Below, in pieces: positions 1 through 64,000 of a stretch of 64,000 bases of DNA; position 1 is the stretch's first letter, and every line of letters starts with the position of its first letter. The stretch lies in assembly GCF_007004725.1 (NCBI RefSeq), contig NZ_ML660165.1, positions 62,001 through 126,000 on the forward strand, written 5' to 3'. The stretch is from Aliikangiella coralliicola. GTDB taxonomy: Bacteria > Pseudomonadota > Gammaproteobacteria > Enterobacterales > Kangiellaceae. A program made the translations under genes and the position numbers. Below the pieces are notes generated by a model. The model saw only the letters and a program-made list of their open reading frames with translations. It ran no database searches and was not told the DNA's origin.

Positions 1-195
1 AGTGGCCGCGCCATTATTGTTGCCGACAACTGCATAGTTACCATTTCCCAATGCTGTTCGACCAACGTCCTGATTGGTCGATGAAAAATCATTGTCGTTG
101 GCCAGAATAATGATCCCGTCTGAGTGATTCGAGCGCGAGACTTTCTGGTTCAGTGTTGAGTCGTCATCCTGACCCACGCCAAAAATATCATTCCA
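1..195 (-). pseudogene. Continuation of the LamG protein downstream of the TAG, running off the left edge
   Basis: Reading the minus strand in the frame of the upstream LamG gene gives 65 sense codons after the TAG with no further stop. The sequence begins WNDIFGVGQDDDSTLNQ and later has RSNHSDGIIILANDND and GNYAVVGNNNGAAT. From memory this matches the G-x-G-x-D-D-x-S-x-L-N-Q and V-x-G-x-N-x-G-A segments that follow LamG domains in large secreted proteins. It therefore reads as a former or potential continuation split by a single nonsense codon. Whether it is a true mutation, a sequencing error or a read-through site cannot be told from sequence alone. Confidence 0.6.
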
Positions 196-1053
196 CTAGG
201 TTGTGTCTGTCCAAATATTAGAACCACCGCTGTTCACGTAATTGGTAACTGAGGTCGGCAAGGTCATACCATATTTGAGCGCCAGGTAACTTTGAACCTG
301 ATTGATTTCGTTCGCAGGTAAGGTTCGCTCAAATATGGCAACTTCCATAATATCGCCATCGAAACTATCGTTTGCATCGCGTCCGATACGATATGCACTT
401 GCACCGTTATCACCATCAATCCCTAAGGTCTCAGTGTCGCTAGCCGAAACATTCGATACACTTTCAGTGAATGTGTAAGTCGCGCCATCGTAATATGAAG
501 TTAACAGCATAGGGGCGCCGGCAGTAGGAATATTTACGCTGAGCCCATCTGCAACAAATACCCATCCAAACGTGCTATCTCGAATGACAATGGATGTCCC
601 GCTATTAAATATTCCGAACCGGTGATCGCCTGAAGCGTCGTCAGTGGCAAAGGTGAAAAAATCATCGACGCTGTCGACAACATTGTCTTGCTGCATCACA
701 AAAAAGGTTGTCAGTGTCGTGGTATCATCCACTCCCAGACCGTCCGGCCCTTCAAGATAATCTCCATCGGTTTGAGTTGTTGCATTGAATTCAACTGACG
801 GGTTGAAGTTCATCTTATTAGAAATAAAGGTGGGTTGCTCTGTACTGCTTGCCTGGGTGCCGTTTTTCGCATTTGGAGACTGATCAGCCCAACTGCTAAT
901 ACTGCCTCCACTCTCGGTAATACCAGCATCAGCTTTCAGCCATAATTGCAAATTGGTTTCAACGCCGCCAGGACCGGCTGCTTGTATCAATAAGGAATGT
1001 GTAATTAAAAGCCACAAAAAAAAGTGACAAAAAACTTTTACTGCCCTTTCCAT
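196..1053 (-). CDS. LamG/concanavalin-like secreted protein, N-terminal part ending at an in-frame TAG
   Basis: The 285-residue product has a signal peptide (residues about 1-25, hydrophobic LLITHSLLIQAAG). It is followed by a LamG/concanavalin-type jelly-roll opening with LQLWLKADAGI at about 36-46 and SSWADQSPNAKNG just after. Such domains occur in secreted or surface proteins that bind glycans or other surfaces; the ligand here is unknown. The frame stops at TAG (196-198) straight after NIWTDTT. The same frame stays open beyond the stop and continues with family-like sequence to the window edge, so this is probably the 5' part of a longer, interrupted gene. The start at 1053 gives a normal signal peptide. 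No operon partner is visible. Confidence 0.75.
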   Translation of the reverse strand: MERAVKVFCHFFLWLLITHSLLIQAAGPGGVETNLQLWLKADAGITESGGSISSWADQSPNAKNGTQASSTEQPTFISNKMNFNPSVEFNATTQTDGDYLEGPDGLGVDDTTTLTTFFVMQQDNVVDSVDDFFTFATDDASGDHRFGIFNSGTSIVIRDSTFGWVFVADGLSVNIPTAGAPMLLTSYYDGATYTFTESVSNVSASDTETLGIDGDNGASAYRIGRDANDSFDGDIMEVAIFERTLPANEINQVQSYLALKYGMTLPTSVTNYVNSGGSNIWTDTT

Positions 1054-1428
1054 ATAATTCCCATGTCAAATCCACAACTTCAAACAACCAACGATTCTGA
1101 AAATCAGTTTTAATGTTTTTATTTATTGGAAGTACTTCCGTTTCAACTCTGATTGAGTATAGAAAAAATATTTAGGCAAAAACAAAAAACGAAAAAATTG
1201 CATCGAAAAACACAGGTTTCAAGAAAAAACCTCAGAAAAAAATCTCAAAACGAGAACTACGAATTAAATCTGAATGAGCTGAAATAATTTTTAATAATCA
1301 CAGCTCAAATTATTAGAATTAAAAAATATTTTTTTAGAGTATTAGATTTTAAGGCTAGGAGATTAGCCAAGGATAACCTTAAACTCAGCGGAAGTTCATA
1401 CGAGTTAATGCTTGTTATTTATTAGTGT
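1054..1428. other. 375-bp AT-rich intergenic region
   Basis: This is very A/T-rich. It holds the presumed promoter of the LamG gene and the 3' flank of the PilZ gene. A small inverted repeat GGCTA(ggagat)TAGCC lies at 1353-1368. I see no gene. Confidence 0.5.
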
Positions 1429-1767
1429 TTATTCGCTGAAAAGCAGATGCCATTCACCGATATCAGTATCACTACTCTCTGAAAGTTGCAATCCAGCAAG
1501 GTACTCTTTTTCCGTGGTTTCAGTCACCCACTTGATCGTACCCACTAAATTTAAATCTTTTTGTTCTTCTTGCAAATGCACCATAAGATTCACATCAATA
1601 TCTTTTTCCAATGGTTGGCGACCATGCAAACGAATTCCCTGCCTGGAGAAGTCCCGAGAATTACATTCAAAAACCAGCGGAGGAATATTAGAATCTTCAA
1701 TTACTAATTCAACTTTAACCGTTTCTTGTCGAGAAATCCGAATAGCTCGTCTACGTTCGTCAGTCAT
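1429..1767 (-). CDS. PilZ domain protein (predicted c-di-GMP receptor)
   Basis: This 112-residue single-domain protein has the PilZ c-di-GMP-binding signature. An Arg-rich N-terminus (ERRRAIRISR, residues about 4-13) supplies the RxxxR motif. NSRDFSRQGIRL (about 36-47) corresponds to the (D/N)xSxxG motif, and AGLQL comes near the end. Stand-alone PilZ proteins bind c-di-GMP in the cytoplasm and act through a partner; the partner is not evident. Four GGDEF-family proteins elsewhere in the window make c-di-GMP signalling plausible. The start at 1767 puts the Arg motif at the extreme N-terminus, as usual, though no strong Shine-Dalgarno sequence is visible. Confidence 0.85.
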   Translation of the reverse strand: MTDERRRAIRISRQETVKVELVIEDSNIPPLVFECNSRDFSRQGIRLHGRQPLEKDIDVNLMVHLQEEQKDLNLVGTIKWVTETTEKEYLAGLQLSESSDTDIGEWHLLFSE

Positions 1768-1940
1768 AAGATTATGAATAAATTAAAAGGCGTTGTGGCA
1801 ACAGTGTAAACTAAAACAATCCCGTTGCCGAGCGTGGTTTGTTAACTTTTATTTGCTAACTCAAACGGAAATTTTTTCTCTAAATAAGTGTTCCTGATCT
1901 GTGACCAGTTTCTCACTTTCGTTACCGAGTCTACTAGTAT

Positions 1941-2010
1941 TTGTCATCCCGTACCCAAAACACTCACTGCGTTCGCGGGGCAGGCCCACCGCAGTGGAGA
2001 GGTCTCTGAC
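1941..2010. repeat. Degenerate palindromic repeat-like element
   Basis: The segment opens with TTGTCATCCCG and closes with GAGAGGTCTCTGAC. An internal inverted repeat CACTGCG (1965-1971)/CGCAGTG (1990-1996) surrounds a GC-rich centre that stands out from its AT-rich flanks. It resembles the short dispersed palindromic elements common between proteobacterial genes. No second full copy is present in this window, so the call rests on composition and symmetry. Confidence 0.35.
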
Positions 2011-2059
2011 ATAATTCACATTTCCATTCACTCAATTTCAAGAGTAAAACAATTTTGAA

Positions 2060-2962
2060 CTAACCACTCACATCAACCGCAAACAATTGGATAAGTTCAT
2101 CGATAAAATCTCCCAAAGTTTTTGTCATTAACGCGAAATCAGCATCGAACTTTACGAGTTCGTCTTCACCATCAACATCATCATTTTCAGCTAAAAGCTC
2201 GTCTAGAAACTTAATGCTCTTTATCAACAGATCTTGTTGAATAACAGCACGAAGTTGTCCCTTATATCGGAAACCGAGTTTATTGACCAGATACCCATCC
2301 TCAATCAGATCGCCGATAACAATATTCTCGGCTTCATTATCTTTAAACTTGGCAACTCTTTCATCTTGCGGATCTTTTAATTCATAATCTCCGCTTAACT
2401 CCCACCCTTCAGGCATTCCATGTTCAACCCAGCTATTCAGAGTCTGACCCGGGTTTTCTCCGCCAACTAACTTTACTGCACCGAAAGATCCAATTGACTC
2501 GACCAGTAACTCAAAGAAAGTGTCAGCCATTTTATCGCTACCGGCGTTCAGTACCAGGTATCCCTTCTTAGTATCAACGTAAGCAAAAATATGAGTCGAA
2601 CGAATAAAGGCTCGCGGTAGCATTTTACTTACGATATCTTCCTTGAGTGTTTGCTTTTCTTTCGAGTAAACTTTTCGGCCCATTTCTTCTTGAATGGCAT
2701 ATACTCGTTCTTCTAGCTCTTCTTTGACCGCACTGGCAGGAATCACTTTTTGCTCTTGTCGCATACAAATCAAAATACAACCGCTTGCTGCATGCACCAG
2801 ATACTCTTTTGAACGATGAATAGGTGACACCCAGCCAATAGCTTCTTCAGCCATTTTAGCGCAAGGTTGAAAGCGCTTCTCTTCTAGCTTTTCTGCGAGT
2901 TGCTCAGGGGATAATTCAAAAGGAGTCGTTAAACGATAAAGGTGTAAATTTTTAAACCACAT
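2060..2962 (-). CDS. rdgC: Recombination-associated protein RdgC
   Basis: The 300-residue product matches RdgC over its full length. It has the characteristic N-terminus MWFKNLHLYRL, then GWVSPIH, LPRAFIRSTHIFAYVD and a C-terminal FDADFALMTKTL segment. RdgC forms a ring around double-stranded DNA and modulates RecA activity in replication-linked recombination. An in-frame start 26 codons upstream exists, but the family begins at the MWFKNL methionine, so I place the start at 2962. The gene stands alone, divergent from the PAP2 gene. Confidence 0.9.
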   Translation of the reverse strand: MWFKNLHLYRLTTPFELSPEQLAEKLEEKRFQPCAKMAEEAIGWVSPIHRSKEYLVHAASGCILICMRQEQKVIPASAVKEELEERVYAIQEEMGRKVYSKEKQTLKEDIVSKMLPRAFIRSTHIFAYVDTKKGYLVLNAGSDKMADTFFELLVESIGSFGAVKLVGGENPGQTLNSWVEHGMPEGWELSGDYELKDPQDERVAKFKDNEAENIVIGDLIEDGYLVNKLGFRYKGQLRAVIQQDLLIKSIKFLDELLAENDDVDGEDELVKFDADFALMTKTLGDFIDELIQLFAVDVSG

Positions 2963-3157
2963 AACCCTATTTATAAACCTTGCTAATTTTGCCAAATCAA
3001 AAGACCGGCAATTATCGCTAAAAACAGCCACAATTACCAAGTTATTCGAATAATCTTTTCCGCTCGTTCAAAGAACAAAATTATTCTTTATCATTCAAGC
3101 TGTTAGCTTTTATTCACACGTTGGCAAGGTTCTATTCTTTCTCCAGACTCAATTTTG

Positions 3158-3234
3158 TGTCACATAAATTGACCGGTAAAGTCACATAAGCTTAACAAAC
3201 TGGTCATTTTTTAGTCACACATACAGGACATACT
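3158..3234 (+). promoter_or_regulatory. Phased 11-bp repeats resembling Pho boxes (PhoB sites)
   Basis: Seven consecutive 11-bp blocks start at 3158, 3169, 3180, 3191, 3202, 3213 and 3224. Blocks 1, 3, 5 and 6 carry GTCA at the same offset: TGTCACATAAA, AGTCACATAAG, GGTCATTTTTT, AGTCACACATA. Block 2 (TTGACCGGTAA) is a weaker match. The PhoB box is a direct repeat of CTGTCAT-like heptamers with an 11-bp period and AT-rich spacers. The pair at 3202-3223 is closest to it. The array ends about 9 bp before TATGAA (3243-3248), a possible -10. It lies 74-150 bp upstream of the PAP2 start, so phosphate-starvation control of that operon is inferred. Confidence 0.55.
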
Positions 3235-3307
3235 GGCCCTGCTATGAAATCTATCAAACTCTTAATCAAACAATCGTGTTTTGAATATTATTTCAGGGTG
3301 GCTAACA

Positions 3308-3835
3308 ATGGGTATAAATAAGTCACGATTTCAACAGGCTGATACTGACGCATTTTTGTGGGTACAGCGAAAGTTCTGTAAAAAAACTTATATGCCGATT
3401 GTTCGAATGCTCTCGCGAACCGGCGATGGATGGTTGTACGCGATTATCGCCTTTTCATTACTGGGCTACGACTATCAACAACATCAGAATTTTTTCTATT
3501 CGTGCTTACTTGGTTTTGCACTAGAAGTACCGCTCTACATGATATTGAAAAACAAATTCAAGCGAAATCGACCGCAAGACTACTTGCAGAATTTTCAGGC
3601 GAAAATCAATCCATCAGATCAATTTAGCTTTCCGTCTGGCCACACTGCTGCAGCTTTTGTTATGGCAGTTCAAATACTGATCTTTTTTCCCGCTTTTGCA
3701 ATTCTAGCAATCGCTTGGGCAACAATGATCGGGTTTTGTCGAATACTGTTAGGTGTCCACTTTCCCGGGGATATTTTCGCCGGAGTCATGCTTGGTGTGT
3801 TATGTAGCTTTTTGGCTGGCGCAATCATTTTATAA
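3308..3835 (+). CDS. PAP2-family membrane phosphatase
   Basis: The 175-residue integral membrane protein has a complete PAP2 active-site signature: K81-x6-R88-P89, P109-S110-G111-H112, and R145-x5-H151-x3-D155. PAP2 enzymes of this size remove phosphate from lipid phosphates such as phosphatidate, phosphatidylglycerol phosphate or undecaprenyl diphosphate; which one applies here cannot be read from sequence. Several hydrophobic segments flank the motifs. I chose ATG 3308 because AGGGTGG sits 6 bp upstream; a TTG at 3281 is in frame but lacks such a site. The next gene starts 68 bp later on the same strand, suggesting one operon. Upstream Pho-box-like repeats suggest induction by phosphate limitation. 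Confidence 0.85.
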   Translation: MGINKSRFQQADTDAFLWVQRKFCKKTYMPIVRMLSRTGDGWLYAIIAFSLLGYDYQQHQNFFYSCLLGFALEVPLYMILKNKFKRNRPQDYLQNFQAKINPSDQFSFPSGHTAAAFVMAVQILIFFPAFAILAIAWATMIGFCRILLGVHFPGDIFAGVMLGVLCSFLAGAIIL

Positions 3836-3903
3836 CCGGGCATGAATAAAACAGCTGTCAGAAAACAAATTAAAAAAATTGAACAATTAACAAGAGTCGC
3901 TTG

Positions 3904-4974
3904 ATGAAAATATTGTACGCAGTTCAGGCAACCGGTAACGGTCATATTACTCGTGCCAGAATTATGGCGAAAGCTTTCAAGAAACTAAATATTGATGTCG
4001 ACTGGATATTTACCGGGAGGCCGAAAGAAGACCTTTTTGACATGGAACCATTTGGTGACTTTCAAGTCTACAGGGGAATGACTTTCGCGATAAAAAATGG
4101 CACCATCGATTATATTGCTACGATTTTTAAAAATAATATTTTTCATTTTCTTCGCGACGTTTTCCGTGTTCGTTTTGATGATTATGATCTCGTTATCAAC
4201 GATTTTGAACCCGTCACAGCCTGGGCGGCAAAGCTCAGAAAAGTAGAAACAGTTGGAATATCTCATCAAATGGCGTTTTCAAAACAAGTTCCAATTGCGG
4301 GCAAAAATTTTATCGCTAACTTAGTGCTGAAAAACTTTGCACCGAGCAGCCAGCGAATTGGGCTTCACTGGAACGATTTTGAAGAATCACTGTTACCGCC
4401 AATTATCGACAATGATATTGTCGCAAACAATCTTTCTCCAAAGGAAGTGTTAGTCTACTTTCCTTTTTGTGAAGCAGAAAAGCTAATCGAATGGTTTGCA
4501 CCTTTTAATGATTACAATTTTCATATTTTTCATGGTAGTAATCAAACATCAGGCTACAATCATATTAACTTTTACCACTTTTCACGGTCAGACTTTCAAG
4601 ATAAACAGAAAAGCTGTGGTGGCATTATCACTGCAGCAGGATTTGAATTACCAAGTGAAGCAATTCAGATGGGACATAAATTATTAGTGATGCCATTAGA
4701 AAATCAAATGGAACAACAATCAAACGCGTTAGCGCTTAAACAATTAGAAAGAGCGCATGTATTACATCACTTTTCAAATAAGGAACTAAAAAAATGGTTA
4801 CAAGCACCTTTACAGACACCGAAACCTTATCCAGACGTCGCCTACGAACTGGCGAAATGGCTTGTCAATTCCAAAAACGAATCATTAGAAAACTTAAGCA
4901 AAAGACTCTGGCAAAAAACAGCCGAACCTATTGGAGAAAATGAGTTAAACCTCCAAAAAATTCTTTGTCAGTAG
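3904..4974 (+). CDS. MJ1255/VC2487-family glycosyltransferase (GT-B fold)
   Basis: The 356-residue protein begins MKILYAVQATGNGHITRARIMA, with the Gly-rich N-terminal loop of MurG-like GT-B enzymes (GNGH). Its C-terminal donor-site region has GGIITAAGFELPSEAI, MPLENQMEQQSNA and related residues (about 235-280). This is the pattern of the uncharacterised MJ1255/VC2487 family; donor and acceptor are unknown. It follows the PAP2 gene closely and probably shares its promoter. A phosphatase that could release diacylglycerol next to a glycosyltransferase suggests glycolipid synthesis, which is inference. A TTG one codon upstream is possible, but ATG 3904 is preferred. Confidence 0.8.
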   Translation: MKILYAVQATGNGHITRARIMAKAFKKLNIDVDWIFTGRPKEDLFDMEPFGDFQVYRGMTFAIKNGTIDYIATIFKNNIFHFLRDVFRVRFDDYDLVINDFEPVTAWAAKLRKVETVGISHQMAFSKQVPIAGKNFIANLVLKNFAPSSQRIGLHWNDFEESLLPPIIDNDIVANNLSPKEVLVYFPFCEAEKLIEWFAPFNDYNFHIFHGSNQTSGYNHINFYHFSRSDFQDKQKSCGGIITAAGFELPSEAIQMGHKLLVMPLENQMEQQSNALALKQLERAHVLHHFSNKELKKWLQAPLQTPKPYPDVAYELAKWLVNSKNESLENLSKRLWQKTAEPIGENELNLQKILCQ

Positions 4975-5114
4975 CCAAAATTCTTTCAGTCTCACTTAAC
5001 AATAAAGGTGATTAAGTTGCATTGGCATCTATAAACTTCTTCGCCCCCCGCAATTATAGCACCCGCAATACTTGCAACTTGCAACCATTCTGAAATATCG
5101 ACGTAATTATTTGC

Positions 5115-5120
5115 TACACT
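5115..5120 (+). promoter_or_regulatory. Candidate extended -10 promoter element for the first GGDEF gene
   Basis: TACACT at 5115-5120 is preceded by TGC, giving the TGn extended -10 arrangement. The segment CTACACTTCAATATAGCGA recurs almost unchanged upstream of the second GGDEF gene (TACACT at 6074-6079), which supports a shared, duplicated promoter. No convincing -35 is seen. The inferred transcript would start near 5127, at the base of the folded leader. Confidence 0.35.
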
Positions 5121-5124
5121 TCAA

Positions 5125-5219
5125 TATAGCGATATATAAGTTACTTTAAGAAACGCCACATTCGTGGCGCAGTAAATTATTTGTCCTGATTTAAGGACTT
5201 GTTAGTGTATATCGCTGTA
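5125..5219 (+). promoter_or_regulatory. Predicted structured 5' leader (three-way junction) upstream of a diguanylate cyclase
   Basis: An outer 12-bp stem pairs 5125-5136 (TATAGCGATATA) with 5208-5219 (TATATCGCTGTA), with one G-U wobble. It encloses two hairpins. The first pairs TTACT (5141-5145) with AGTAA (5171-5175) around CGCCAC(ATTC)GTGGCG at 5154-5169. The second is GTCCT(gattta)AGGAC at 5183-5198. The RNA would end 39 nt before ATG 5259, which has no obvious ribosome binding site; an ATG CAC TAA minimal frame lies at 5248-5256. It matches no riboswitch class I can recall, and I do not see the c-di-GMP-I or c-di-GMP-II cores. Confidence 0.45.
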
Positions 5220-5258
5220 GCATTATCTGATTGTTAACCTAAACTCGATGCACTAAAA

Positions 5259-6008
5259 ATGGATTTACAGAGAAAAATAATACAAATAATTCCTAAGCCT
5301 TATCTGGTGCTGTTAATTTCAACTTTCTCTATGATAATGGCGTTGGCACTGGATGTTGTGCTTGTTTGGATCCTAAATTATGATTATCGAACAGAGGATT
5401 TAATAGGCGCCATCGTTCTACCATTTTTAGTTGCGCCGGTTATCTCCTGGTATACGCTAGAAATTCTCTATGAGGTCGACCGACTCGAAGTAGAGAAAAA
5501 GAAAGCTGCGACTTATGACTCATTGACAGGCTTACTGAACCGCCGGGCATTTATTCAATCCTGTAACTCAATATTTGAGTTGGCAAAACGTAACAAGCAA
5601 CATTGTTGTCTGATTGCTATTGACATCGATTTTTTTAAAAAAATAAATGACACTTTTGGTCATCAAGCAGGAGACAACGTGTTGGCGGAGTTCGGTAACA
5701 TAGCCAAAACCCATGCAAAAACCTGCGACCTTGCAGGAAGGCTCGGTGGAGAAGAATTCGCTTTTTTTCTTCCTAAAACGTCACTTCAACAAGCTAAAAT
5801 ATTAGCGGAAAAACTTCTAAGCGCAGCAAAAACCGCAGAAATAATCTATGACAACGCGAAAATTCAATTAACGATCAGCATCGGAATAGCCACAACCAAT
5901 GGACAATCCCATACTTTGCAAAACTTATTAAAAAACGCTGACCAAGCCCTTTACCACGCAAAGCATAGTGGTCGAGACCAACTATCCGTTTTCCAGCCTG
6001 TATCCTGA
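5259..6008 (+). CDS. Membrane-anchored diguanylate cyclase (GGDEF)
   Basis: The 249-residue protein has two N-terminal membrane segments (about 15-38 and 46-66), a short linker and a GGDEF domain from about 85. The catalytic loop is GRLGGEEF, with GGEEF at 163-167. The metal and substrate motif IDIDFFKKINDTFGHQAGD is intact, so c-di-GMP synthesis from two GTP is expected. The inhibitory-site position reads KTCD (154-157) rather than RxxD, so product inhibition may be weakened. A close paralogue follows at 6171. No sensor domain apart from the membrane region is seen. The upstream leader can fold into a three-way junction. Confidence 0.9.
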   Translation: MDLQRKIIQIIPKPYLVLLISTFSMIMALALDVVLVWILNYDYRTEDLIGAIVLPFLVAPVISWYTLEILYEVDRLEVEKKKAATYDSLTGLLNRRAFIQSCNSIFELAKRNKQHCCLIAIDIDFFKKINDTFGHQAGDNVLAEFGNIAKTHAKTCDLAGRLGGEEFAFFLPKTSLQQAKILAEKLLSAAKTAEIIYDNAKIQLTISIGIATTNGQSHTLQNLLKNADQALYHAKHSGRDQLSVFQPVS

Positions 6009-6083
6009 GTTTTTTTAACAAGTTAGCCTGATATCTCATCAAGATAAAATATCACAAATAGCAATTTCTAAACTACACTTGAA

Positions 6084-6115
6084 TTAGCGAGGCCTAATAT
6101 TAGGAATATAGCTAA
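6084..6115 (+). promoter_or_regulatory. Hairpin in the leader of the second GGDEF gene
   Basis: TTAGC (6084-6088) can pair with GCTAA (6111-6115), enclosing the palindrome CCTAATATTAGG (6093-6104). It sits just downstream of a TACACTTGAATTAGCGA segment that matches the start of the first GGDEF leader. The stem is short and AT-rich, so the support is modest. Confidence 0.3.
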
Positions 6116-6170
6116 GTCACACGGTAAGTTTATTTCCAAACCTCCCTCAGATAATAAATGTCATTTGAAC

Positions 6171-6983
6171 ATGGAAACTTTACCAAGGAAAACAAGCGTA
6201 CATAGAGCGATTGTTCAAAAACTCGGATTGATGAGATTTATTCTCGTCTTAATGCTTGCCGCAGTCATTATGACGACTATTTTTGATTACGCCGCCATAA
6301 CTCTGCTCGGACAAAGCTACAGAGTACCAGACTTTCTAGCGGCTTCCATAAGCGCTCTGATAATTACCTACGTGATTGCGCGATTCTTTGTCGGGAAGTT
6401 TTTCGACATCGATGAGCTTGAAAAAGAAATGCATCGACTAGCGACTTATGACGACTTGACCGGGCTACTGAATCGAAACGCCTTTATGCAAGCCAGTATT
6501 TATTACCATGAGCTGCAGTCAGTTGAAGAACAAAACTATAGCGTATTAGCTATCGACATCGACTTCTTCAAGCGCATTAATGATCAATATGGCCATGCGG
6601 CCGGTGATAAGGCTTTGATTGAGTTTGGTAGAGTATCAAAAGAAATATCAAGAGCCAGCGATATACTCGGACGGCTTGGTGGAGAGGAATTCGTTTTTTT
6701 ATTGCCCGAAACAAATGTGAGCCAAGCCAAAAGCTTCGCAGAACGGTTAATGAATAATATTTCGGAACTCAAAATTACTGAAGAAGATAGTGAGTTTCAA
6801 TTTACCATCAGCATTGGTATTACGGCCCCCCCACACAAAAACTCAACATCACTAGAGACGCTGATTAAAAAGGCAGACGAGGCACTCTATAGTGCAAAAA
6901 ACAGCGGTAGAAATAAAATTTCAATTTACACGAATAACCTGGAACAAAATATTAATACTAGCGTTTCTAATCCGATTACATGA
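6171..6983 (+). CDS. Membrane-anchored diguanylate cyclase (GGDEF), paralogue of the preceding gene
   Basis: The 270-residue protein has the same layout as its neighbour: two membrane segments (about 22-46 and 55-76), then a GGDEF domain. The domain has AIDIDFFKRINDQYGHAAGD, GGEEF at 170-174 and an intact I-site R161-A-S-D164, so it should be active and product-inhibited. The tail after about residue 255 is Asn/Thr-rich. The pair probably arose by tandem duplication, and the two genes share promoter-proximal sequence. ATG 6171 is preferred over a TTG two codons upstream; no clear Shine-Dalgarno is visible for either. Confidence 0.9.
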   Translation: METLPRKTSVHRAIVQKLGLMRFILVLMLAAVIMTTIFDYAAITLLGQSYRVPDFLAASISALIITYVIARFFVGKFFDIDELEKEMHRLATYDDLTGLLNRNAFMQASIYYHELQSVEEQNYSVLAIDIDFFKRINDQYGHAAGDKALIEFGRVSKEISRASDILGRLGGEEFVFLLPETNVSQAKSFAERLMNNISELKITEEDSEFQFTISIGITAPPHKNSTSLETLIKKADEALYSAKNSGRNKISIYTNNLEQNINTSVSNPIT

Positions 6984-7178
6984 TGATTCAATATTTTTAT
7001 CATACTTTGAGATATCAATATTCCCCCTTACATAGCTAAAAAAACTAAAAGTGTTAACCATCAAAATAAATTGTTATCAAAGCAATATTTTCGCTCGCGA
7101 GCTCAAGCAAATCTCATTTTCATCAGGTAACATTAATAATTCACGCTGGCTTTTATTTCTTATCTCAGGTGCAAAATT

Positions 7179-7700
7179 ATGTATACGCTCACGCCCTTTG
7201 AATATCTCGACTCGTTATTAATTGACTATACGCTAGTCCCTCACGAACCGAGTTTCACTGCGCAGGAAACAGCAGAATCAGCTCATATCAAAGGAAAGGA
7301 TTTAAGTAAAGTTATCGTTGTTGGTTCAGAACAACTAATGTCAATGGTGGTTGTACCAGCCAACTGTATTTTGTTACAAACCGATCTATCTCGATTGCTA
7401 AGAACCCCAGACCTCTCAATTGTTCCAGAACACTTGTTTGCCGAGCGTTTCCCTGAGTGCGAAGTTGGTGCGATGCCCCCTTTCGGTAAGCTATACAATA
7501 TGAACGTATTTTTAGCAAAAGAGTTGGCACAAAACCAGAGCATTACATTTAATGGTGGAACCCATAAATTATTAATTAAAATGAGTACTGCAGACTTCAT
7601 TGATATTTCAGATGCTCGAGTCATTTCAATGGGGTATAAAGCATCAAACCTGTCAACGCCTAGAGGCGCAATGGAAAAACATAATTGGCATTGGGTTTAA
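7179..7700 (+). CDS. YbaK/ProX-type aminoacyl-tRNA deacylase domain protein
   Basis: The 173-residue protein is essentially one YbaK domain. It has KGKDLSKVIVV (about 38-48), ECEVGAMPPFGKLY (about 92-105) and FNGGTHKLLIKM (about 124-135). These are the lysine, G-x-x-P-P-F-G and G-x-x-x motifs of the editing domain that removes mischarged amino acids from tRNA. Substrate specificity cannot be assigned. It stands alone, with a hairpin about 90 bp downstream. Confidence 0.8.
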   Translation: MYTLTPFEYLDSLLIDYTLVPHEPSFTAQETAESAHIKGKDLSKVIVVGSEQLMSMVVVPANCILLQTDLSRLLRTPDLSIVPEHLFAERFPECEVGAMPPFGKLYNMNVFLAKELAQNQSITFNGGTHKLLIKMSTADFIDISDARVISMGYKASNLSTPRGAMEKHNWHWV

Positions 7701-7792
7701 ACATTGAGAGTTGACTTTCCTCTGTCATCGCTTAGCAGAAAGTTCAAACTAGTTTCAAGCCCTAGCAGTTTTCTTATACTCTTATCATTTCC

Positions 7793-7819
7793 AGATGCCT
7801 GACTTTAGCGTAGGCATCT
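7793..7819 (+). terminator. Hairpin downstream of the YbaK-domain gene
   Basis: AGATGCCT (7793-7800) and AGGCATCT (7812-7819) form a perfect 8-bp stem with an 11-nt loop. The following sequence is only partly T-rich, so termination is plausible but not certain. Confidence 0.4.
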
Positions 7820-7931
7820 CGCTTTCCGCCTGTTTATTTTAGGTAAAACCATCATTTCTCTCATTAATCGATGTTAATTTCTGCAAAAAAATTCTGATTA
7901 TCTATACTGTTCTAAAAAAGGATGAATTTTT

Positions 7932-9626
7932 ATGTTAGCAAACCTCAAAATAATTCATAAAGTTTATTTAATGGGCTTTATACAAACAGGCTTCATCATT
8001 CTGATCGGCGTTATCGGTTTGATGACCATGTCTAAAATCGGCGAAGAACTTTTCGATATTGCTGAAGAAGACATTCCAATTAGTCGCTCACTTACCTTAC
8101 TCACCGAGCATCAGCTTCAGCAGGCAATTTTGATAGAACGAGCGCTATTTAAGGGATTTCATGCGGCGCAAAATCATGAAAGCTCTCTTGCCGACTTTCT
8201 AGATTTAAAGGCCAGGATTGCCGAAGATACTAAGAAGATAACGCTAGAAATAAAGCAGCTTGAAGATTTTGTCGGTGAAGCGATTGATAAGGTCCACTCC
8301 GAGGCTGGTGCCAATAAGTTTAGAAATCTACTAGCTGGTTTGAAAAAAGTGGAAATTCAATATGAAGAAGTACAGACTCAGGTTTTTCAGACATTAGAGT
8401 TGATTGAAAATGGCAATTTAGATACTGGCGTCGAAGAAGCAAAAAAAATCGAAAAGCTGATCGATAGTCTGGATAAAGAACTTATTTTAATGTTAAACGA
8501 TATTCAGGATTTTACCTTGCAATCAGCGTTAACTGCTGAACAAGACGAAAAAGATGGAATTAACCTGATTAGTGTTGTATTTGGGATCTCCTTATTAATC
8601 GCCACCATTCTCCCTTTTATAGTCGCCAAATCTATAGCTAACCCTATTAAAAACTTGAGTTATCGTTTAAGTGAAGTAGCTGATGGTGACGGCGATCTGA
8701 CTATGTCGCTGGATGAAGCATCAAAAGATGAAACTGGTGATGCGGCTCGTGCTTTTAATCGTTTTATGACGAAACTAAGAAGTGTTATTGGTGACGTTAA
8801 TGGTTGCACAACAACCTTGGGAAGCTCATCAAGTGTTGCAATGGAAGAAATGCAAGCAACGCTCAAAAATGTTGAGTTGCAACAAGCCGAGACAGAAATG
8901 GTAGCAACAGCTATCGAGGAAATGAGTCGTACCACTCAAGACGTTGCAAAAAACACCGCTGAGGCAGCAGAGGTTGCAGAAACAGTAAAACAGCGTGTTT
9001 CTGAAGGACGAGCGGCAGCGGCGGAAACCCAAGCTATTATCGAACAACTATCAGAAGAAGTTTCGAACACCTCAGCAGTTATCGAAAATCTATCTGAAGA
9101 AACTAAAAGTATTGGAACTGTGCTAGATGCCATTCGAGGTATTGCTGAGCAAACCAATTTGCTCGCGTTAAATGCAGCAATTGAAGCCGCACGTGCAGGA
9201 GATACTGGACGAGGATTTGCAGTTGTCGCTGATGAAGTTCGTTCCCTTGCGCAACGCACCCAAAGTTCAACGGGAGATATTCAGAAATTAGTCGAGACAC
9301 TGCAAAGCGAAGCGAAAAACGCAGTTCAAAGTATGCAAAAAGGCTCAGACAATACCAGGTTATGTTTAGAGAAAAGTACCGCAACAGCCCAAGCTTTTGA
9401 TGACGCAACTCAGTCAGTAACAGAAATTACCGCGTTAAATATTCAGATAGCGACAGCAGCCGAAGAACAATCTTCAGTGGTCGAAGAAATTAACAATAAT
9501 TTACTCAATATTAAATTTGCCGCGGAAAAGACAACAACAGAAGCCCAAAAAACTTCGCAAGCAAACGAACAAATAACTGAACGACTGGTTGAATTGGAAA
9601 CTTGTTTGGGGCAGTTTAGTATTTAG
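7932..9626 (+). CDS. Methyl-accepting chemotaxis protein
   Basis: The 564-residue receptor has a first membrane segment (about 11-31) and a helical periplasmic four-helix-type sensor (about 35-205). A second membrane segment (211-232), a HAMP domain (about 230-283) and a cytoplasmic coiled-coil signalling domain follow. The CheA/CheW-binding tip [20 protein letters not shown] is intact, followed by [18 protein letters not shown]. It senses an unknown ligand and feeds a chemotaxis kinase not encoded here. AAGGA lies 9 bp before ATG 7932, and TATACT at 7903-7908 could be a -10. No C-terminal CheR pentapeptide is seen. Confidence 0.95.
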
Positions 9627-9696
9627 TTTGAATTTTTTTCACACATGAAAAAATGGATGAACCGTATCCCTCGAAATTCACGATTCAATACAAAGT

Positions 9697-9723
9697 GGAA
9701 CCTTCAAATAACTCGAAGGTTCC
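9697..9723. terminator. Bidirectional terminator between convergent genes
   Basis: GGAACCTTC (9697-9705) and GAAGGTTCC (9715-9723) form a perfect 9-bp stem with a 9-nt loop. It sits between the 3' ends of the chemoreceptor gene and the permease gene. Confidence 0.65.
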
Positions 9724-9751
9724 TTAGCAACTTATAGTAAATATTTAGTAT

Positions 9752-12187
9752 TTAATTACTTTTCAAAGCTCGCATTGGCTCAATAGAGCTGGCTTTGTAG
9801 GCTGGCGTAAAACAGGCAACGATTGATACGATTAGTAAAATCGATAACGCCGTAGCGTAAACACCCAAATCAAAGGCTTCACTCTCAAATAAGTATTCAG
9901 TTAGGTGAACTCCGCCGCAAAACGCAGTTATAAACCCGAGTAACAACCCAAGCAGGGTTAACTTTAATCCGTACGTCAGGATAAGTTTGATCACACTCGA
10001 TTTATCTGCGCCAATTGCCATACGGATACCCACTTCTCGGCTACGGATATTTACCAGGTAGCCCATAACTCCGCTAATACCGCTTATGGTAATTAAAAGC
10101 GCGAGCCCAGAAAAAATGCCGAGAAGTTGGGTGACAAATTGCTGTAATGAAATCGAATTATCCACCGCTTGTTGGAGAGATTCTGATTTTGATAATGGCT
10201 GACGACTGTCAAGTTGGGCGACAATGTCTCGAATGTCAGCCGTAAAATCGACTCCCGCTTGTTTCGTTTTAGCGAGGATCCCAAAGTGACCAACCGGAAA
10301 TTGCGCCATTGAGAAATAAATTTGAAAGTCTGCCGGACTCGACAAAAGACGTTCCTTGATATCTCCGACTACTCCGATAATGGTGACCCAATTTTCACCG
10401 TTATCAAAAGATATGCGATGATTAATGGCGCTCTTATTGGGCCACAAGTGTTCGGCGAGTGAGCGATTGATTACCGCGACTCTGCGGGCGGCTTCATCAT
10501 CTTCCACTCGAATAAAGCGTCCTTGTAGTAGCCGCGCGCCAATGGTTTCAAAATACCCATGGCTTACCCGTCGGGTTACCGCGTTTTCTAGAACATCGTC
10601 CGGGTTGTAGTCGCGATCGTCGAGTCGTAATGCTTGACGAAGATTACCGAAGTTTACCGCGACGGTATCCATGGGATAGGTCATGCCTAACCCAACCGAC
10701 TCGACATAAGGCAACTGCTTTACTTCGGATAAAAGCTTTTGTGAAAACTGCCACCTTTGCCGCGGATTTTCGTAAACGCTCCAATTAAGATCCATCTGGA
10801 CGATTTCAACCTTTTCTGAGTTAAATCCACCATCGACGTTTTGTAGTTTATTCAGGCTCTTGAGCGACAAACCGGCACCAACCAACAAGGTAAGAGAGAG
10901 AGCAAATTGGAAAACCAATAGGCTATTGCGCACAACGCCATTGCGAGTCGAAAAAGATGCCTTCCCGCCTTCTTTCAGCGCGCTAGTCAGATTAGGCTGA
11001 CTCAAACTCGGCATGAGACCAGAAATAATCCCAGCGAGTATTGATACGACGAGCGCGAATAACATCACGTTGGTATCGAGCGAAATTTCACTCGCGAGTG
11101 AAGTAAAATGGCTGGCGAAAGATTTAAGGAAGTCGAGTCCCAGGTATGCCGCGGTCAACCCAAGCAAACCACCCACCAAAGCCAACAAAATACTTTCGGT
11201 CAGTAATAGCTGCGCCAAGCGCCAGCGACTTGCCCCCAAGCTGGCGCGCACGGCAAATTCCCTTTGACGTTTCGCGTGTTGTGATAAAGTTAAGTTGGTG
11301 ACATTCGCGCACGCGATCAAAAAGAGCAGTAAAGTCGTCGCCAGTAGCGTGAGCAAATAAGGACGATTTTCTTTCACCAGTTCTTCATTTAAGCTCAAAA
11401 CTTGTGCATCGAGAGGGCTCTGGTTGGTGTAAGCGTCAGGATAAGCTTGGTATAAGCGATCGGAGATACTGGACAGCTCCTGGTTTACCTGGGTGAAGGT
11501 GGCCTCGGATTTGAGTTTGGCAAAGCTCCTCATCATGCGCATGCCACGATTGGTTAGCGCGCCTTCGCTGGATCGCCAGGGACAGGAAGGCACCGCCATA
11601 TACACATCATTTACATCTGGAAACTGCGGAAAGTGAGGTAGCACACCGATAACTTTATGCGCACGGTTATTCATTTCCACCGAAAGATTAGTGATATCTT
11701 TGCGACCAGCGAATTCCTTTTGCCAAAATTCATACGTCAAGATAACTAGTGGTTCGGCGCCGATGGCGTCTTCATCGGTATTAAATAGGCGGCCCAGGAT
11801 GGGTTGGATCCCCAGAATATCAAAAAAGTTTGCCGATACAACGCCCGTTCGGACGCGAAGCGGGTCGTCCTGCCCATACATAGTAAAGGTCATGTTATGG
11901 TATTCTGCGATCGATTCGAAGTTGCTGGACTGCTCGCGGTAGTCGAATAATTCGGGCACGGAAAGCCCGAGTCGCCTACCGGTATTTTTCTCTATCTGCT
12001 CTAGTATTACCAGGCGATCGCTATCGTCAAAAGGCGTCGCCTGTAGCAATAAACCATTAACCACCGAAAATATTGCGCTCGTCGCGCCAATCCCTAACGC
12101 TAGCATTAGTACGATTACCAGGGTTGAAATGGGTTGGGCGCGAAATCGGCCAAGTGCGTAGCGGATGTCGAGTTCGATATTTTCCAT
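9752..12187 (-). CDS. ABC transporter permease, duplicated MacB/FtsX type (ADOP-like)
   Basis: This 811-residue permease has two MacB-like halves. Each half starts with a membrane helix (about 20-42 and 418-440), followed by a periplasmic core domain and an FtsX block of three helices (about 275-390 and 690-805). Such duplicated permeases work as a single chain with a LolD/MacB-type ATPase, extruding or mechanically transmitting rather than importing. The gene's ATG overlaps the ATPase stop by one base (TAATG), so the two are translationally coupled. With the HlyD-like adaptor and the LytTR pair upstream it forms an export module, probably for a peptide, antimicrobial or lipid; the substrate is unknown. 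Confidence 0.85.
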   Translation of the reverse strand: MENIELDIRYALGRFRAQPISTLVIVLMLALGIGATSAIFSVVNGLLLQATPFDDSDRLVILEQIEKNTGRRLGLSVPELFDYREQSSNFESIAEYHNMTFTMYGQDDPLRVRTGVVSANFFDILGIQPILGRLFNTDEDAIGAEPLVILTYEFWQKEFAGRKDITNLSVEMNNRAHKVIGVLPHFPQFPDVNDVYMAVPSCPWRSSEGALTNRGMRMMRSFAKLKSEATFTQVNQELSSISDRLYQAYPDAYTNQSPLDAQVLSLNEELVKENRPYLLTLLATTLLLFLIACANVTNLTLSQHAKRQREFAVRASLGASRWRLAQLLLTESILLALVGGLLGLTAAYLGLDFLKSFASHFTSLASEISLDTNVMLFALVVSILAGIISGLMPSLSQPNLTSALKEGGKASFSTRNGVVRNSLLVFQFALSLTLLVGAGLSLKSLNKLQNVDGGFNSEKVEIVQMDLNWSVYENPRQRWQFSQKLLSEVKQLPYVESVGLGMTYPMDTVAVNFGNLRQALRLDDRDYNPDDVLENAVTRRVSHGYFETIGARLLQGRFIRVEDDEAARRVAVINRSLAEHLWPNKSAINHRISFDNGENWVTIIGVVGDIKERLLSSPADFQIYFSMAQFPVGHFGILAKTKQAGVDFTADIRDIVAQLDSRQPLSKSESLQQAVDNSISLQQFVTQLLGIFSGLALLITISGISGVMGYLVNIRSREVGIRMAIGADKSSVIKLILTYGLKLTLLGLLLGFITAFCGGVHLTEYLFESEAFDLGVYATALSILLIVSIVACFTPAYKASSIEPMRALKSN

Positions 12188-12963
12188 TAGCTCACCTCAG
12201 CTGTTGCTATTACGACGCTATGAGGCGTAACAGACTCACTCACTGTACCTGAAGTCACAGAAGCCAAGTGAGATTGGTCGCTCGATTCCGCTAACTGGCC
12301 ATCGACCAATTGAACGACGCGCTTAGCAAAATTAGCGTAGCGACTGTCGTGTGTCACCATACAAATTGTTACACCATCGCGGTTAAGCTCGGCTAATAAC
12401 TGCATTACCGAGTCGCCGTTTTTAGAATCTAAATTACCCGTCGGTTCGTCAGCTAAAAGTAAAGATGGACTACCAACTATCGCTCGGGCAACCGCAACCC
12501 TTTGTTGTTGACCACCGGATAATTGGGTGGGTAAATGACGTGCGTGTTCTAGCATATTCACTTTTTCGAGTACTTGCTGAACAAGTGGATGTCGCTCGGC
12601 TTTTTTTACACCGCGATAAATTAGCGGTAGCTCGACGTTTTGCCAGACAGTCATATCGCCAATTAAATTAAAGTCCTGAAATATAAATCCGATTTCTTTA
12701 TTTCTGACTTTTGCAATTTGCGCCTGGCTCAGCTGGCTGACTTCTACGCCGCTAATGGTATAGTCGCCACTGCTCGGTTTGTCGAGTAAGCCAATGATTG
12801 AAAGCAGCGTAGACTTACCGCCGCCCGAAGGTCCCTGGATCGAGAGGTAGTCGCCTTGATTGATCGAAAGGTTAACTTGTTCCAACGCAGAAGTCGTTAC
12901 ACCTTCACCAGGAAAAACTTTACTCAGATTTTTAATCTCGATAATAGGTTGATTCTTCGTCAT
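12187..12963 (-). CDS. ABC transporter ATP-binding protein (MacB/LolD class)
   Basis: The 258-residue ATPase has Walker A GPSGGGKST (about 43-51), a Q-loop in FIFQDFNLIGDMT, signature LSGGQQQR, Walker B LLLADEPTGNLD and the H-loop VTHD. This is the LolD/MacB/FtsE subclass that partners FtsX-like permeases. Residues after about 225 form a Ser/Thr/Val-rich tail unusual for the family. The start is ATG 12963, since GAGGAAGG lies 5 bp upstream; a TTG five codons earlier falls inside that ribosome site. It is coupled to the permease downstream. Confidence 0.95.
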   Translation of the reverse strand: MTKNQPIIEIKNLSKVFPGEGVTTSALEQVNLSINQGDYLSIQGPSGGGKSTLLSIIGLLDKPSSGDYTISGVEVSQLSQAQIAKVRNKEIGFIFQDFNLIGDMTVWQNVELPLIYRGVKKAERHPLVQQVLEKVNMLEHARHLPTQLSGGQQQRVAVARAIVGSPSLLLADEPTGNLDSKNGDSVMQLLAELNRDGVTICMVTHDSRYANFAKRVVQLVDGQLAESSDQSHLASVTSGTVSESVTPHSVVIATAEVS

Positions 12964-13053
12964 ATTGGCCTTCCTCAAATAAATAAAAGTGAAAAAATAA
13001 AGGAGAAAATATGTGGTTTTGCTCGGGTAAAAAATTGTTGTCTACAGATCTCA

Positions 13054-14307
13054 TTAATAAATATCTAACTTATCAACTGATTCGTATTGCGATAAATCGG
13101 AAAGAATCACTTTTTCGCCGGCGTTGATCCCGGTGAGTAATTGCACGCTCGAAACCGAACTCGCACCGAATGTCACTGGCGTTTTCACCGCGACGGTTTC
13201 ATCTTCGAGTTTGAATAGAAAAGCGTTAGAGGACTGGCGCCAGTTGGCCGGCTTATCCACAAGCAGAACGTTTTCAAGGCGCTCGATTTCGACCCTACCT
13301 TCCACCCGCAGGTCGGGACGCGCTTCCGTTGGTAATTGTGCCGGTAAAATAACGTCAACTGTCACAGTGCCATTAACTACTGCTGGGTCGATGCGGGAAA
13401 CACTTCCCTGGATTTTGCTGCGTCGTGTGTCGATAATGACGCTTTGCCCGATCTGAATATCTTTTACCTGGCCTTCCTGGATTCTGAGCTCGGCTTTGAG
13501 GTTTTTCTGGCTGGCGACTTCCGCTAATTGCGTGCCCATTGTGACTTGCTGTCCAACTTCCACAGACACGCTTTGCAATATGCCGCCCATTCCGGCTTTT
13601 ACTTGTAATGAATCTACTTGGTCAGTCAATAGTTCGACTTGTAATTCCAGCTGTGCAATGCGAGCTTCTTCTACGTTTAATAAGCTTTCTTGTAATGCAG
13701 GTAATCGCTGCAGGCGAAACTGTTCGATTTCCAACTGGCGAGTCAGCTGTTCACGGCGCAAAACGGCTTCCTCATATTGATAGTCGGGAATTACTTTTTC
13801 GGCGTGTAGTTTTTGTTTGGCAGACAAGTCCTGAATGGCTTGTTTTTTTTCTATCTCTAATAGTTTGACGCTAGCCTTTTGTTCCTGAAGTGCAGTTTTC
13901 TGTTGTTCCACCAGCGCGTGAAGTTGCGCTCGGGCCACTTTGAGATCTAGCTGGGCGCGTTTATGTTGTTGCACCAGGTCGGGCGACTCTAGAACCAATA
14001 TCACGTTGTTTGGATCTACCTGAGCGCCGGGTAATAAAATACGTTTTACCACACGTGCGTTAGTCCTTGCTGAAAGCCATTGTTTTTCATTAGGCACCAG
14101 GTTTCCCGGCGCGCGAACATCGCGGATCAGTTCACCATATTTAACTTGACCGATATAAATATTTTTCGCGTCGATCGTCGCTTGCGCTTGTTCTGATTGA
14201 TTCACAGCGAATAGAACAACCACGACAATTAAAACTAGCGAACTCAGGCTTATTATTTTGAAGCGCGAGTTTTTAGGCTGGGACTGGAATTCAGCAAGGG
14301 TTTTCAT
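13054..14307 (-). CDS. HlyD/MacA-type periplasmic adaptor (membrane fusion protein)
   Basis: The 417-residue protein has an N-terminal membrane anchor (about 17-36, SLSSLVLIVVVVLFAV). A lipoyl/barrel-sandwich half (VRAPGNLVPNEKQW), a long alpha-helical hairpin rich in Glu/Gln/Lys (about 110-230), a second lipoyl half (VKAGMGGILQSVSV) and a beta-barrel region follow. Such adaptors bridge an inner-membrane pump to the outer membrane or stabilise the periplasmic funnel. It lies 90 bp upstream of the ATPase gene. ATG 14307 is preferred because it puts the anchor near the N-terminus; an in-frame ATG at 14358 would add 17 residues. The outer-membrane partner is not in this window. Confidence 0.8.
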   Translation of the reverse strand: MKTLAEFQSQPKNSRFKIISLSSLVLIVVVVLFAVNQSEQAQATIDAKNIYIGQVKYGELIRDVRAPGNLVPNEKQWLSARTNARVVKRILLPGAQVDPNNVILVLESPDLVQQHKRAQLDLKVARAQLHALVEQQKTALQEQKASVKLLEIEKKQAIQDLSAKQKLHAEKVIPDYQYEEAVLRREQLTRQLEIEQFRLQRLPALQESLLNVEEARIAQLELQVELLTDQVDSLQVKAGMGGILQSVSVEVGQQVTMGTQLAEVASQKNLKAELRIQEGQVKDIQIGQSVIIDTRRSKIQGSVSRIDPAVVNGTVTVDVILPAQLPTEARPDLRVEGRVEIERLENVLLVDKPANWRQSSNAFLFKLEDETVAVKTPVTFGASSVSSVQLLTGINAGEKVILSDLSQYESVDKLDIY

Positions 14308-14513
14308 GGCAATAGCAATACTCGTAGACGGGGACAGTTTTGATCCTAAAAAAATCATCGGAGAATTGCAGTCGCTAATCGTTGAGGCTCAGAAAGGTCA
14401 AGTTAAGAAGCAGAAATGTACGATGAATAATGAGTCGTTTAAGACCTAAAAATTGCGTTTAACTACAGTGGTAAATTGCGAAATGGCATTAGTCAATAAA
14501 AATACTAACCGCA

Positions 14514-15305
14514 TCAACCCAGCGCATTCAGTCGCTCATAGAGTGCGTCGCGATAATTTCGGCTTAGTTTTACTCGTGTGTCGTCGCGTAAGATTATTTG
14601 GTAATCGCCGCTATCCTGAGCAATCAATTCGCGCACATATTCCAAGTTAACGATGCAAGAACGATGAACCCGCTGAAAGCCTTGCGAAGTTAACCGCTGT
14701 TCCATATTTTTCATTGTCTCCCTGACCAGGTGCGTTTTCTTTAACGTATGGACGCTCACATAGTCACCTTCGGCTTTGATCGAATAAATATCTTCCGCTT
14801 TTAATAGATAGACATGACCACCCGAACGAATAACTAACCGATCCTGTGTTTGACTTTCGCCCTGGTTGGCGAGCGGGGGAGCGGGCAAGGCCGCGTTTAA
14901 TAGCTCACTGAGTTGCTGGCCACGATTGGATATCCGGTTTTTAAATATTTCTTCTTTCGCATGTGCCAGACTTTCTTCAAAGCGTTCATCCTCAACGGGT
15001 TTGAGTAAATAATCGGCAGCGTGAATTCGGAATGCTTCGATCGCGTGCTCATCATATGCGGTTAAAAATATTACCGTGGGCATACGCTCAACCCCTACCG
15101 CGTTAATCACGTCGAATCCAGTCACTTTGGGCATCTTAATATCCAAAAAAACCAGGTCAGGTTTGAGTGACAAGATACTGCGGATGGCGTCGCTCCCGTT
15201 GCCGCATTCACCGACAACTTCAATATCGGTATGGCGTTCAATTCGCAGCAGTACACCTTCTCGTGCAAGCGGTTCATCATCAACAATTAAAACGCGAATT
15301 TTCAT
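14514..15305 (-). CDS. LytTR-family response regulator
   Basis: The 263-residue regulator has a receiver domain with acidic D9/D10, phospho-acceptor D55 (FLDIKMPK) and the conserved K of LLKPVED. A linker leads to a LytTR DNA-binding domain from about 150, with VHRSCIVNLEYV near 220. It overlaps the sensor kinase gene by 4 bp (ATGA), so the two form a translationally coupled pair. The export genes follow about 200 bp downstream on the same strand and are the likely target. LytTR proteins bind short direct repeats; I could not pick out a confident site. Confidence 0.9.
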   Translation of the reverse strand: MKIRVLIVDDEPLAREGVLLRIERHTDIEVVGECGNGSDAIRSILSLKPDLVFLDIKMPKVTGFDVINAVGVERMPTVIFLTAYDEHAIEAFRIHAADYLLKPVEDERFEESLAHAKEEIFKNRISNRGQQLSELLNAALPAPPLANQGESQTQDRLVIRSGGHVYLLKAEDIYSIKAEGDYVSVHTLKKTHLVRETMKNMEQRLTSQGFQRVHRSCIVNLEYVRELIAQDSGDYQIILRDDTRVKLSRNYRDALYERLNALG

Positions 15306-16465
15306 GCGATATGTCCCGATTTATCTGCTTCGACTAGTTCAATATTTGGTGGAGTCACTGGTACTTCAATAGTCACTTTAACGCCACCGCTGGGGCGACT
15401 GTTTATTTCAAATCGATGATGGTTAGGATAAATTTGCGCCAGTCTGGCACGAACGTTTGAAATACCGATCCCTTCTTTGTAGTGTCTGCTATCGCTAAAA
15501 TTGCAGCCGACGCCGTCATCACTAATTTTAATTGTAACCTTGTCGGCGGTACATTGACATTGAATGGTCAAAATACCAGGGCCCTCTTTTTCACCTAAGC
15601 CGTGCTGGACCGCATTCTCTACCAAAGGTTGTAATAACATACTGGGGAATTTAACCCCCATAGCCTTTGACTCATATTCTTCAATCACCGTTAATCGATC
15701 ACCAAATCGAACCTTTTCTATCGCCAGGTATTGTCCCAGGTGGTCTAACTCTTCGGCGAGCGAAACCCAATGACCTTCGCTTTCTTCGAGGGACTGCCTG
15801 AAAAACCGGCTAAGGCGATTGATCATTTCGTTAGCCTGTTGTTGTTCCGATTTCATCACTAAAACCGAAATCACGTTTAAGGTGTTAAACAAAAAATGCG
15901 GATTAATTTGCATTTTTAGTGTCTGAAGTTGTGATTGCATCAAACGGTTACTCAACTGAGTGGCTACCAACTCTTTTTGTTGGGCGAGCTCTGAGAAGTT
16001 TTTAATATTAACGCTCGCGATAAAAAAAGTGTAGATGATCAAGTTAAACAGAAATACCGAGTCGCCGAACAGAAAGTGACCAATATGCTGCCAGGGTTCA
16101 TAGGTTTTCATGGTCTCCGGCATAGTTTCAAAAAAATGATAGTGGAAGCTGATTACACCAACTTCGACAATCGATATCGAGATTAAAATAAGCGTGTGCA
16201 ATATTAATGCTTTTGACCAGTTTTGTGGCGTAATCGGAAAGCGGCGACCGATCCAGATCACCAGTGGCGTCATAATAACCCAGGGAAGCCAAATTTTTAA
16301 AACCAGAAACTCCAGATAAGGCCAAAACTGATGTTTATAATTATGTATGGTCAGCAACCCCGACACCTGTGATAGCAGATTGTAGACCACTAACCCAACC
16401 AGAATGGAGCTGATTAGGGTAAAAGCGATCTTGTAATCGGTTTTAGCGTCAGATTGAAATGACAT
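15302..16465 (-). CDS. LytS/YehU-type membrane sensor histidine kinase
   Basis: The 387-residue kinase has four membrane segments in its first 160 residues, a coiled linker, and the His_kinase motif INPHFLFNTLNVISVLV with the phospho-acceptor His at about 186. A HATPase domain follows with the N-box (LLQPLVENAVQHGL) and DDGVGCNF. There is almost no periplasmic domain, so it may sense a stimulus in the membrane, as kinases next to peptide-export ABC modules do. It is the first gene of the minus-strand cluster. The stop overlaps the regulator start. Confidence 0.9.
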   Translation of the reverse strand: MSFQSDAKTDYKIAFTLISSILVGLVVYNLLSQVSGLLTIHNYKHQFWPYLEFLVLKIWLPWVIMTPLVIWIGRRFPITPQNWSKALILHTLILISISIVEVGVISFHYHFFETMPETMKTYEPWQHIGHFLFGDSVFLFNLIIYTFFIASVNIKNFSELAQQKELVATQLSNRLMQSQLQTLKMQINPHFLFNTLNVISVLVMKSEQQQANEMINRLSRFFRQSLEESEGHWVSLAEELDHLGQYLAIEKVRFGDRLTVIEEYESKAMGVKFPSMLLQPLVENAVQHGLGEKEGPGILTIQCQCTADKVTIKISDDGVGCNFSDSRHYKEGIGISNVRARLAQIYPNHHRFEINSRPSGGVKVTIEVPVTPPNIELVEADKSGHIA

Positions 16466-17033
16466 TTGCGTTTGGGTAGTTGTTAATCTTACTACTAGCT
16501 TAGCGAATTATTGCCGCGCTCGGTAGGGGGGAGTGTTAAGAGGGCCGAATTTGTCGGTAAGCTGCAGAAAGCTACGACAAGTGGTTTTTACGCTATTCCC
16601 GATACGGCCTTTTCTCGGATTAAAAGTCGTGCAGTTATCGCGTTCGTAATACTTTCAAAATTTGGTACCCAATGGACCCTGGCACTTTTAATACCTATAC
16701 ATTGACCTGTTCACCGATATCTTCTTTTACTGTTCCTGATGGCTATAACTAGCTCTCTGTTGAAACCGGTTGGCTTGCGCATGCTTTTCATTTTTTCATG
16801 TTATGGATTCAAATAGTCAGTGCCCCACTTAACTTTTACCGGAGAGTGGCCAGTTGGATGTCAGCTTTTCGGATAATAAAATGGTAAAAGTTTGAGGTCA
16901 TTGGCTGGCAGTTTTGTGATGGTAACAGCCTAATCCTAAATTGCCATTGTCCGCTACAAGCTAAATTAAAAACTGTCAGATTATATGTAACTACTAAATT
17001 CAATTGTGTCAGATAGTGTTCAGACTAATTCAA
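16466..17033. other. 568-bp region between the kinase and a secreted-protein gene
   Basis: Both flanking genes are on the minus strand, so this holds the kinase promoter and the 3' flank of the secreted-protein gene. A 64-codon plus-strand frame at 16511-16705 has no recognisable domain and no clear ribosome site. I see no RNA gene or repeat. Confidence 0.45.
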
Positions 17034-18203
17034 CTAATGACACATTTCAGTATAAGTAGCACGAGGATAAGTCACAGTTACTTTTTTCATCGTAATTACG
17101 ATAGTTCCGTTGGCCCAGGTCGCGCTCTGTGTCCAATAACTAAATGTGACCATATCGCCGCTATAGGAATTCCCACCTGAACATTGACCTGCAAACCCCG
17201 CGTTAACTCCTCTTTGATCACTAATTGGTGTCGCAATTAACCGCATAACAGTTTCCATTTCCTCAAAAAAACAAGCGTCTTGTTCATCAAAAATATTTTC
17301 TCCGACGCGAGTTAGTGGCCCCCAATGACCTGCTCGGGAAAAATAATTACTCAATCGATATCGAGTGTTTAGCGCACCTCTAGGTGGTGTATAGCTATTA
17401 TCCAGGTCCAGATAAGGTTCTTGCCCCTGAAAGACATAACGAGCCGTTCCGCCATCGCTAAAATCAATGTCAGCATACTGCCCAGTTGTCCAGGTGTAAC
17501 CACCTCCCACTGTTCCGTTGATACCACCAGAACCTATACTAAAACTGCCGTTGACTTGCCTGATAGCATTTTCTCGCCGTTCGTAAACAGGATAGTTTCC
17601 TTCCTTTATTTGCTCTTGGAGATAGTTACTAACCTCATTTTTTAATGCGTCCATCGAACTGTCCATCAACTCACTACCTTCACCTTGCTCGCAATCAGGT
17701 TTATTCGAAGAATCATTATCAGCAATCACCATTTTCGCTTTTGGGATAGCTCGATTACCGCCGTTTGTGGCTTCGAAATTTTCTGCGAAACTTATTAACT
17801 GTTGAGCAATTTCAGCACGACCTTCGCTGACAATACGAGATAACTCAATATCATTGCTATTTAGAGATAGTTTTTTGATCAATAACCCATTATTACTATT
17901 GGAAGCCTGAAATTTGATGAGTTTGCCGTGGGAGTCATTGGCAAAATAATGAATTTCTGGATAATTTGGCGGAACAATTGCGATTATTGGTTCACATTGG
18001 TCGCCTCTTGGCGCAAGAACATTCGAATGTATAAATTCACAAGAAGATGGGTCCATGACTTTCGTATAATGACGAGTGATCATCCCACGTAAAACATTAT
18101 CTTTGGTATTAGCGGCGTAACTCAGAAAACTCTGAGCGAATAAATGACTGGCGGAAAATAAAATTAAAGCCAAGCCCAGAAACGATTGAATTAGTAGCTT
18201 CAT
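17034..18203 (-). CDS. Secreted protein of unknown function
   Basis: The 389-residue product has a clear signal peptide (residues 1-23, ending SASHLFAQ). I recognise no domain in the mature part. It has an acidic, Ser/Asn-rich middle (about 160-190), a Gly-rich stretch GSFSIGSGGINGTVGGGYTW (about 221-240), and seven Cys, most of them in pairs that could form disulfides. The C-terminus is beta-strand-like and ends in a Cys-His pair. No close neighbour shares its strand and spacing, so context does not help. Periplasmic or extracellular location is inferred from the signal peptide only. Confidence 0.7.
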   Translation of the reverse strand: MKLLIQSFLGLALILFSASHLFAQSFLSYAANTKDNVLRGMITRHYTKVMDPSSCEFIHSNVLAPRGDQCEPIIAIVPPNYPEIHYFANDSHGKLIKFQASNSNNGLLIKKLSLNSNDIELSRIVSEGRAEIAQQLISFAENFEATNGGNRAIPKAKMVIADNDSSNKPDCEQGEGSELMDSSMDALKNEVSNYLQEQIKEGNYPVYERRENAIRQVNGSFSIGSGGINGTVGGGYTWTTGQYADIDFSDGGTARYVFQGQEPYLDLDNSYTPPRGALNTRYRLSNYFSRAGHWGPLTRVGENIFDEQDACFFEEMETVMRLIATPISDQRGVNAGFAGQCSGGNSYSGDMVTFSYWTQSATWANGTIVITMKKVTVTYPRATYTEMCH

Positions 18204-18477
18204 GGTATTTCCTTATAGCTTTCTTTAAGTTAAAAACCTATCCCTTGGCGAAGACTATTATAGTACCTAAGATAGAGTCCAATCTTTTTGTGAACAATTT
18301 AAAATTTAATCTCCTTAATCAATAAGATAATATTCCAATTTAATTATTTGGGATAAAGAATGCAGCAAAGTGTCGGCGCAATAAGTTTAAGCGAGAACTA
18401 GACAAAAAATAAAGGAGGACAATTTGCGATAAGTTTTTTTTCTGATGTGACTCGAACATCACAGGTAACATTCGAAC

Positions 18478-19422
18478 TCAGTTTTTTTCATAAAACGAAA
18501 TTTTTCCTTTGCCACTCAGCTTGGACATGTACATCGCTTTATCGGCCTGGCTAATAATGATTTCAGATTGGCTGTGATTGCAAGGTAAAAAACTAATGCC
18601 AATACTTGCGGAAACCGTTTTGACTCCCTGCTCGGTTTTGATCGGCTCATCTAAAATAGAGAGTAAGTTTTCGGCAGTCGCTTGAGCATTTTCTTTTGCC
18701 TGCGCTAGTCCACTCCCAACCATCGACAACAAAATAACGAACTCGTCACCTGCCAGTCGACAAGCAAAGTCATCTCTTCGAATAGCAATTTCCAGTCGCT
18801 TTGATACTGCCACCAAAACCTCATCGCCCACTCGATGCCCAAACTCATCATTGACCAATTTAAAATCATCGAGATCAATAAACAAAACTGCGCTCACCTG
18901 ATGATGACGATTACAACGCGCATTTTCTTCATCTAAGCGTTGTTCGAGAAGTCGCCGATTAGGTAAACCAGTTAAAGGATCGTTAAAGGCAAGATGACGA
19001 AGTTTGTCTTCTTCTTCTTTTCGACTGGTAATATCGCGGGCAAACCAGATAACGGCTTCACCGTCATAGTCAGGCTTATCCAAAGGTGCAACACCGGCTT
19101 CAAAAACACAATTCCCTTTAGGTACATCCAGCTCATATTCAACGGCAACATTACGTTTTTCTAGTAGCGCTTTGTGAATTGTTTCAACAATAAAATCAGC
19201 CTTTTCCTCGGGCATAATTTGATGAACATTTTTTCCAACAATATCTTTTGAACCGCCGGCTACGAGTGAGTCGTGAGATCCAAATACATCCAGATATTCG
19301 CCGTCCTTAGATAATATAAAAGCCATTTCAGGTATAGCATCTAAAACCGATAAAAGCGTTTTGTAACCCTCGTCAGAATTCCTGATCAATTTTCTTTTCA
19401 GGTCGTCCTGATGATCAGTCAT
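18478..19422 (-). CDS. PAS-GGDEF protein (cytoplasmic diguanylate cyclase)
   Basis: The 314-residue soluble protein has a PAS domain (about 20-135, ending in the IWFARDIT segment) and a GGDEF domain from about 143. The catalytic motif is AGDEF (224-228), an accepted variant. FIDLDDFKLVNDEFGHRVGD is intact and the I-site R215-x-x-D218 is present, so activity with product inhibition is expected. The start is ATG 19422, because GGAGGGG lies 3-9 bp upstream; an in-frame start 24 codons earlier lacks this. The ligand of the PAS domain is unknown. Confidence 0.9.
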   Translation of the reverse strand: MTDHQDDLKRKLIRNSDEGYKTLLSVLDAIPEMAFILSKDGEYLDVFGSHDSLVAGGSKDIVGKNVHQIMPEEKADFIVETIHKALLEKRNVAVEYELDVPKGNCVFEAGVAPLDKPDYDGEAVIWFARDITSRKEEEDKLRHLAFNDPLTGLPNRRLLEQRLDEENARCNRHHQVSAVLFIDLDDFKLVNDEFGHRVGDEVLVAVSKRLEIAIRRDDFACRLAGDEFVILLSMVGSGLAQAKENAQATAENLLSILDEPIKTEQGVKTVSASIGISFLPCNHSQSEIIISQADKAMYMSKLSGKGKISFYEKN

Positions 19423-19635
19423 CGCCCCTCCTCGTAGTTGAACAACGGTTTCGCGGAGAATCCCTTCAACAACGGTAACTTCAATTATAGACAATAAGAA
19501 TCTTATTTTGAGATTTATAACTGAAGCTTCTCAAACTGGTAATCTCAATTACAAAATGTTATCAAATAAAGTAATGCTTGACTCCAGGGCCTGCTTAACC
19601 TTTCCTGTTCGTAACCACCAAGTTTTTTCAAAAAA

Positions 19636-20184
19636 TCAAACTGTTTTACCCTTCGCAATCTGTTCGACTATTCTCAACTGAACTTTTTCTGTCAATTTAA
19701 TGAAAAGATAAGCATTCTGCTCAAATCCGGCCGCTAAATTATCTGCGGAATCAGATGTCATTCCGAAAACCAGGAAACTTTTTTCTGCGGGCCAGTCGCC
19801 GCCAGGGCCCCCACCAAATCCACACAGGAAGTGATAATTATTTTTGCTCAGATACTGTTTTAAACGATCATTATTGTCACGATTCTCCTGCTCACTTAGA
19901 AGCATACTTCTTGGGTTGCTCGCTGTGATAAAAACCGCACAACGGCATTGGAAACGCTTCAGCAGAGCATCGAGATAATGTGAGGACTGACCAACTTTAA
20001 TGACTATTTTCTGTCCGCTATCTTCGACCACATAGTGCGCATTTCGGTAAGCGTTAACTAGTTGTTGGTCCACGGGTGATCTCGTTAATTTTAGATAGAA
20101 AAAGAAATATCCGTCGCAAAAACAGCCTTTTAAAAAACACTGCTCGCTACTATGTGTGTGCTGCTTTAGTATAACCCATTGCAA
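19636..20184 (-). CDS. DUF3293 domain protein
   Basis: The protein matches DUF3293: AYRNAHYVV, VFITASNPRS, SEQENRDNNDRLKQYL, then the Gly-rich WPAEKSFLVFGM and FEQNAYLFI near the end. Function is unknown. The long frame gives 182 residues, but the first 37 are Cys/Phe-rich and unlike the family. A GTG at 20073 (VDQQLVNAYRNAHY) would start near the domain edge and is a reasonable alternative. It is divergent from the peptide transporter gene. Confidence 0.7.
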   Translation of the reverse strand: MQWVILKQHTHSSEQCFLKGCFCDGYFFFYLKLTRSPVDQQLVNAYRNAHYVVEDSGQKIVIKVGQSSHYLDALLKRFQCRCAVFITASNPRSMLLSEQENRDNNDRLKQYLSKNNYHFLCGFGGGPGGDWPAEKSFLVFGMTSDSADNLAAGFEQNAYLFIKLTEKVQLRIVEQIAKGKTV

Positions 20185-20310
20185 TCATCGCTTTACTAGA
20201 CATTAGTCGATAGAATACACTGCGTACAATAACAATAAATTCAAAGTCAGTTTCGGACTCAGTTGAGCATGTGATTTGAATAACAAAAGTGGAGTCAGCA
20301 GGAGAGGAAA

Positions 20311-21900
20311 ATGAATCAGGTAAGTGCCGAGCCAAGCCTCAAGCGGACAAACGAATTTCTTGGGCATCCTAAAGGGCTTTACGTTTGCTTCTTCACCGAA
20401 CTGTGGGAACGCTTTTCCTTTTATGGGATGAAAGCCCTGTTGTTTCTCTACCTTATAAAGTATCACCTATTTACCGACGAACACGGTTACAACCTGCTTG
20501 GCGCTTACGGTGCATTAGTCTATGCATTACCCATTGTTGGCGGGATCTTAGCTGATCGATATCTAGGTATGCGTAAGTCAGTTATTTTCGGGGCAATACT
20601 TCTTGTTCTCGGACATATCGGCATGGCTTACGAGGGACACAAAGCCTCGCTGGTGAACGGTGAGTTAGTGAGAGATGAAGTTGCACTACAGTTTTTTTAC
20701 CTGTCACTCGCGCTGATTATCATGGGCGTCGGTTTTTTAAAGCCCAATATTTCGACTATCGTCGGCAAGCTATACAAAGAGAATGACCCGAGACGGGATT
20801 CCGGCTTTACGCTTTTCTATATGGGGATTAACGTCGGTGCTTTTATTGCTCCGTTAATTTGCGCCTACCTTGGCGAAACTTATGGGTGGAAGTATGGATT
20901 TGGATTAGCCGGCATTGGAATGTTTGCGGGACTTATCGTTTTTATTAGCGGGCAAAAATACTTATATGGCCACGCTGAAGCCAAAAACCCAGAGTTATTG
21001 AAACAAAAAATCGCAGGAATTCCTCGTGAATACTGGATTTATTTTGGCTCGCTGGTTGGGTTGTTAGTAGTATGGCTACTAGTTCAAACCCATTCTCTTA
21101 CTATCGCTTTTATCGGCTGGTTACCAGCAGTATCTCCAGTTGTCTGGTTTCTTCATAGTATTGCAATTGTCGCAGGAATTAGTATTACCTGGTATATGGT
21201 AAAATACTGCAACAAAGCGGAACGCCAACAGATGATTGCTCTTTTTATTTTTATCATCGGAGGATTATTATTTTTCTCGCTTTACGAACAAACCTATTCT
21301 TCCTGGCTTGCGTTTTCTGATCGAGTGATGGACAGAACGACCTTTGGGTTTGAGTGGACAGCAGGACAACTCACTTCAACCGGCGCAATGTTCATTATTT
21401 TATTAAGTCCATTTTTCGCGTGGTTATGGCCTGCACTAGCCAGGAAAAACCTTAATCCGAGCACCCCACTTAAATTCGCAATTGGGCTCGCTTTCGCAGG
21501 ACTGGCATTTGCGGTTTTAGCCTGGGGCACCATGTCACCCAATGAAGCAGGATTAGTCAGCGTATGGTATTTAATCGGTGCCTATTTTGTTTTGGAGTTA
21601 GGGGAATTATCACTTTCTCCAATTGGCCTATCTGCAGTGACCAAATTATCGGTTAAGAAAATTGTTAGCTTAATGATGGGGGCCTGGTTTTTAGGAACAT
21701 CTTATTCAGAAATTGTAGCGGCAGAACTCAGCAAACTTTCCGCCATTGAAACACATGGTGGAAAAATAACGGACGTCGGAGAAGCGCTTGGTAAATACCA
21801 GGATTTATTTATTCTATCTGCCAAGATTGGGTTAGCCACTGCTTTAGTATATTTCTTGCTGACGCCATTTATCAAAAAGCTGATGCACGGAATCGACTAA
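20311..21900 (+). CDS. POT-family proton-coupled oligopeptide transporter
   Basis: The 529-residue membrane protein has the POT proton-coupling motif in ELWERFSFYGMKALL (helix 1). It also has the NVGAFIAPLICAYLGETYGW signature of helices 4-5, and about 14 hydrophobic segments. It imports di- and tripeptides with protons across the inner membrane. GGAGAGGAAA ends at the ATG, making the start firm. A periplasmic solute-binding protein gene lies downstream on the same strand but is separated by a hairpin, so joint transcription is doubtful. Confidence 0.95.
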   Translation: MNQVSAEPSLKRTNEFLGHPKGLYVCFFTELWERFSFYGMKALLFLYLIKYHLFTDEHGYNLLGAYGALVYALPIVGGILADRYLGMRKSVIFGAILLVLGHIGMAYEGHKASLVNGELVRDEVALQFFYLSLALIIMGVGFLKPNISTIVGKLYKENDPRRDSGFTLFYMGINVGAFIAPLICAYLGETYGWKYGFGLAGIGMFAGLIVFISGQKYLYGHAEAKNPELLKQKIAGIPREYWIYFGSLVGLLVVWLLVQTHSLTIAFIGWLPAVSPVVWFLHSIAIVAGISITWYMVKYCNKAERQQMIALFIFIIGGLLFFSLYEQTYSSWLAFSDRVMDRTTFGFEWTAGQLTSTGAMFIILLSPFFAWLWPALARKNLNPSTPLKFAIGLAFAGLAFAVLAWGTMSPNEAGLVSVWYLIGAYFVLELGELSLSPIGLSAVTKLSVKKIVSLMMGAWFLGTSYSEIVAAELSKLSAIETHGGKITDVGEALGKYQDLFILSAKIGLATALVYFLLTPFIKKLMHGID

Positions 21901-21951
21901 TGTTCTTTTAACGATAACTGGTTATGGCTTCCCTGCAGATCTCACTAAGAA

Positions 21952-21979
21952 GCTAAAATTATCTCACCAAAATTTTAGC
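21952..21979 (+). terminator. Hairpin after the peptide transporter gene
   Basis: GCTAAAATT (21952-21960) and AATTTTAGC (21971-21979) form a perfect 9-bp stem with a 10-nt loop about 50 bp after the stop. No long T-run follows. Confidence 0.45.
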
Positions 21980-22068
21980 AGTGAATTCACTCGCTCTAAA
22001 CTGGCGACCCCAGTATATAAGGGCGAATTGGCAGATCGCTAATATTTGACTAAGCTTATTGAAAACCC

Positions 22069-22908
22069 ATGATTCAGCAAGGTATGCCGTTGTTTGTTCG
22101 AATTTTTAGTTTTCCATTATTATTTCTGTTAACTACCTTAAGCATAAAGGTGGCCGCAACCAGTATTTCCACTGCATCAATTTCGGCGGAGGCTCATTCA
22201 AAAAAATGTCAATTAAACTACGGCTGGACTGAATGGAAACCGCTCCAATATCTCGATAAACGTGGAAAAATCATAGGGTTACAAATTGATCTGGTTGAAG
22301 CTATTGCCGAAAGTTTAAATTGTGACATAAACTTCATCAAAGGTCGTTGGAATGACAACCTTGAAAAAATTCGTACTGGAGAAGTCGACTTTACCGCTAA
22401 CGCGACACCTAGCGAAAAAAGGAAACAGTTCGCCCACTTTTCTAACCCTTATCGCCAGGATTCCTTCGCCGTATTTGTGCGAATGGAGGACGTTGAAAAG
22501 TATAATGCCGGAACAATTAACGCGTTAAAATTAATTGATTTTAAATTAGGGTTGGCCAAACAGTATCTCTATGGTGAAGAAGTAGAAGCCTGGCAATCGG
22601 ATAATCAATATAATTATTTACTCACCTATTCTGCAGTTGCTGAAGACAATTTTTCGAAATTAATCAAAGGGGAAATTGACGGTTTTCTAGAAGATCCTTT
22701 TGTGATTTCTTATAAATTACGCAGTAAGGATCTCACTAAAAAAGTTGTACCGCTTCCAATTAGAACAACTGGCAGAGAAGTTTGCTTTATCTTTAGTAAA
22801 AAAACAGTGAGTAAAAACTTTGTTAGTCAATTTAATCGCGCGTTAACAAAAATTAAGAACAATCCAAAATATCAGTCTATCTGGTTAGATTCTAGTTTTA
22901 ATAAATAA
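22069..22908 (+). CDS. Periplasmic amino-acid-binding-like protein (SBP_bac_3)
   Basis: The 279-residue protein has a signal peptide (about 1-30) and a type II periplasmic binding fold. Family features are WTEWKPLQYLDKRGKIIGLQIDLVEAIAE at the N-terminal lobe (given here as a pattern of about 29 positions from residue 53), GEVDFTANATPSEKRKQFA, and a late IDGFLEDP segment. No ABC permease or ATPase is nearby, so it may be an orphan receptor component or act as a periplasmic sensor. A second Met at codon 6 is a possible start. Confidence 0.8.
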   Translation: MIQQGMPLFVRIFSFPLLFLLTTLSIKVAATSISTASISAEAHSKKCQLNYGWTEWKPLQYLDKRGKIIGLQIDLVEAIAESLNCDINFIKGRWNDNLEKIRTGEVDFTANATPSEKRKQFAHFSNPYRQDSFAVFVRMEDVEKYNAGTINALKLIDFKLGLAKQYLYGEEVEAWQSDNQYNYLLTYSAVAEDNFSKLIKGEIDGFLEDPFVISYKLRSKDLTKKVVPLPIRTTGREVCFIFSKKTVSKNFVSQFNRALTKIKNNPKYQSIWLDSSFNK

Positions 22909-22911
22909 AAA

Positions 22912-22942
22912 GTACATTGGCAATTGCTTCTTTCAATTGTAC
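22912..22942. terminator. Imperfect hairpin between convergent genes
   Basis: GTACATTG (22912-22919) pairs with CAATTGTAC (22934-22942) with one bulged base. It lies between the binding-protein gene and the APC permease gene, where a bidirectional terminator is expected. Confidence 0.4.
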
Positions 22943-22958
22943 GCGCCGTTAGTTAAAC

Positions 22959-24284
22959 TTATTTTAATTTTTCTGAATTATCTTGCAAACTTAGCTTGTT
23001 CGATAATAAATAAAACGGCACACCTAAACTTATCACCAACAGACTCACGATGGCTTCTTGTGGTCTCTCTTTCAAAATATAAAATAATGTCCAGCCGATT
23101 AGCACTAAAAAAATAATTGGCGGTAACGGATATAGCCAAGTCTTGTAAGGCCGTTTTAAATCTGGTTGCTTTTGCCTGAGAATAAAAATGCCCAAAACGG
23201 CAAAGAAATTATTAAGTGCCAACGCAAATCCTGAAAAAACCAGGATCGATTCAAATGTTGAGGTAACAACAAAAATAACCGCCAACGCAGATTGGAAATA
23301 GATCGCGCGTCGCGGTATGCCATGACGATTAACCACAGCTAAGGATTTGAACACAGAAAAATCCTCGCCGATCACTTGCAACACTCTCGGCCCAGCCATC
23401 GTCATGGCGCTGACTGTTGAAATCAACAGTAATGACATTACCACTCCCGTTAATGCCGCACCAGTTTCTCCAAAAATAGACTGGGCGACCACGTATCCAA
23501 TTTCTACTTTACCGACCATTTCTTCCATCGGCGTTGAGTACAGAAAAACGAAATTGAGTGCTACATATGAGCACATTACTAACAAGGTACCGGACAATAA
23601 AATTTTCGGCAGACTCTGCTGCGGTCGTTCCAGCTCGCTACTAAGATAAGTGGCGGCATTCCACCCATTGTATGCATAACTCACATAAATCAGAGAAACT
23701 GCAAAGGCGCCGCTTAGTACCGCATTCAGATCTGACGATTGGGGCAAAAAATTCACTGGTTGGGGCGTTTCAACCAGGGCTATTGCGGCAACACAAAATA
23801 CACCGATTAATAACAATTTAATCAGGGTGAATAACCACTGCAACCCACCGCTATTTTTTCGATTGCTCCCATGAACAATAGCCAAAACGATAATCAGCAA
23901 TACCGCTAATCCGTTTTTTGACAGCTGCGAAAAAATTGAAGATAGATAAGCACCAAATGTTATTGCCGCCAATGCAACCGGTGCTGCGAACCCAATCGTT
24001 GATGAAATCCAGCCGGAAATGAAACCGGCAACCGGATGATAGCAACGCGTAAGAAAATTGTACTCTCCGCCACTTCTTGGCAGCGCTGCACCGAGCTCTG
24101 CGTAGGTTAATGCGCCGCAAAGTGCAGTAACACCGCCGACAACCCACAACATCAATAGTGCAAATCCAGATTGAATATCAATTAATTGAAAACCGAGGCT
24201 GGTAAATACGCCAGTACCAATCATATTGGCAACAACAACTGCGATCGCCGTTTTACTGTCAAATTTACTCAGGCTGCTTTTCAT
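22959..24284 (-). CDS. APC-family amino acid permease
   Basis: The 441-residue protein has about 12 membrane helices. It has the APC helix 1 motif MIGTGVFTSLGF (about 21-32) and the AELGAALPRSGGEYNFL segment after helix 2. It is expected to carry amino acids or polyamines across the inner membrane; the substrate cannot be told. It is a single-gene unit, convergent with the binding-protein gene and divergent from the DUF1579-like gene. Confidence 0.9.
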   Translation of the reverse strand: MKSSLSKFDSKTAIAVVVANMIGTGVFTSLGFQLIDIQSGFALLMLWVVGGVTALCGALTYAELGAALPRSGGEYNFLTRCYHPVAGFISGWISSTIGFAAPVALAAITFGAYLSSIFSQLSKNGLAVLLIIVLAIVHGSNRKNSGGLQWLFTLIKLLLIGVFCVAAIALVETPQPVNFLPQSSDLNAVLSGAFAVSLIYVSYAYNGWNAATYLSSELERPQQSLPKILLSGTLLVMCSYVALNFVFLYSTPMEEMVGKVEIGYVVAQSIFGETGAALTGVVMSLLLISTVSAMTMAGPRVLQVIGEDFSVFKSLAVVNRHGIPRRAIYFQSALAVIFVVTSTFESILVFSGFALALNNFFAVLGIFILRQKQPDLKRPYKTWLYPLPPIIFLVLIGWTLFYILKERPQEAIVSLLVISLGVPFYLLSNKLSLQDNSEKLK

Positions 24285-24561
24285 CTTGCTATTGGTAATG
24301 TTAGCATCTGAAGTTGTCGGTGACTTGATAGCGGTAATTGTTCAGTTCCTTTTAGTGTATTGGTTAGAACAAGCATTCATATCGCAGCATGCATTAAGAG
24401 CTGAAACCTATTTAACAACACATCATAGAATAATGATAGATCGGTTAAGAAAAACATACCTTCTATTTTTGAAACCAAAATTCCAGTCTTTCAGAACACT
24501 CAATTCGCGTTACAGAATATTGTCTGCTATAAAATCAACAAAATAAAACCCGCCGAGGACA

Positions 24562-25107
24562 ATGATGACCAGCACAAATAAGAGAAAAGCTAATCATAAT
24601 GCAATCCAACTTTCGCGTCGCTTTATATGGTTAATTGGTTTGTTTTTCGTCAACCAGATTTATGCCGCAACACCCAAACCCTGCACAACCGATGAATATC
24701 GCCAATTTGATTTTTGGATTGGAGAGTGGGAGGTTAAAAATGCGAGTGGAAAAACAGTAGGACATAATAAAATATTTCCCGTTATGAATGGTTGTGCCCT
24801 TTCTGAAAACTGGACAAGCGCCAGAGGAAACAGTGGTGTAAGCTACAATTTTTATGATCAGGCGGAAAAAAAATGGCACCAAACCTGGGTTGATCAAAAT
24901 GGCGGCGTTCTCTATCTGGACGGCTCGCTGGACAATAACAAAATGGTATTAAAAGGATATCGTCCTGACAAAGAAGGGAAACAGGTACTGCATAAAATTT
25001 CCTGGACGCCTATGAAAGATGGTCGAGTAAAACAACATTGGCAATCGTCAACCGATGAAGGTAAAGCCTGGACAGAGGTTTTTGTCGGTTTTTATAGCAA
25101 AAAATAA
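24562..25107 (+). CDS. Secreted DUF1579-like protein
   Basis: The 181-residue product has an N-terminal hydrophobic segment (about 20-35, RRFIWLIGLFFVNQIYA) suggesting export. A mature domain opens with FDFWIGEWEVKNASGKTVG, the hallmark of a lipocalin-like family annotated as DUF1579 and relatives. Its role is unknown. GAGGAC lies just upstream of ATG 24562, and a second ATG follows directly. It stands alone. Confidence 0.75.
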   Translation: MMTSTNKRKANHNAIQLSRRFIWLIGLFFVNQIYAATPKPCTTDEYRQFDFWIGEWEVKNASGKTVGHNKIFPVMNGCALSENWTSARGNSGVSYNFYDQAEKKWHQTWVDQNGGVLYLDGSLDNNKMVLKGYRPDKEGKQVLHKISWTPMKDGRVKQHWQSSTDEGKAWTEVFVGFYSKK

Positions 25108-25188
25108 AAAGTGTAAGGAAACAGCTTGAAGGAATATGACAACTGAAAAGATGGTAGCTTATTGTCCAAATTGGTCATAAATTAAGAT

Positions 25189-25230
25189 CCCCTCTCCTAG
25201 AAGGAGAGGGCCAGGGAGAGGTTGAAAGCT
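25189..25230. repeat. CCTCTCC/GGAGAGG palindromic element
   Basis: CCCTCTCCT (25190-25198) pairs perfectly with AGGAGAGGG (25202-25210) over an AGA loop. A third GGGAGAGG follows within 10 bp. A related, longer element lies at 61495-61612. Such elements are dispersed in many proteobacterial genomes; here it may also end transcription between the convergent DUF1579-like and sirtuin genes. Confidence 0.5.
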
Positions 25231-25271
25231 TTGAAGTTTAAGAAAACTCTAAACCCAAATAAAAACCCCAG

Positions 25272-26114
25272 TCAATCATAAAAGCCGTTGCTCTGTAATA
25301 CTTGCTCAATAAGCTGTAACGCCTCCAGCGCGCCGCACCTCAAACTGATACCCTGACAATTGCCAATTTGCTCGTCTCTAGGGTTAATTCTGACTAACAA
25401 TCCCCGCTGTTTTTCACAAAAGTACCTGACAGTGGGAATTGCAGTACCCGCACCACATTCGATAACCACCGGATTCTGCATCAGTGATATGTTTTTGCGC
25501 AACATCGCCGCCTGCCGATCACTACGTTGGCTATTCCAGCCAAAATCACCAAACATTAATATATTGGGCCTTGCAATCTCACCACAATATTCACAAACGG
25601 GAAGCTGACCAATAGCCTGGCAACGGATGTCGTCTGTCTCAATGAGCATCTTATTTGCCGACCAAATATCGTCACAGCAAGGTCGTGAACACTGCCAATA
25701 GTTAATTGAGCCATGACATTCGTACACGCGGTCCTTCGCAAATCCAGCAGATTGAAAGTGCCCATCAACATTACTGGTAAAAACCTGGTATTGATTCGCC
25801 AGTTTTTCGCCAATTCGTTTTAAGATTTGATAGCCATCATGGCTCGCGGTTTTTCGATAAAGATTAAAACGGTGTCCATAAAACCCCCAGGCTAGTCTTG
25901 GTCTGCTCCGAAAAGCCTCAGGATTAGCAATTTCGGTAAAATCCATAACAGCCTCAGCTAACGCGGGATAGGCCCGCCAAAAACCTTGCTGGCCGCGAAA
26001 ATCAGGTAAACCAGAATCAACTCCCATACCAGCTCCAGCACCGATGATCAGCCCATCAGCCTTCTCTATTGCAGAAGTGATTAATGCTAGAGCCTCAGGG
26101 TCGATGGTGCTCAT
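25272..26114 (-). CDS. SIR2-family NAD-dependent protein deacylase
   Basis: The 280-residue protein has the sirtuin Rossmann motif GAGAGMGVDSGLPDFRG (25-41) and the NAD-site segment TSNVDGHF (113-120, a variant of TQNIDGLH). The catalytic His is in ECHGS (H134), and there are two Cys pairs for zinc (around 142-147 and 173-176). It should remove acyl groups from lysines, releasing nicotinamide and O-acyl-ADP-ribose. It lies 37 bp downstream of def on the same strand, so the two are probably cotranscribed. Confidence 0.85.
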   Translation of the reverse strand: MSTIDPEALALITSAIEKADGLIIGAGAGMGVDSGLPDFRGQQGFWRAYPALAEAVMDFTEIANPEAFRSRPRLAWGFYGHRFNLYRKTASHDGYQILKRIGEKLANQYQVFTSNVDGHFQSAGFAKDRVYECHGSINYWQCSRPCCDDIWSANKMLIETDDIRCQAIGQLPVCEYCGEIARPNILMFGDFGWNSQRSDRQAAMLRKNISLMQNPVVIECGAGTAIPTVRYFCEKQRGLLVRINPRDEQIGNCQGISLRCGALEALQLIEQVLQSNGFYD

Positions 26115-26151
26115 GGATTTTCACAAAAATTGCATTGGGTGATTAGCTCGG

Positions 26152-26688
26152 TTACTGGACCGGGATTGATTCTAAATGGTGGGCGAGCTCTTCTTCAAAC
26201 CCGAACTGGGACATACCTTTAATTTTCATGGGATATAGAATGCCTTGAAGATGATCGCATTCATGTTGTACGACGGTCGCATGAAACCCTTCGGCTTCTC
26301 TAACTATCGGTGCCCCATTTTGGTCAAATCCAGAGTACTCTATATGGGAAGGGCGAGAAACAAGACCCCGCATGCCAGGAATGCTCAAACAACCTTCCCA
26401 ATAACTCGATTCGCTATCAGACAGTATTTTTATGGTCGGGTTAATCAACACAGTAAATGGAACAGCTTCAGCATCTGGATAACGCGGATTTTCTCCACCG
26501 CCAAAAATCACTACCTGCTGCAAAAAACCAATCTGTGGAGCCGCAAGCCCAGCTCCATTAACTGAATTCATGGTATCGACCATATCTTCAACTAATGCTT
26601 GCAGAAAAGGTGAGCCAAACTCGGTAACAGGTTGACTGGACTGCAGTAAACGAGGATCTCCCATTCGTAATATTTGGCGAATCGCCAT
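26152..26688 (-). CDS. def: Peptide deformylase
   Basis: The 178-residue metalloenzyme has all three deformylase motifs: GAGLAAPQIG (45-54), EGCLSIPG (98-105, Cys metal ligand) and HECDH (142-146). It removes the formyl group from the initiator methionine of new proteins. It is not beside fmt, the usual neighbour of the housekeeping copy, so it may be a second deformylase. The sirtuin gene follows closely. Confidence 0.92.
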   Translation of the reverse strand: MAIRQILRMGDPRLLQSSQPVTEFGSPFLQALVEDMVDTMNSVNGAGLAAPQIGFLQQVVIFGGGENPRYPDAEAVPFTVLINPTIKILSDSESSYWEGCLSIPGMRGLVSRPSHIEYSGFDQNGAPIVREAEGFHATVVQHECDHLQGILYPMKIKGMSQFGFEEELAHHLESIPVQ

Positions 26689-27006
26689 AATAAACTCCTA
26701 ACGAATTGACTGGTTATGGACTATGAAAAATTGAGCGTGTTTAGAAATTCTACTTACAACAAATCCATTTTGGCGAATCACCGAACTGACTGAAAACTAA
26801 TCATTAAGTTAACATATCGTACAATAATAGCACAATTGGACAGTAAAAATTTTTATTAGACCATCGACTTTTGCATAAGATAAGCTTACTTGCAACAGGT
26901 CAGAACTGTAACAAAACACAATTGAACTGTTAATAGCGCATCACTTTCTGGTAAAGTTAATCTCATGTTCAATAATGCTATATATTTATGACAGACAATA
27001 AGATTT
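26689..27006. other. 318-bp divergent intergenic region
   Basis: This AT-rich region lies between def and the coiled-coil membrane protein gene and must hold both promoters. I see no repeat or structured element worth naming. Confidence 0.4.
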
Positions 27007-27780
27007 ATGATGAACAATATACTTAGATATCTCATAACTTTAATATTTGGAATGGTTATTGGTTACTCGTTATTTTCGTTGACTAATTCTGATACAACGC
27101 CGCCGGAAATTGAGGTTGACACGACTAATGATACCTATTCAAATCTTAGAGATAACTCTGCCGTTGGTTCAGAAAAAACAGCTGACTCAAAAAGACTCGA
27201 TGATTCCTCTTCGAATAATGAACAACGCCAAATCGCTGACAATGACAATCAAGATAAAGATGCCATTCAATACTTAACTCTGCTAACCCGAGAGCAACAA
27301 TCAAAAATTGAGCAATTACAGCAGCAGCTAAACGCACTAAATCCGTTGTCAAAAAACGAAACAGAAAACCCTCCAAAAGAACTGCAAACACTTTCCATGG
27401 ATGACTTTCAAAATAAGATGAAAGATCAGTTTGTTGAACAGTTTAGAGGTTACGCGATTGAACTTTCCGACGAACAACTGGATAGTGTTAAAAAGACATT
27501 TGAAACCAGTTCAGAAAAAGCAAACTGGAATGCTGAGTATGAAAATAGAATTACGGATTACATTCAGGAGGCCGACTCTAACGGACTTCATTTTATTGAT
27601 GAGCTAACTTGTAATCAAAATATGTGTCGGCTCAAAGTTCAATCGAACGAACCGAAAAACTGGCAGCAAATTTATTCTTCGATGACCCAGCAAAAGTGGT
27701 ATAACACCATGACATTGATCGAAAAAACAGACGAGCCAGGACAATTTATTTACTATATTCCTAAACCTCAAGATATTTAA
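27007..27780 (+). CDS. Single-pass membrane protein with coiled coil, function unknown
   Basis: The 257-residue protein has an N-terminal membrane anchor (about 6-26, YLITLIFGMVIGYSLFSL) and an acidic, Asp/Ser/Asn-rich linker. A Gln/Glu coiled-coil stretch (about 90-115) leads to a C-terminal domain with two Cys (LTCNQNMCRLKV, about 197-208) that could form a disulfide. The bulk is probably periplasmic. I do not recognise the family. An M50-type protease gene follows 32 bp later, so the two may be an operon. Confidence 0.65.
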   Translation: MMNNILRYLITLIFGMVIGYSLFSLTNSDTTPPEIEVDTTNDTYSNLRDNSAVGSEKTADSKRLDDSSSNNEQRQIADNDNQDKDAIQYLTLLTREQQSKIEQLQQQLNALNPLSKNETENPPKELQTLSMDDFQNKMKDQFVEQFRGYAIELSDEQLDSVKKTFETSSEKANWNAEYENRITDYIQEADSNGLHFIDELTCNQNMCRLKVQSNEPKNWQQIYSSMTQQKWYNTMTLIEKTDEPGQFIYYIPKPQDI

Positions 27781-27812
27781 TTAATTTGACTAACTAGCAG
27801 CGGACACGACTA

Positions 27813-28457
27813 ATGATTTTTACCTTAATCATGCAGGGCCAGTTCGAACAAGCAGTCCTTTTAATTATTGTCATTGTTATATCTTTATCATTTCATGAAT
27901 TTGGCCATGCATGGACAGCGAACAAGTTCGGCGATAACACCGCGGAAAGGCAAGGAAGATTAACTTTAAACCCTGTAGCCCATATTGATCCTATGGGTTT
28001 GTTATTGGTGGCAATGGTTGGATTTGGTTATGCTAAACCGGTACCGACTGATCCGAGAAACTTCAATTCACCTAAGGCTTCGCTCTGGATCAGCGCGGCA
28101 GGGCCCGGCATGAATTTATTGCTTGCTTTTCTTTCTATCAATCTGCTGGTGGCTACGCAAGTTTTTCAAATCGATTTACTCAACGGCATGGGACCATTCA
28201 TTTTCTTGCAGTATATGGTCTTTATCAATTTGTTACTGATGCTATTTAATTTACTGCCCATTGGGCCGCTTGACGGCCACTATATCCTTCCCTATTTCCT
28301 ATCAAGGGATAATGCGTATAAGTATGTACGCTGGAATGATCAATACGGCGCTTTTATTTTACTGAGTTTGGTGGTGTTAAGCTTTTTGGGTGTTCCGATT
28401 TTTTCTTTTCTGAGTCAACTTGCCATGAGTATTGCCCAATACCTGGTAATATTTTGA
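27813..28457 (+). CDS. Site-2 protease-family (M50) membrane metalloprotease
   Basis: The 214-residue multi-pass protein has the zinc motif HEFGH (28-32), the NPVAHIDPMGLLLVA segment (about 54-68) and a late LLPIGPLDGHYI, which supplies the third metal ligand Asp. This is the short, PDZ-less rhomboid-sized M50 group. Family members cleave within membranes, but many of this subgroup have no known substrate. It is preceded closely by a single-pass membrane protein, a conceivable partner. Confidence 0.85.
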   Translation: MIFTLIMQGQFEQAVLLIIVIVISLSFHEFGHAWTANKFGDNTAERQGRLTLNPVAHIDPMGLLLVAMVGFGYAKPVPTDPRNFNSPKASLWISAAGPGMNLLLAFLSINLLVATQVFQIDLLNGMGPFIFLQYMVFINLLLMLFNLLPIGPLDGHYILPYFLSRDNAYKYVRWNDQYGAFILLSLVVLSFLGVPIFSFLSQLAMSIAQYLVIF

Positions 28458-28502
28458 CCTCACGCCATGTCGTTAACACGTCATTAAAAGTAACCGTTTG
28501 AA

Positions 28503-29426
28503 CTAAAAATCATTGTTAAAAGAAAATTTCTGTAACTCTTTTTTCAAAATTTTATGATAGTAAGGAATAGCAACCCAGGTATAAATCACTAAACCTAGCC
28601 ACGCGTAGGATATCGCAGAGGAAACTCCCTGATGACCTAAATCAAAAACGACCTGCGCCAACAAGTTAAAAAATAAATAACCGGATATCAATACAAGGCT
28701 CGCCTTCATATCACCCAATGTTGCAACCCAGCTATTAAACCGCCACCAGGCACCGATAAAAATATTTTGCCTCGATTTAATATTTCCTAAAAGCGACAAT
28801 GCTCTGTTTGAATCTGGTGTTTGCAGTATCACAAATCGCACATGATACATCGCCTCTTCAATGTTGCCGCGTTTCAATTGAACTTCCCCCATAAGTAGAT
28901 TGGCATCACTACTACCAGGATCATTTTTCAATGCGTCTTCGGCATAGCAGTAGGCTTTTTTAACATCACCAGTCGCTAAATAAAATTCGCCGTAAGCACA
29001 AATTACTTCAACATTATCAGGAGCTAACGATGCCGCCTGGTGAATGCAGTTCAACGCATTTTTGTTATCATTTTTCAGTAAATAGATTTCACTTTTTAAC
29101 AAAATAGCGTCAATCTCTTCCGGATCTAATGCAAGTGCTTCGTCACAAAATTCGATCACTTGATTGATTTTATTTTTTAGTAAACTTATCTGTGCGTAAA
29201 CCACATAAAGATAGGCATAATTCGGCTCTAAACTAAGTGCAATCTTAAGTTCATATTCCGCCGCGTAGACGCGCTTTTTAGATACTAGACAAGAAGCTAA
29301 CAAACCATGGCAAATTGCCGAATCAGGCTCTGAAGACAATAACTTTTTTAATAAGTCGATTGCTTGATCGGTTTGGCCACGATCCATGTAAGACCTGACC
29401 AGGTCAAGCTCATAGTCATTATTCAT
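28503..29426 (-). CDS. TPR protein with C-terminal membrane segments
   Basis: The 307-residue protein has about six tetratricopeptide repeats (residues about 5-220, each with the A-x-x-x-x-x-x-A-L-x-x-x-P spacing). Two or three membrane segments follow near the C-terminus (about 235-290). The TPR part is likely cytoplasmic and peptide-binding. I start it at ATG 29426 (MNNDYELDL), where it overlaps the upstream gene by 8 bp; a longer frame from 29618 would overlap almost half of that gene. It is the last gene of a three-gene AAA+ cluster. Function unknown. Confidence 0.75.
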   Translation of the reverse strand: MNNDYELDLVRSYMDRGQTDQAIDLLKKLLSSEPDSAICHGLLASCLVSKKRVYAAEYELKIALSLEPNYAYLYVVYAQISLLKNKINQVIEFCDEALALDPEEIDAILLKSEIYLLKNDNKNALNCIHQAASLAPDNVEVICAYGEFYLATGDVKKAYCYAEDALKNDPGSSDANLLMGEVQLKRGNIEEAMYHVRFVILQTPDSNRALSLLGNIKSRQNIFIGAWWRFNSWVATLGDMKASLVLISGYLFFNLLAQVVFDLGHQGVSSAISYAWLGLVIYTWVAIPYYHKILKKELQKFSFNNDF

Positions 29427-29844
29427 CTTGTTCTCGAATATACTCGTAAATTGAATAGGACGCAGATTGCATGAAAACAACGACGTACAAAGTACTAAAA
29501 AATATCGCCTGCAGGAAAATTCTAAGGTATGGCAATGTTGAATCTGGGTCATCGAATAAACTGCTGACCGATATAAATGCGGTGCCATAAAGCGTGGCAA
29601 AAAAAACCGCAGCCCCAATGATAATCGCTAGTATTTCCTTTTTTAAACTATGACTACCCAGCAGAACACCGTTAATGATTATCCAGATCATGGGCATCCA
29701 AAACCGCCCCATTAAAGGAGGATTCCAAAACAGTGGCGTTAGTATAGAAACAAACAATATTATCAAGGGGTTGAAAATCAGTGCATTAGTTCCCCTAACC
29801 TTAGGTTCGTCAACAATCTGATAGCTGGACATATCATTCGCCAT
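29419..29844 (-). CDS. Small multi-pass membrane protein in the AAA+ cluster
   Basis: The 141-residue protein is mostly hydrophobic, with about four membrane segments and a short charged cytoplasmic N-terminus (MANDMSSYQIVDEPKVRG). I recognise no family. It starts 5 bp after the AAA+ gene stop and overlaps the TPR gene, so all three are probably one operon. Confidence 0.7.
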   Translation of the reverse strand: MANDMSSYQIVDEPKVRGTNALIFNPLIILFVSILTPLFWNPPLMGRFWMPMIWIIINGVLLGSHSLKKEILAIIIGAAVFFATLYGTAFISVSSLFDDPDSTLPYLRIFLQAIFFSTLYVVVFMQSASYSIYEYIREQDE

Positions 29845-29849
29845 ATTGG

Positions 29850-31166
29850 TTACTTGCCGTGTTTATTCAGGAAATTCAGCACATCATTGTAACGACCGCC
29901 ATCGTTGGCATACCGAGCATAATTTCTTGCAGTTGTCAGCCACTCAGTGGTTGTCGGGTTGCATTCCGACAAAGCACTTTTAAAGTGTTCAAAACCAATA
30001 TCAACATCAGCTCCGGTTTCAATTGACTCGTCAATTGCTTCATCTGAGGCCATTTCTACCAGATTGAACAGATCGGCTCCGGAAAATCCGCCGGTTTTGG
30101 CTGCCATAGATTGATAATCAATGCCGCCCTTTGCCGGTCGTTCAGCCATATGATGTTCAAGTATTCCTTGCCTGGCGACTCTATCTGGCGGTGGAACAAA
30201 AAACATTCGATCAAATCTGCCTGGTCTTAAAAAAGCCGAATCAATCGCCCACGGAACATTGGTAGAAGCCAGTACCAGAACGCCTTCATTATTTTGTGAG
30301 AACCCGTCTAACTCCGATAAAAACTGACTAACAATGTTACTGGTGGAACTGTTTCGAGTGTGTTCTCGCTTACCAGCCAATGCTTCCAACTCATCAAAAA
30401 ATAAAACGCTTGGAGACTCAGATCTCGCTTTCTCAAATATGGCATGTAATTTTTGTTCAGACTCACCGATGTACATATCCAGTACGTCTGATATTTCTAT
30501 GTTATAGAAAGCAGCACTACACTCACCGGCAGTCGCCCGTGCCAACAAAGTTTTACCGCACCCGGGCGGGCCATAAAGTAAAACCCCACCGCCAACTTTT
30601 TTCTTAAAACGCTGAAAAAGCGATGGCTTTTGAAACGGCAAAATAATTTTTTTGTTGATTTGCTTTTTGATCGCCTCCAAACCGACAACGTCTTTGAAGG
30701 TAGTTACTGAATCTTGATAACGCCTCAAATCAGTCACGTTGCTCTGCTCAACTTTCTCTACCACACGTAACTTTGGCTTCTCACTTTTGTTCTCGTTTAG
30801 GTTAAAAGTCTGCTCCAGTTCTTTGTCTTCAAGTTCCGGTGACTTCTTCACGAGTTCCGTATAAATTTGCTTGGCCTCATCTTCTTTGTTCAATGCAACC
30901 AGGCAGGCGATCAACAACTTCGCCTGTTCGGGTTGATTCCTGTCAAAAAGATTTTCTGCCAACATGAATTCTTTGGCCGCCATAAGCTTTTCACCAATGC
31001 TCAATGCATCTTGATTGTCGAGCGGCCTGGGTAATGAGTCGAGATAAAGACGAACTCTGTCAACTTCGTTTTTTTCAATCAATGCAATGATGAGTATTTT
31101 TGCGAGCTCCGCCGATGGCGCTTGTTGATAGGCGGCTTCCAGACTGTTCAGCGTGTCATTATCCAC
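29850..31166 (-). CDS. AAA+ ATPase (Cdc48/katanin-like) with N-terminal helical repeats
   Basis: The 438-residue protein has an N-terminal helical, TPR-like region (about 5-115), a charged linker, and one AAA+ module. The module has Walker A GPPGCGKT (199-206), pore-loop-like YIGESE (232-237), Walker B VLFFDELEA (about 254-262) and the second region of homology ending LRPGRFDR. All ATPase residues look intact. It resembles classic-clade AAA unfoldases rather than FtsH or Lon, since no protease domain is present. Its partners are a small membrane protein and a membrane-anchored TPR protein directly downstream. A remodelling role at the membrane is inferred. Confidence 0.85.
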   Translation of the reverse strand: MDNDTLNSLEAAYQQAPSAELAKILIIALIEKNEVDRVRLYLDSLPRPLDNQDALSIGEKLMAAKEFMLAENLFDRNQPEQAKLLIACLVALNKEDEAKQIYTELVKKSPELEDKELEQTFNLNENKSEKPKLRVVEKVEQSNVTDLRRYQDSVTTFKDVVGLEAIKKQINKKIILPFQKPSLFQRFKKKVGGGVLLYGPPGCGKTLLARATAGECSAAFYNIEISDVLDMYIGESEQKLHAIFEKARSESPSVLFFDELEALAGKREHTRNSSTSNIVSQFLSELDGFSQNNEGVLVLASTNVPWAIDSAFLRPGRFDRMFFVPPPDRVARQGILEHHMAERPAKGGIDYQSMAAKTGGFSGADLFNLVEMASDEAIDESIETGADVDIGFEHFKSALSECNPTTTEWLTTARNYARYANDGGRYNDVLNFLNKHGK

Positions 31167-31260
31167 AGTTATATTTTTCCTTGTTTTTTTAACCTATTTC
31201 CGGGTCGATAGCGGGAATGATTTTTAATTGAAAATTGTGCGCCGCTTATTCTCTGGCCAA

Positions 31261-31302
31261 ATACTGTCTTTCAAATACAGTCTTTCAAATGCAGTCTTTA
31301 TT
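31261..31302. repeat. 14-bp tandem repeat, three copies, upstream of the AAA+ gene
   Basis: Three adjacent 14-bp units lie at 31261-31274 (ATACTGTCTTTCAA), 31275-31288 (ATACAGTCTTTCAA) and 31289-31302 (ATGCAGTCTTTATT). Units 1 and 2 differ at one base. They lie 95-136 bp upstream of the AAA+ start and could be operator sites or a slippage product. Confidence 0.7.
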
Positions 31303-31413
31303 GCTAAGGTTGCTCAATCAATGGGGATTGTATTCTGGCGTGCAGAATGTAAGCGACCTAAGCGGTTTTAACCAGGCGACAAAATATAATCGGAATTCGG
31401 TGAAAATAAAAGG

Positions 31414-31992
31414 CTAATCGAGGTAATCCTGCCACAAAACTTGTAATTTCTCTTGTTCTTTTTCTTTCTTTTTTTGATACCAAAAACAAATAACTCCAAT
31501 CCCGCCGATCCATAAGGTGCCAAACACAAGAAAACCCAGACTTGAGGCTTTCGGATCCTCAGGCAATAAAAAACGATTAGCAGTAAACCACAGCCAAAAC
31601 CCCACCAACAGTAACCAGCAAAAGTTTTTACCGATTTTACCAATTACAACCCCTGCTTCTGTTCGCTTAAGGTAAAGCTGTAACACAGCTTTCGCGGACT
31701 CCCCTTGAAAGCGTAAAATCGGCAACCGAATTTTGAAGTCCAGGTAAACGCCATAGATCAGTAATATGCCCAGGAAATAGTACCAGCTGTAGAAAATCCA
31801 GCTTTTATCTTCTTTCATGACTATGAAATAGAGGAACGGAAAATAACTAAGTATAGCAACAACATCAAACGCTAAAATGGACCACATTCGCCAGGTGACC
31901 CAGTTGATTTTCTTTTTTATCTTCTGAATGTCTGGTTGGAAAGTCTGCCATTCCGATTGAAGCGCTTCCCAGTCTTTATCCGGCTCACTCAT
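31414..31992 (-). CDS. Membrane protein paired with a sigma factor (possible anti-sigma)
   Basis: The 192-residue protein has a cytoplasmic N-terminus of about 33 residues (MSEPDKDWEALQSEWQTFQP), about four membrane segments and a Lys/Glu-rich C-terminal tail. It overlaps the sigma factor gene by 4 bp and is surely cotranscribed. Genes in this position often encode membrane anti-sigma factors. However, the classical zinc anti-sigma motif HxxxCxxC is absent, so the role is inferred from context alone. Confidence 0.7.
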   Translation of the reverse strand: MSEPDKDWEALQSEWQTFQPDIQKIKKKINWVTWRMWSILAFDVVAILSYFPFLYFIVMKEDKSWIFYSWYYFLGILLIYGVYLDFKIRLPILRFQGESAKAVLQLYLKRTEAGVVIGKIGKNFCWLLLVGFWLWFTANRFLLPEDPKASSLGFLVFGTLWIGGIGVICFWYQKKKEKEQEKLQVLWQDYLD

Positions 31993-32510
31993 CGACCAGC
32001 CTCCGTTGACATTAACTCACTCAACTTATTCTTAGCTCGATTGAGCCGCACCCCGACATTACTCACACTCAATCCTAATATCTTCGAAATATCTTTATAA
32101 CTAATTCCTTCTAAAGCAAGCGTAACCAGTTGTCGGTCGGCCAGTGAAAGCTCTCTTAAAGCCATCATTAATCGGTTCATTTTCTGATTTTTCGACATTT
32201 GCTCACTGGGACACTTTTCCCCGGCGAATTCATAGTTACCAATATCAACTGAATTTGGCTCTTTAACATGCTTGGCAACATGGGATACCGCTCTTTTATG
32301 AGCGATACTTAGTACATAGGTTTTTATATTTGATTGATTTTCAAATTTGGCAAGGGCTTTCCACAGGGCGACTGATATTTCCTGATATAACTCTTCCTGA
32401 AGAGATGGTTTCATTTCATAACTACTGACAACCCTGGAAATCATACTATGATGATTATTCAAGGTCTCTTCAAAAAACTGGTCGTAAGCTAAGCGTTCAC
32501 TTCGCGACAT
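31989..32510 (-). CDS. ECF-type sigma-70 factor
   Basis: The protein (173 residues from ATG 32510) has sigma region 2 (YQEISVALWKALAKF, then KTYVLSIAHKRAVSHV, about 50-85) and region 4 with a helix-turn-helix (GISYKDISKILGLSVSNVGVRLNRAKNKL, starting about 132). There is no region 1 or 3, as usual for ECF factors. A TTG start 19 codons upstream would give 192 residues; neither start has a strong ribosome site. It is coupled to the membrane protein downstream, which may regulate it. Confidence 0.85.
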   Translation of the reverse strand: MSRSERLAYDQFFEETLNNHHSMISRVVSSYEMKPSLQEELYQEISVALWKALAKFENQSNIKTYVLSIAHKRAVSHVAKHVKEPNSVDIGNYEFAGEKCPSEQMSKNQKMNRLMMALRELSLADRQLVTLALEGISYKDISKILGLSVSNVGVRLNRAKNKLSELMSTEAGR

Positions 32511-32687
32511 GGGAACTAGCTCTGCGGTCGCGATTCTTACCTGTGGTTGTGTCAGAGAAATTGCCAATGGAATTTTTTTTCATTGTAGTAATCGTATTGA
32601 ATTAGTCTAACTTTTAAATTATTTATTACATCATTGGCTAATGAAATTTTGACTGCAGTGGTGATGGCCTACAAAGGTCAACAACTT

Positions 32688-32918
32688 CTAATCCCCAATC
32701 TTCTCGAACCTGAACAATTTTCGACCATTAACTTCAATCTGTTCGCTAAACATATCAAAGGGCCTTACCCAAAGCGCTGGTTCACCGTATAGCGGGCGAT
32801 ACAATACCATCAGTTCTTCCGTTTCACTATGGTACACAGTATCAATGACCTCATACTCGGGCCCTTTATAGTGGCGATACTTGCCAGGTGCTATTGTTCT
32901 ATTATCCAATTCGCTCAT
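32688..32918 (-). CDS. DUF1653 domain protein
   Basis: The 76-residue protein matches DUF1653 throughout: PGKYRHYKGPEYEVIDTVYHS, then ELMVLYRPLYGEPALWVRPFDMF. This is a small beta-rich family of unknown function, common in bacteria. It begins 8 bp after the stop of the Sel1-repeat lipoprotein gene and probably shares its transcript. Confidence 0.85.
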   Translation of the reverse strand: MSELDNRTIAPGKYRHYKGPEYEVIDTVYHSETEELMVLYRPLYGEPALWVRPFDMFSEQIEVNGRKLFRFEKIGD

Positions 32919-32926
32919 TACTTTCG

Positions 32927-33724
32927 CTACTCTTTCTCTTCCCAGGCTCGATGTTGTTCGTAAGCTTCTAGTCGTTGTTGAAAATCTAATAGTCTATCTT
33001 CATCGACATCCTCCGGAAGCAATGAAATAGCCTCACTCTGAAGTGTAATTGCTTGATTAAATTCACCGGCCAATGCGTAAGCCGCAGCTCTTGTATCTAA
33101 AAATATCGATTGGGTTTCATTGGTTTGTTCAAGCTTATCAGCCCAGAACATCGCTTTTTTAGCATTGCGATAGGCCTTATGAGTGGTTGTCGCATGTAAC
33201 CAGGCCAGATTATTAATGCTCATGGTGTGCCGTTTGGTCGCGGCTTTTTTGAACCATGAAATCGCTGACCCCAGATCTTTTGGTCGACCCTGACCATTAT
33301 AAAACATCATACCAAGCGCAAATTCTGCTTTGGTATCATGGAATTTAGCGGCTTTAACCAACCATTGATAAGCCTTATCGAAATCTTGCTCAACGCCGTC
33401 AGCTGCAACATAGGATTCACCGACAAAAGTCTGGGCTTCAGGCCAGCCGGACTCTGCGGCTTTTAAGAACCACTCAAATGCCTGTTCAGCGGTGCGGTTT
33501 TGCTCAGCCAGATCGTAATAATAAATATGAGCTAACAACCATTGAGCTCGCGGGATACCCTGCTCTGCTGCGGTCAAGCATGTTTTGGAAGCCACCCGAT
33601 AACTCTCTGCACGATAATGACTCACACAATCGGTCAGTAGCGCTTGTTCCACTTTTCTCTCATCTTCACAACCAGCAAGAAGAATAACCAAAACTACAAA
33701 AAGCCAAAACCTTACGCTTACCAT
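32927..33724 (-). CDS. Sel1-repeat lipoprotein
   Basis: The 265-residue protein has a lipoprotein signal peptide with lipobox LLAGC (Cys19). Four or so Sel1-like repeats follow (A-x-x-W-L-x-x-A-A and G-x-x-Y-x-x-G-x-G patterns, about 60-185), then a C-terminal TPR-like segment and an acidic tail. Sel1 repeats mediate protein contacts; the partner is unknown. ATG 33724 is preferred; a GTG four codons upstream is in frame. Confidence 0.8.
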   Translation of the reverse strand: MVSVRFWLFVVLVILLAGCEDERKVEQALLTDCVSHYRAESYRVASKTCLTAAEQGIPRAQWLLAHIYYYDLAEQNRTAEQAFEWFLKAAESGWPEAQTFVGESYVAADGVEQDFDKAYQWLVKAAKFHDTKAEFALGMMFYNGQGRPKDLGSAISWFKKAATKRHTMSINNLAWLHATTTHKAYRNAKKAMFWADKLEQTNETQSIFLDTRAAAYALAGEFNQAITLQSEAISLLPEDVDEDRLLDFQQRLEAYEQHRAWEEKE

Positions 33725-34160
33725 CGTTGATACCACTGATCTGTTTTTGAATTAACCGAAATAAACTGGCTTAGACCTGCTTATCCTTTTACCTAACCCA
33801 TATCGACGCTATAAGTCACTTATCGAGCACTTTAAAGTGAGCTCTAGCCAACAAAGCTAACCTCAGTTTGGGGTGGCTGTCCTTAATCAAACCAAAGATT
33901 AACTAGCTTTATCTATTATCGTCAAATGACAGTTATCTCTCCAGCGAAATAAAGAGGAAATTGATTTAAAAACGACAATCTTTAGAAAACGGTCTTGCTA
34001 AACGAGCCCGATTTTACCGATTATCAGTTTGTAACAGGCTGAAGCTATCAGTTTTACACATTTCTCAGATTAGGCAAAGGTCCGCTTTTCATAGCAATAA
34101 CCTCTAAATAAGCGCTTTTATATTCCCAAAACAGTCTAAAACCGTGCAAGGATCGCATAA
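33725..34160. other. 436-bp divergent intergenic region
   Basis: It lies between the Sel1 lipoprotein gene and a small secreted-protein gene. The only clear structure is the perfect palindrome CACTTTAAAGTG at 33828-33839. No further gene was seen. Confidence 0.4.
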
Positions 34161-34562
34161 TTGGGTATCTATTTAACAAATTTCTTTTTAGTGTTACCAA
34201 TTTTATTTATACTCAAACCTGTTTTAGCGGGAAAAGGAAGTTCTAAATTGGCACTAGAAATTACCCCACAAGACCGAGCCTACATTTGGCGAGTAGTCGA
34301 CCATGCTGTCGAGAAAGCCGGCTCCCACGCAAAATTGTTCGCAAATCGACTAGAGTTCTTTGAAGAGTCAGGCCGCATTAAGTTCCATTGGCCGGTTTGG
34401 ATGCATGCAATCAAAGGCTACCTTAACTATCAATATGGCGAGAAAAAAACCGACGCAATGTTATTGTCCATATTGAGAGAAATTATGGCAGAGCCTAACT
34501 ACACTGCATACCTCAAACAATCACAAAAAGGCCCGGTTAAATTTGATAAAAAAGTAGGTTAA
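34161..34562 (+). CDS. Small secreted protein of unknown function
   Basis: The 133-residue product has a signal peptide (about 1-23, LVLPILFILKPVLA). A mainly helical mature domain contains ITPQDRAYIWRVVDHAVEKA and WPVWMHAIKGYLNYQYG. I do not recognise the family. The start is TTG 34161, supported by AAGGA 8 bp upstream. A 16-bp palindrome lies 58 bp after the stop. Confidence 0.6.
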   Translation: MGIYLTNFFLVLPILFILKPVLAGKGSSKLALEITPQDRAYIWRVVDHAVEKAGSHAKLFANRLEFFEESGRIKFHWPVWMHAIKGYLNYQYGEKKTDAMLLSILREIMAEPNYTAYLKQSQKGPVKFDKKVG

Positions 34563-34619
34563 TACGCTTTTTCAAATTGGCGAAACAATGGACTCTGGAC
34601 TTTGCTACTAAATAAAAGA

Positions 34620-34635
34620 TCGGCATATATGCCGA
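34620..34635. terminator. Palindrome between convergent genes
   Basis: TCGGCATATATGCCGA is a perfect 16-bp palindrome. It lies between a plus-strand and a minus-strand gene end, so it may act as a terminator, though the usual T-run is missing. Confidence 0.4.
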
Positions 34636-34702
34636 CCTTCGTTATTCACTCATTAAGTGCTTAAACTAACCCGCACTTGTAAAAGCTGACCTGAGCAAGC
34701 CA

Positions 34703-37144
34703 TCAATTCTCATTCAGATTTCTTTCAAACAATTGATAAATTCGCGTATATTCATCTAACCAGCTTGAAGGTTGTCTGAAACTATGAGGCTCAACCGGAT
34801 AAATAGCGGTCTCAAAATAGGGTGTTTTTTCCAACTCAATTAAGCGCTGCACCAATCGAACCGTGTCTTTAAAAAAGACATTATCGTCTACCATTCCATG
34901 TGCTATCAAAAGTGGTTTATTAAGTCCTTCAGCAAATTCGATCGGCGAGCTTTTCTCATAAGCGTCGGGATCAGTGCGTGGTGTATTGAGAATATTTGAG
35001 GTGTAACCGTGGTTGTAATGAGCCCAATCAGTAACAGGTCTTAAGGCTGCACCGGCGGCAAATACTTCCGGCGATTTAAATAAAGCCATAAAGGTCATAA
35101 AACCGCCATAAGAACCACCATAAATACCGATTCTTTGTGGGTCAACATTCGCATTATCGACCAACCATTTTGCGCCGTCAGTGAGATCTTCTAATTCAGG
35201 CGTTCCCATCTGCCGATAGATTGCGGTACGCCAATCTCGCCCATACCCTTTAGATGCGCGGTAGTCCATATCAAGAACGACATAGCCTCGCTCTGTTAGC
35301 ATGTTATGGAACATATATTCTCTAAAGTAACCAGACCACCCTTGATGAGAATTTTGCAAGTAACCCGCGCCATGGACAAAAATAACAGCCGGCTTTTTAT
35401 TATTGGCACCGACTTTTTCATTATTTTTCGCTTGATAAAAACGAGAGTAGATTGACCGTTTAATATGAGAAGAAGGCACTTCAACAATCTCTGGTTTTTG
35501 CCACTCAACAGCTTTAAAAGCAGCACTGGCAGTATCAGTGATTTTTTCAGCCGGTTGCTCGGAATCAAGCGCTTTTAAATAGAGTTCAGGTAACCTGGTG
35601 GTGGTTGAGTGCCGGATTAAAAGCTTGGTTTCATCTGGTGATAACACATAATCATTAACGCCTCCCAAATCAGTCAACGCCTGTAATTTACCTTTCAGCG
35701 AAACTTTATAAATTTCATAAATGCCAGGATGTTTTTTGTTGGCCTTAAAGTAAAGCGCTTGACCGTCTTTAGAAACAGTCACATTGCTCACTTCATACTC
35801 ACCCTCGGTCAGTTGTCTTGCGCGACGCTTTCCCTTCTTAATATATAAGTGAGCATAACCATCTTCCTCTGACACGTAATAAAGAGTTTGATTATCTGGT
35901 AACCAACCGAACTCATTAAACGTCCAATCGTTAATCCACGCATCGTCAGACATCCAGTGCAGGGTCTTCAGTTTTCTTTTATTCACATCAAGGCCCACAA
36001 TCCAGCGATCTTTATTATCATAAGAATAAAGTAACAGCGCGACATTATTACTATTATCGCTCCACTCTACACCACGATTTGCTGTCCAGTTATGCGCATA
36101 AATGGCTCTAGGCTCCTGAAGTTCCTTGTATTTGTAACCGATTTTTTTTGCTGCATCTTTCTTGAGATCGGCCAATGGGTCATCATTAATCCCAGGCAAG
36201 TTATCGGTGTCTATCGGGTATTTTTGCTGATTTTTCAGATCAATCAGATAAAAAGTTTCGTTAGTCGGTTTTGAAGTACCAACCAACGGCCGCACATTTC
36301 TGTTGTTAACATAGCCGTCCGCAGTGACAAATTCAGGCATATTATCGGCTTTCCCTGACTTGCTTTTCTTGATCGTTCCTAAAATTAACCAATTTGCGTC
36401 GGGTGACAATCTGAAAGTGTTAATATCAATTCCTTCTCCCAGATACCAGGTTTTACTCTGACTGATTTTGTTCTGTTTGCGGCGTTCAGCCTGAAAATCC
36501 TTTTCCTTCTCTGTTTTTTCAATGTAGCTGAGCAAGCGAGGCTGGCTTTGTTCTAAATAACTTTTTGAGGCTTTCTGTTCGGGATCAGATGTAGTTTTAA
36601 AATCTGCGATTTGCCGGGCGAGTCCAGAACTCATCTCATACAAAAAGATTTTCCGGCCTTCGAAATAACTAATGACTTCATCACTGACAAAACGTGGGTT
36701 AGATTGCCGCGCATCATCAGACGAAAACCGAGTGATTTTTCCTGACGAAAACTCGATTAAAAATAAATCGCCCTGGTAAGCAAATACTCCATTGGTGCCA
36801 GACTGATTTTTTTCAGCCTGCTGACTCGCTAGATAAAGCGCTTCATCATCAGCTAAGGCGACCACTTTTTTATCTTCAAGCTGAACCTTAAACTGGTTCT
36901 GATGGCTATGTCCCTGAGCTTTTTGAGAATAGAAGACGGCTGTTCCATCGAGTGACCAACGCGGATTGCTCGGAGCATTACCCATCCAGTCCGGATCAGC
37001 CATGATCTTTTTTAAACTCAAGACTTTTGAATTATTGGTTGTGTCAGCTGCAGTCTCAGCCAAAACAGGAGAGGCGGCGAAAAGCAGTGAAACACATAGG
37101 GTTGATTTTGATAACCACATAGTAGGAGTCCCAGAAGATTTCAT
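34703..37144 (-). CDS. S9-family (prolyl oligopeptidase/DPP IV-like) secreted peptidase
   Basis: The 813-residue protein has an N-terminal signal peptide, a seven- or eight-bladed beta-propeller (about 45-560) and an alpha/beta-hydrolase domain (about 570-813). The nucleophile motif is GGSYGGFM. The catalytic Asp is in GMVDDNVFF and the His in EPHSFRQP. It should cleave short peptides in the periplasm or outside the cell. Met 9 (37120) gives a more typical signal peptide (MWLSKSTLCVSLLFAAS) and is a plausible true start. It fits the peptide-uptake genes elsewhere in the window. Confidence 0.9.
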   Translation of the reverse strand: MKSSGTPTMWLSKSTLCVSLLFAASPVLAETAADTTNNSKVLSLKKIMADPDWMGNAPSNPRWSLDGTAVFYSQKAQGHSHQNQFKVQLEDKKVVALADDEALYLASQQAEKNQSGTNGVFAYQGDLFLIEFSSGKITRFSSDDARQSNPRFVSDEVISYFEGRKIFLYEMSSGLARQIADFKTTSDPEQKASKSYLEQSQPRLLSYIEKTEKEKDFQAERRKQNKISQSKTWYLGEGIDINTFRLSPDANWLILGTIKKSKSGKADNMPEFVTADGYVNNRNVRPLVGTSKPTNETFYLIDLKNQQKYPIDTDNLPGINDDPLADLKKDAAKKIGYKYKELQEPRAIYAHNWTANRGVEWSDNSNNVALLLYSYDNKDRWIVGLDVNKRKLKTLHWMSDDAWINDWTFNEFGWLPDNQTLYYVSEEDGYAHLYIKKGKRRARQLTEGEYEVSNVTVSKDGQALYFKANKKHPGIYEIYKVSLKGKLQALTDLGGVNDYVLSPDETKLLIRHSTTTRLPELYLKALDSEQPAEKITDTASAAFKAVEWQKPEIVEVPSSHIKRSIYSRFYQAKNNEKVGANNKKPAVIFVHGAGYLQNSHQGWSGYFREYMFHNMLTERGYVVLDMDYRASKGYGRDWRTAIYRQMGTPELEDLTDGAKWLVDNANVDPQRIGIYGGSYGGFMTFMALFKSPEVFAAGAALRPVTDWAHYNHGYTSNILNTPRTDPDAYEKSSPIEFAEGLNKPLLIAHGMVDDNVFFKDTVRLVQRLIELEKTPYFETAIYPVEPHSFRQPSSWLDEYTRIYQLFERNLNEN

Positions 37145-37519
37145 ATAGTTTTGTTAGTTTTCATGAAGTTAGGCGAAAGAAAATAATCCCAAAGAATAAC
37201 ACTATTCCCCCCAAGGGTGTAGTTCAGGCCAGAGAAATTAGCCAATGAATGGGCTTTTAAAGGTTAGTAAATGTTAATTTTCGCAGATTTCGAATATCAG
37301 CTAGCCGCCCTGCTAGAAATGGTAAGCACAATCTACCGTACAAACCGCATAAATCAAGCAATTACAAACCACCATAGCTTGTTGCCAGATAATGAATTGA
37401 TTATAGTAGTTGCTTTCATCACTTTGTGCATAATTACGTGAAATCAGTCGTTAACAAAACCTGTCGACCTTTTTCAATTATCAAAGACCAACCAGACGCT
37501 AGCCATTGAGGAGATATTT
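37145..37519. other. 375-bp divergent intergenic region
   Basis: It lies between the S9 peptidase gene and the BPSS1780-like gene. A candidate plus-strand promoter is listed separately. No additional gene was seen. Confidence 0.4.
37379..37407 (+). promoter_or_regulatory. Candidate sigma-70 promoter for the BPSS1780-like/GGDEF operon
   Basis: TTGTTG (37379-37384) is separated by exactly 17 bp from TATAGT (37402-37407). This is a good -35/-10 pair about 112 bp upstream of the GTG start. Confidence 0.4.
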
Positions 37520-38407
37520 GTGTCGGACAATTTGTATCAACCGCCAAATTCTGAAAATCCGGGAACACCGCCACCGCCACCTTCGAATTCCGAATTTCGA
37601 AGAGTTCAGGCAGCAAATGGTGTTTCCTGGTTAACCAATGCATTAACACTATTTAAAAATAATCCCGGTGCCTGGATTAGCTGCATGTTAGTCATGATAG
37701 TGATTTTATTTATCATGTTACTGATTCCCATTGTTCAACTGCTAGGTGGCATTGCAGTATCAATCTTTACCGGCGGAATCATGTTTGGGTGCCAGCAGGT
37801 TAAATACGGCAAAGACTTTAGTATGAATCACTTGTTTGCTGGATTTGAAAAAAATATGAACGGACTAATAATTGTTGGCGCAATTTATCTTGGAGGAACC
37901 TTCGTTTGCTCCGCAGTTGCGTTTGGTATCGCCTCGTTATTAGGTTTCCAGCCCATGGAAATCGATCCCAACAGTATCACTGCTGGAAAGTTTGATGCCG
38001 AAGCTTATTTATCTTCACTGTTGCTGCCGCTGCTGATTATGTTGGGACTAATGGTTCCAGTCATTATGGCTTATTGGTTTGCGCCAGCACTTGTCATGCT
38101 ACGAGGCGTTCCGCCAGTAGACGCAATGAAAAAAAGTTTTAAAGCATGTAGTGCCAATATGATTCCATTTCTGATCTACGGTCTGGTGGCATTTATCGCG
38201 CTGATTATTGTGTCGATATTAACGGGGTTAGTTTCATTGATTATTCCGGTTGGTGCTCTTTCAGTTCTGATAAGTATTGTTACTAATCTGATTATTTTTA
38301 GCATCTTAATGGCTTCAATTTTCACGTCTTTTGAAGATATATTTCCGGATGAGACTCCATCGTTCCCTCATGAAAGTGATGATGATTCTTCGAGTTTAGT
38401 GGCCTAG
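37520..38407 (+). CDS. BPSS1780-like multi-pass membrane protein
   Basis: The 295-residue protein has a Pro-rich cytoplasmic N-terminus (about 1-25), then AANGVSWLTNALTLFKNNPGAW, the mark of the BPSS1780 family, and about six membrane segments. Function is unknown. The GTG start at 37520 is supported by GAGGAG 6-11 bp upstream. Its stop lies 8 bp before the next gene's ATG, so it is cotranscribed with a DISM-type GGDEF-like receptor. Confidence 0.8.
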   Translation: MSDNLYQPPNSENPGTPPPPPSNSEFRRVQAANGVSWLTNALTLFKNNPGAWISCMLVMIVILFIMLLIPIVQLLGGIAVSIFTGGIMFGCQQVKYGKDFSMNHLFAGFEKNMNGLIIVGAIYLGGTFVCSAVAFGIASLLGFQPMEIDPNSITAGKFDAEAYLSSLLLPLLIMLGLMVPVIMAYWFAPALVMLRGVPPVDAMKKSFKACSANMIPFLIYGLVAFIALIIVSILTGLVSLIIPVGALSVLISIVTNLIIFSILMASIFTSFEDIFPDETPSFPHESDDDSSSLVA

Positions 38408-38415
38408 AAATACCG

Positions 38416-40128
38416 ATGATCTTAAACCCGTTAACTAAAAGCCGAGCTCAACCTGGTATTTTCATCGGTTTTATCATTGTCTTTTATTTATGTTTAAGAT
38501 CACTTCAACCGGTTAGTGCAGCGCAGCTAGTCGACACCATTCCAACAAACCTTGAACATAACTGGACGGTTTGTTGGCATTTTGCATCAAGAAAATCCAG
38601 CTGTGAAAACCAGAGCTTACCGTTAAAATATCAATCGCAAAGTCATGCAGTAAAGTACCAGACATTTAGTAAGGACTTTATTCTCAGCAGCGACTTAAAA
38701 AACAAGACGATTGGCATCTGGCTTCAACATGTAGATGACGTTGATGAAGTTTACGTTAATAATCACCTCATCGGCAAAACGGGTCAATTCCTCCCTTCAT
38801 TCGATAGCGGTTTTCGCTATCCAAGATTGTATCTAATCCGTGGAGATCTGCTTCACTTTAACCGATTTAACCATATTGAGATCAAAACCTTTAGCTCAAA
38901 AAACCTACCCGGAATTCAATTTCACCCACCAGTTATTGGTGACTATCTCAGTATTCAGCATAAGCTCCAGGAAAATAATTTTGGTTACGTTGTCGCAGCT
39001 ACCATATTGCTTGTACTGACGGTCTTTCAAATTTTTTACTTTGTTGTTGTTAAAGGCAACTATGAAACCGTTTATTTTGCAATGTTTCTCGGTAGTTTCG
39101 CATTTGTCTCCTTAACCCGTTCATTGTTGCCACTTGACCTCGGGCTCGACCTGAGCGCAATATTTAAGCTCGAAACATTTATGCTAAATTTTTCCATCAC
39201 TTCACTGGCGCTATTTATTTTTAATTTTTTCGAATTAGAAATCAGACGAATCTACTCAGCAGGGCTTTTCGCTTTAGGTATATCCGGTGTCGCCATTGTG
39301 ATCTGGCCAATTACTTTAAATATTCGGCAAATTGCAGAAATCAATTACTGGCTGCTGATTATCGTCACTTTTTTTGTTATCGGTAGCGCGCTAATTATCG
39401 CGTTACATAAACAACGAAAATACTCATTGGTTATTAGCGCTACTGGCGTGAGCGGGTGGCTGGTTCTCATTTACGACGCAACAATGCAGTCGGCTGGAAT
39501 TTTCGAAATCGATCTTCAAATTCGACCACTAATTTTACCGATGGTAGCAGCACTGGTTGGAATTATCTTAGCGCTGACACTGACCCATAAATATTGGCAC
39601 TTTTTTAAAGGCTCCACTTACGATCATTTAACCGGCACATTATTAAGGCCTGCATTTTTTCAGCGACTCTCCGAAGAAATGCAGCGAACTCAGCGCGGTG
39701 GTAATCAACTATTGGTGGCCGTCATTGATATTCAACAAGCCAGGAAAATTAGTATCAACTATGGTTACAGCATCGGCAACCATTTGCTGACAACGATTAG
39801 CAACTCTCTAACTCAGGTGCTACGACCTTTTGATTTAATTTGTCGATTCAGCGATGAACAATTTGGTGTCGCGGCCTCAATTTCTGGACGCCAGGACGCG
39901 GAGTCTTGTTTAAAAAGAGTTTACCAGGAGCTTATTAATATTCAGCAACCCATCAACCAGGATATTGAACTTTATGTTGATGCGAGAATCGGCGGCGTGA
40001 TTTACGATTCCGATCAACATCTCTCGGTTTCGCATTTACTACAAGATGCAAACTACGCTTTATCAAAGGCAAAAAGTCAATCCAAGCACAACTATCTATT
40101 AATCAATAGCCCGGCAGCAACCGCGTAA
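38416..40128 (+). CDS. DISM-type membrane receptor with a degenerate GGDEF domain
   Basis: The 570-residue protein has a signal/anchor segment (about 12-36) and a periplasmic jelly-roll domain (about 40-175, with VDDVDEVYVNNHLIGKTG). About seven membrane helices (about 188-392) and a C-terminal GGDEF-family domain follow. The catalytic site is lost: the GGDEF position reads SDEQF (479-483), IND is ISI and GHxxGD is GYxxGN. The inhibitory-site motif R470-x-x-D473 is kept. It is therefore likely a c-di-GMP-binding or signalling receptor rather than a cyclase. The periplasmic domain may bind a carbohydrate. Confidence 0.85.
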   Translation: MILNPLTKSRAQPGIFIGFIIVFYLCLRSLQPVSAAQLVDTIPTNLEHNWTVCWHFASRKSSCENQSLPLKYQSQSHAVKYQTFSKDFILSSDLKNKTIGIWLQHVDDVDEVYVNNHLIGKTGQFLPSFDSGFRYPRLYLIRGDLLHFNRFNHIEIKTFSSKNLPGIQFHPPVIGDYLSIQHKLQENNFGYVVAATILLVLTVFQIFYFVVVKGNYETVYFAMFLGSFAFVSLTRSLLPLDLGLDLSAIFKLETFMLNFSITSLALFIFNFFELEIRRIYSAGLFALGISGVAIVIWPITLNIRQIAEINYWLLIIVTFFVIGSALIIALHKQRKYSLVISATGVSGWLVLIYDATMQSAGIFEIDLQIRPLILPMVAALVGIILALTLTHKYWHFFKGSTYDHLTGTLLRPAFFQRLSEEMQRTQRGGNQLLVAVIDIQQARKISINYGYSIGNHLLTTISNSLTQVLRPFDLICRFSDEQFGVAASISGRQDAESCLKRVYQELINIQQPINQDIELYVDARIGGVIYDSDQHLSVSHLLQDANYALSKAKSQSKHNYLLINSPAATA

Positions 40129-40160
40129 AACCCAATCAGGTTTTCTGCTCACATCGCTCT

Positions 40161-40220
40161 TAAGTAACCAGGGTTCAGAATAAGTAACCTGAATTCGGGA
40201 TAATTAACCTCAGCTCTTAT
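40161..40220. repeat. 20-bp tandem repeat, three degenerate copies
   Basis: Adjacent 20-bp units lie at 40161, 40181 and 40201, each beginning TAAGTAACC or TAATTAACC. The third runs into a terminator-like hairpin. A related segment occurs at 41624-41653. Confidence 0.6.
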
Positions 40221-40234
40221 TCCAAGCTGGGGTT
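40206..40234. terminator. Bidirectional terminator-like hairpin
   Basis: AACCTCAGCT (40206-40215) pairs with AGCTGGGGTT (40225-40234) over 10 bp with one G-U pair and a 9-nt loop. It sits between convergent genes. The AACCTCAGCTCTTAT half resembles the inverted sequence at 41635-41653. Confidence 0.5.
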
Positions 40235-40257
40235 AACTAATAATGATTTATTACAAC

Positions 40258-40989
40258 TCATTCGGCAGCAGGACAGTGTGCGCTTCTCTTTTCATCGAAC
40301 TCGATTGATTCTAAATCAGTTAGATCTCTCAATCTAAAAATAAGCGGGTTATTCACATCAGAAAAAAAGCGGTAACCTAGTACGGAATTCGCAAAAGCCA
40401 CTTTATTAGAAGAAGCTCTGGCGTCAATATCCCGTACCATAACCATTTCGGGGTGCATTTTCTTTAAGGTATCAACAAGTGCGACATACTTATCACGGTC
40501 GCCTGGTCTGATATGAGGAGGATAAATATTGAACTCTTTTTCTAACTGAACCACTCTTAACCGCCCTCGTTCGCCGTCATCGGCAACCACACGAAAAGTC
40601 ACAAATAGTTTAGTTTTAGAGTCGTTTTCAACTTCTCCAGTTAGCGATAAGGGAGTACAAATTGCTTTGACTCGACTCAATTGATCTAACACCACTTGAT
40701 CAAACTTTTGTAATTGAATGATATAAGGTGCAAGTTGTTCTAAAGCACTTTTGTCAGTAATTAATTTTTCATTATATTCATAATAAAGATCATCAATCGA
40801 CATTTCTTTAAGTTGCGTTTTTATGGCTCGAGTGGTTTTGTAATCGACCGTTACTTTTTTCCACTCCACTTGTAATGTGTCAACATCATCACCGATACAA
40901 ATATTTTCAAGACACAAACGGTCTTCGGCTGTACTAAACGGGCTTAACAGCGTAGCGCTAATAGTCGCTAACAAAAACCATGTTTTCAT
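40258..40989 (-). CDS. Secreted protein of unknown function
   Basis: The 243-residue product has a signal peptide (about 1-21, ending FSTAE) and a mature domain starting with RLCLENICIGDDVDTL, where two Cys probably pair. A charged helical centre and a C-terminal region ending with a Cys follow. I recognise no domain. It begins 17 bp after the yajQ-like gene stop on the same strand and may be cotranscribed with it. Confidence 0.65.
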   Translation of the reverse strand: MKTWFLLATISATLLSPFSTAEDRLCLENICIGDDVDTLQVEWKKVTVDYKTTRAIKTQLKEMSIDDLYYEYNEKLITDKSALEQLAPYIIQLQKFDQVVLDQLSRVKAICTPLSLTGEVENDSKTKLFVTFRVVADDGERGRLRVVQLEKEFNIYPPHIRPGDRDKYVALVDTLKKMHPEMVMVRDIDARASSNKVAFANSVLGYRFFSDVNNPLIFRLRDLTDLESIEFDEKRSAHCPAAE

Positions 40990-41005
40990 TGAACAATGAC
41001 CTCTT

Positions 41006-41488
41006 TTAATCTCTGAAGTTATTAAACTGCAACGGCCATTCTAATGATTCTTCCTTGATCAAACTGATGGCAGTTTGCAAGTCGTCTCTCTTTTTTCCAG
41101 TCACTCGAACTTTGTCACCTTGAATGCTGGCTTGTACTTTTAGCTTGGCATCTTTAATCATCTTTACGATTTTTTTCGCCAAAGCCTGTTCGATACCTTC
41201 ACGCACAGTAATTGATTGATGAACAATTTTACCTGATGGTTGAACCGGTCCTAAGTCCATACATTTGGCATCGATATTACGTTTGACCATTTTTGTTCGC
41301 AAAATATCCACAAGTTGCCGAGCCTGAAAATCTGCATCAGCGGTAATCTTAACGACCTTGTTATCCAGCTCATAATTCGATGAGGTGCCTTTCAAGTCGA
41401 AACGAGTCGAAAGCTCGCGTATAGCCTGGTCTACAGCGTTGCGTAATTCATGGCTATCAATTTCAGAAACAATATCAAAAGACGGCAT
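41006..41488 (-). CDS. yajQ: YajQ-family nucleotide/c-di-GMP-binding protein
   Basis: The 160-residue protein matches YajQ throughout: [21 protein letters not shown] at the start, [26 protein letters not shown], and the C-terminal [22 protein letters not shown]. YajQ proteins bind nucleotides, and a Xanthomonas homologue is a c-di-GMP receptor that contacts a transcription factor. ATG 41488 is the family start; an in-frame upstream start would add five residues. Confidence 0.92.
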
Positions 41489-41994
41489 TTGCTCAATCCA
41501 CAAACAATATTAGATTGGCGCATTTTTACACAGGAGACAATAAAAGGCTACTGGCAAGTTATCGAATTATTAACACATATCGCTAATGTTAACGCCATTT
41601 AGCCGATTATCACTAAACGCTATATAACCTGAATGCGGATAAGAGCTCAGGTTAAACATCATTACTCAACCAGCAGATGCCGGGGGTCTTCCCCTAAAAT
41701 ATGACCAAATACAGCATATCTGAATTTGTGACTATACTTGATCACAACAAAAGACTTGTAGATGGCAAACGTCTGAGGAAAGCAAAAACAACAAAGTTAA
41801 AAACTAAGAAATGATATTGTTCGGCGAATTTTGGGATAAAATTCTCTCAAGTAATCCCTCAATATCTCGTATTCGAAATAAAAAATTGGACAGATTTTCA
41901 ATAACTTGTGATAATTTCGTCTGTCTGTATCCCCAACTCGCGAGACTCTCTTTCTCGCACTAACTAACTATAAGACGCAATAACCATAAGAATC
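41489..41994. other. 506-bp divergent region upstream of mgtE
   Basis: It contains an inverted repeat AACCTGA (41626-41632)/TCAGGTT (41647-41653) related to the element at 40206, a GGGG(gtctt)CCCC-type hairpin near 41685-41698, and further short hairpins before the mgtE start. I could not match the conserved core of the magnesium M-box. No gene was seen. Confidence 0.4.
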
Positions 41995-43383
41995 ATGCCA
42001 ATACTGGAAAACTTCGAAAACGAATACAGTAGCGATCACTTACAACAGCTCAATGAGGCGTTGCAAAGTGGTATGTTTGTGCAAGTTCGTATGATGCTGA
42101 ATGAGTTGCCTGCAGCCGATGTCGCCCACTTTCTCGAATCAACTCCACCTAAAGAGAGAGACCTTCTTTGGCGTCTGATCAATACCGAACGAGAAGGTCA
42201 AGTTCTCCAGTTTCTAGATGACGAAATTCGAAATGAATATGCCTCAAATATGGATCCAGCCGAACTGGCGGCGGCCACTCGGGATCTGGATATTGATAAT
42301 CAGGCAGACATACTCGGCGACTTACCTGATCGAATTGTGAAAGAAGTGCTGGCTTCAATGCGAGTGCAAGATCGTCACCGAATCGAGCACGCTCTGGGTT
42401 ATCCGGAAGATAGCGCCGGTGGATTAATGAATACCGACGTAGTGACCGTCAGGCCACTCGTTACTATTGAAGTTGTTCTTCGTTATCTAAGGATGAAAAA
42501 AGAACTACCGGATAACACAGACAGTATTTACGTGGTCGATTCTGAAGACAAATTTATCGGCGCAGTAAAACTTTCCTCTCTCATTATCAGCCAACCGGAA
42601 CAACCGGTTGACGACGTTTTAGACAAAGATATTCAACCCATTCCAGTGTCTCTACCTGACGATGACGTAGCAAGGCTTTTTGAGAGGCGTGACCTGATTT
42701 CTGCGCCGGTTATCGACGAAAACGGAAAATTACTCGGTCGTATTACGATTGACGATGTTGTCGATGTCATCATTGAAGACGCTGATCACTCTTTGATGAG
42801 TATGGCCGGACTTGATGAAAACGATGATACCTTTGCTCCGATTGTGACTAGCGCAAAACGCCGCGCCATATGGCTTGGGATCAATTTAATAACCGTGATG
42901 GTTGCCGTTGCAGTGATTGGTGTTTTTGAAGACACAATTAAGGCAGTCACAGCTTTAGCGATTCTGCAGCCGATCGTTCCTAGCATGGGTGGAATTGCCG
43001 GAACCCAGACGCTCACTTTGGTGATCCGTGGACTCAGCGTTGGTCATATTAGTAGTATTAATTTTCGCTGGTTAATGCTTAAGGAACTAGGTGTCAGTGT
43101 ACTCAACGGTTTACTCTGGGCCTTAGTCGTCGGTTTAAGTGTCTATTTGTTTTTTAGCTTAACCAATGAATACTCGTCAAGTGCACCGCAGCTAGGTATC
43201 ACAATCGCCGGAGCAATGATTATTAACCTGGTGGTTGGTGCAACTCTGGGCGCGGTTCTTCCAATGATTATGACCAAAATGAAAATTGACCCTGCGCTGT
43301 CCGGTGGCGTTGTGTTAACCACTGTTACCGACATGGTGGGCTTTTTCTCCTTTCTTGGGCTCGCCACCTTGTTTTTTGCCTAG
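41995..43383 (+). CDS. mgtE: MgtE-type magnesium transporter
   Basis: The 462-residue protein has the full MgtE layout. A helical N-domain (about 1-135) ends in ALGYPEDSAGGLMNTD. A pair of CBS domains (about 140-255) follows, then five membrane helices (about 285-460) with the pore segments LQPIVPSMGGIAGTQTLTL and DPALSGGVVLTTVTD. It passes magnesium into the cell, gated by intracellular magnesium at the N and CBS domains. It is a single gene, convergent with the dipeptidase gene. Confidence 0.95.
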   Translation: MPILENFENEYSSDHLQQLNEALQSGMFVQVRMMLNELPAADVAHFLESTPPKERDLLWRLINTEREGQVLQFLDDEIRNEYASNMDPAELAAATRDLDIDNQADILGDLPDRIVKEVLASMRVQDRHRIEHALGYPEDSAGGLMNTDVVTVRPLVTIEVVLRYLRMKKELPDNTDSIYVVDSEDKFIGAVKLSSLIISQPEQPVDDVLDKDIQPIPVSLPDDDVARLFERRDLISAPVIDENGKLLGRITIDDVVDVIIEDADHSLMSMAGLDENDDTFAPIVTSAKRRAIWLGINLITVMVAVAVIGVFEDTIKAVTALAILQPIVPSMGGIAGTQTLTLVIRGLSVGHISSINFRWLMLKELGVSVLNGLLWALVVGLSVYLFFSLTNEYSSSAPQLGITIAGAMIINLVVGATLGAVLPMIMTKMKIDPALSGGVVLTTVTDMVGFFSFLGLATLFFA

Positions 43384-43454
43384 GGCGTGTTTATCTTTCG
43401 TTCTTTAAGATTGCCGACCTGAGTATCTCCCGTGATAGACTGACCGTGTGAAGA

Positions 43455-44786
43455 CTACTTTTGCTTTTCTGCGTAATCTTCAACTTGCTTCCAGACACGC
43501 ATTAAATTGCCGGATAAAATTTTCGCAATATCAGCTTCACTATAACCTCTATCCATCAACCCTTGAATTAAATTTGGATATGATGAGACGTCTTTTAGAT
43601 CAACCGGAAGACTGTCACCCACACCATCGTAATCAGAACCTACCCCAACATAATCAATGCCGACTAGTTTCACCACATGATCAAAATGATCCAGCACATC
43701 ACTTAAACCCGCATAGGGGAAAGGTTTCTCAGCTAAGTAATCGCTGGTAAATTTCTTTACCTGCTCGCTACTCTGCTCAACTTTATTCTTTTTCATAAAG
43801 TCTTCTCGGGCAGCCTTAAACACATTCCAATGCTCAAGCGCAGGTTTAGAAATAAATGTCGATCCGAAGTTAATTTGAATAACACCACCATTTTTCGCTA
43901 ATAACCGGATCATGTCATCACTCATGTTTCTTTCAAATCCAGGTGTGAAATGTCGGGCCGACGAATGTGATGCAATGACGGGGACTTTGCTGATTTCCAT
44001 CACCTGGTAAAAAGCTTCATCAGAAATATGTGATACATCGATCATTACACCGGTATTATTCATTGCTGTTACCAGCTTTTTGCCAAACTCGGTTAAACCT
44101 TTGGCGGGTCGGCTTTCATCATAGGAAGAATCAGAAATATGATTAGCTTTAGAGTGAGCAAGCGTTATGTAACGAATACCACGTTGGTAAAAGTGTTGTA
44201 AATTTTCTAACTTACCCTCGATAGGACTCCCATTTTCCAGTCCCATCGGTAATGAAATAATTCCTTTCTCAAAATTACTTTCAACCTCAGCCGTAGAATA
44301 AGCAAGTGCGTATTTTTGCGGTGCCTTTTTAACAATGCCTTCAACCATATCGATCAATTTGTCGGCCAACTCCTTGCTCCCGCCGGTTTCCTGTAATGAC
44401 GCGGGAATATAAATCGACATAAACGGTGCATCTAATCCACCAGCAACAGCTCGCTGATAATCAAAGTCTCCTCCTTCTGTCGCCTGACTAATATCTTCGA
44501 ACTTTTCTTCTAGTCGATAAGGCACGTCAATATGGGTGTCTGCAATAATATATTTTTTGGCAATTTCTGATGCTGTCAGCTTTTTGGTTTTCACCTGTTC
44601 TGATAAAACTTGCGTCGGTTTTGCCTTCAATTTATCTTCAGCAACCGACGCCTCTTTTTGCTCCTGACATCCTGCAAGACCTATTAAAGCGACTAGCGAC
44701 AAAATTGGCTTAACTACTCGTCGAGATGATTTTGAATCGAATTGACTTGTTTTGAAAACTAGAGGTTTGAGTTGACTCAGAAGCAT
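43455..44786 (-). CDS. M19 (renal-dipeptidase-like) membrane dipeptidase, lipoprotein
   Basis: The 443-residue protein has a lipoprotein signal with lipobox IGLAGC (Cys40) after an unusually long n-region. A TIM-barrel peptidase domain follows with the zinc motif ADTHIDVPYR (about 75-84), LAHSKANHISDSSYD, GVMIDVSHISDEAFY, VIASHSSARHF and GVGSDYDG. It should cleave dipeptides in the periplasm and fits with the peptide transporter in this window. No alternative start codon lies between codon 1 and the hydrophobic segment. Confidence 0.9.
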   Translation of the reverse strand: MLLSQLKPLVFKTSQFDSKSSRRVVKPILSLVALIGLAGCQEQKEASVAEDKLKAKPTQVLSEQVKTKKLTASEIAKKYIIADTHIDVPYRLEEKFEDISQATEGGDFDYQRAVAGGLDAPFMSIYIPASLQETGGSKELADKLIDMVEGIVKKAPQKYALAYSTAEVESNFEKGIISLPMGLENGSPIEGKLENLQHFYQRGIRYITLAHSKANHISDSSYDESRPAKGLTEFGKKLVTAMNNTGVMIDVSHISDEAFYQVMEISKVPVIASHSSARHFTPGFERNMSDDMIRLLAKNGGVIQINFGSTFISKPALEHWNVFKAAREDFMKKNKVEQSSEQVKKFTSDYLAEKPFPYAGLSDVLDHFDHVVKLVGIDYVGVGSDYDGVGDSLPVDLKDVSSYPNLIQGLMDRGYSEADIAKILSGNLMRVWKQVEDYAEKQK

Positions 44787-44940
44787 TGTTATTCTCTCGT
44801 AAGTTCAAAGCGAATAGGCACTTTGCCCTTGCGAGACTGAAATGTCAAATAACCCCGCCACAGCTTTGTTATTGGACAAGAGTGGCGTGTTGAAGAAATT
44901 TCACGCTGAAACGATTGTAGATTTTAACTAATACAGAAGT

Positions 44941-44961
44941 GGTAGCCCAATCATCGCTACC
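44941..44961 (-). terminator. Hairpin just after der
   Basis: GGTAGC (44941-44946) and GCTACC (44956-44961) form a 6-bp stem 9 bp downstream of the der stop. The T-run is weak. Confidence 0.4.
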
Positions 44962-44969
44962 GTTCCGGC

Positions 44970-46460
44970 TTATTTTTTCTTAGAAAGTTTTTTAATCTTT
45001 TTTCGGTTTCGCCGAGACTTTTCTAACAGCTCTTCGGTTACTTTCTTTTTACGTCCTTCATAAGGATTCTGGCTTTCTTTCAGTTCAAATTTGATTGGCG
45101 TACCTATGATTTTCAGCGCTTCCCTGAAACTCTTTTCCAGATAACGAATATAAGAATTCGGTAACGACTTAGTCTGATTGCCATGAATCACAATTCGAGG
45201 TGGATTGTGGCCGCCAGGGTGAGCAAAACGTAGCTTAATCTTAAATCGGCCACCCGCCGGTGGTTGATGTTTAGCAACGGCCATTTCTAAAATACGCGTC
45301 AGCTTTGAGGCATTCATTTTTACGCGAGCGCCCGCATATGCTTCATCTACCGCTTCCCATAAATGACCGACATTAGTGCCATGTAATGCCGAAATAAATT
45401 TCACCCGGGCAAAATCAGCAAAGTGCAGGCGGCGTGTAATCGCTTCTTTGACGTCAGTTCGTTTGTCTTCCGGTAAATTATCCCACTTATTAATACCGAG
45501 CACTAATGAGCGACCTGCATCAATCGCAAAACCGAGTAGATTTAAGTCTTGCTCTGTAATTCCTTCGCGAGCGTCAAAAATCATAATGACAACATTGGCA
45601 TCGTTGATCGCTTGCAGTGTTTTTAATACGGAAAACTTTTCGACGGCCTCATGCACTCGGCCTCGCTTTCTTACACCCGCCGTGTCGATCAGCGTATATT
45701 TTTTATCACGCCTTTCCATCTCAATATAAATGGAATCTCGCGTTGTACCCGGCATATCGTAAACGACGACTCGATCTTCGCCTAACATACGATTAACCAG
45801 AGTAGATTTACCAACATTAGGTCTTCCGATGATAGCGAGTTTGGGGCCGAGTTCTATTTCATCGGTTTTGGTCGACTCCTCACTTTCGGAATCAGCCGAG
45901 TCTTCCGCCGATGCTATCAGTTGCTCTTCTGAAAACTCAGGCGTTGGCTCAGGTTCAATTGCGCTGAGATTCGCTGCAGGCAGAATAACATCTTCAACCA
46001 GTCGACCAACACCGCGACCATGAGCAGCGGCAATCGCGGAAACAGACTCAAAACCAAGGGAGTAAAAATCGGTTAACACTGTGTTCTGATCAAAACCATC
46101 GACTTTATTCACAACAAGATTAATCGTTTTATTCTCTAACCTTAACTGTTGAGCAATGGATTCATCAATGGTCGTTAACCCATCTCTTGCGCTAACGATA
46201 AAAAGAACAATATCGGCTTCGCGAACGGCCTGCATTGACTGCTCAGCCATTAAACCATCAACCCCGACTTCACCACCGGTAATACCGCCGGTATCAATGA
46301 TGATAAAAGGATTATTTTGTAATTTAGCATGGCCGTATTGTCGATCACGAGTCAAGCCCGGCAGATCAGCTACCAGTGCATCTCGGGTACGAGTGAAACG
46401 ATTAAACAGCGTTGATTTACCAACATTGGGGCGCCCAACTAGCGCAATAACAGGCAACAT
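44970..46460 (-). CDS. der: Ribosome biogenesis GTPase Der (EngA)
   Basis: The 496-residue protein has two GTPase domains in tandem, each with P-loop GRPNVGKST (about 8-16 and 203-211), DxPG (DLPGLTRD and DMPGTTRD) and NKxD (NKVDG and NKWDN). A KH-like C-terminal domain ends in a Lys/Arg-rich tail. Der acts in assembly of the 50S subunit. The start is ATG 46460 (MLPVIALVGRPN) with AAGG 8 bp upstream; a longer frame would add 46 non-family residues. An acidic linker (about 165-200) separates the G domains. Confidence 0.95.
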   Translation of the reverse strand: MLPVIALVGRPNVGKSTLFNRFTRTRDALVADLPGLTRDRQYGHAKLQNNPFIIIDTGGITGGEVGVDGLMAEQSMQAVREADIVLFIVSARDGLTTIDESIAQQLRLENKTINLVVNKVDGFDQNTVLTDFYSLGFESVSAIAAAHGRGVGRLVEDVILPAANLSAIEPEPTPEFSEEQLIASAEDSADSESEESTKTDEIELGPKLAIIGRPNVGKSTLVNRMLGEDRVVVYDMPGTTRDSIYIEMERRDKKYTLIDTAGVRKRGRVHEAVEKFSVLKTLQAINDANVVIMIFDAREGITEQDLNLLGFAIDAGRSLVLGINKWDNLPEDKRTDVKEAITRRLHFADFARVKFISALHGTNVGHLWEAVDEAYAGARVKMNASKLTRILEMAVAKHQPPAGGRFKIKLRFAHPGGHNPPRIVIHGNQTKSLPNSYIRYLEKSFREALKIIGTPIKFELKESQNPYEGRKKKVTEELLEKSRRNRKKIKKLSKKK

Positions 46461-46900
46461 GATTAGAACCTTATGTGCATTTGAAACTACTCTACTTTTA
46501 ACCAATACGCTTGAACGCCGCACTTTAACATCACTATACGCCGTGTACACATTTAGCAGAATGGGTGTTGCATTGATGAAGTGTTGATTAAAACACAACG
46601 ATCAACAATCGTTTTTAAAGATAGCAGTTTAAGTAACAAATCTCTAAAAAGCGTATTTTAAAAAGAATACCTCGTGTTAAGGCATTGATGAAAACAATTT
46701 TATTAAGCAGACTCAACTAAGTCAGAGATAACTATTAAAGCTCGTCGACAAGGTATTCGGATAAACAAGGTATTTGGATAAACAAAGCACTTGAACAAAC
46801 AAAATACTTGGGCCAACGAGCATTTAATTTTAGCTGGATATTGATTATTGTCCTAAAAACTCGATTAACATAGAACAGCTTCAAACAAAATTGGCAACTG
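46461..46900. other. 440-bp region between bamB and der
   Basis: These two genes are often adjacent, but here they are spaced by 440 bp. It contains the 17-bp tandem array described separately and the inverted repeat GTTGAT (46583-46588)/ATCAAC (46601-46606). No gene was seen. Confidence 0.45.
46750..46817. repeat. 17-bp tandem repeat, four copies
   Basis: Units start at 46750, 46767, 46784 and 46801. Units 1 and 2 (AAGGTATTCGGATAAAC and AAGGTATTTGGATAAAC) differ at one base. Units 3 and 4 (AAAGCACTTGAACAAAC and AAAATACTTGGGCCAAC) are more diverged. The shared pattern is AArGyAyTyGrAyAAAC. Confidence 0.75.
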
Positions 46901-48037
46901 CTATTCTTGTTTTACCGCGTAAAGCGTTCCGCTATTTCCTAATAAAATAATCTTATCTTCGATAACCAATGGAGCTGCGCTAATCCCATCAGAATCAATT
47001 TGCTCTCGACTTAACATTTCTCCGTTCTGTCTGGAGAACCAATGAAGGTAACCTTCAAAATCTGCCGCCGCAACTTTGTCGCCAACGGCCACCGGTGGCG
47101 TTAACTGACGACGGTGTAAACTCTTCTGAGTCCACAGGATAATGCCATTGTCACGGTTAACCGCCGACACAAAACTGTTTTCGTGAGTCACTAATAATAT
47201 CAACTCTGAAACAGTAATTTCTTGAAAGGTCGACAATTCTCGCTGCCAATTTACCTCTCCATTGCGTGCGTCAAGGCTCGCTAAATTACCATTGTAGGAA
47301 GCTACATAAATGTTAGCACCGGCCACTTGAGGACGAATATCAACGTCAACCAGCTTTTGAATTTCAGAGCGACCAATCGGTGCAGTGATAGTTTTTTCCC
47401 AGGCCATTCTGCCATTCTGTAGAAGAAAAACAGCTAATTTTCCATTCGAAAATCCAGAAATAGCGCCACCACCAGCAATAACCGGCGACGAATTACCGCG
47501 CAAAGTTAAACTGGGAATAAGCTGATCGTAAAACCATTTTTGCTCACCGGTTTCGGCATCAAACGCTGTTATCTTGCCATCAACAGAATTAACAACAACG
47601 TAGCCATCGCCGATCGCAGGGCTTGATATCACTTCGCTGGAAACCGATTTGCGCCACTTGATACTGCCATCTTCTGCGCTTAACACAACAAGCTCACCGT
47701 GTTGAGTACCAACGGCAACAAGATCGTTAGCGACTGCCGGACCACCGCCAATTTCAGTTTCTAATTCAGTTCTCCAGACAATGTCGCCATTTTCGTGGTT
47801 AACCGCTGCAATTTGGCCAGAGTTTTCCGCAACAAATATTTTTCCGTAGGCGAATACTGGAGAGACTTTAACGGTTGTGTCAGTTGTGCCGTCGCCAATC
47901 GATACTGACCACAATTCTTCGGTTTCAAACTGGTTATCAAGCTCAACTAATGGGTCTGGTTCATAAATATCAACTTCGTCGCTACAACCTGACACCAATA
48001 TAACCGCAACAATTATTCCCCAGAAAATCAATCGCAT
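46901..48037 (-). CDS. bamB: BamB, outer-membrane assembly lipoprotein
   Basis: The 378-residue protein has a lipoprotein signal with lipobox LVSGC (Cys18). An eight-bladed PQQ-type beta-propeller follows, seen as repeated A-x-x-x-x-x-G-x-x-x-W motifs (for example AVNHENGDIVWRTEL, VLSAEDGSIKWRKSV, AFDAETGEQKWFYD). BamB is part of the BAM complex that inserts beta-barrel proteins. It overlaps the yfgM stop by one base (TAATG), as in many Gammaproteobacteria. Confidence 0.95.
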   Translation of the reverse strand: MRLIFWGIIVAVILVSGCSDEVDIYEPDPLVELDNQFETEELWSVSIGDGTTDTTVKVSPVFAYGKIFVAENSGQIAAVNHENGDIVWRTELETEIGGGPAVANDLVAVGTQHGELVVLSAEDGSIKWRKSVSSEVISSPAIGDGYVVVNSVDGKITAFDAETGEQKWFYDQLIPSLTLRGNSSPVIAGGGAISGFSNGKLAVFLLQNGRMAWEKTITAPIGRSEIQKLVDVDIRPQVAGANIYVASYNGNLASLDARNGEVNWQRELSTFQEITVSELILLVTHENSFVSAVNRDNGIILWTQKSLHRRQLTPPVAVGDKVAAADFEGYLHWFSRQNGEMLSREQIDSDGISAAPLVIEDKIILLGNSGTLYAVKQE

Positions 48038-48789
48038 TATTTGGCCGCCTCCTGAGGTTCTTTCGACTCAGTTTCAGATTCTGCCGAAGTCTCATCTTGT
48101 GAGGTTGCGGTGGCTTCAGCTTTTGCCGCAGTTTCAGACACTTCTTTGCTGATAAACGCCGCATCAGTTTTATTTAGCTCATCTATTTTTACCTGCAAAC
48201 TAGGATGACGCGCTGAGATCGCTGTATCAGCACTGGCCACTTTATAAGCTTCCAAAGCTTCTGTTTTTCGCTCTAACGCCATTAATGCGTCGCCTTTAAC
48301 CAGGCTTGCTAAGGTGTAATAACCTGACTCTTCATCAAGTGAAACCAACGTTAAGGCTTGCTGCGCTTTATCTTGCTGGATAAAAATTCTGGCTAGTCGA
48401 ATTTTCGCAATTGCAGCCAACTCGTTACCGGCATGGTTGTCAACAACCCAGGTCAATTCCGCGACAGCTTTACTCAAATCATCTGCTTCAACCGCTTGCT
48501 TCGCTAATTGAAAAGCAGCCAGAATCGCATAACTAGACTCTGGATATTGCGACTTTACGGCTAAAGCATTCTCAGTTAAGCCTTCTTTTTCTTCAGTCTT
48601 TAGACTATCGGTTACTTTAATATAAAGGTCAGACGCCGCTTCCTGATAAGCAACCTCTTGCTCAGTCCAATATTTCCATCCGCCAAACCCGGCTAGTCCA
48701 AGTACTGCGCCAACAATCAGTGGCGTACCATTGTCACTCCACCATTCTTTTAATTTTTCTACTTGTTGTTCTTCTGTATCGTAACTCAC
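48037..48789 (-). CDS. yfgM: YfgM-family TPR protein (SecYEG/BamB-linked)
   Basis: The 250-residue protein has an N-terminal cytoplasmic stretch (EEQQVEKLKEWWSDNG), one membrane segment (about 17-37, LIVGAVLGLAGFGGW), periplasmic TPR-like helices (about 45-205) and an Ala/Glu/Thr-rich tail (about 215-250). YfgM associates with the SecYEG translocon and periplasmic chaperones. It lies between hisS and bamB, the usual position. Confidence 0.9.
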   Translation of the reverse strand: MSYDTEEQQVEKLKEWWSDNGTPLIVGAVLGLAGFGGWKYWTEQEVAYQEAASDLYIKVTDSLKTEEKEGLTENALAVKSQYPESSYAILAAFQLAKQAVEADDLSKAVAELTWVVDNHAGNELAAIAKIRLARIFIQQDKAQQALTLVSLDEESGYYTLASLVKGDALMALERKTEALEAYKVASADTAISARHPSLQVKIDELNKTDAAFISKEVSETAAKAEATATSQDETSAESETESKEPQEAAK

Positions 48790-48904
48790 TGTAAACTCCT
48801 GATTTGTAAATCTTAAATTTGCTATATACTGTTAGTAATCTATGTCTGTCATTTCATTTGGCGACATAAATCAAGTTAATCTAATTTGGGTTGCTTTCAT
48901 CAGC

Positions 48905-50188
48905 CTAATCGCTTAGCAGACTCGGCAACTCGTTTAACAATTCTTGTTGGGTTAATGTTTTCTGCTCAATATTTTCACGTAAAAACTTCAAAGTGATATT
49001 TTGAGCCGCTACCTCATCTTCACCTAAAATTAATGCGATACGTGCCTTTGAACGATCAGCTCTTTTAAGCTGTTTCTTAAAATTTCCACCGCCGCAGTGC
49101 GCTTGCAGACGACAACTCGGAACTAAATCTCGCAGTTTCTCAGCAAATTGAATACCAGCTTGTTCGGCAGCATCTCCCAGCATGCACAAATAGACATCAA
49201 CCGGCGGCGAAAGTTTATCGCGGAATGCAGATTGTTGTTCCAACATTAAGATAATTCGCTCCAGGCCCATCGCAAATCCGCAACCTGTAGTCGCCTGTCC
49301 TCCTAACTGTTCGACTAATCCGTCGTAGCGCCCGCCGGCACAGATGGTTCCTTGAGAACCTAAGCTTGTCGTCACCCACTCAAAAACGGTGCGATTATAA
49401 TAATCCAATCCACGCACTAGTGTCGGGTTTATGCGGTATTGAATTCCGAGTGAATCCAGGCGACTGCAAACGCCTTCAAAATGAGTTTTGGAGGCCTCAT
49501 CAAGATGCTCATTCAACTTTGGCGCTGCAGCTATCAATTCAGCCATCGCGGGATTCTTGCTATCTAAAATTCTGAGAGGGTTAGAGTGCAAACGTCTCTG
49601 GCTATCTTCATCAAGGGAATCCTGATTTGCAGCAAAATACTCAACAAGAATCGCTTTATAAGCTTCTCGCGCCTGGTTACTACCTAACGAATTAAGCTGT
49701 AACTCAACTTCATCAGCAAACCCTAGTTTTTTCCATAAACGCGCTGTCAGTGCAATAAGTTCAACGTCTACGTCAGGCCCTTCCATACCGAAAGCCTCCG
49801 CGCCAAACTGAAAAAACTGACGGTAGCGTCCTTTTTGCGGGCGTTCTCTTCGAAACATTGGACCCATGTACCACAGGCGCTGTTGCTGGTTATAAAGCAA
49901 ACCATGCTGGATACCGGCACGAACACACGAAGCGGTGCCTTCAGGTCTTAGAGTAAGACTGTCTTCCCCTTTGTCCACGAAGGTATACATTTCTTTTTCA
50001 ACGATATCAGTGACTTCGCCAATTGACCGGCAAAAAAGCTGAGTATTTTCAACAATAGGCATACGAATTTCAGCATACCCATAACTTGCCGCAGTTTCTC
50101 GCAAGCAATTTTCCAGATACTGCCAAGTTGGCGAAGCATCGGGTAAACAGTCGTTCATGCCTTTGATGGCTTGAAATGCCTTAGTCAA
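48905..50188 (-). CDS. hisS: Histidyl-tRNA synthetase
   Basis: The 427-residue class II enzyme has motif 1 near the start ([13 protein letters not shown]), motif 2 ([20 protein letters not shown], about 113-132), the histidine motifs [15 protein letters not shown] and GGRYDGL, and a C-terminal anticodon-binding domain. It charges tRNA-His. There is no ATG upstream of this N-terminus. The family start matches TTG 50188, with AGGA 7 bp upstream. A further upstream TTG at 50215 would add nine residues. The gene begins the hisS-yfgM-bamB-der part of the conserved block. Confidence 0.93.
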
Positions 50189-50426
50189 AAGATTTCCTAC
50201 TCTGGTTAAAAACAAACGCGCAATTATAGCCTAATTTGTGCGAGGAAACAGGGGGAGAACCGCTTATTTTGATGTAAATAAGTCGTTATTTAATGAAATT
50301 ATGAGAAGTTTATGGAAATGCTATATGGCGAGTATTGCTATTCAACGATTGTATAGACTTGAAGCTCAAACAACTTAGAATCTGGAACTTCCAAACTGTT
50401 TGAGCGCGATTAATAACTTTGAATTC

Positions 50427-50813
50427 TTAATTAACAGAAAAACGTGGATTTTCAGTGGTCTCTACAGGGTTCTTAACTTGAACCTGTTTATTAAGATCCA
50501 GACCTAAGTGCTTGAATGAATACTGTAAAGAAACATTACGGGGTTTCATACCGCAATCGTCAGGACGAGTTCGAATCACTTCCAGCGCGTTATCGTCTTT
50601 ATCAGCAACAGCCACTTTAAAACTATTAAAAAATGTACAGCCGTATCCCACAGCTTGAATGGTAATAAAACCATCTTTTAGCTCATAATCAGCTAAAATA
50701 GCAACTTCCTGTTTAGTTTCAATTTGCGTCTCCTGAGAGAGCAACGGCGTATTACTGCACCCTAAAGTGATAAATGTCAAAAGTGCTAACGCACTTAATT
50801 GATAATACCTCAT
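50427..50813 (-). CDS. Small lipoprotein of unknown function
   Basis: The 128-residue protein has a lipoprotein signal with lipobox ITLGC (Cys19) and a small beta-rich mature part. Two or three Cys occur in AVGYGCTFFNSF and RPDDCGMKP. It lies within the 7-kb segment inserted between hisS and ispG. I do not recognise the family. Confidence 0.7.
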   Translation of the reverse strand: MRYYQLSALALLTFITLGCSNTPLLSQETQIETKQEVAILADYELKDGFITIQAVGYGCTFFNSFKVAVADKDDNALEVIRTRPDDCGMKPRNVSLQYSFKHLGLDLNKQVQVKNPVETTENPRFSVN

Positions 50814-51294
50814 CTTCTTTTCCCAAGTTTAAACGTGTCTTACACGTTTGTTTGTTACACAATTAAAGTTTCCATACCCTTTATAAACTCTGCCTAAATT
50901 CATGTTGTTGATCGAAGTCGTCGATCACGCCGTAAGTTACAAGAAGCATGCTGAGCAACTTGCCTGGGCAACATTTCATATCACGACAGTATTTTTATAA
51001 GGCCGTTATTATAATATTTAAGTCAATCAATTACAGAAGAATTGTTATCATTTTCAACAAATTTTGACCTATTTATTACAAATCAGAGATTTAAATTTAT
51101 TAAATCTCATCAATTAGTCTATTTAGCAGCTATTTATTTTCCACATAACGGTTCCCCTGTTGTTTGGTTGACCAAGAACATCACAAATTTAATGAGATGT
51201 TTTTCAAATAAAAGCCATATTTCAAAGTAAACAGCGCTAATTGAGTGTACAAGTCCAATTACTCAGTACCGATTAGTTTGTTACTTTATTCCAA
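50814..51294. other. 481-bp intergenic region
   Basis: It contains the hairpin GATCGA(agtcg)TCGATC at 50910-50926. A 62-codon plus-strand frame (51042-51230) has no family features or ribosome site. Otherwise AT-rich, with no gene seen. Confidence 0.4.
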
Positions 51295-53310
51295 TTAAAA
51301 AGGGCCAAGCACTTGAGAAATATCAGTTTGCATACCTGACCAAAGCTGATTTCCCTGGAAATAGTAAATAGCATCTGAATGAATCAGACTTCTACCCACT
51401 CCCCAGTGAACAGGATAACTTGTGGAGCCGTTAATTTCCGTGATCATTTCGCCACTTAGCGACAGATCTAGCTCATTATTTTCTAAACCAGATAATTCAA
51501 ATACAAATAGACCTGAATCAACCCATTCAATCTGATTACTAGCCTCATTTTTCTCATAACGATTTGCTGGAAAGGCAATTTGCTGCCGATCATCATCCAG
51601 TTGCAGCAAACTAATGCTTTTCAGATTTTGAGTAGCCTCTGTCCAGGAATTCCTGCCGCCAAGTACGATGCTGTTTTTTACCGCCGGTGCTTGAGGATTG
51701 CGAATATCGTAAAGTTCTATTTTTATACCGCCAACAAGATTGTTTTCAACTTGATGACCGATGCCGATTAACCAACCGTCAGCAACTGGATGTAAATACC
51801 TTGAAAATCCCGGCATTTCTAATTCGGCAGAGATAAAAGGTGTTTGTGGATCCGATAAATCAATTTCATAAAGTGGGTCAATTTGTTCAAAGGTGACGAT
51901 ATAGGCCTTATCCTCCACAAACCTGACGGCGAAAATATCTTCTCCCGGTTTTCCGATTGGCTCTGGAGAGGCAGAGTTTGGTAAAGTCGCAATGCTCTCT
52001 AATAAATTACCTGTCGACTCACTCATAACAAATAGTTGATGAACTCTTTGACCATCACTCCATTGGGAGGTTACGACTCGCAAGTTATCTTGATATTCGC
52101 TCATTCTAAAAGACGGTTCACTCCATCCTAAACTACCCTCGACAAAACCACTCGCTTTGTATTGAACACCATTTGGTTCGAGTGCAAATTTATGAATGCT
52201 GGTTCCTGAATTATCAACCACCCATGAAACCGAACCGCTCGCACCGATATAGAAATTATCAGTCGAACTATAGATGCCTTGAACATTTGCATTAAGACAC
52301 ACCGATGACTCAATGGAGCGGCTGTCCAGGTTAATGCTAGTGAGTGTAATCACATCCGCGTAGCCTTCATTGGGTTGCAAATCTCCAGCAACGAAGCAGT
52401 CTTCAGCAGTCACTAATGATCGAATACCCCCATCATTTACCTGGTAGTGTGGGAGTAAATCTGAAACTGGCGTTTTAATAATTAATCTTTCATTGGCAAT
52501 TCTCTCGGCCTCAGTTTGAGCGCTCATATTAAGCCCATCAACTTGCGGCACATAACGATTAACCAGATACAATTTATTGCCAACTTTGCGGCTTCCCTCC
52601 AGGTTTCCTTCGATCTCTATTTTCCACTCGAACTGAGGATCACTTTGATCGGTGACGTTATGCAAATTAACCACCGTTTTGCCGCTGGTCCAATTCCAGT
52701 CAGAATCGATCAAAATAGAAAACCATTCAAAATATCGGGTAGCAGACAAACTCACTAAATACTGAGCATTGCCTTGCGGGTGTAAATATATTCCGGTGAC
52801 ATCAATATCCGATTCACTATTCTCAATGGTCGCGACTTCTTCCGCTAAAGCATTTTCTGTTGTGGTTCGCATTACTCGAATGACCGGCTCGCTTGAATTA
52901 TGTGTTGTGGGAAAGTACCGGTCTTCAACCAGAAATAAATGAGTGCCATCAAATTTCAGGCGGTCATCTTCATCAACACCAAGCTCATGAACATTCGTTG
53001 TAGAAAACTGACTCTGTATTTGACCCGCGTCTGCCGTTTCGGCAAGCGCCAAAACCGAGCCAGAGCCACCTAGTCGCTGTCGGATGCCATTTTTAAGGTA
53101 TTGGGTAAATGCGTTCGAAGAAACCGATTGAAGTGGTTTGTTTTTAATTCCGGCTAGTGAGATCTTGGAATAGTCAATATTAATCGTTTCTTCATCACTG
53201 CTAGAAAAACTACAAGCCAACATGGAAGTTGCCAACAATGGGACCAAAATGATCTGAAAATGGCGCGCAATAGAATTATTTCGTTTCAGTTTTCTTATCG
53301 ACTCCATCAT
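51295..53310 (-). CDS. Beta-propeller lipoprotein (secreted Beta_propel family)
   Basis: The product (671 residues from ATG 53310) has a lipoprotein signal ending TSMLAC (about residue 33). A large beta-propeller follows, containing FSTTNVHELGVDEDDRLKFDG, the hallmark of the Beta_propel family of secreted proteins, and later VRFVEDKAYIVTFEQIDPLYEIDL (given as a pattern from about residue 455). Its role is unknown; relatives are extracytoplasmic and often calcium-binding. GCGAGG lies upstream of two adjacent ATG codons, so 53307 is an alternative start. Confidence 0.85.
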   Translation of the reverse strand: MMESIRKLKRNNSIARHFQIILVPLLATSMLACSFSSSDEETINIDYSKISLAGIKNKPLQSVSSNAFTQYLKNGIRQRLGGSGSVLALAETADAGQIQSQFSTTNVHELGVDEDDRLKFDGTHLFLVEDRYFPTTHNSSEPVIRVMRTTTENALAEEVATIENSESDIDVTGIYLHPQGNAQYLVSLSATRYFEWFSILIDSDWNWTSGKTVVNLHNVTDQSDPQFEWKIEIEGNLEGSRKVGNKLYLVNRYVPQVDGLNMSAQTEAERIANERLIIKTPVSDLLPHYQVNDGGIRSLVTAEDCFVAGDLQPNEGYADVITLTSINLDSRSIESSVCLNANVQGIYSSTDNFYIGASGSVSWVVDNSGTSIHKFALEPNGVQYKASGFVEGSLGWSEPSFRMSEYQDNLRVVTSQWSDGQRVHQLFVMSESTGNLLESIATLPNSASPEPIGKPGEDIFAVRFVEDKAYIVTFEQIDPLYEIDLSDPQTPFISAELEMPGFSRYLHPVADGWLIGIGHQVENNLVGGIKIELYDIRNPQAPAVKNSIVLGGRNSWTEATQNLKSISLLQLDDDRQQIAFPANRYEKNEASNQIEWVDSGLFVFELSGLENNELDLSLSGEMITEINGSTSYPVHWGVGRSLIHSDAIYYFQGNQLWSGMQTDISQVLGPF

Positions 53311-53597
53311 CGACCTCGCAATCAAGCATATACTATCAACCGTTTAGTTGGCGTGTGTTTCGTTACTTGTATCACGCCTGTTTGATTACAATTTACAAGT
53401 ATGCGATCTTATTATCTGTTGAAGAATTGATTAATTTTGTGAAATTCTGTAAAACTGACGTTATCCCTATGCTTTACAGTTTTTAACAATTACTCACTAG
53501 ATAATAATGGAAACATTAACGAAGCTGATGCACTATAGAGATCAATTTATTTCAAACATCATTGTTTCAACTTTAATCTCTCTGGGATGACTGACTG

Positions 53598-54482
53598 TTG
53601 TTAATTAGTTTCAAATCCATCTCATCCATATTTCTTTTGCTCATGTTTTTATCGGCAAGCGGCAGGCTGTTAGCAGAAGAGCCCTGCCAAAAAGAATCCG
53701 ATGATTGCACGGCGGTAGATACTTGGGCGTTTGGCGTCGCCACCGGCCTTGGTATCCGCACCAATCCGCTCGTCGACGGGGATGATATTCCACTGGTCAT
53801 CCTGCCTTCAATTAGCTATTACGGCGACAATTTTTTTATTAACAACCTGGATTTCGGATACACATTTCACCAATCAGAAGAGTGGATGTTCAGCCTGCTA
53901 GCTACCCCGAGTTATGACCGTGTATTTTTTGAACGCTGGGATGTCGGCAACATTCTGGTCAATTTATCCGCTACAGATGTCGGACTCACTGCAGGCGGAG
54001 ACACCGGTGATCCGCGAGATAACTTAACAGAAATTACGGGTTATGAACTGAAAGATCGAAAGTTTAGTATTCTCGGCGGGCTGGAAATCAGTAAGTTGTT
54101 AGAGCAAGGAGAAATTCAATTTAATATTCTTAGCGACTTAAGCGACATCCATTCAGGTAATGAAGTCAGGTTTGCCTGGACTCGACCAATTTTCAACCGA
54201 CAGTGGCAATCGACAATCGGTTTCACCTGGAAAGACAAAGCCATGACCGATTATTACTATGGTGTAGATGCTGACGAAATTGTTGACAACCGCGCAGCTT
54301 ATCAAGCGAAAGATAGCTTTAGCCCATTTATCAGGATTGCCTGGAAACAACAATCAACTGATGGCGACTTTTGGCGCTTCGGACTTGAGTACCAGAAGTT
54401 AGATAGCAGTATCAGTGATAGTCCTATTGTTGATAAAGATTATGTAATAACACTGTTTTTTGGGAAACAATTTAATTTTTAA
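53598..54482 (+). CDS. MipA/OmpV-family outer-membrane protein
   Basis: The 294-residue protein has a signal peptide (about 1-26, SSIFLLLMFLSASGRLLAEE) and a beta-barrel of alternating strands ending in aromatic FFGKQFNF, the typical outer-membrane C-terminus. N-terminal WAFGVATGLGIRTNPLVDGDDIPLVILPSISY (starting about 42) is the MipA/OmpV signature. The start is TTG 53598, since an in-frame TGA lies two codons upstream and no ATG is available. Genes for DUF3019, a regulator and a sensor kinase follow on the same strand. Confidence 0.85.
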   Translation: MLISFKSISSIFLLLMFLSASGRLLAEEPCQKESDDCTAVDTWAFGVATGLGIRTNPLVDGDDIPLVILPSISYYGDNFFINNLDFGYTFHQSEEWMFSLLATPSYDRVFFERWDVGNILVNLSATDVGLTAGGDTGDPRDNLTEITGYELKDRKFSILGGLEISKLLEQGEIQFNILSDLSDIHSGNEVRFAWTRPIFNRQWQSTIGFTWKDKAMTDYYYGVDADEIVDNRAAYQAKDSFSPFIRIAWKQQSTDGDFWRFGLEYQKLDSSISDSPIVDKDYVITLFFGKQFNF

Positions 54483-54535
54483 CTGAGAAAAATATTATTA
54501 AAAAGATAAACCGATTATACAAAATTGGTATTTTA

Positions 54536-54910
54536 ATGACTTGTTTGACTGTCTTGCCGCTGAAAGCAATTGCGGAACGACAAATAAACGAGCTAGGTTT
54601 ATTTTTGTCTCCAAATTTATGTCTGTTATCTCAAAAAGAGAGTCAGTGTGAGATCAAACTACACGTTCGCTGGCAAACTCAATCGCCTGGACACTACTGT
54701 ATTAAAGTATCCGATGAAAACCAGGTTTTACAGTGTTGGAAAAATACAAAGAACGCACAAACCGAAGTCGAACTAAAACTCAAAAATAACCTGAGTGTTT
54801 CTTTGATTGAGCAAGAATCCGAACAAAAAATTTATCAACAGACCGTCAGATTACAACGCCAGGTAGTTAAATACCGTCGGAAACGACGCAACCCGTGGCA
54901 ATTTTATTAA
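54536..54910 (+). CDS. DUF3019 protein, probably exported and starting upstream of the first ATG
   Basis: The 124-residue frame from ATG 54536 matches DUF3019 (LGLFLSPNLCLLSQKESQCEIKLHVRW, from about residue 20, then CIKVSDENQVLQCW and a basic C-terminus). From this ATG the hydrophobic leader is only MTCLTVLPLKAIA with no basic n-region. The frame stays open back to a TAA at 54473 and would add KKINRLYKIGIL, giving a normal signal peptide, but it contains no ATG, GTG or TTG. An ATT start (54494 or 54497) after the MipA stop is therefore possible. Function is unknown; DUF3019 genes are commonly found beside MipA and two-component genes. Confidence 0.75.
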   Translation: MTCLTVLPLKAIAERQINELGLFLSPNLCLLSQKESQCEIKLHVRWQTQSPGHYCIKVSDENQVLQCWKNTKNAQTEVELKLKNNLSVSLIEQESEQKIYQQTVRLQRQVVKYRRKRRNPWQFY

Positions 54911-54972
54911 AGTATCGAAAAGAACAAGTTGTCGGTACTCTCATGCAGGCCTGTTGATCTTAGGAGCTAACG

Positions 54973-55674
54973 GTGCAACAACCCAAACAGAAAATACTCT
55001 TAATTGAAGATGATCAAAAATTAGCACAGCTAACTCAAAGCTATCTGACTGATGCCGGCTTCACTGTGGCAATAGAATCAGATGGAAATAAAGCGATTGA
55101 TCATTTTCAAAGATTCACACCTGATCTCATCATTCTAGACATTATGCTACCGGGAAAAGATGGGTTGACGATATGCAAAGAAATTCGGCCTTCCTTCGAC
55201 GGACCGATTCTTATGCTGACCGCACGTAATGAAGATTTTGATCAAGTCTTGGGGCTAGAGTTCGGTGCCGACGATTATGTAATAAAACCAGTTGAACCAA
55301 GAGTTCTGTTGGCCAGAATTAATGCCTTGCTCAGGCGCAGCTATTCACAAAAGAAATCTCTCTCCGAAAAGCTTAAGTTTGGCTGCCTTGAAATCGATAT
55401 TCAATCCAGAAAAGTGATTTTTGAAGGCGCCCCGGCTTCGGTTTCCAGCCATGAATTTGAACTGCTGACATTATTGGCGGAAAATGCCGGTAACATTCTG
55501 AGCAGAGACGAGCTATTCAATCAATTATATAATCGCCCTTATGATGGTATGGATCGTTCTATCGATGTTCGTGTATCCCAGCTCAGAAAGAAGTTTGGTG
55601 ATCACCCCGAAGATCCATTTCGAATAAAAACCATCTGGGGAAAAGGATACTTGTTTGTGGCTGACGCCTGGTGA
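54973..55674 (+). CDS. OmpR-family response regulator
   Basis: The 233-residue regulator has a receiver domain with E12/D13/D14, phospho-acceptor D56 (LIILDIMLPGKDG) and the conserved K in VIKPVEP. A winged-helix Trans_reg_C domain (about 135-230) ends in RTIWGKGYLF-like sequence. The GTG start at 54973 follows TAGGAGC. It pairs with the kinase downstream and probably controls the MipA-DUF3019 genes upstream. Confidence 0.92.
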   Translation: MQQPKQKILLIEDDQKLAQLTQSYLTDAGFTVAIESDGNKAIDHFQRFTPDLIILDIMLPGKDGLTICKEIRPSFDGPILMLTARNEDFDQVLGLEFGADDYVIKPVEPRVLLARINALLRRSYSQKKSLSEKLKFGCLEIDIQSRKVIFEGAPASVSSHEFELLTLLAENAGNILSRDELFNQLYNRPYDGMDRSIDVRVSQLRKKFGDHPEDPFRIKTIWGKGYLFVADAW

Positions 55675-55755
55675 TTTCGTGTTATTGAAAACTGGATATT
55701 TACTTTTAAAAAAAATCGGACTGCTCACTACCAGGCAATTGAGAAAAAATTGCCC

Positions 55756-55809
55756 AGTATATAATTATTTTAACAGGCATGATTATTTTAGCAGACATGA
55801 TTTTGTTAA
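55756..55809. repeat. 18-bp tandem repeat, three copies, between regulator and kinase
   Basis: Units lie at 55756, 55774 and 55792. The second and third are CAGGCATGATTATTTTAG and CAGACATGATTTTGTTAA; the first shares the AT-rich right half. They fill the gap between the regulator stop and the kinase GTG. Confidence 0.6.
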
Positions 55810-55830
55810 ACATTATCTCGGAAATCACGC

Positions 55831-57159
55831 GTGACACTTTCCACCCAAATATTTGTCAGGCTTTATCTGGTTATCATTTCCTCGGTTGTATTAGTTGGCT
55901 GGAGCGTCGACTTCATCTGGCAAACTTATTATTCAGGTCAGGATGAAAATTCCCACCATAGCGAAAATTATCATCACGAAGAAATTCTTACACTCGCTTC
56001 AAAGTTATTTGAGTTGGAGCCTGCTGAAAACTATCCAGAAAAACTGACAACCATTAACCAGTCAAGTTCGCTGCCGATGGCCTTGGTACCTCAACAAGAA
56101 ATTCAAGCGAATGCATTAGAGTCTGTATTGGCGGAAAATAAAATAATCACGCTGGAAAATGACGATGGAACTTTAACCGCCTATAAACAAATTCCCGGTT
56201 CCAACTGGTTACTCGCAGTGCAATTAATTGAGAAACAACAACCAGTTTGGCCAAAGTATTTACTGTTATTGGTTTTTTACTCACTAATTGCCGGTATCGT
56301 TTATATTTGGACACTACCATTAACTCGCGACCTGAAAAAGTTAGAATGTGCCGCTTCTGATTTCGCGGCTTCAAAACGAGAAAAGTGGGATGTCGAGGTG
56401 CAGGTTCCAAGAAGTTCGCCGGTCAAACATCTCGCTGATGCATATAACAAATTATTGGCCCGGATTAAGCAACTACTCCACGACCAACAAGAAATGTCTC
56501 ACGCAATCTCTCATGAACTTCGCACGCCTTTAGCACGAATAAAATTTTCCCTGGAAATGGCGATTAATCATCAACAATCAGAGCCAATCAAAGAGCAACT
56601 ATCAAGTGTCACCGAAGATGTTAATGAAATTCAACGATTGGTCGACGAACTACTCAGTTATGCTTCCCTGGAAAAATCTTCCGGTGTTATTAACATTGAA
56701 AAGGGAGATATAGAAAGCCTTGTTGCGACACTCGTCGAAAAGCTGCGACGGAATTCTCCAGATAAATCGTTAGAACTGGTTATTGATAAACCACCGGCAA
56801 GTGTTTTCTGTGACGGCTATTTGATAGAACGAGGTCTGCAAAACTTAATCATAAACGGGCTTAACCATTGTCATACATTGGTTAGAGTTTCTTTTCGGCA
56901 GACCAACAATATTAATCAATTGATTGTTGAAGATGACGGTCGGGGAATTCCTCGTGACGAGCGACGGCGAGTGTTTGATTCCTTTGTCAGGCTGACTCAA
57001 AACAATCGCAGTAAAAGAACAGGCTTTGGACTTGGTTTGACAATAGTTAAACGAATTGCTCAGCTACACAATGGCCAAGTTAGTGTCAACGCATCTGAAC
57101 TCGGCGGCGCACAATTTATCATTCAGTGGCCTAATGTTTCCTCAATTAACACCGATTAA
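55831..57159 (+). CDS. Sensor histidine kinase with a His-rich periplasmic region
   Basis: The 442-residue kinase has membrane segments at about 10-30 and 143-162 and a periplasmic domain (31-142). Cytoplasmic parts are a HAMP-like linker, HisKA with phospho-acceptor H228 (SHELRTPLARI), and a HATPase domain with N-box NLIINGLNH, DDGRGIP and GFGLGLTIVKRI. The periplasmic part opens with SHHSENYHHEE (41-51), a His cluster that might bind a metal ion. GTG 55831 is the start. The partner regulator is just upstream. Confidence 0.9.
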   Translation: MTLSTQIFVRLYLVIISSVVLVGWSVDFIWQTYYSGQDENSHHSENYHHEEILTLASKLFELEPAENYPEKLTTINQSSSLPMALVPQQEIQANALESVLAENKIITLENDDGTLTAYKQIPGSNWLLAVQLIEKQQPVWPKYLLLLVFYSLIAGIVYIWTLPLTRDLKKLECAASDFAASKREKWDVEVQVPRSSPVKHLADAYNKLLARIKQLLHDQQEMSHAISHELRTPLARIKFSLEMAINHQQSEPIKEQLSSVTEDVNEIQRLVDELLSYASLEKSSGVINIEKGDIESLVATLVEKLRRNSPDKSLELVIDKPPASVFCDGYLIERGLQNLIINGLNHCHTLVRVSFRQTNNINQLIVEDDGRGIPRDERRRVFDSFVRLTQNNRSKRTGFGLGLTIVKRIAQLHNGQVSVNASELGGAQFIIQWPNVSSINTD

Positions 57160-57161
57160 GC

Positions 57162-57194
57162 AATTCATTTTTTGCGACTCTTAGCAAAAGAATT
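57162..57194. terminator. Bidirectional terminator between the kinase gene and ispG
   Basis: AATTC (57162-57166) and TTTTGC (57170-57175) pair with GCAAAA (57184-57189) and GAATT (57190-57194), with a 3-nt bulge and an 8-nt loop. The hairpin serves both convergent genes and touches the ispG stop codon. Confidence 0.55.
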
Positions 57195-58332
57195 AGTTTG
57201 AAGTACTAACCTTAATCTGAGCTTCGCCTTTGGTCTTCTCGGCGATAGCTTCACTTTTTTGTGCCAGCTTTTCACGAACGGATTTTTCGATGGAATCAAC
57301 CAGTTCCTGATTATCGATCTTGTGACTTTTTGCGCCATCTTGATATAGCAAGCTAGCTTTCAATCCACCAGTCAATCCAATATCAGCTTCTTTTGCCTCA
57401 CCAGGCCCATTGACGACACAACCGATGATGGCAACATCCATTGCATCTCTAACATCTTCTAGTCGCATCTCTAATTCATTCACTGTTTTTATCACATCAA
57501 ATTGCTGCCGCGAACAAGATGGACAAGCGATGAAATTAATTCCCCGCTGACGCAGTCCGAGTGATTTTAAAATATCAAAACCTACTTTAATTTCTTCAAC
57601 TGGATCAGCCGCGAGAGAAACGCGAATTGTGTCTCCAATTCCTTCAGCTAATAACATCCCTAGTCCAACAGCTGACTTTACGGAACCTGCCCGTAAACCA
57701 CCAGCTTCGGTGATTCCCAAATGCAATGGTTGATCAATTTGACTGGCCAGTTGTCGATAGGCAGATACCGTCATAAAAACATCAGATGCTTTTAAGCTAA
57801 TTTTGTAATTTTGAAAATCATGACGATCAAGAATATCGATGTGACGAAAAGCAGACTCAACCAGTGCTTCTGGTGTCGGCTCTCCGTATTTCATTTGCAA
57901 ATCTTTTTCGAGCGAGCCCGCATTAACGCCGATTCTAATGGGGATATTATTATCTCGCGCTTTTTCAATGACCGCTTTGACTCTCTCTTCATTACCAATA
58001 TTACCGGGATTAATGCGCAGGCAATCCACGCCATAGTCAGCAACTTTCAAAGCAATTTTATAATCAAAATGAATGTCGGCAATGAGTGGAACCGGTGATG
58101 ACTTTTTAATCTGTTTAAATGCTTCCGCAGCATCCATTGACGGCACGGAAACACGAACAACATCTCCTCCGGTATCAGCAATTCGCTGAATTTGAGCCAA
58201 GGTTGCCTGGACGTCACAGGTTTCCGTATTTGTCATACTCTGCACGGCAATTGGGGCATCGCCGCCGATTGGCACATTACCAACCATAATTTGACGGCTT
58301 TTACGTCTTTTGATCCAGGAAATACCTTTCAT
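57193..58332 (-). CDS. ispG: 4-hydroxy-3-methylbut-2-enyl diphosphate synthase
   Basis: The 379-residue iron-sulfur enzyme has a TIM-barrel N-part ([15 protein letters not shown], then [15 protein letters not shown]) and a C-terminal 4Fe-4S domain with CPSC (about 270) and CVVNGPGEA. It makes HMBDP in the penultimate step of the MEP isoprenoid pathway. The C-terminus after about 360 is a Lys/Glu tail. It lies just downstream of rodZ, as is usual. Confidence 0.95.
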
Positions 58333-58353
58333 AACTTTCGATTACTCTATTAA

Positions 58354-59403
58354 CTACTGCTCTAGTACAAATTGCGCGGAGCGCCCCGCTCCATATTGGG
58401 AAAGGTCATAATCCTCTCCCTTAAATTCAAGTTTAACAACCGATGGTTCACCTAATGTGACACGCCAGGGTGCAACGCCTTGTAGCGGCATAATTTTGCC
58501 TTGACGTTTTGTGCCAATTGCCAGCACTTCATTATTCGCATCAGTCACCTTAACCCAGCAGTCTCCGCTGAAAGTAAAAGTTGCGTTCACAACTGGCTCT
58601 GTCACTAATTCTAGTTCGGTAGTTTGCTGATTATTTTCAGCACTGGTGGTTTCGATGTTTGTTGCCGCTGGATTCGCGTTCCCGCTATCAATAATCGCGG
58701 TTTCTGCTGGCTGCTCTATGCTTTCTTGAGCTTGGGTCGATGTCGACTGGACATTAGACTCTGTTTGATCAGTAGTATCTTGCGAAAGGGTATTAGCTGG
58801 CGAGCTGGTCAACGCAGGTTCCTCGGAAACAACCGGCGCATTTTCCTCAACCTCGGCTTCGGATTGATCGGTGCTAACTGGTTGGTCAATTTGTAAGTCG
58901 ACACTATCCGTACTTAGCGGGATGCTGTTACCTAATGAAATACTGTTATCGGTTGCTTCTTTTGAAGCTGGCGAAAACCTTTTCCAGGCTTCCCAACCGG
59001 CGAAAGTAACTAAACTAATCACAATCAGGTAAGTAATGATTTTGAAAATTGCACTACTTGAGTTGATTTCGCGTCTTGAAACTTTAAACGATGAAATAGG
59101 CTTCAAACCTTGCACAGGTTCTTCACCGGTTTGAGTCTGAACATCAAACTCAGTGCAAACCATCTCAGGATCAACGCCAACCTTCTGAGCATATGAACGA
59201 AGATAACCCCGAATAAATGCGAGTGGGATGTCCTGCTTAAACTGATTATTTTCAATCTTGGTAATGACTGCGACGGTCAGATTCATCTGATCCGCAATAT
59301 CTTGATTAGAAAGATTTTTATTCTCACGTGCCTCAACTAGCAAAGCACCAATATCAATAGAAGGCTGTGTCGGTTGTTCCTGGTTTTTAGGTTCTACATC
59401 CAT
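58354..59403 (-). CDS. rodZ: Cytoskeleton protein RodZ
   Basis: The 349-residue protein has an N-terminal helix-turn-helix domain (about 16-85, with NLSNQDIADQMNLTVAVITKIE from about 34) and a basic juxtamembrane stretch. One membrane helix (about 128-147), a Ser/Thr/Gln/Glu-rich periplasmic linker (about 155-260) and a C-terminal DUF4115 domain follow. RodZ links MreB to the cell-wall machinery and sets rod shape. Its start overlaps the end of pilW by 10 bp. Confidence 0.93.
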   Translation of the reverse strand: MDVEPKNQEQPTQPSIDIGALLVEARENKNLSNQDIADQMNLTVAVITKIENNQFKQDIPLAFIRGYLRSYAQKVGVDPEMVCTEFDVQTQTGEEPVQGLKPISSFKVSRREINSSSAIFKIITYLIVISLVTFAGWEAWKRFSPASKEATDNSISLGNSIPLSTDSVDLQIDQPVSTDQSEAEVEENAPVVSEEPALTSSPANTLSQDTTDQTESNVQSTSTQAQESIEQPAETAIIDSGNANPAATNIETTSAENNQQTTELELVTEPVVNATFTFSGDCWVKVTDANNEVLAIGTKRQGKIMPLQGVAPWRVTLGEPSVVKLEFKGEDYDLSQYGAGRSAQFVLEQ

Positions 59404-60191
59404 CGTTTTTTATCATCCAGGTATTCAGCGGTTTCATCACTATCGGGAAATCGTTGTTCTAAAATTAAGCCATAACGTGCAATCGAATCTTTATCTCTCA
59501 TGTAGTGAGCCGTTCTCAAGCCTAACCAGGCAGACTCAGAGGAAATTCGACCGTTATTTTCAAATCGTTTCAAATAGGACATGGCCCGTGTATAGCGTTG
59601 CTTTGTATACTCAATTTTAGCCATCTCAATCAACGCCCCTGCCATATTTCTATCGCGATTTAGCGCTTTTCTAAAATAACTTTCAGCCTTGTCACTCTGA
59701 TTCTGTTTAACAGCGCATAAGGCAACATTAAAAAACGCGGAGGCGACGTCGGGGTACGTCGGAATATCGATTGCTTTATGAAACATCTTATCGGCTTGCT
59801 TAAATTGGTTCCGCTCGCACAAAAACGCACCGTATGCGTTCAAATATTTTCCATTACGACTATCAGTGTCCATCGCTTCTTTAAAATGATCTTCTGCCTT
59901 CTTTAGCTCTTTGACTCGCTGGAAGTAGAGACCAAACGCGTAATGAACATCACCCGACTTTGGATCGTACTCAAGTGCCTTGTCCAGGTGAAATTTAGCT
60001 CTCTGATAATTGTTTCGATTTAAATAGGTAAGACCGGTGTTAACTCGATTTGCCGCTGCCTTTTTCTTATCAAAGCTTCGCTCTTTGACAGTTGTTGTAG
60101 CAGCACCAATATTCCCGGTTTTCGATTCGCGCGTTGTTTCGCAAGCAGACAACAGCAGCAACATGGTTACAATTGAAATAATTCTTATCAC
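59394..60191 (-). CDS. pilW: Type IV pilus biogenesis/stability lipoprotein PilW (PilF)
   Basis: The 265-residue lipoprotein has lipobox LLSAC (Cys17) and about six TPR motifs (for example GDVHYAFGLYFQRVKELKKA, then AGALIEMAKIEYTKQRYTRA). PilW/PilF is needed for outer-membrane secretin PilQ assembly. I start it at GTG 60191, which has GGAG 6 bp upstream and puts the hydrophobic signal at the N-terminus; a GTG at 60230 would add 13 hydrophilic residues. No other pilus genes are in the window. Confidence 0.88.
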   Translation of the reverse strand: MIRIISIVTMLLLLSACETTRESKTGNIGAATTTVKERSFDKKKAAANRVNTGLTYLNRNNYQRAKFHLDKALEYDPKSGDVHYAFGLYFQRVKELKKAEDHFKEAMDTDSRNGKYLNAYGAFLCERNQFKQADKMFHKAIDIPTYPDVASAFFNVALCAVKQNQSDKAESYFRKALNRDRNMAGALIEMAKIEYTKQRYTRAMSYLKRFENNGRISSESAWLGLRTAHYMRDKDSIARYGLILEQRFPDSDETAEYLDDKKRWM

Positions 60192-60320
60192 TGTTAGCTC
60201 CGAACTAGGTCTATGACTTTTTGTGCCCACCGATTGAGGCCACCTATGACTTCATTATAATGCCAGCCATTTATCACTGACATTTTATCACTAATCCATA
60301 TCAGTTGAATGAAAACAACA

Positions 60321-60345
60321 AAAAAAGCTGACCTGATAACTCAGC
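60321..60345 (-). terminator. Intrinsic terminator of rlmN
   Basis: On the minus strand GCTGA(gttatcagg)TCAGC is followed at once by a run of T (60321-60326 read as T). This is a textbook intrinsic terminator 5 bp after the rlmN stop. Confidence 0.8.
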
Positions 60346-60349
60346 AGCC

Positions 60350-61462
60350 CTACGAACTCAACTGTACTACATCGATCTTCTTTTGACGTCTTTCCTGGCG
60401 TTTAGTTCGATCCGCAACTTTACCCACTAACTGCCCACAAGCGGCATCAATATCATCGCCTCTGGTTCGCCGAGTAACGACGACAAAACCTTTTTTGAGC
60501 AGAATTTCACCAAACTTATCAATGTCTCTTTGGCTAGAAGTTTCAAATCGAGTCCGCGGAAACGGATTAAACGGGATTAAGTTTACCTTGCTGGGTAAAT
60601 CTTTCAAGAGCTTAGCTAATTCATATGCATGAGCTGGGGTGTCGTTCACACCTTTAAGCATCACGTATTCGATGGTGACTTTTTTGCTCGCTTTAGAATC
60701 CTTAATATATTCTTTAACCGCCGGAATAAGTTTTTCAATCGGATACTTGCGGTTCAGCGGCACTAGTTCACTTCTTAGTTCATTATTGGAAGCGTGCAAC
60801 GACAGTGCTAACGCAACATCCAGTCTTCCCAACAGCTTTTCGAGCCCGGGAACAACACCCGAAGTGCTAAGGGTGACACGCCTTTTTGATAATCCATATG
60901 CATTATCATCCAACATCAAATCAATAGCGCTGACAACATTGTCGAAATTAAGCAATGGCTCGCCCATTCCCATCATAACGACATTAGTCACTTTACGTTC
61001 ACCGGTTGTCTTGATGCTGCCAAGTCGACGCGCGGCAAACCAAACCTGGCCGATAATTTCAGCAGTCGTGAGATCGCGGTTAAAACCTTGTTGTGCAGTG
61101 GAACAAAACGCGCAATCAACCACACAACCGACCTGTGAAGAAACGCATAAGGTTCCTCGCTCACCATCAGGAATAAAAACAGTTTCTATTGCTTGTCCAT
61201 CTGGGGTTCGTAGCGCCCACTTGATAGTGCCATCGTCAGACAATTGCTCGGTAATGACTTCCGGGCCTTTTATTTCAGTCGTTTCTTGAAGTTTTGCTCG
61301 TAAAGATTTGGAAATATTGGTCATTTTGTCGAAATCATCGACACCAAACTGATGGATCCATTTGACAAGCTGAGGGGCACGAAAAGGTTTTTCACCGATA
61401 TCTTCGAAGAATTTCACCATTTCATCGCGCGTCAGGTCGAGTAAATTCAATTTATCACTCAT
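60350..61462 (-). CDS. rlmN: Dual-specificity 23S rRNA/tRNA A2503/A37 methyltransferase RlmN
   Basis: The 370-residue radical SAM enzyme has the CxxxCxxC cluster motif in [17 protein letters not shown] (about 115-131), the N-terminal helical domain with [24 protein letters not shown], and a late Cys (DAACGQLVG) that takes part in the methyl transfer. It methylates C2 of A2503 in 23S rRNA and A37 in some tRNAs. ATG 61462 follows AAGG and starts [10 protein letters not shown]; an in-frame ATG at 61534 is less likely. Confidence 0.95.
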
Positions 61463-61494
61463 TGCAGTACCTTTTATGCGATTAAAAACAACAG

Positions 61495-61612
61495 TTCCCT
61501 CTTTATTAGAGGGAAAATTGGGAGAAGGTATCACTACTCAGAGTACCCTTGCCGCTCACAGTCGGCAAACTTCCCTCTCCCAGGTCCTCTCCAACGTGAG
61601 AGGAAAATTAAA
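61495..61612. repeat. Compound CCTCTC/GAGAGG palindromic element
   Basis: It opens with the hairpin TTCCCTCT(ttatt)AGAGGGAA at 61495-61515 and closes with CCTCTC(caacgt)GAGAGG near 61593-61610. CTTCCCTCTCCCAGG lies between. It is of the same general family as the element at 25189 and lies between ndk and rlmN, where the outer hairpins may also slow transcription. Confidence 0.5.
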
Positions 61613-61614
61613 AC

Positions 61615-62049
61615 TTATCGAGTGCGAGCACAGATTTCTTCGTCAGAGAAGAAATATGAAATTTCACGAGCTGCGGATTCTGGCGCATCTGAACCGTGAA
61701 CAGCATTTTCATCGATTGAATTAGCAAAGTCAGCGCGCAATGTGCCGCGAGCAGCTTCTGCAGGGTTAGTAGCACCCATAATTTCGCGATTTGCCTTGAT
61801 TGCGTTTTCGCCTTCAAGAACCTGAACCATGACTGGACCTGAAGTCATAAATGCAACTAAGTCGTTGAAAAAAGGACGTTCTTTGTGCTCAGCGTAGAAA
61901 CCTTCTGCTTTTTCTTTGCTCAAGTGGACCATTTTGCTTGCTACAATTTTAAGACCTGCGCTTTCAAATCGAGCATAAATTTGTCCGATAACATTTTTAG
62001 CGACTGCGTCAGGCTTTACAATTGAAAAAGTACGTTCGATTGCCATCAA
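61615..62049 (-). CDS. ndk: Nucleoside diphosphate kinase
   Basis: The 144-residue enzyme matches Ndk throughout: [20 protein letters not shown] (about 4-23), [32 protein letters not shown], and the active-site His in [16 protein letters not shown] (about residue 118). It equilibrates nucleoside triphosphate pools. It is the first gene of the conserved ndk-rlmN-pilW-rodZ-ispG run. Confidence 0.96.
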
Positions 62050-62258
62050 TAAACTCCAGTATAATATTCTTAAAAATCAACAAGTTATAAAATATACTAT
62101 AAAAATAATATAATAATAAAAATTAGTCAGAATGCATCCGCCGATGCTAAGGGCGCGTATTATACACGGGTATTTGCACGGGTAATAGCATTGCGTGAAA
62201 TTTAAACATTAGCCTGGATGATGAAACCAGCAGATCCTGTTGAAACATCACAATCAAT

Positions 62259-62678
62259 CTACTTTCTGTAGATGGATTCTCCATATTGATTATCGTGAAA
62301 GTCGCCGATTGGAAGGCCACACCCAGCCAACACGATTAGCCAGCCAAATCCGGGCAATAATTGAAAAAGTCCAGCCCATCCCGCTTTACCCAGATCATGA
62401 TATCGCTTGGTCGAAAGTGCAAAAAGAGGGTATAGGAGAAGCAATTTGATGTAGGCTGCCAGGATAATGTCGATAAATGCGGCGATAGAGATGATGCTGA
62501 GGGTAAATAAGTATCCGGTCAAAAACTGGCGTCGGCCTATTCGTCCAGAAAAACGAAAGAACAATGTGAAAATATCAACTTCTAACGGCGTTTTTCTCTT
62601 AATTCGATCTGCAACCTGACCGGGAGTCACATCGTAAGGCGGTGTCGCTGGTGATTTGTATGGATTATCGTCAGTCAT
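62259..62678 (-). CDS. DUF805 membrane protein
   Basis: The 139-residue protein has a cytoplasmic N-terminus with DNPYKSP (a motif seen in several small membrane proteins) and the DUF805 signature FSGRIGRRQFLTGYLF. Two or three membrane helices follow, then STKRYHDLGKAGWAGLFQLLPG. Function unknown. ATG 62678 has TAAGGT about 8 bp upstream and is preferred over a start seven codons earlier. Confidence 0.85.
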   Translation of the reverse strand: MTDDNPYKSPATPPYDVTPGQVADRIKRKTPLEVDIFTLFFRFSGRIGRRQFLTGYLFTLSIISIAAFIDIILAAYIKLLLLYPLFALSTKRYHDLGKAGWAGLFQLLPGFGWLIVLAGCGLPIGDFHDNQYGESIYRK

Positions 62679-62875
62679 AGCTAAAACCTTAGAGGTCAAA
62701 ATGCCATATTTAAAATGCCATATTCAAAATACTTAGTTCAGATCAAGCTGAAAGTACGCGGCTAAAAATAGCGAATTCGAACTACATTACTTTAATACGA
62801 TATCTCAAACAAATTATTCAATAAAATTTTTCCTTCTCAGGAATTTAGTGCAATGACTTAACGGCACGCGCGACC

Positions 62876-63661
62876 TTAGACATAATCAATATTCGATTGT
62901 CCCGTTTGCCGTTTTACCGCAATTCTTTGATTTTTGCCTAGCAAAATGCGCCATTGGTTTAGCGTTTCTCCCGCTAAAACTTTTCCTTCACTTCGGCTCC
63001 ATATTTGGTGATATAGTTTCTTTATTCGATAGTTCGTATCGGGAGATCGTTGTTTCAATTGCTCGGCTAATTGATTGGATGCGGTTAGCGGATCATTACT
63101 AATCTGAGTAATTAGTTGCATCTCTAATGCTTTATCTGAGCCTATCGGTTCTGCCATCATAGCCAGTTGCATCGCACGGTCTACAGGCATATTTTCACGA
63201 AGTGCGAGCGTTCCACCCATATCAGGTATCAGGCCCCAGCGCGCTTCCATAATTGCGAGTGATGTATCAGCTGCAGCAATTCTGAAATCACCACCGAGCG
63301 CGATTTGCATTCCAGCCCCCCAACATTTACCGTGAACAGCCATGATCACCGGCACTTTTAAATGACGCCAGCCCACAGTAACTCTTTGCGCCATATTAGC
63401 CTGGCGAGGCCACCATTTCCAAAGCAGCTTCAGCGCACTTTTACGATTGGTCATCACCGACTTTACATCCAGTCCCGAACAAAAGCTCTCTCCGTTACCA
63501 CTAACAATGACACATCTGACTGCTTTCTCTTTTTTAAGCTGACGAATCACTTTATCGATTGCATAAAACATCGGCATATCGAGTGCGTTATGTTTTTCTG
63601 GACGATTTAATTTTACCAGGGCCACCTGGTTATCAATCTGCAATTCAACTCTAGCCTTCAC
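62876..63661 (-). CDS. Enoyl-CoA hydratase/isomerase (crotonase) family protein
   Basis: The 261-residue protein has crotonase features: LNRPEKHNALDMPM, the oxyanion-hole segments GESFCSGLDVKSVM and HGKCWGAGMQIALGGDFRIA, and GLIPDMGGTLALRE. The exact substrate is unclear. GTG 63661 is supported by GGAGG 9 bp upstream and gives a normal N-terminus; a longer frame from 63754 adds 31 residues overlapping the next gene. It overlaps the Toprim/JetD-like gene end by 11 bp. Confidence 0.85.
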   Translation of the reverse strand: MKARVELQIDNQVALVKLNRPEKHNALDMPMFYAIDKVIRQLKKEKAVRCVIVSGNGESFCSGLDVKSVMTNRKSALKLLWKWWPRQANMAQRVTVGWRHLKVPVIMAVHGKCWGAGMQIALGGDFRIAAADTSLAIMEARWGLIPDMGGTLALRENMPVDRAMQLAMMAEPIGSDKALEMQLITQISNDPLTASNQLAEQLKQRSPDTNYRIKKLYHQIWSRSEGKVLAGETLNQWRILLGKNQRIAVKRQTGQSNIDYV

Positions 63662-64000
63662 GCTTAAATGCCTCCAACTGATTAAAATCAATACCTTCTT
63701 GATCAAAACAGTATTGCCGATTTCGAAGTGAAGGTAAAACAATCTGATCAGCAAAATGACAGCCAGTTTTTACTGGATCATTTTGTCCTTGTTTCTTTCG
63801 ATGGGATATTGAATGTCCGTGCCCATATTCCACAGCCTCGAGCATCGCGCCATATCCTGGGCGCCACGCTTGTGCATTTTCGAAATTATTTCTGAGTGCT
63901 TTTAAAATTGCCATCGCAGCAAAGTCAAAGTCTCCCCAGAAGTGCACCGGGAAAGAATGGTTGGAATCATTGAGCCACCAATCTATCAATCGAGCACTAG
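63651..64000 (-). CDS. Toprim/JetD-like protein, C-terminal part, cut by the window edge
   Basis: The frame is open to the right edge, so only the last 116 or so residues are visible. VHFWGDFDFAAMAILKALR carries a GDxD acidic motif as in Toprim and DUF2220 (Wadjet JetD) nuclease-like domains. GYGAMLEAV, GCHFADQIVLPSLR and FDQEGIDFNQL follow; this pattern resembles the JetD-related DUF7281 family. JetD is the nuclease of Wadjet, a condensin-like plasmid-defence system, but related proteins have other roles. The upstream genes would decide which applies. The crotonase gene follows with an 11-bp overlap. Confidence 0.5.
   Translation of the reverse strand, partial: SARLIDWWLNDSNHSFPVHFWGDFDFAAMAILKALRNNFENAQAWRPGYGAMLEAVEYGHGHSISHRKKQGQNDPVKTGCHFADQIVLPSLRNRQYCFDQEGIDFNQLEAFKREG

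Follow-up and report, generated by a model that had tools for sequence, protein, structure and literature searches.

A 64,000-nucleotide stretch of the Aliikangiella coralliicola genome, referred to here as the window, carries a gene for a PAP2-superfamily membrane phosphatase next to one for a glycosyltransferase (GT) of the uncharacterised MJ1255/VC2487 family, behind an array that resembles Pho boxes. This arrangement raises the question of whether the two enzymes make a glycolipid when phosphate is short. A sequence-only reading of the locus proposed that they could do so in place of the phospholipase PlcP and the glycosyltransferase Agt. Lipid remodelling by PlcP and Agt is established (PMC4796936, PMC8528852, PMC8231724, PMC9239053), and PlcP-based remodelling has been described as widespread in marine bacteria (PMC4796936). 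Our analysis suggests, with a probability of about two in three, that the pair is a PhoB-switched unit for turning phospholipid into glycolipid, in which the GT would take the place of Agt and would be fed by both PlcP and the PAP2 phosphatase. The features of the locus are collected in Table 1.

Table 1. Features of the PAP2-GT locus, with positions in the window
Feature	Position	Strand	Basis
Pho-box-like array, six half-sites at exact 11-bp steps	3157..3218	+	Shuffles and doublets before the pairs of relatives
PAP2-superfamily membrane phosphatase; proposed phosphatidate phosphatase yielding diacylglycerol	3308..3835	+	PF01569; substrate predicted
MJ1255/VC2487-family GT-B-like glycosyltransferase; proposed diacylglycerol glycosyltransferase	3904..4974	+	TIGR00661, GT-B-like model, PlcP/PAP2 linkage in relatives; acceptor and sugar predicted

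An intact PAP2 phosphatase stands beside a GT-B-like glycosyltransferase

The PAP2 protein (175 residues) scored 77.4 bits against PF01569, for which the cut-off is 27.2 bits. Its catalytic motif was complete (K81-x6-R88-P89, PSGH at 109-112, and R145-x5-H151-x3-D155), the residues being assigned with what we take to be the three-part pattern of PAP2 enzymes, and they were invariant across 29 aligned sequences. The ATG start has a GGTGG-like ribosome site, as judged by eye; an in-frame TTG at 3281 is also possible. Throughout the 7.04-Mb window genome, this protein was the single PF01569 match at an E value of ≤0.001. Its AlphaFold model (mean pLDDT, 95.2) lay nearest to the solved structures of B. 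subtilis PgpB and Aquifex LpxE. When the PAP2 profile was compared with the sequences of solved structures, Aquifex LpxE was the best match (2.3e-18); in the structural comparison, its TM-scores were 0.79 and 0.84. The protein fell under the cut-off of every named equivalog, namely the undecaprenyl-diphosphatase SepP, which gave its top NCBIfam score (54 of 250 bits), PgpB (PRK10699; 38.9 of 261 bits), the undecaprenyl-diphosphate phosphatase PRK11837 (35.6 of 229 bits), and LpxE (21 of 177 bits).

The GT (356 residues) scored 211.2 bits against TIGR00661 (cut-off, 195.9 bits), and its AlphaFold model was GT-B-like (mean pLDDT, 92.4). Solved structures near this model included YojK, MurG, and the sterol glucosyltransferase UGT51 (Z, 21.4 to 22.1; 12 to 15% identity). 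UDP-GlcNAc 2-epimerases lay just as near (Z, 21.7), and the fold thus gives neither the activity nor the acceptor. Plant MGDG synthase was absent from the 50 structural neighbours listed, and the GT profile recovered MurG alone, at an E value of 0.42, from the sequences of solved structures. The window GT had no match to the GT28 Pfam domains PF03033 and PF04101 at an E value of ≤1. Among 31 members of the GT family, 2 touched the GT28 models weakly (best E value, 0.012) and 15 touched the GT4 N-terminal domain weakly (best, 6.7e-6), so that calling the MJ1255/VC2487 family "non-GT4" means only that it is not close to GT4 enzymes. The BLAST similarity of the window GT to the PlcP-linked glycosyltransferase of P. 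aeruginosa was insignificant (E value, 0.96).

The two genes are 68 bp apart; a scan of 3041-5260 gave four terminator-like sites, all of them outside this gap. Two overlapping promoter-like matches begin at 3887, within the gap, and a separate second promoter for the GT gene is possible; the locus had 8 promoter-like sites, compared to 5.8 expected by chance. Upstream of the pair lies rdgC, on the opposite strand, and two GGDEF genes follow downstream. The four neighbours scanned encode RdgC, the two GGDEF proteins, and a tRNA-editing-domain protein, with no polymer gene among the four. Thus, the claim that an intact PAP2 enzyme adjoins a GT-B-type glycosyltransferase was borne out.

The pair is preceded by a conserved Pho-box-like array

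The half-sites of the array, 7 bases each and all in one register, read GTGTCAC, ATTGACC, AAGTCAC, GCTTAAC, TGGTCAT, and TAGTCAC, and the array ends 89 bp before the PAP2 ATG. They were scored against a CTGTCAT-like consensus that, like its weights, we set ourselves. The six-site score of 36.2 was reached in 13 of 1,000 dinucleotide shuffles, and a spacing of 11 scored best among spacings of 8 to 15. The best single doublet was unremarkable (153 of 1,000 shuffles). On both strands of the 64 kb, one further site reached an equal six-site score, at 27857; it sits within an open reading frame (27813-28457) and was taken as a chance match.

We then scored 92 loci with an adjacent same-strand PAP2 gene and at least 160 bp of upstream sequence, two genomes being counted twice. 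The mean best doublet was 16.41 at a spacing of 11, compared to 13.46 to 13.91 at nine other spacings, 13.07 on the reverse strand, and 12.57 (SD, 0.08) in shuffles. Doublets over the 95% shuffle threshold preceded 83 of the 92 pairs (9 were under it), compared to 5 of the 92 controls, which were stretches following the GT stop codon. It is this conservation across relatives that makes the window array convincing, since its own sequence is only moderately significant. The Pho-box array claimed by the sequence-only reading therefore held at the sequence level. PhoB itself is encoded in the window genome, with a score above the curated cut-off, and the pair is likely to be under PhoB control, as judged from these matches. 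The PhoB model gave 151 response-regulator-like matches at an E value of ≤0.001 in this 7-Mb genome, whose signalling set looks large.

PAP2 genes lie directly upstream of most GT genes

We investigated how often the two families occur together. In a set of 119 genomes, made up of the window genome (G000) and 118 relatives, TIGR00661 was matched in 62 at an E value of ≤0.001, and in 45 over the cut-off. Gene order was examined at 110 loci, 30 from this set and 80 named ones (the best 80 of 585 confirmed relatives). A PAP2 gene lay directly upstream of the GT gene at 92 loci by script and at 93 once L102, whose start the script overlooked, had been added by inspection; the count without two duplicate genomes was 91 of 108. 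A strict PAP2 motif pattern found adjacency in just 12 of the 80 loci, and a profile search was used in its place. The pair was present in named Shewanella, Vibrio, Photobacterium, Marinomonas, Marinobacterium, Methylobacter, Methylomonas, and Nitrosomonas (L082). A class-wide even sample of 369 genomes gave a similar picture of pairing for a GT that was rare: it occurred in at least 10 genomes, and PAP2 adjoined it in at least 8 of those 10. At most 5 or 9 candidates were scored per genome, and these counts may be low; moreover, one of the matches was weak (G153, 141 bits), and three genomes (G000, G045, and G069) are shared with the 119-genome set.

The loci without a PAP2 gene directly upstream comprised six from Gilliamella or Gilliamella-like bacteria (L025, L030, L069, L086, L095, and L110) and L033, L045, L048, L057, L065, L067, L068, L071, L078, L080, and L089, the upstream sequence of L067 being just 186 bp long. 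In L025, L030, L069, and L086, the GT gene lies upstream of a gene that by eye resembles one for dihydrofolate reductase. Two Gilliamella-like GT genomes that were checked (G085 and G104) had no match to PlcP or to BacA. An open reading frame beside the GT gene in L057 was considered as PhoX and dropped, as it had no Pfam match.

PlcP is encoded in the same genome and accompanies the GT in relatives

The proposal that the pair acts instead of PlcP had to be rejected for the window genome, since PlcP is encoded there, on a different contig from the pair (match, G000:C3:136491-137237; gene, L141:5968-6804). The protein is 46% identical to P. aeruginosa PlcP, and its gene has half-sites of its own at 11-bp steps, 60 to 82 bp before the start. 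What stood of the proposed role in lipid remodelling is the link to phosphorus sparing, which is supported by the genomic linkage to PlcP described below. In the P. aeruginosa record used for this comparison, plcP and a glycosyltransferase gene share a four-base overlap. We take this pair to be PA3219-PA3218 from the gene order and from the text of PMC8528852, and not from locus tags. That arrangement has been published for plcP and the glycosyltransferase gene of P. aeruginosa (PMC8528852). With our scorer, an array at 11-bp steps was also found ahead of plcP in P. aeruginosa, a gene for which a Pho box has been reported (PMC8528852).

An OlsF-type gene (L141:1995-3728) lies 2.2 kb from plcP of the window genome on the same strand, with an opposite-strand gene between them. 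Its 578-residue product combines an acyltransferase and a GNAT domain, a make-up that we take to be that of OlsF. The proximity of the two genes suggests that the aminolipid and glycolipid responses stay linked, and the window bacterium probably draws on both when phosphate is scarce. OlsF-type genes were also seen beside plcP in L147, L149, and L150 (L141 and L150 were checked with Pfam).

To follow PlcP through the relatives, we used the PlcP of a Nitrosomonas-type cluster as the query and counted matches of more than 100 bits as strong. A strong match was found in 38 of the 119 genomes, the window genome included. Five of these 38 (G081, G091, G095, G110, and G113) had a separate weak match besides PlcP, probably LpxH, indicating that PlcP was told apart from LpxH. 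The GT was present in 48 genomes, and 33 had both proteins, compared to 15.3 expected; 15 of the 48 GT genomes were without a strong PlcP match, and the 5 PlcP genomes without the GT all belong to one genus. At the family level, all 9 families with PlcP fall among the 14 with the GT, out of 27 (P = 4e-4, with kinship ignored). Similarly, in the class sample, PlcP accompanied 9 of 10 GT genomes, compared to 2.8 expected. The four GTs of a Vibrio-like family (f21) are 59 to 62% identical to those of named Vibrio loci, and their genomes had no strong PlcP match, the only one being of 23 bits, in G101. In this family, the pair may work without PlcP, as first proposed.

Close linkage to PlcP is the exception and not the rule: PlcP lay inside the fetched flanks (1.5 to 8 kb, shorter at contig ends) at 8 of the 110 loci. 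Where linkage occurs, the arrangements vary. The order was PlcP-PAP2-GT, all collinear, in G366; PlcP-patatin-PAP2-GT-diacylglycerol-kinase-like in G439 and in Nitrosomonas L082; and PlcP divergent from PAP2-GT in G095. In G033, PlcP directly follows the GT, a Pho-like doublet precedes the two, and PAP2 is not nearby; G472 has the order PlcP-GT. In G092, the PlcP frame contains a stop codon and the GT is cut off by the end of the contig. PlcP, a patatin-like lipase, and a diacylglycerol-kinase-like protein flank the GT in L048, L068, L071, L082, and L193 (Nitrosomonas and related bacteria). The patatin-like lipase of L082 scored 123 bits against the CBASS lipase model, whose cut-off is 200. 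PlcP and PAP2 genes within 6 kb of each other were found at least 13 times in the 369 genomes, in 11 cases without an MJ1255/VC2487 GT alongside.

Agt-type enzymes are rare in these genomes

Some PlcP clusters pair PAP2 with GT4-like genes. In G219 (L190), PlcP and a GT4-like gene are joined by a PAP2 (222 bits) from the subfamily that pairs with the MJ1255/VC2487 GT. More distant PAP2 proteins (114 to 125 bits) occur in the PlcP/GT4-like clusters of L191, L194, and L196; L191 and L194, at 114 and 115 bits, have the order GT4-PlcP-PAP2-GT4. The GT4 of L196 is 48% identical to the PlcP-linked glycosyltransferase of P. aeruginosa, and it is on this likeness and on mutual similarity that the GT4 label of the L190, L191, L194, and L196 proteins rests. 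These clusters indicate that the association of PlcP with PAP2 persists where the glycosyltransferase is a different one. The ordinary PlcP-Agt pathway may thus also include PAP2 as a component that has been overlooked. A plcP-glycosyltransferase locus was also seen on three P. aeruginosa plasmid records (NZ_CP137508, CP075839, and NZ_CP042268), possibly as a chromosomal segment on a plasmid.

When the GT4 proteins of L191 and L196 were used as queries at an E value of ≤1e-20, a threshold that covers close relatives, they matched 2 genomes and 1 genome of the 119, respectively, the L196 query being of the Agt type. Neither had a match in the window genome at this threshold. Of the two proteins that the pair was proposed to replace, PlcP is thus encoded in this genome, and a close relative of Agt was not found there.

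Proposed function of the pair and alternative readings

In the glycolipid reading that we favour, PhoB would bind the array when phosphate is short, and the pair would be made. On the cytoplasmic side of the inner membrane, the GT would move a sugar from a nucleotide sugar onto diacylglycerol. The product would be a glycolipid free of phosphorus, and the GT would thus fill the role that Agt, a GT4 enzyme, has in Pseudomonas, SAR11, and Agrobacterium. The diacylglycerol would come from two sources: PlcP, behind its own Pho-box-like array, would split old phospholipids, and PAP2 would release phosphate from phosphatidate or a similar lipid phosphate. The PAP2 active site is probably periplasmic, by homology to PgpB and LpxE. 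Diacylglycerol crosses the membrane unaided, while lipid A and undecaprenyl phosphate do not, and it would therefore be the acceptor that most easily links a phosphatase in the periplasm with a transferase in the cytoplasm. Two sources would also explain why the GT can occur with PlcP but without PAP2 (G033 and G472) or with PAP2 but without a strong PlcP match (f21). The lone GT of Gilliamella-like genomes is outside what this reading explains.

We weighed other acceptors and other purposes. The rank of SepP as the top NCBIfam score of the PAP2 protein and the presence of MurG, which acts on lipid I, among the structural neighbours of the GT would fit a pair that works on carrier lipids. PAP2 would then recycle undecaprenyl diphosphate, and the GT would glycosylate undecaprenyl phosphate or a similar carrier towards an envelope polymer needed at low phosphate. 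The SepP score is far below its cut-off, however, and the genome has its own BacA/UppP-type undecaprenyl-diphosphatase (C4:269463-270230), which ruled out PAP2 as the enzyme needed for that step. The scanned neighbours offer no polymer genes, and the linkage to PlcP, OlsF-type, and diacylglycerol-kinase-like genes would be left unexplained; we consider this reading unlikely. That linkage to PlcP would be equally unexplained if an LpxE-like PAP2 stripped a phosphate from lipid A and the GT capped the site with a sugar, saving outer-membrane phosphate. Aquifex LpxE is indeed the top solved-structure match of the PAP2 profile, but the LpxE equivalog score is low, and the two enzymes would sit on opposite sides of the membrane: GT-B enzymes that use nucleotide sugars act in the cytoplasm, and LpxE acts after flipping. 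We regard a lipid A role for the pair as very unlikely, although for either protein taken singly both a carrier lipid and lipid A are possible substrates.

A further alternative keeps diacylglycerol as the acceptor and changes the purpose: the glycolipid would serve mainly something other than phosphate saving, such as membrane curvature or growth on chitin, with PhoB as one input. It draws on a ChiS ChIP peak reported upstream of VC2487 in V. cholerae (PMC11856585). The conserved 11-bp array and the co-occurrence with PlcP argue against it, and we hold it to be quite unlikely.

The glycolipid reading can be taken further. MJ1255/VC2487 proteins would then form a second, non-Agt class of diacylglycerol glycosyltransferases. 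This class would stand in for Agt across much of a gammaproteobacterial order and also outside it, alongside a dedicated phosphatidate phosphatase under PhoB control. Glycolipid would be made both from phospholipid scrapped by PlcP and from newly made phosphatidate, and in PlcP-free Vibrionaceae the pair alone would make glycolipids that have so far gone unnoticed. We give this extension somewhat less than even odds. Two reports on V. cholerae, which carries the family namesake VC2487, stand against the favoured reading as well as this extension. At low phosphate, ornithine lipid was reported to reach about 90% of membrane lipid, in an analysis described as using a phospholipid library and an ornithine-lipid database, by which glycolipids may not have been sought (PMC13157583). 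In acetate-labelled thin-layer chromatograms at 4.2 mM phosphate, the figure legends name PG, PE, CL, and OL only (PMC12186959). This untargeted labelling is more telling against a glycolipid than the former study, and the lack of a named glycolipid weakens both readings, with the limit that 4.2 mM phosphate is a mild limitation.

Relation to known systems and significance

The proposed system shares with PlcP-Agt (in Phaeobacter, SAR11, Agrobacterium, and P. aeruginosa, PA3219-PA3218/PA0842) the kind of PlcP, the Pho-box-like control, and a PlcP-linked glycosyltransferase in some relatives. It differs in that the window GT is not Agt, in that PAP2 is added, and in that PlcP is on another contig in the window genome. 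The OlsF response of V. cholerae and Serratia likewise yields a phosphorus-free lipid at low phosphate, and an OlsF-type gene lies near plcP in the window genome; however, the product of OlsF is an aminolipid and not a glycolipid, and the enzymes differ. For type Ia methanotrophs, a B. subtilis-type diacylglycerol glycosyltransferase has been described near plcP, with no agt beside plcP (PMC9239053). That enzyme, like the window GT, presumably has diacylglycerol as its acceptor and stands in for Agt beside plcP; its description as B. subtilis-type sets it apart from the window family, which touches GT28 models only weakly. Moreover, plcP has been reported beside "some putative glycosyltransferases" and in other arrangements without any (PMC4796936). 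The open-access literature that we searched gave no report of the PAP2-GT pairing, nor of the MJ1255/VC2487 family or PAP2 in the PlcP pathway. What appears to be new here, on genomic evidence, is thus the candidacy of these two families as parts of an otherwise known remodelling by PlcP.

In the order of the window genome, where PlcP is found in 38 of the 119 genomes and an Agt-type match in one, the MJ1255/VC2487 GT would be a specific candidate partner for PlcP. An uncharacterised glycosyltransferase family thereby gains a candidate function that can be tested in tractable laboratory strains, and the putative PAP2 step would be an addition to descriptions of the PlcP pathway. In P. aeruginosa, the glycolipids of this pathway have been reported to affect sensitivity to polymyxin (PMC8528852), and in light of that effect the presence of such glycolipids in other bacteria would be of wider interest.
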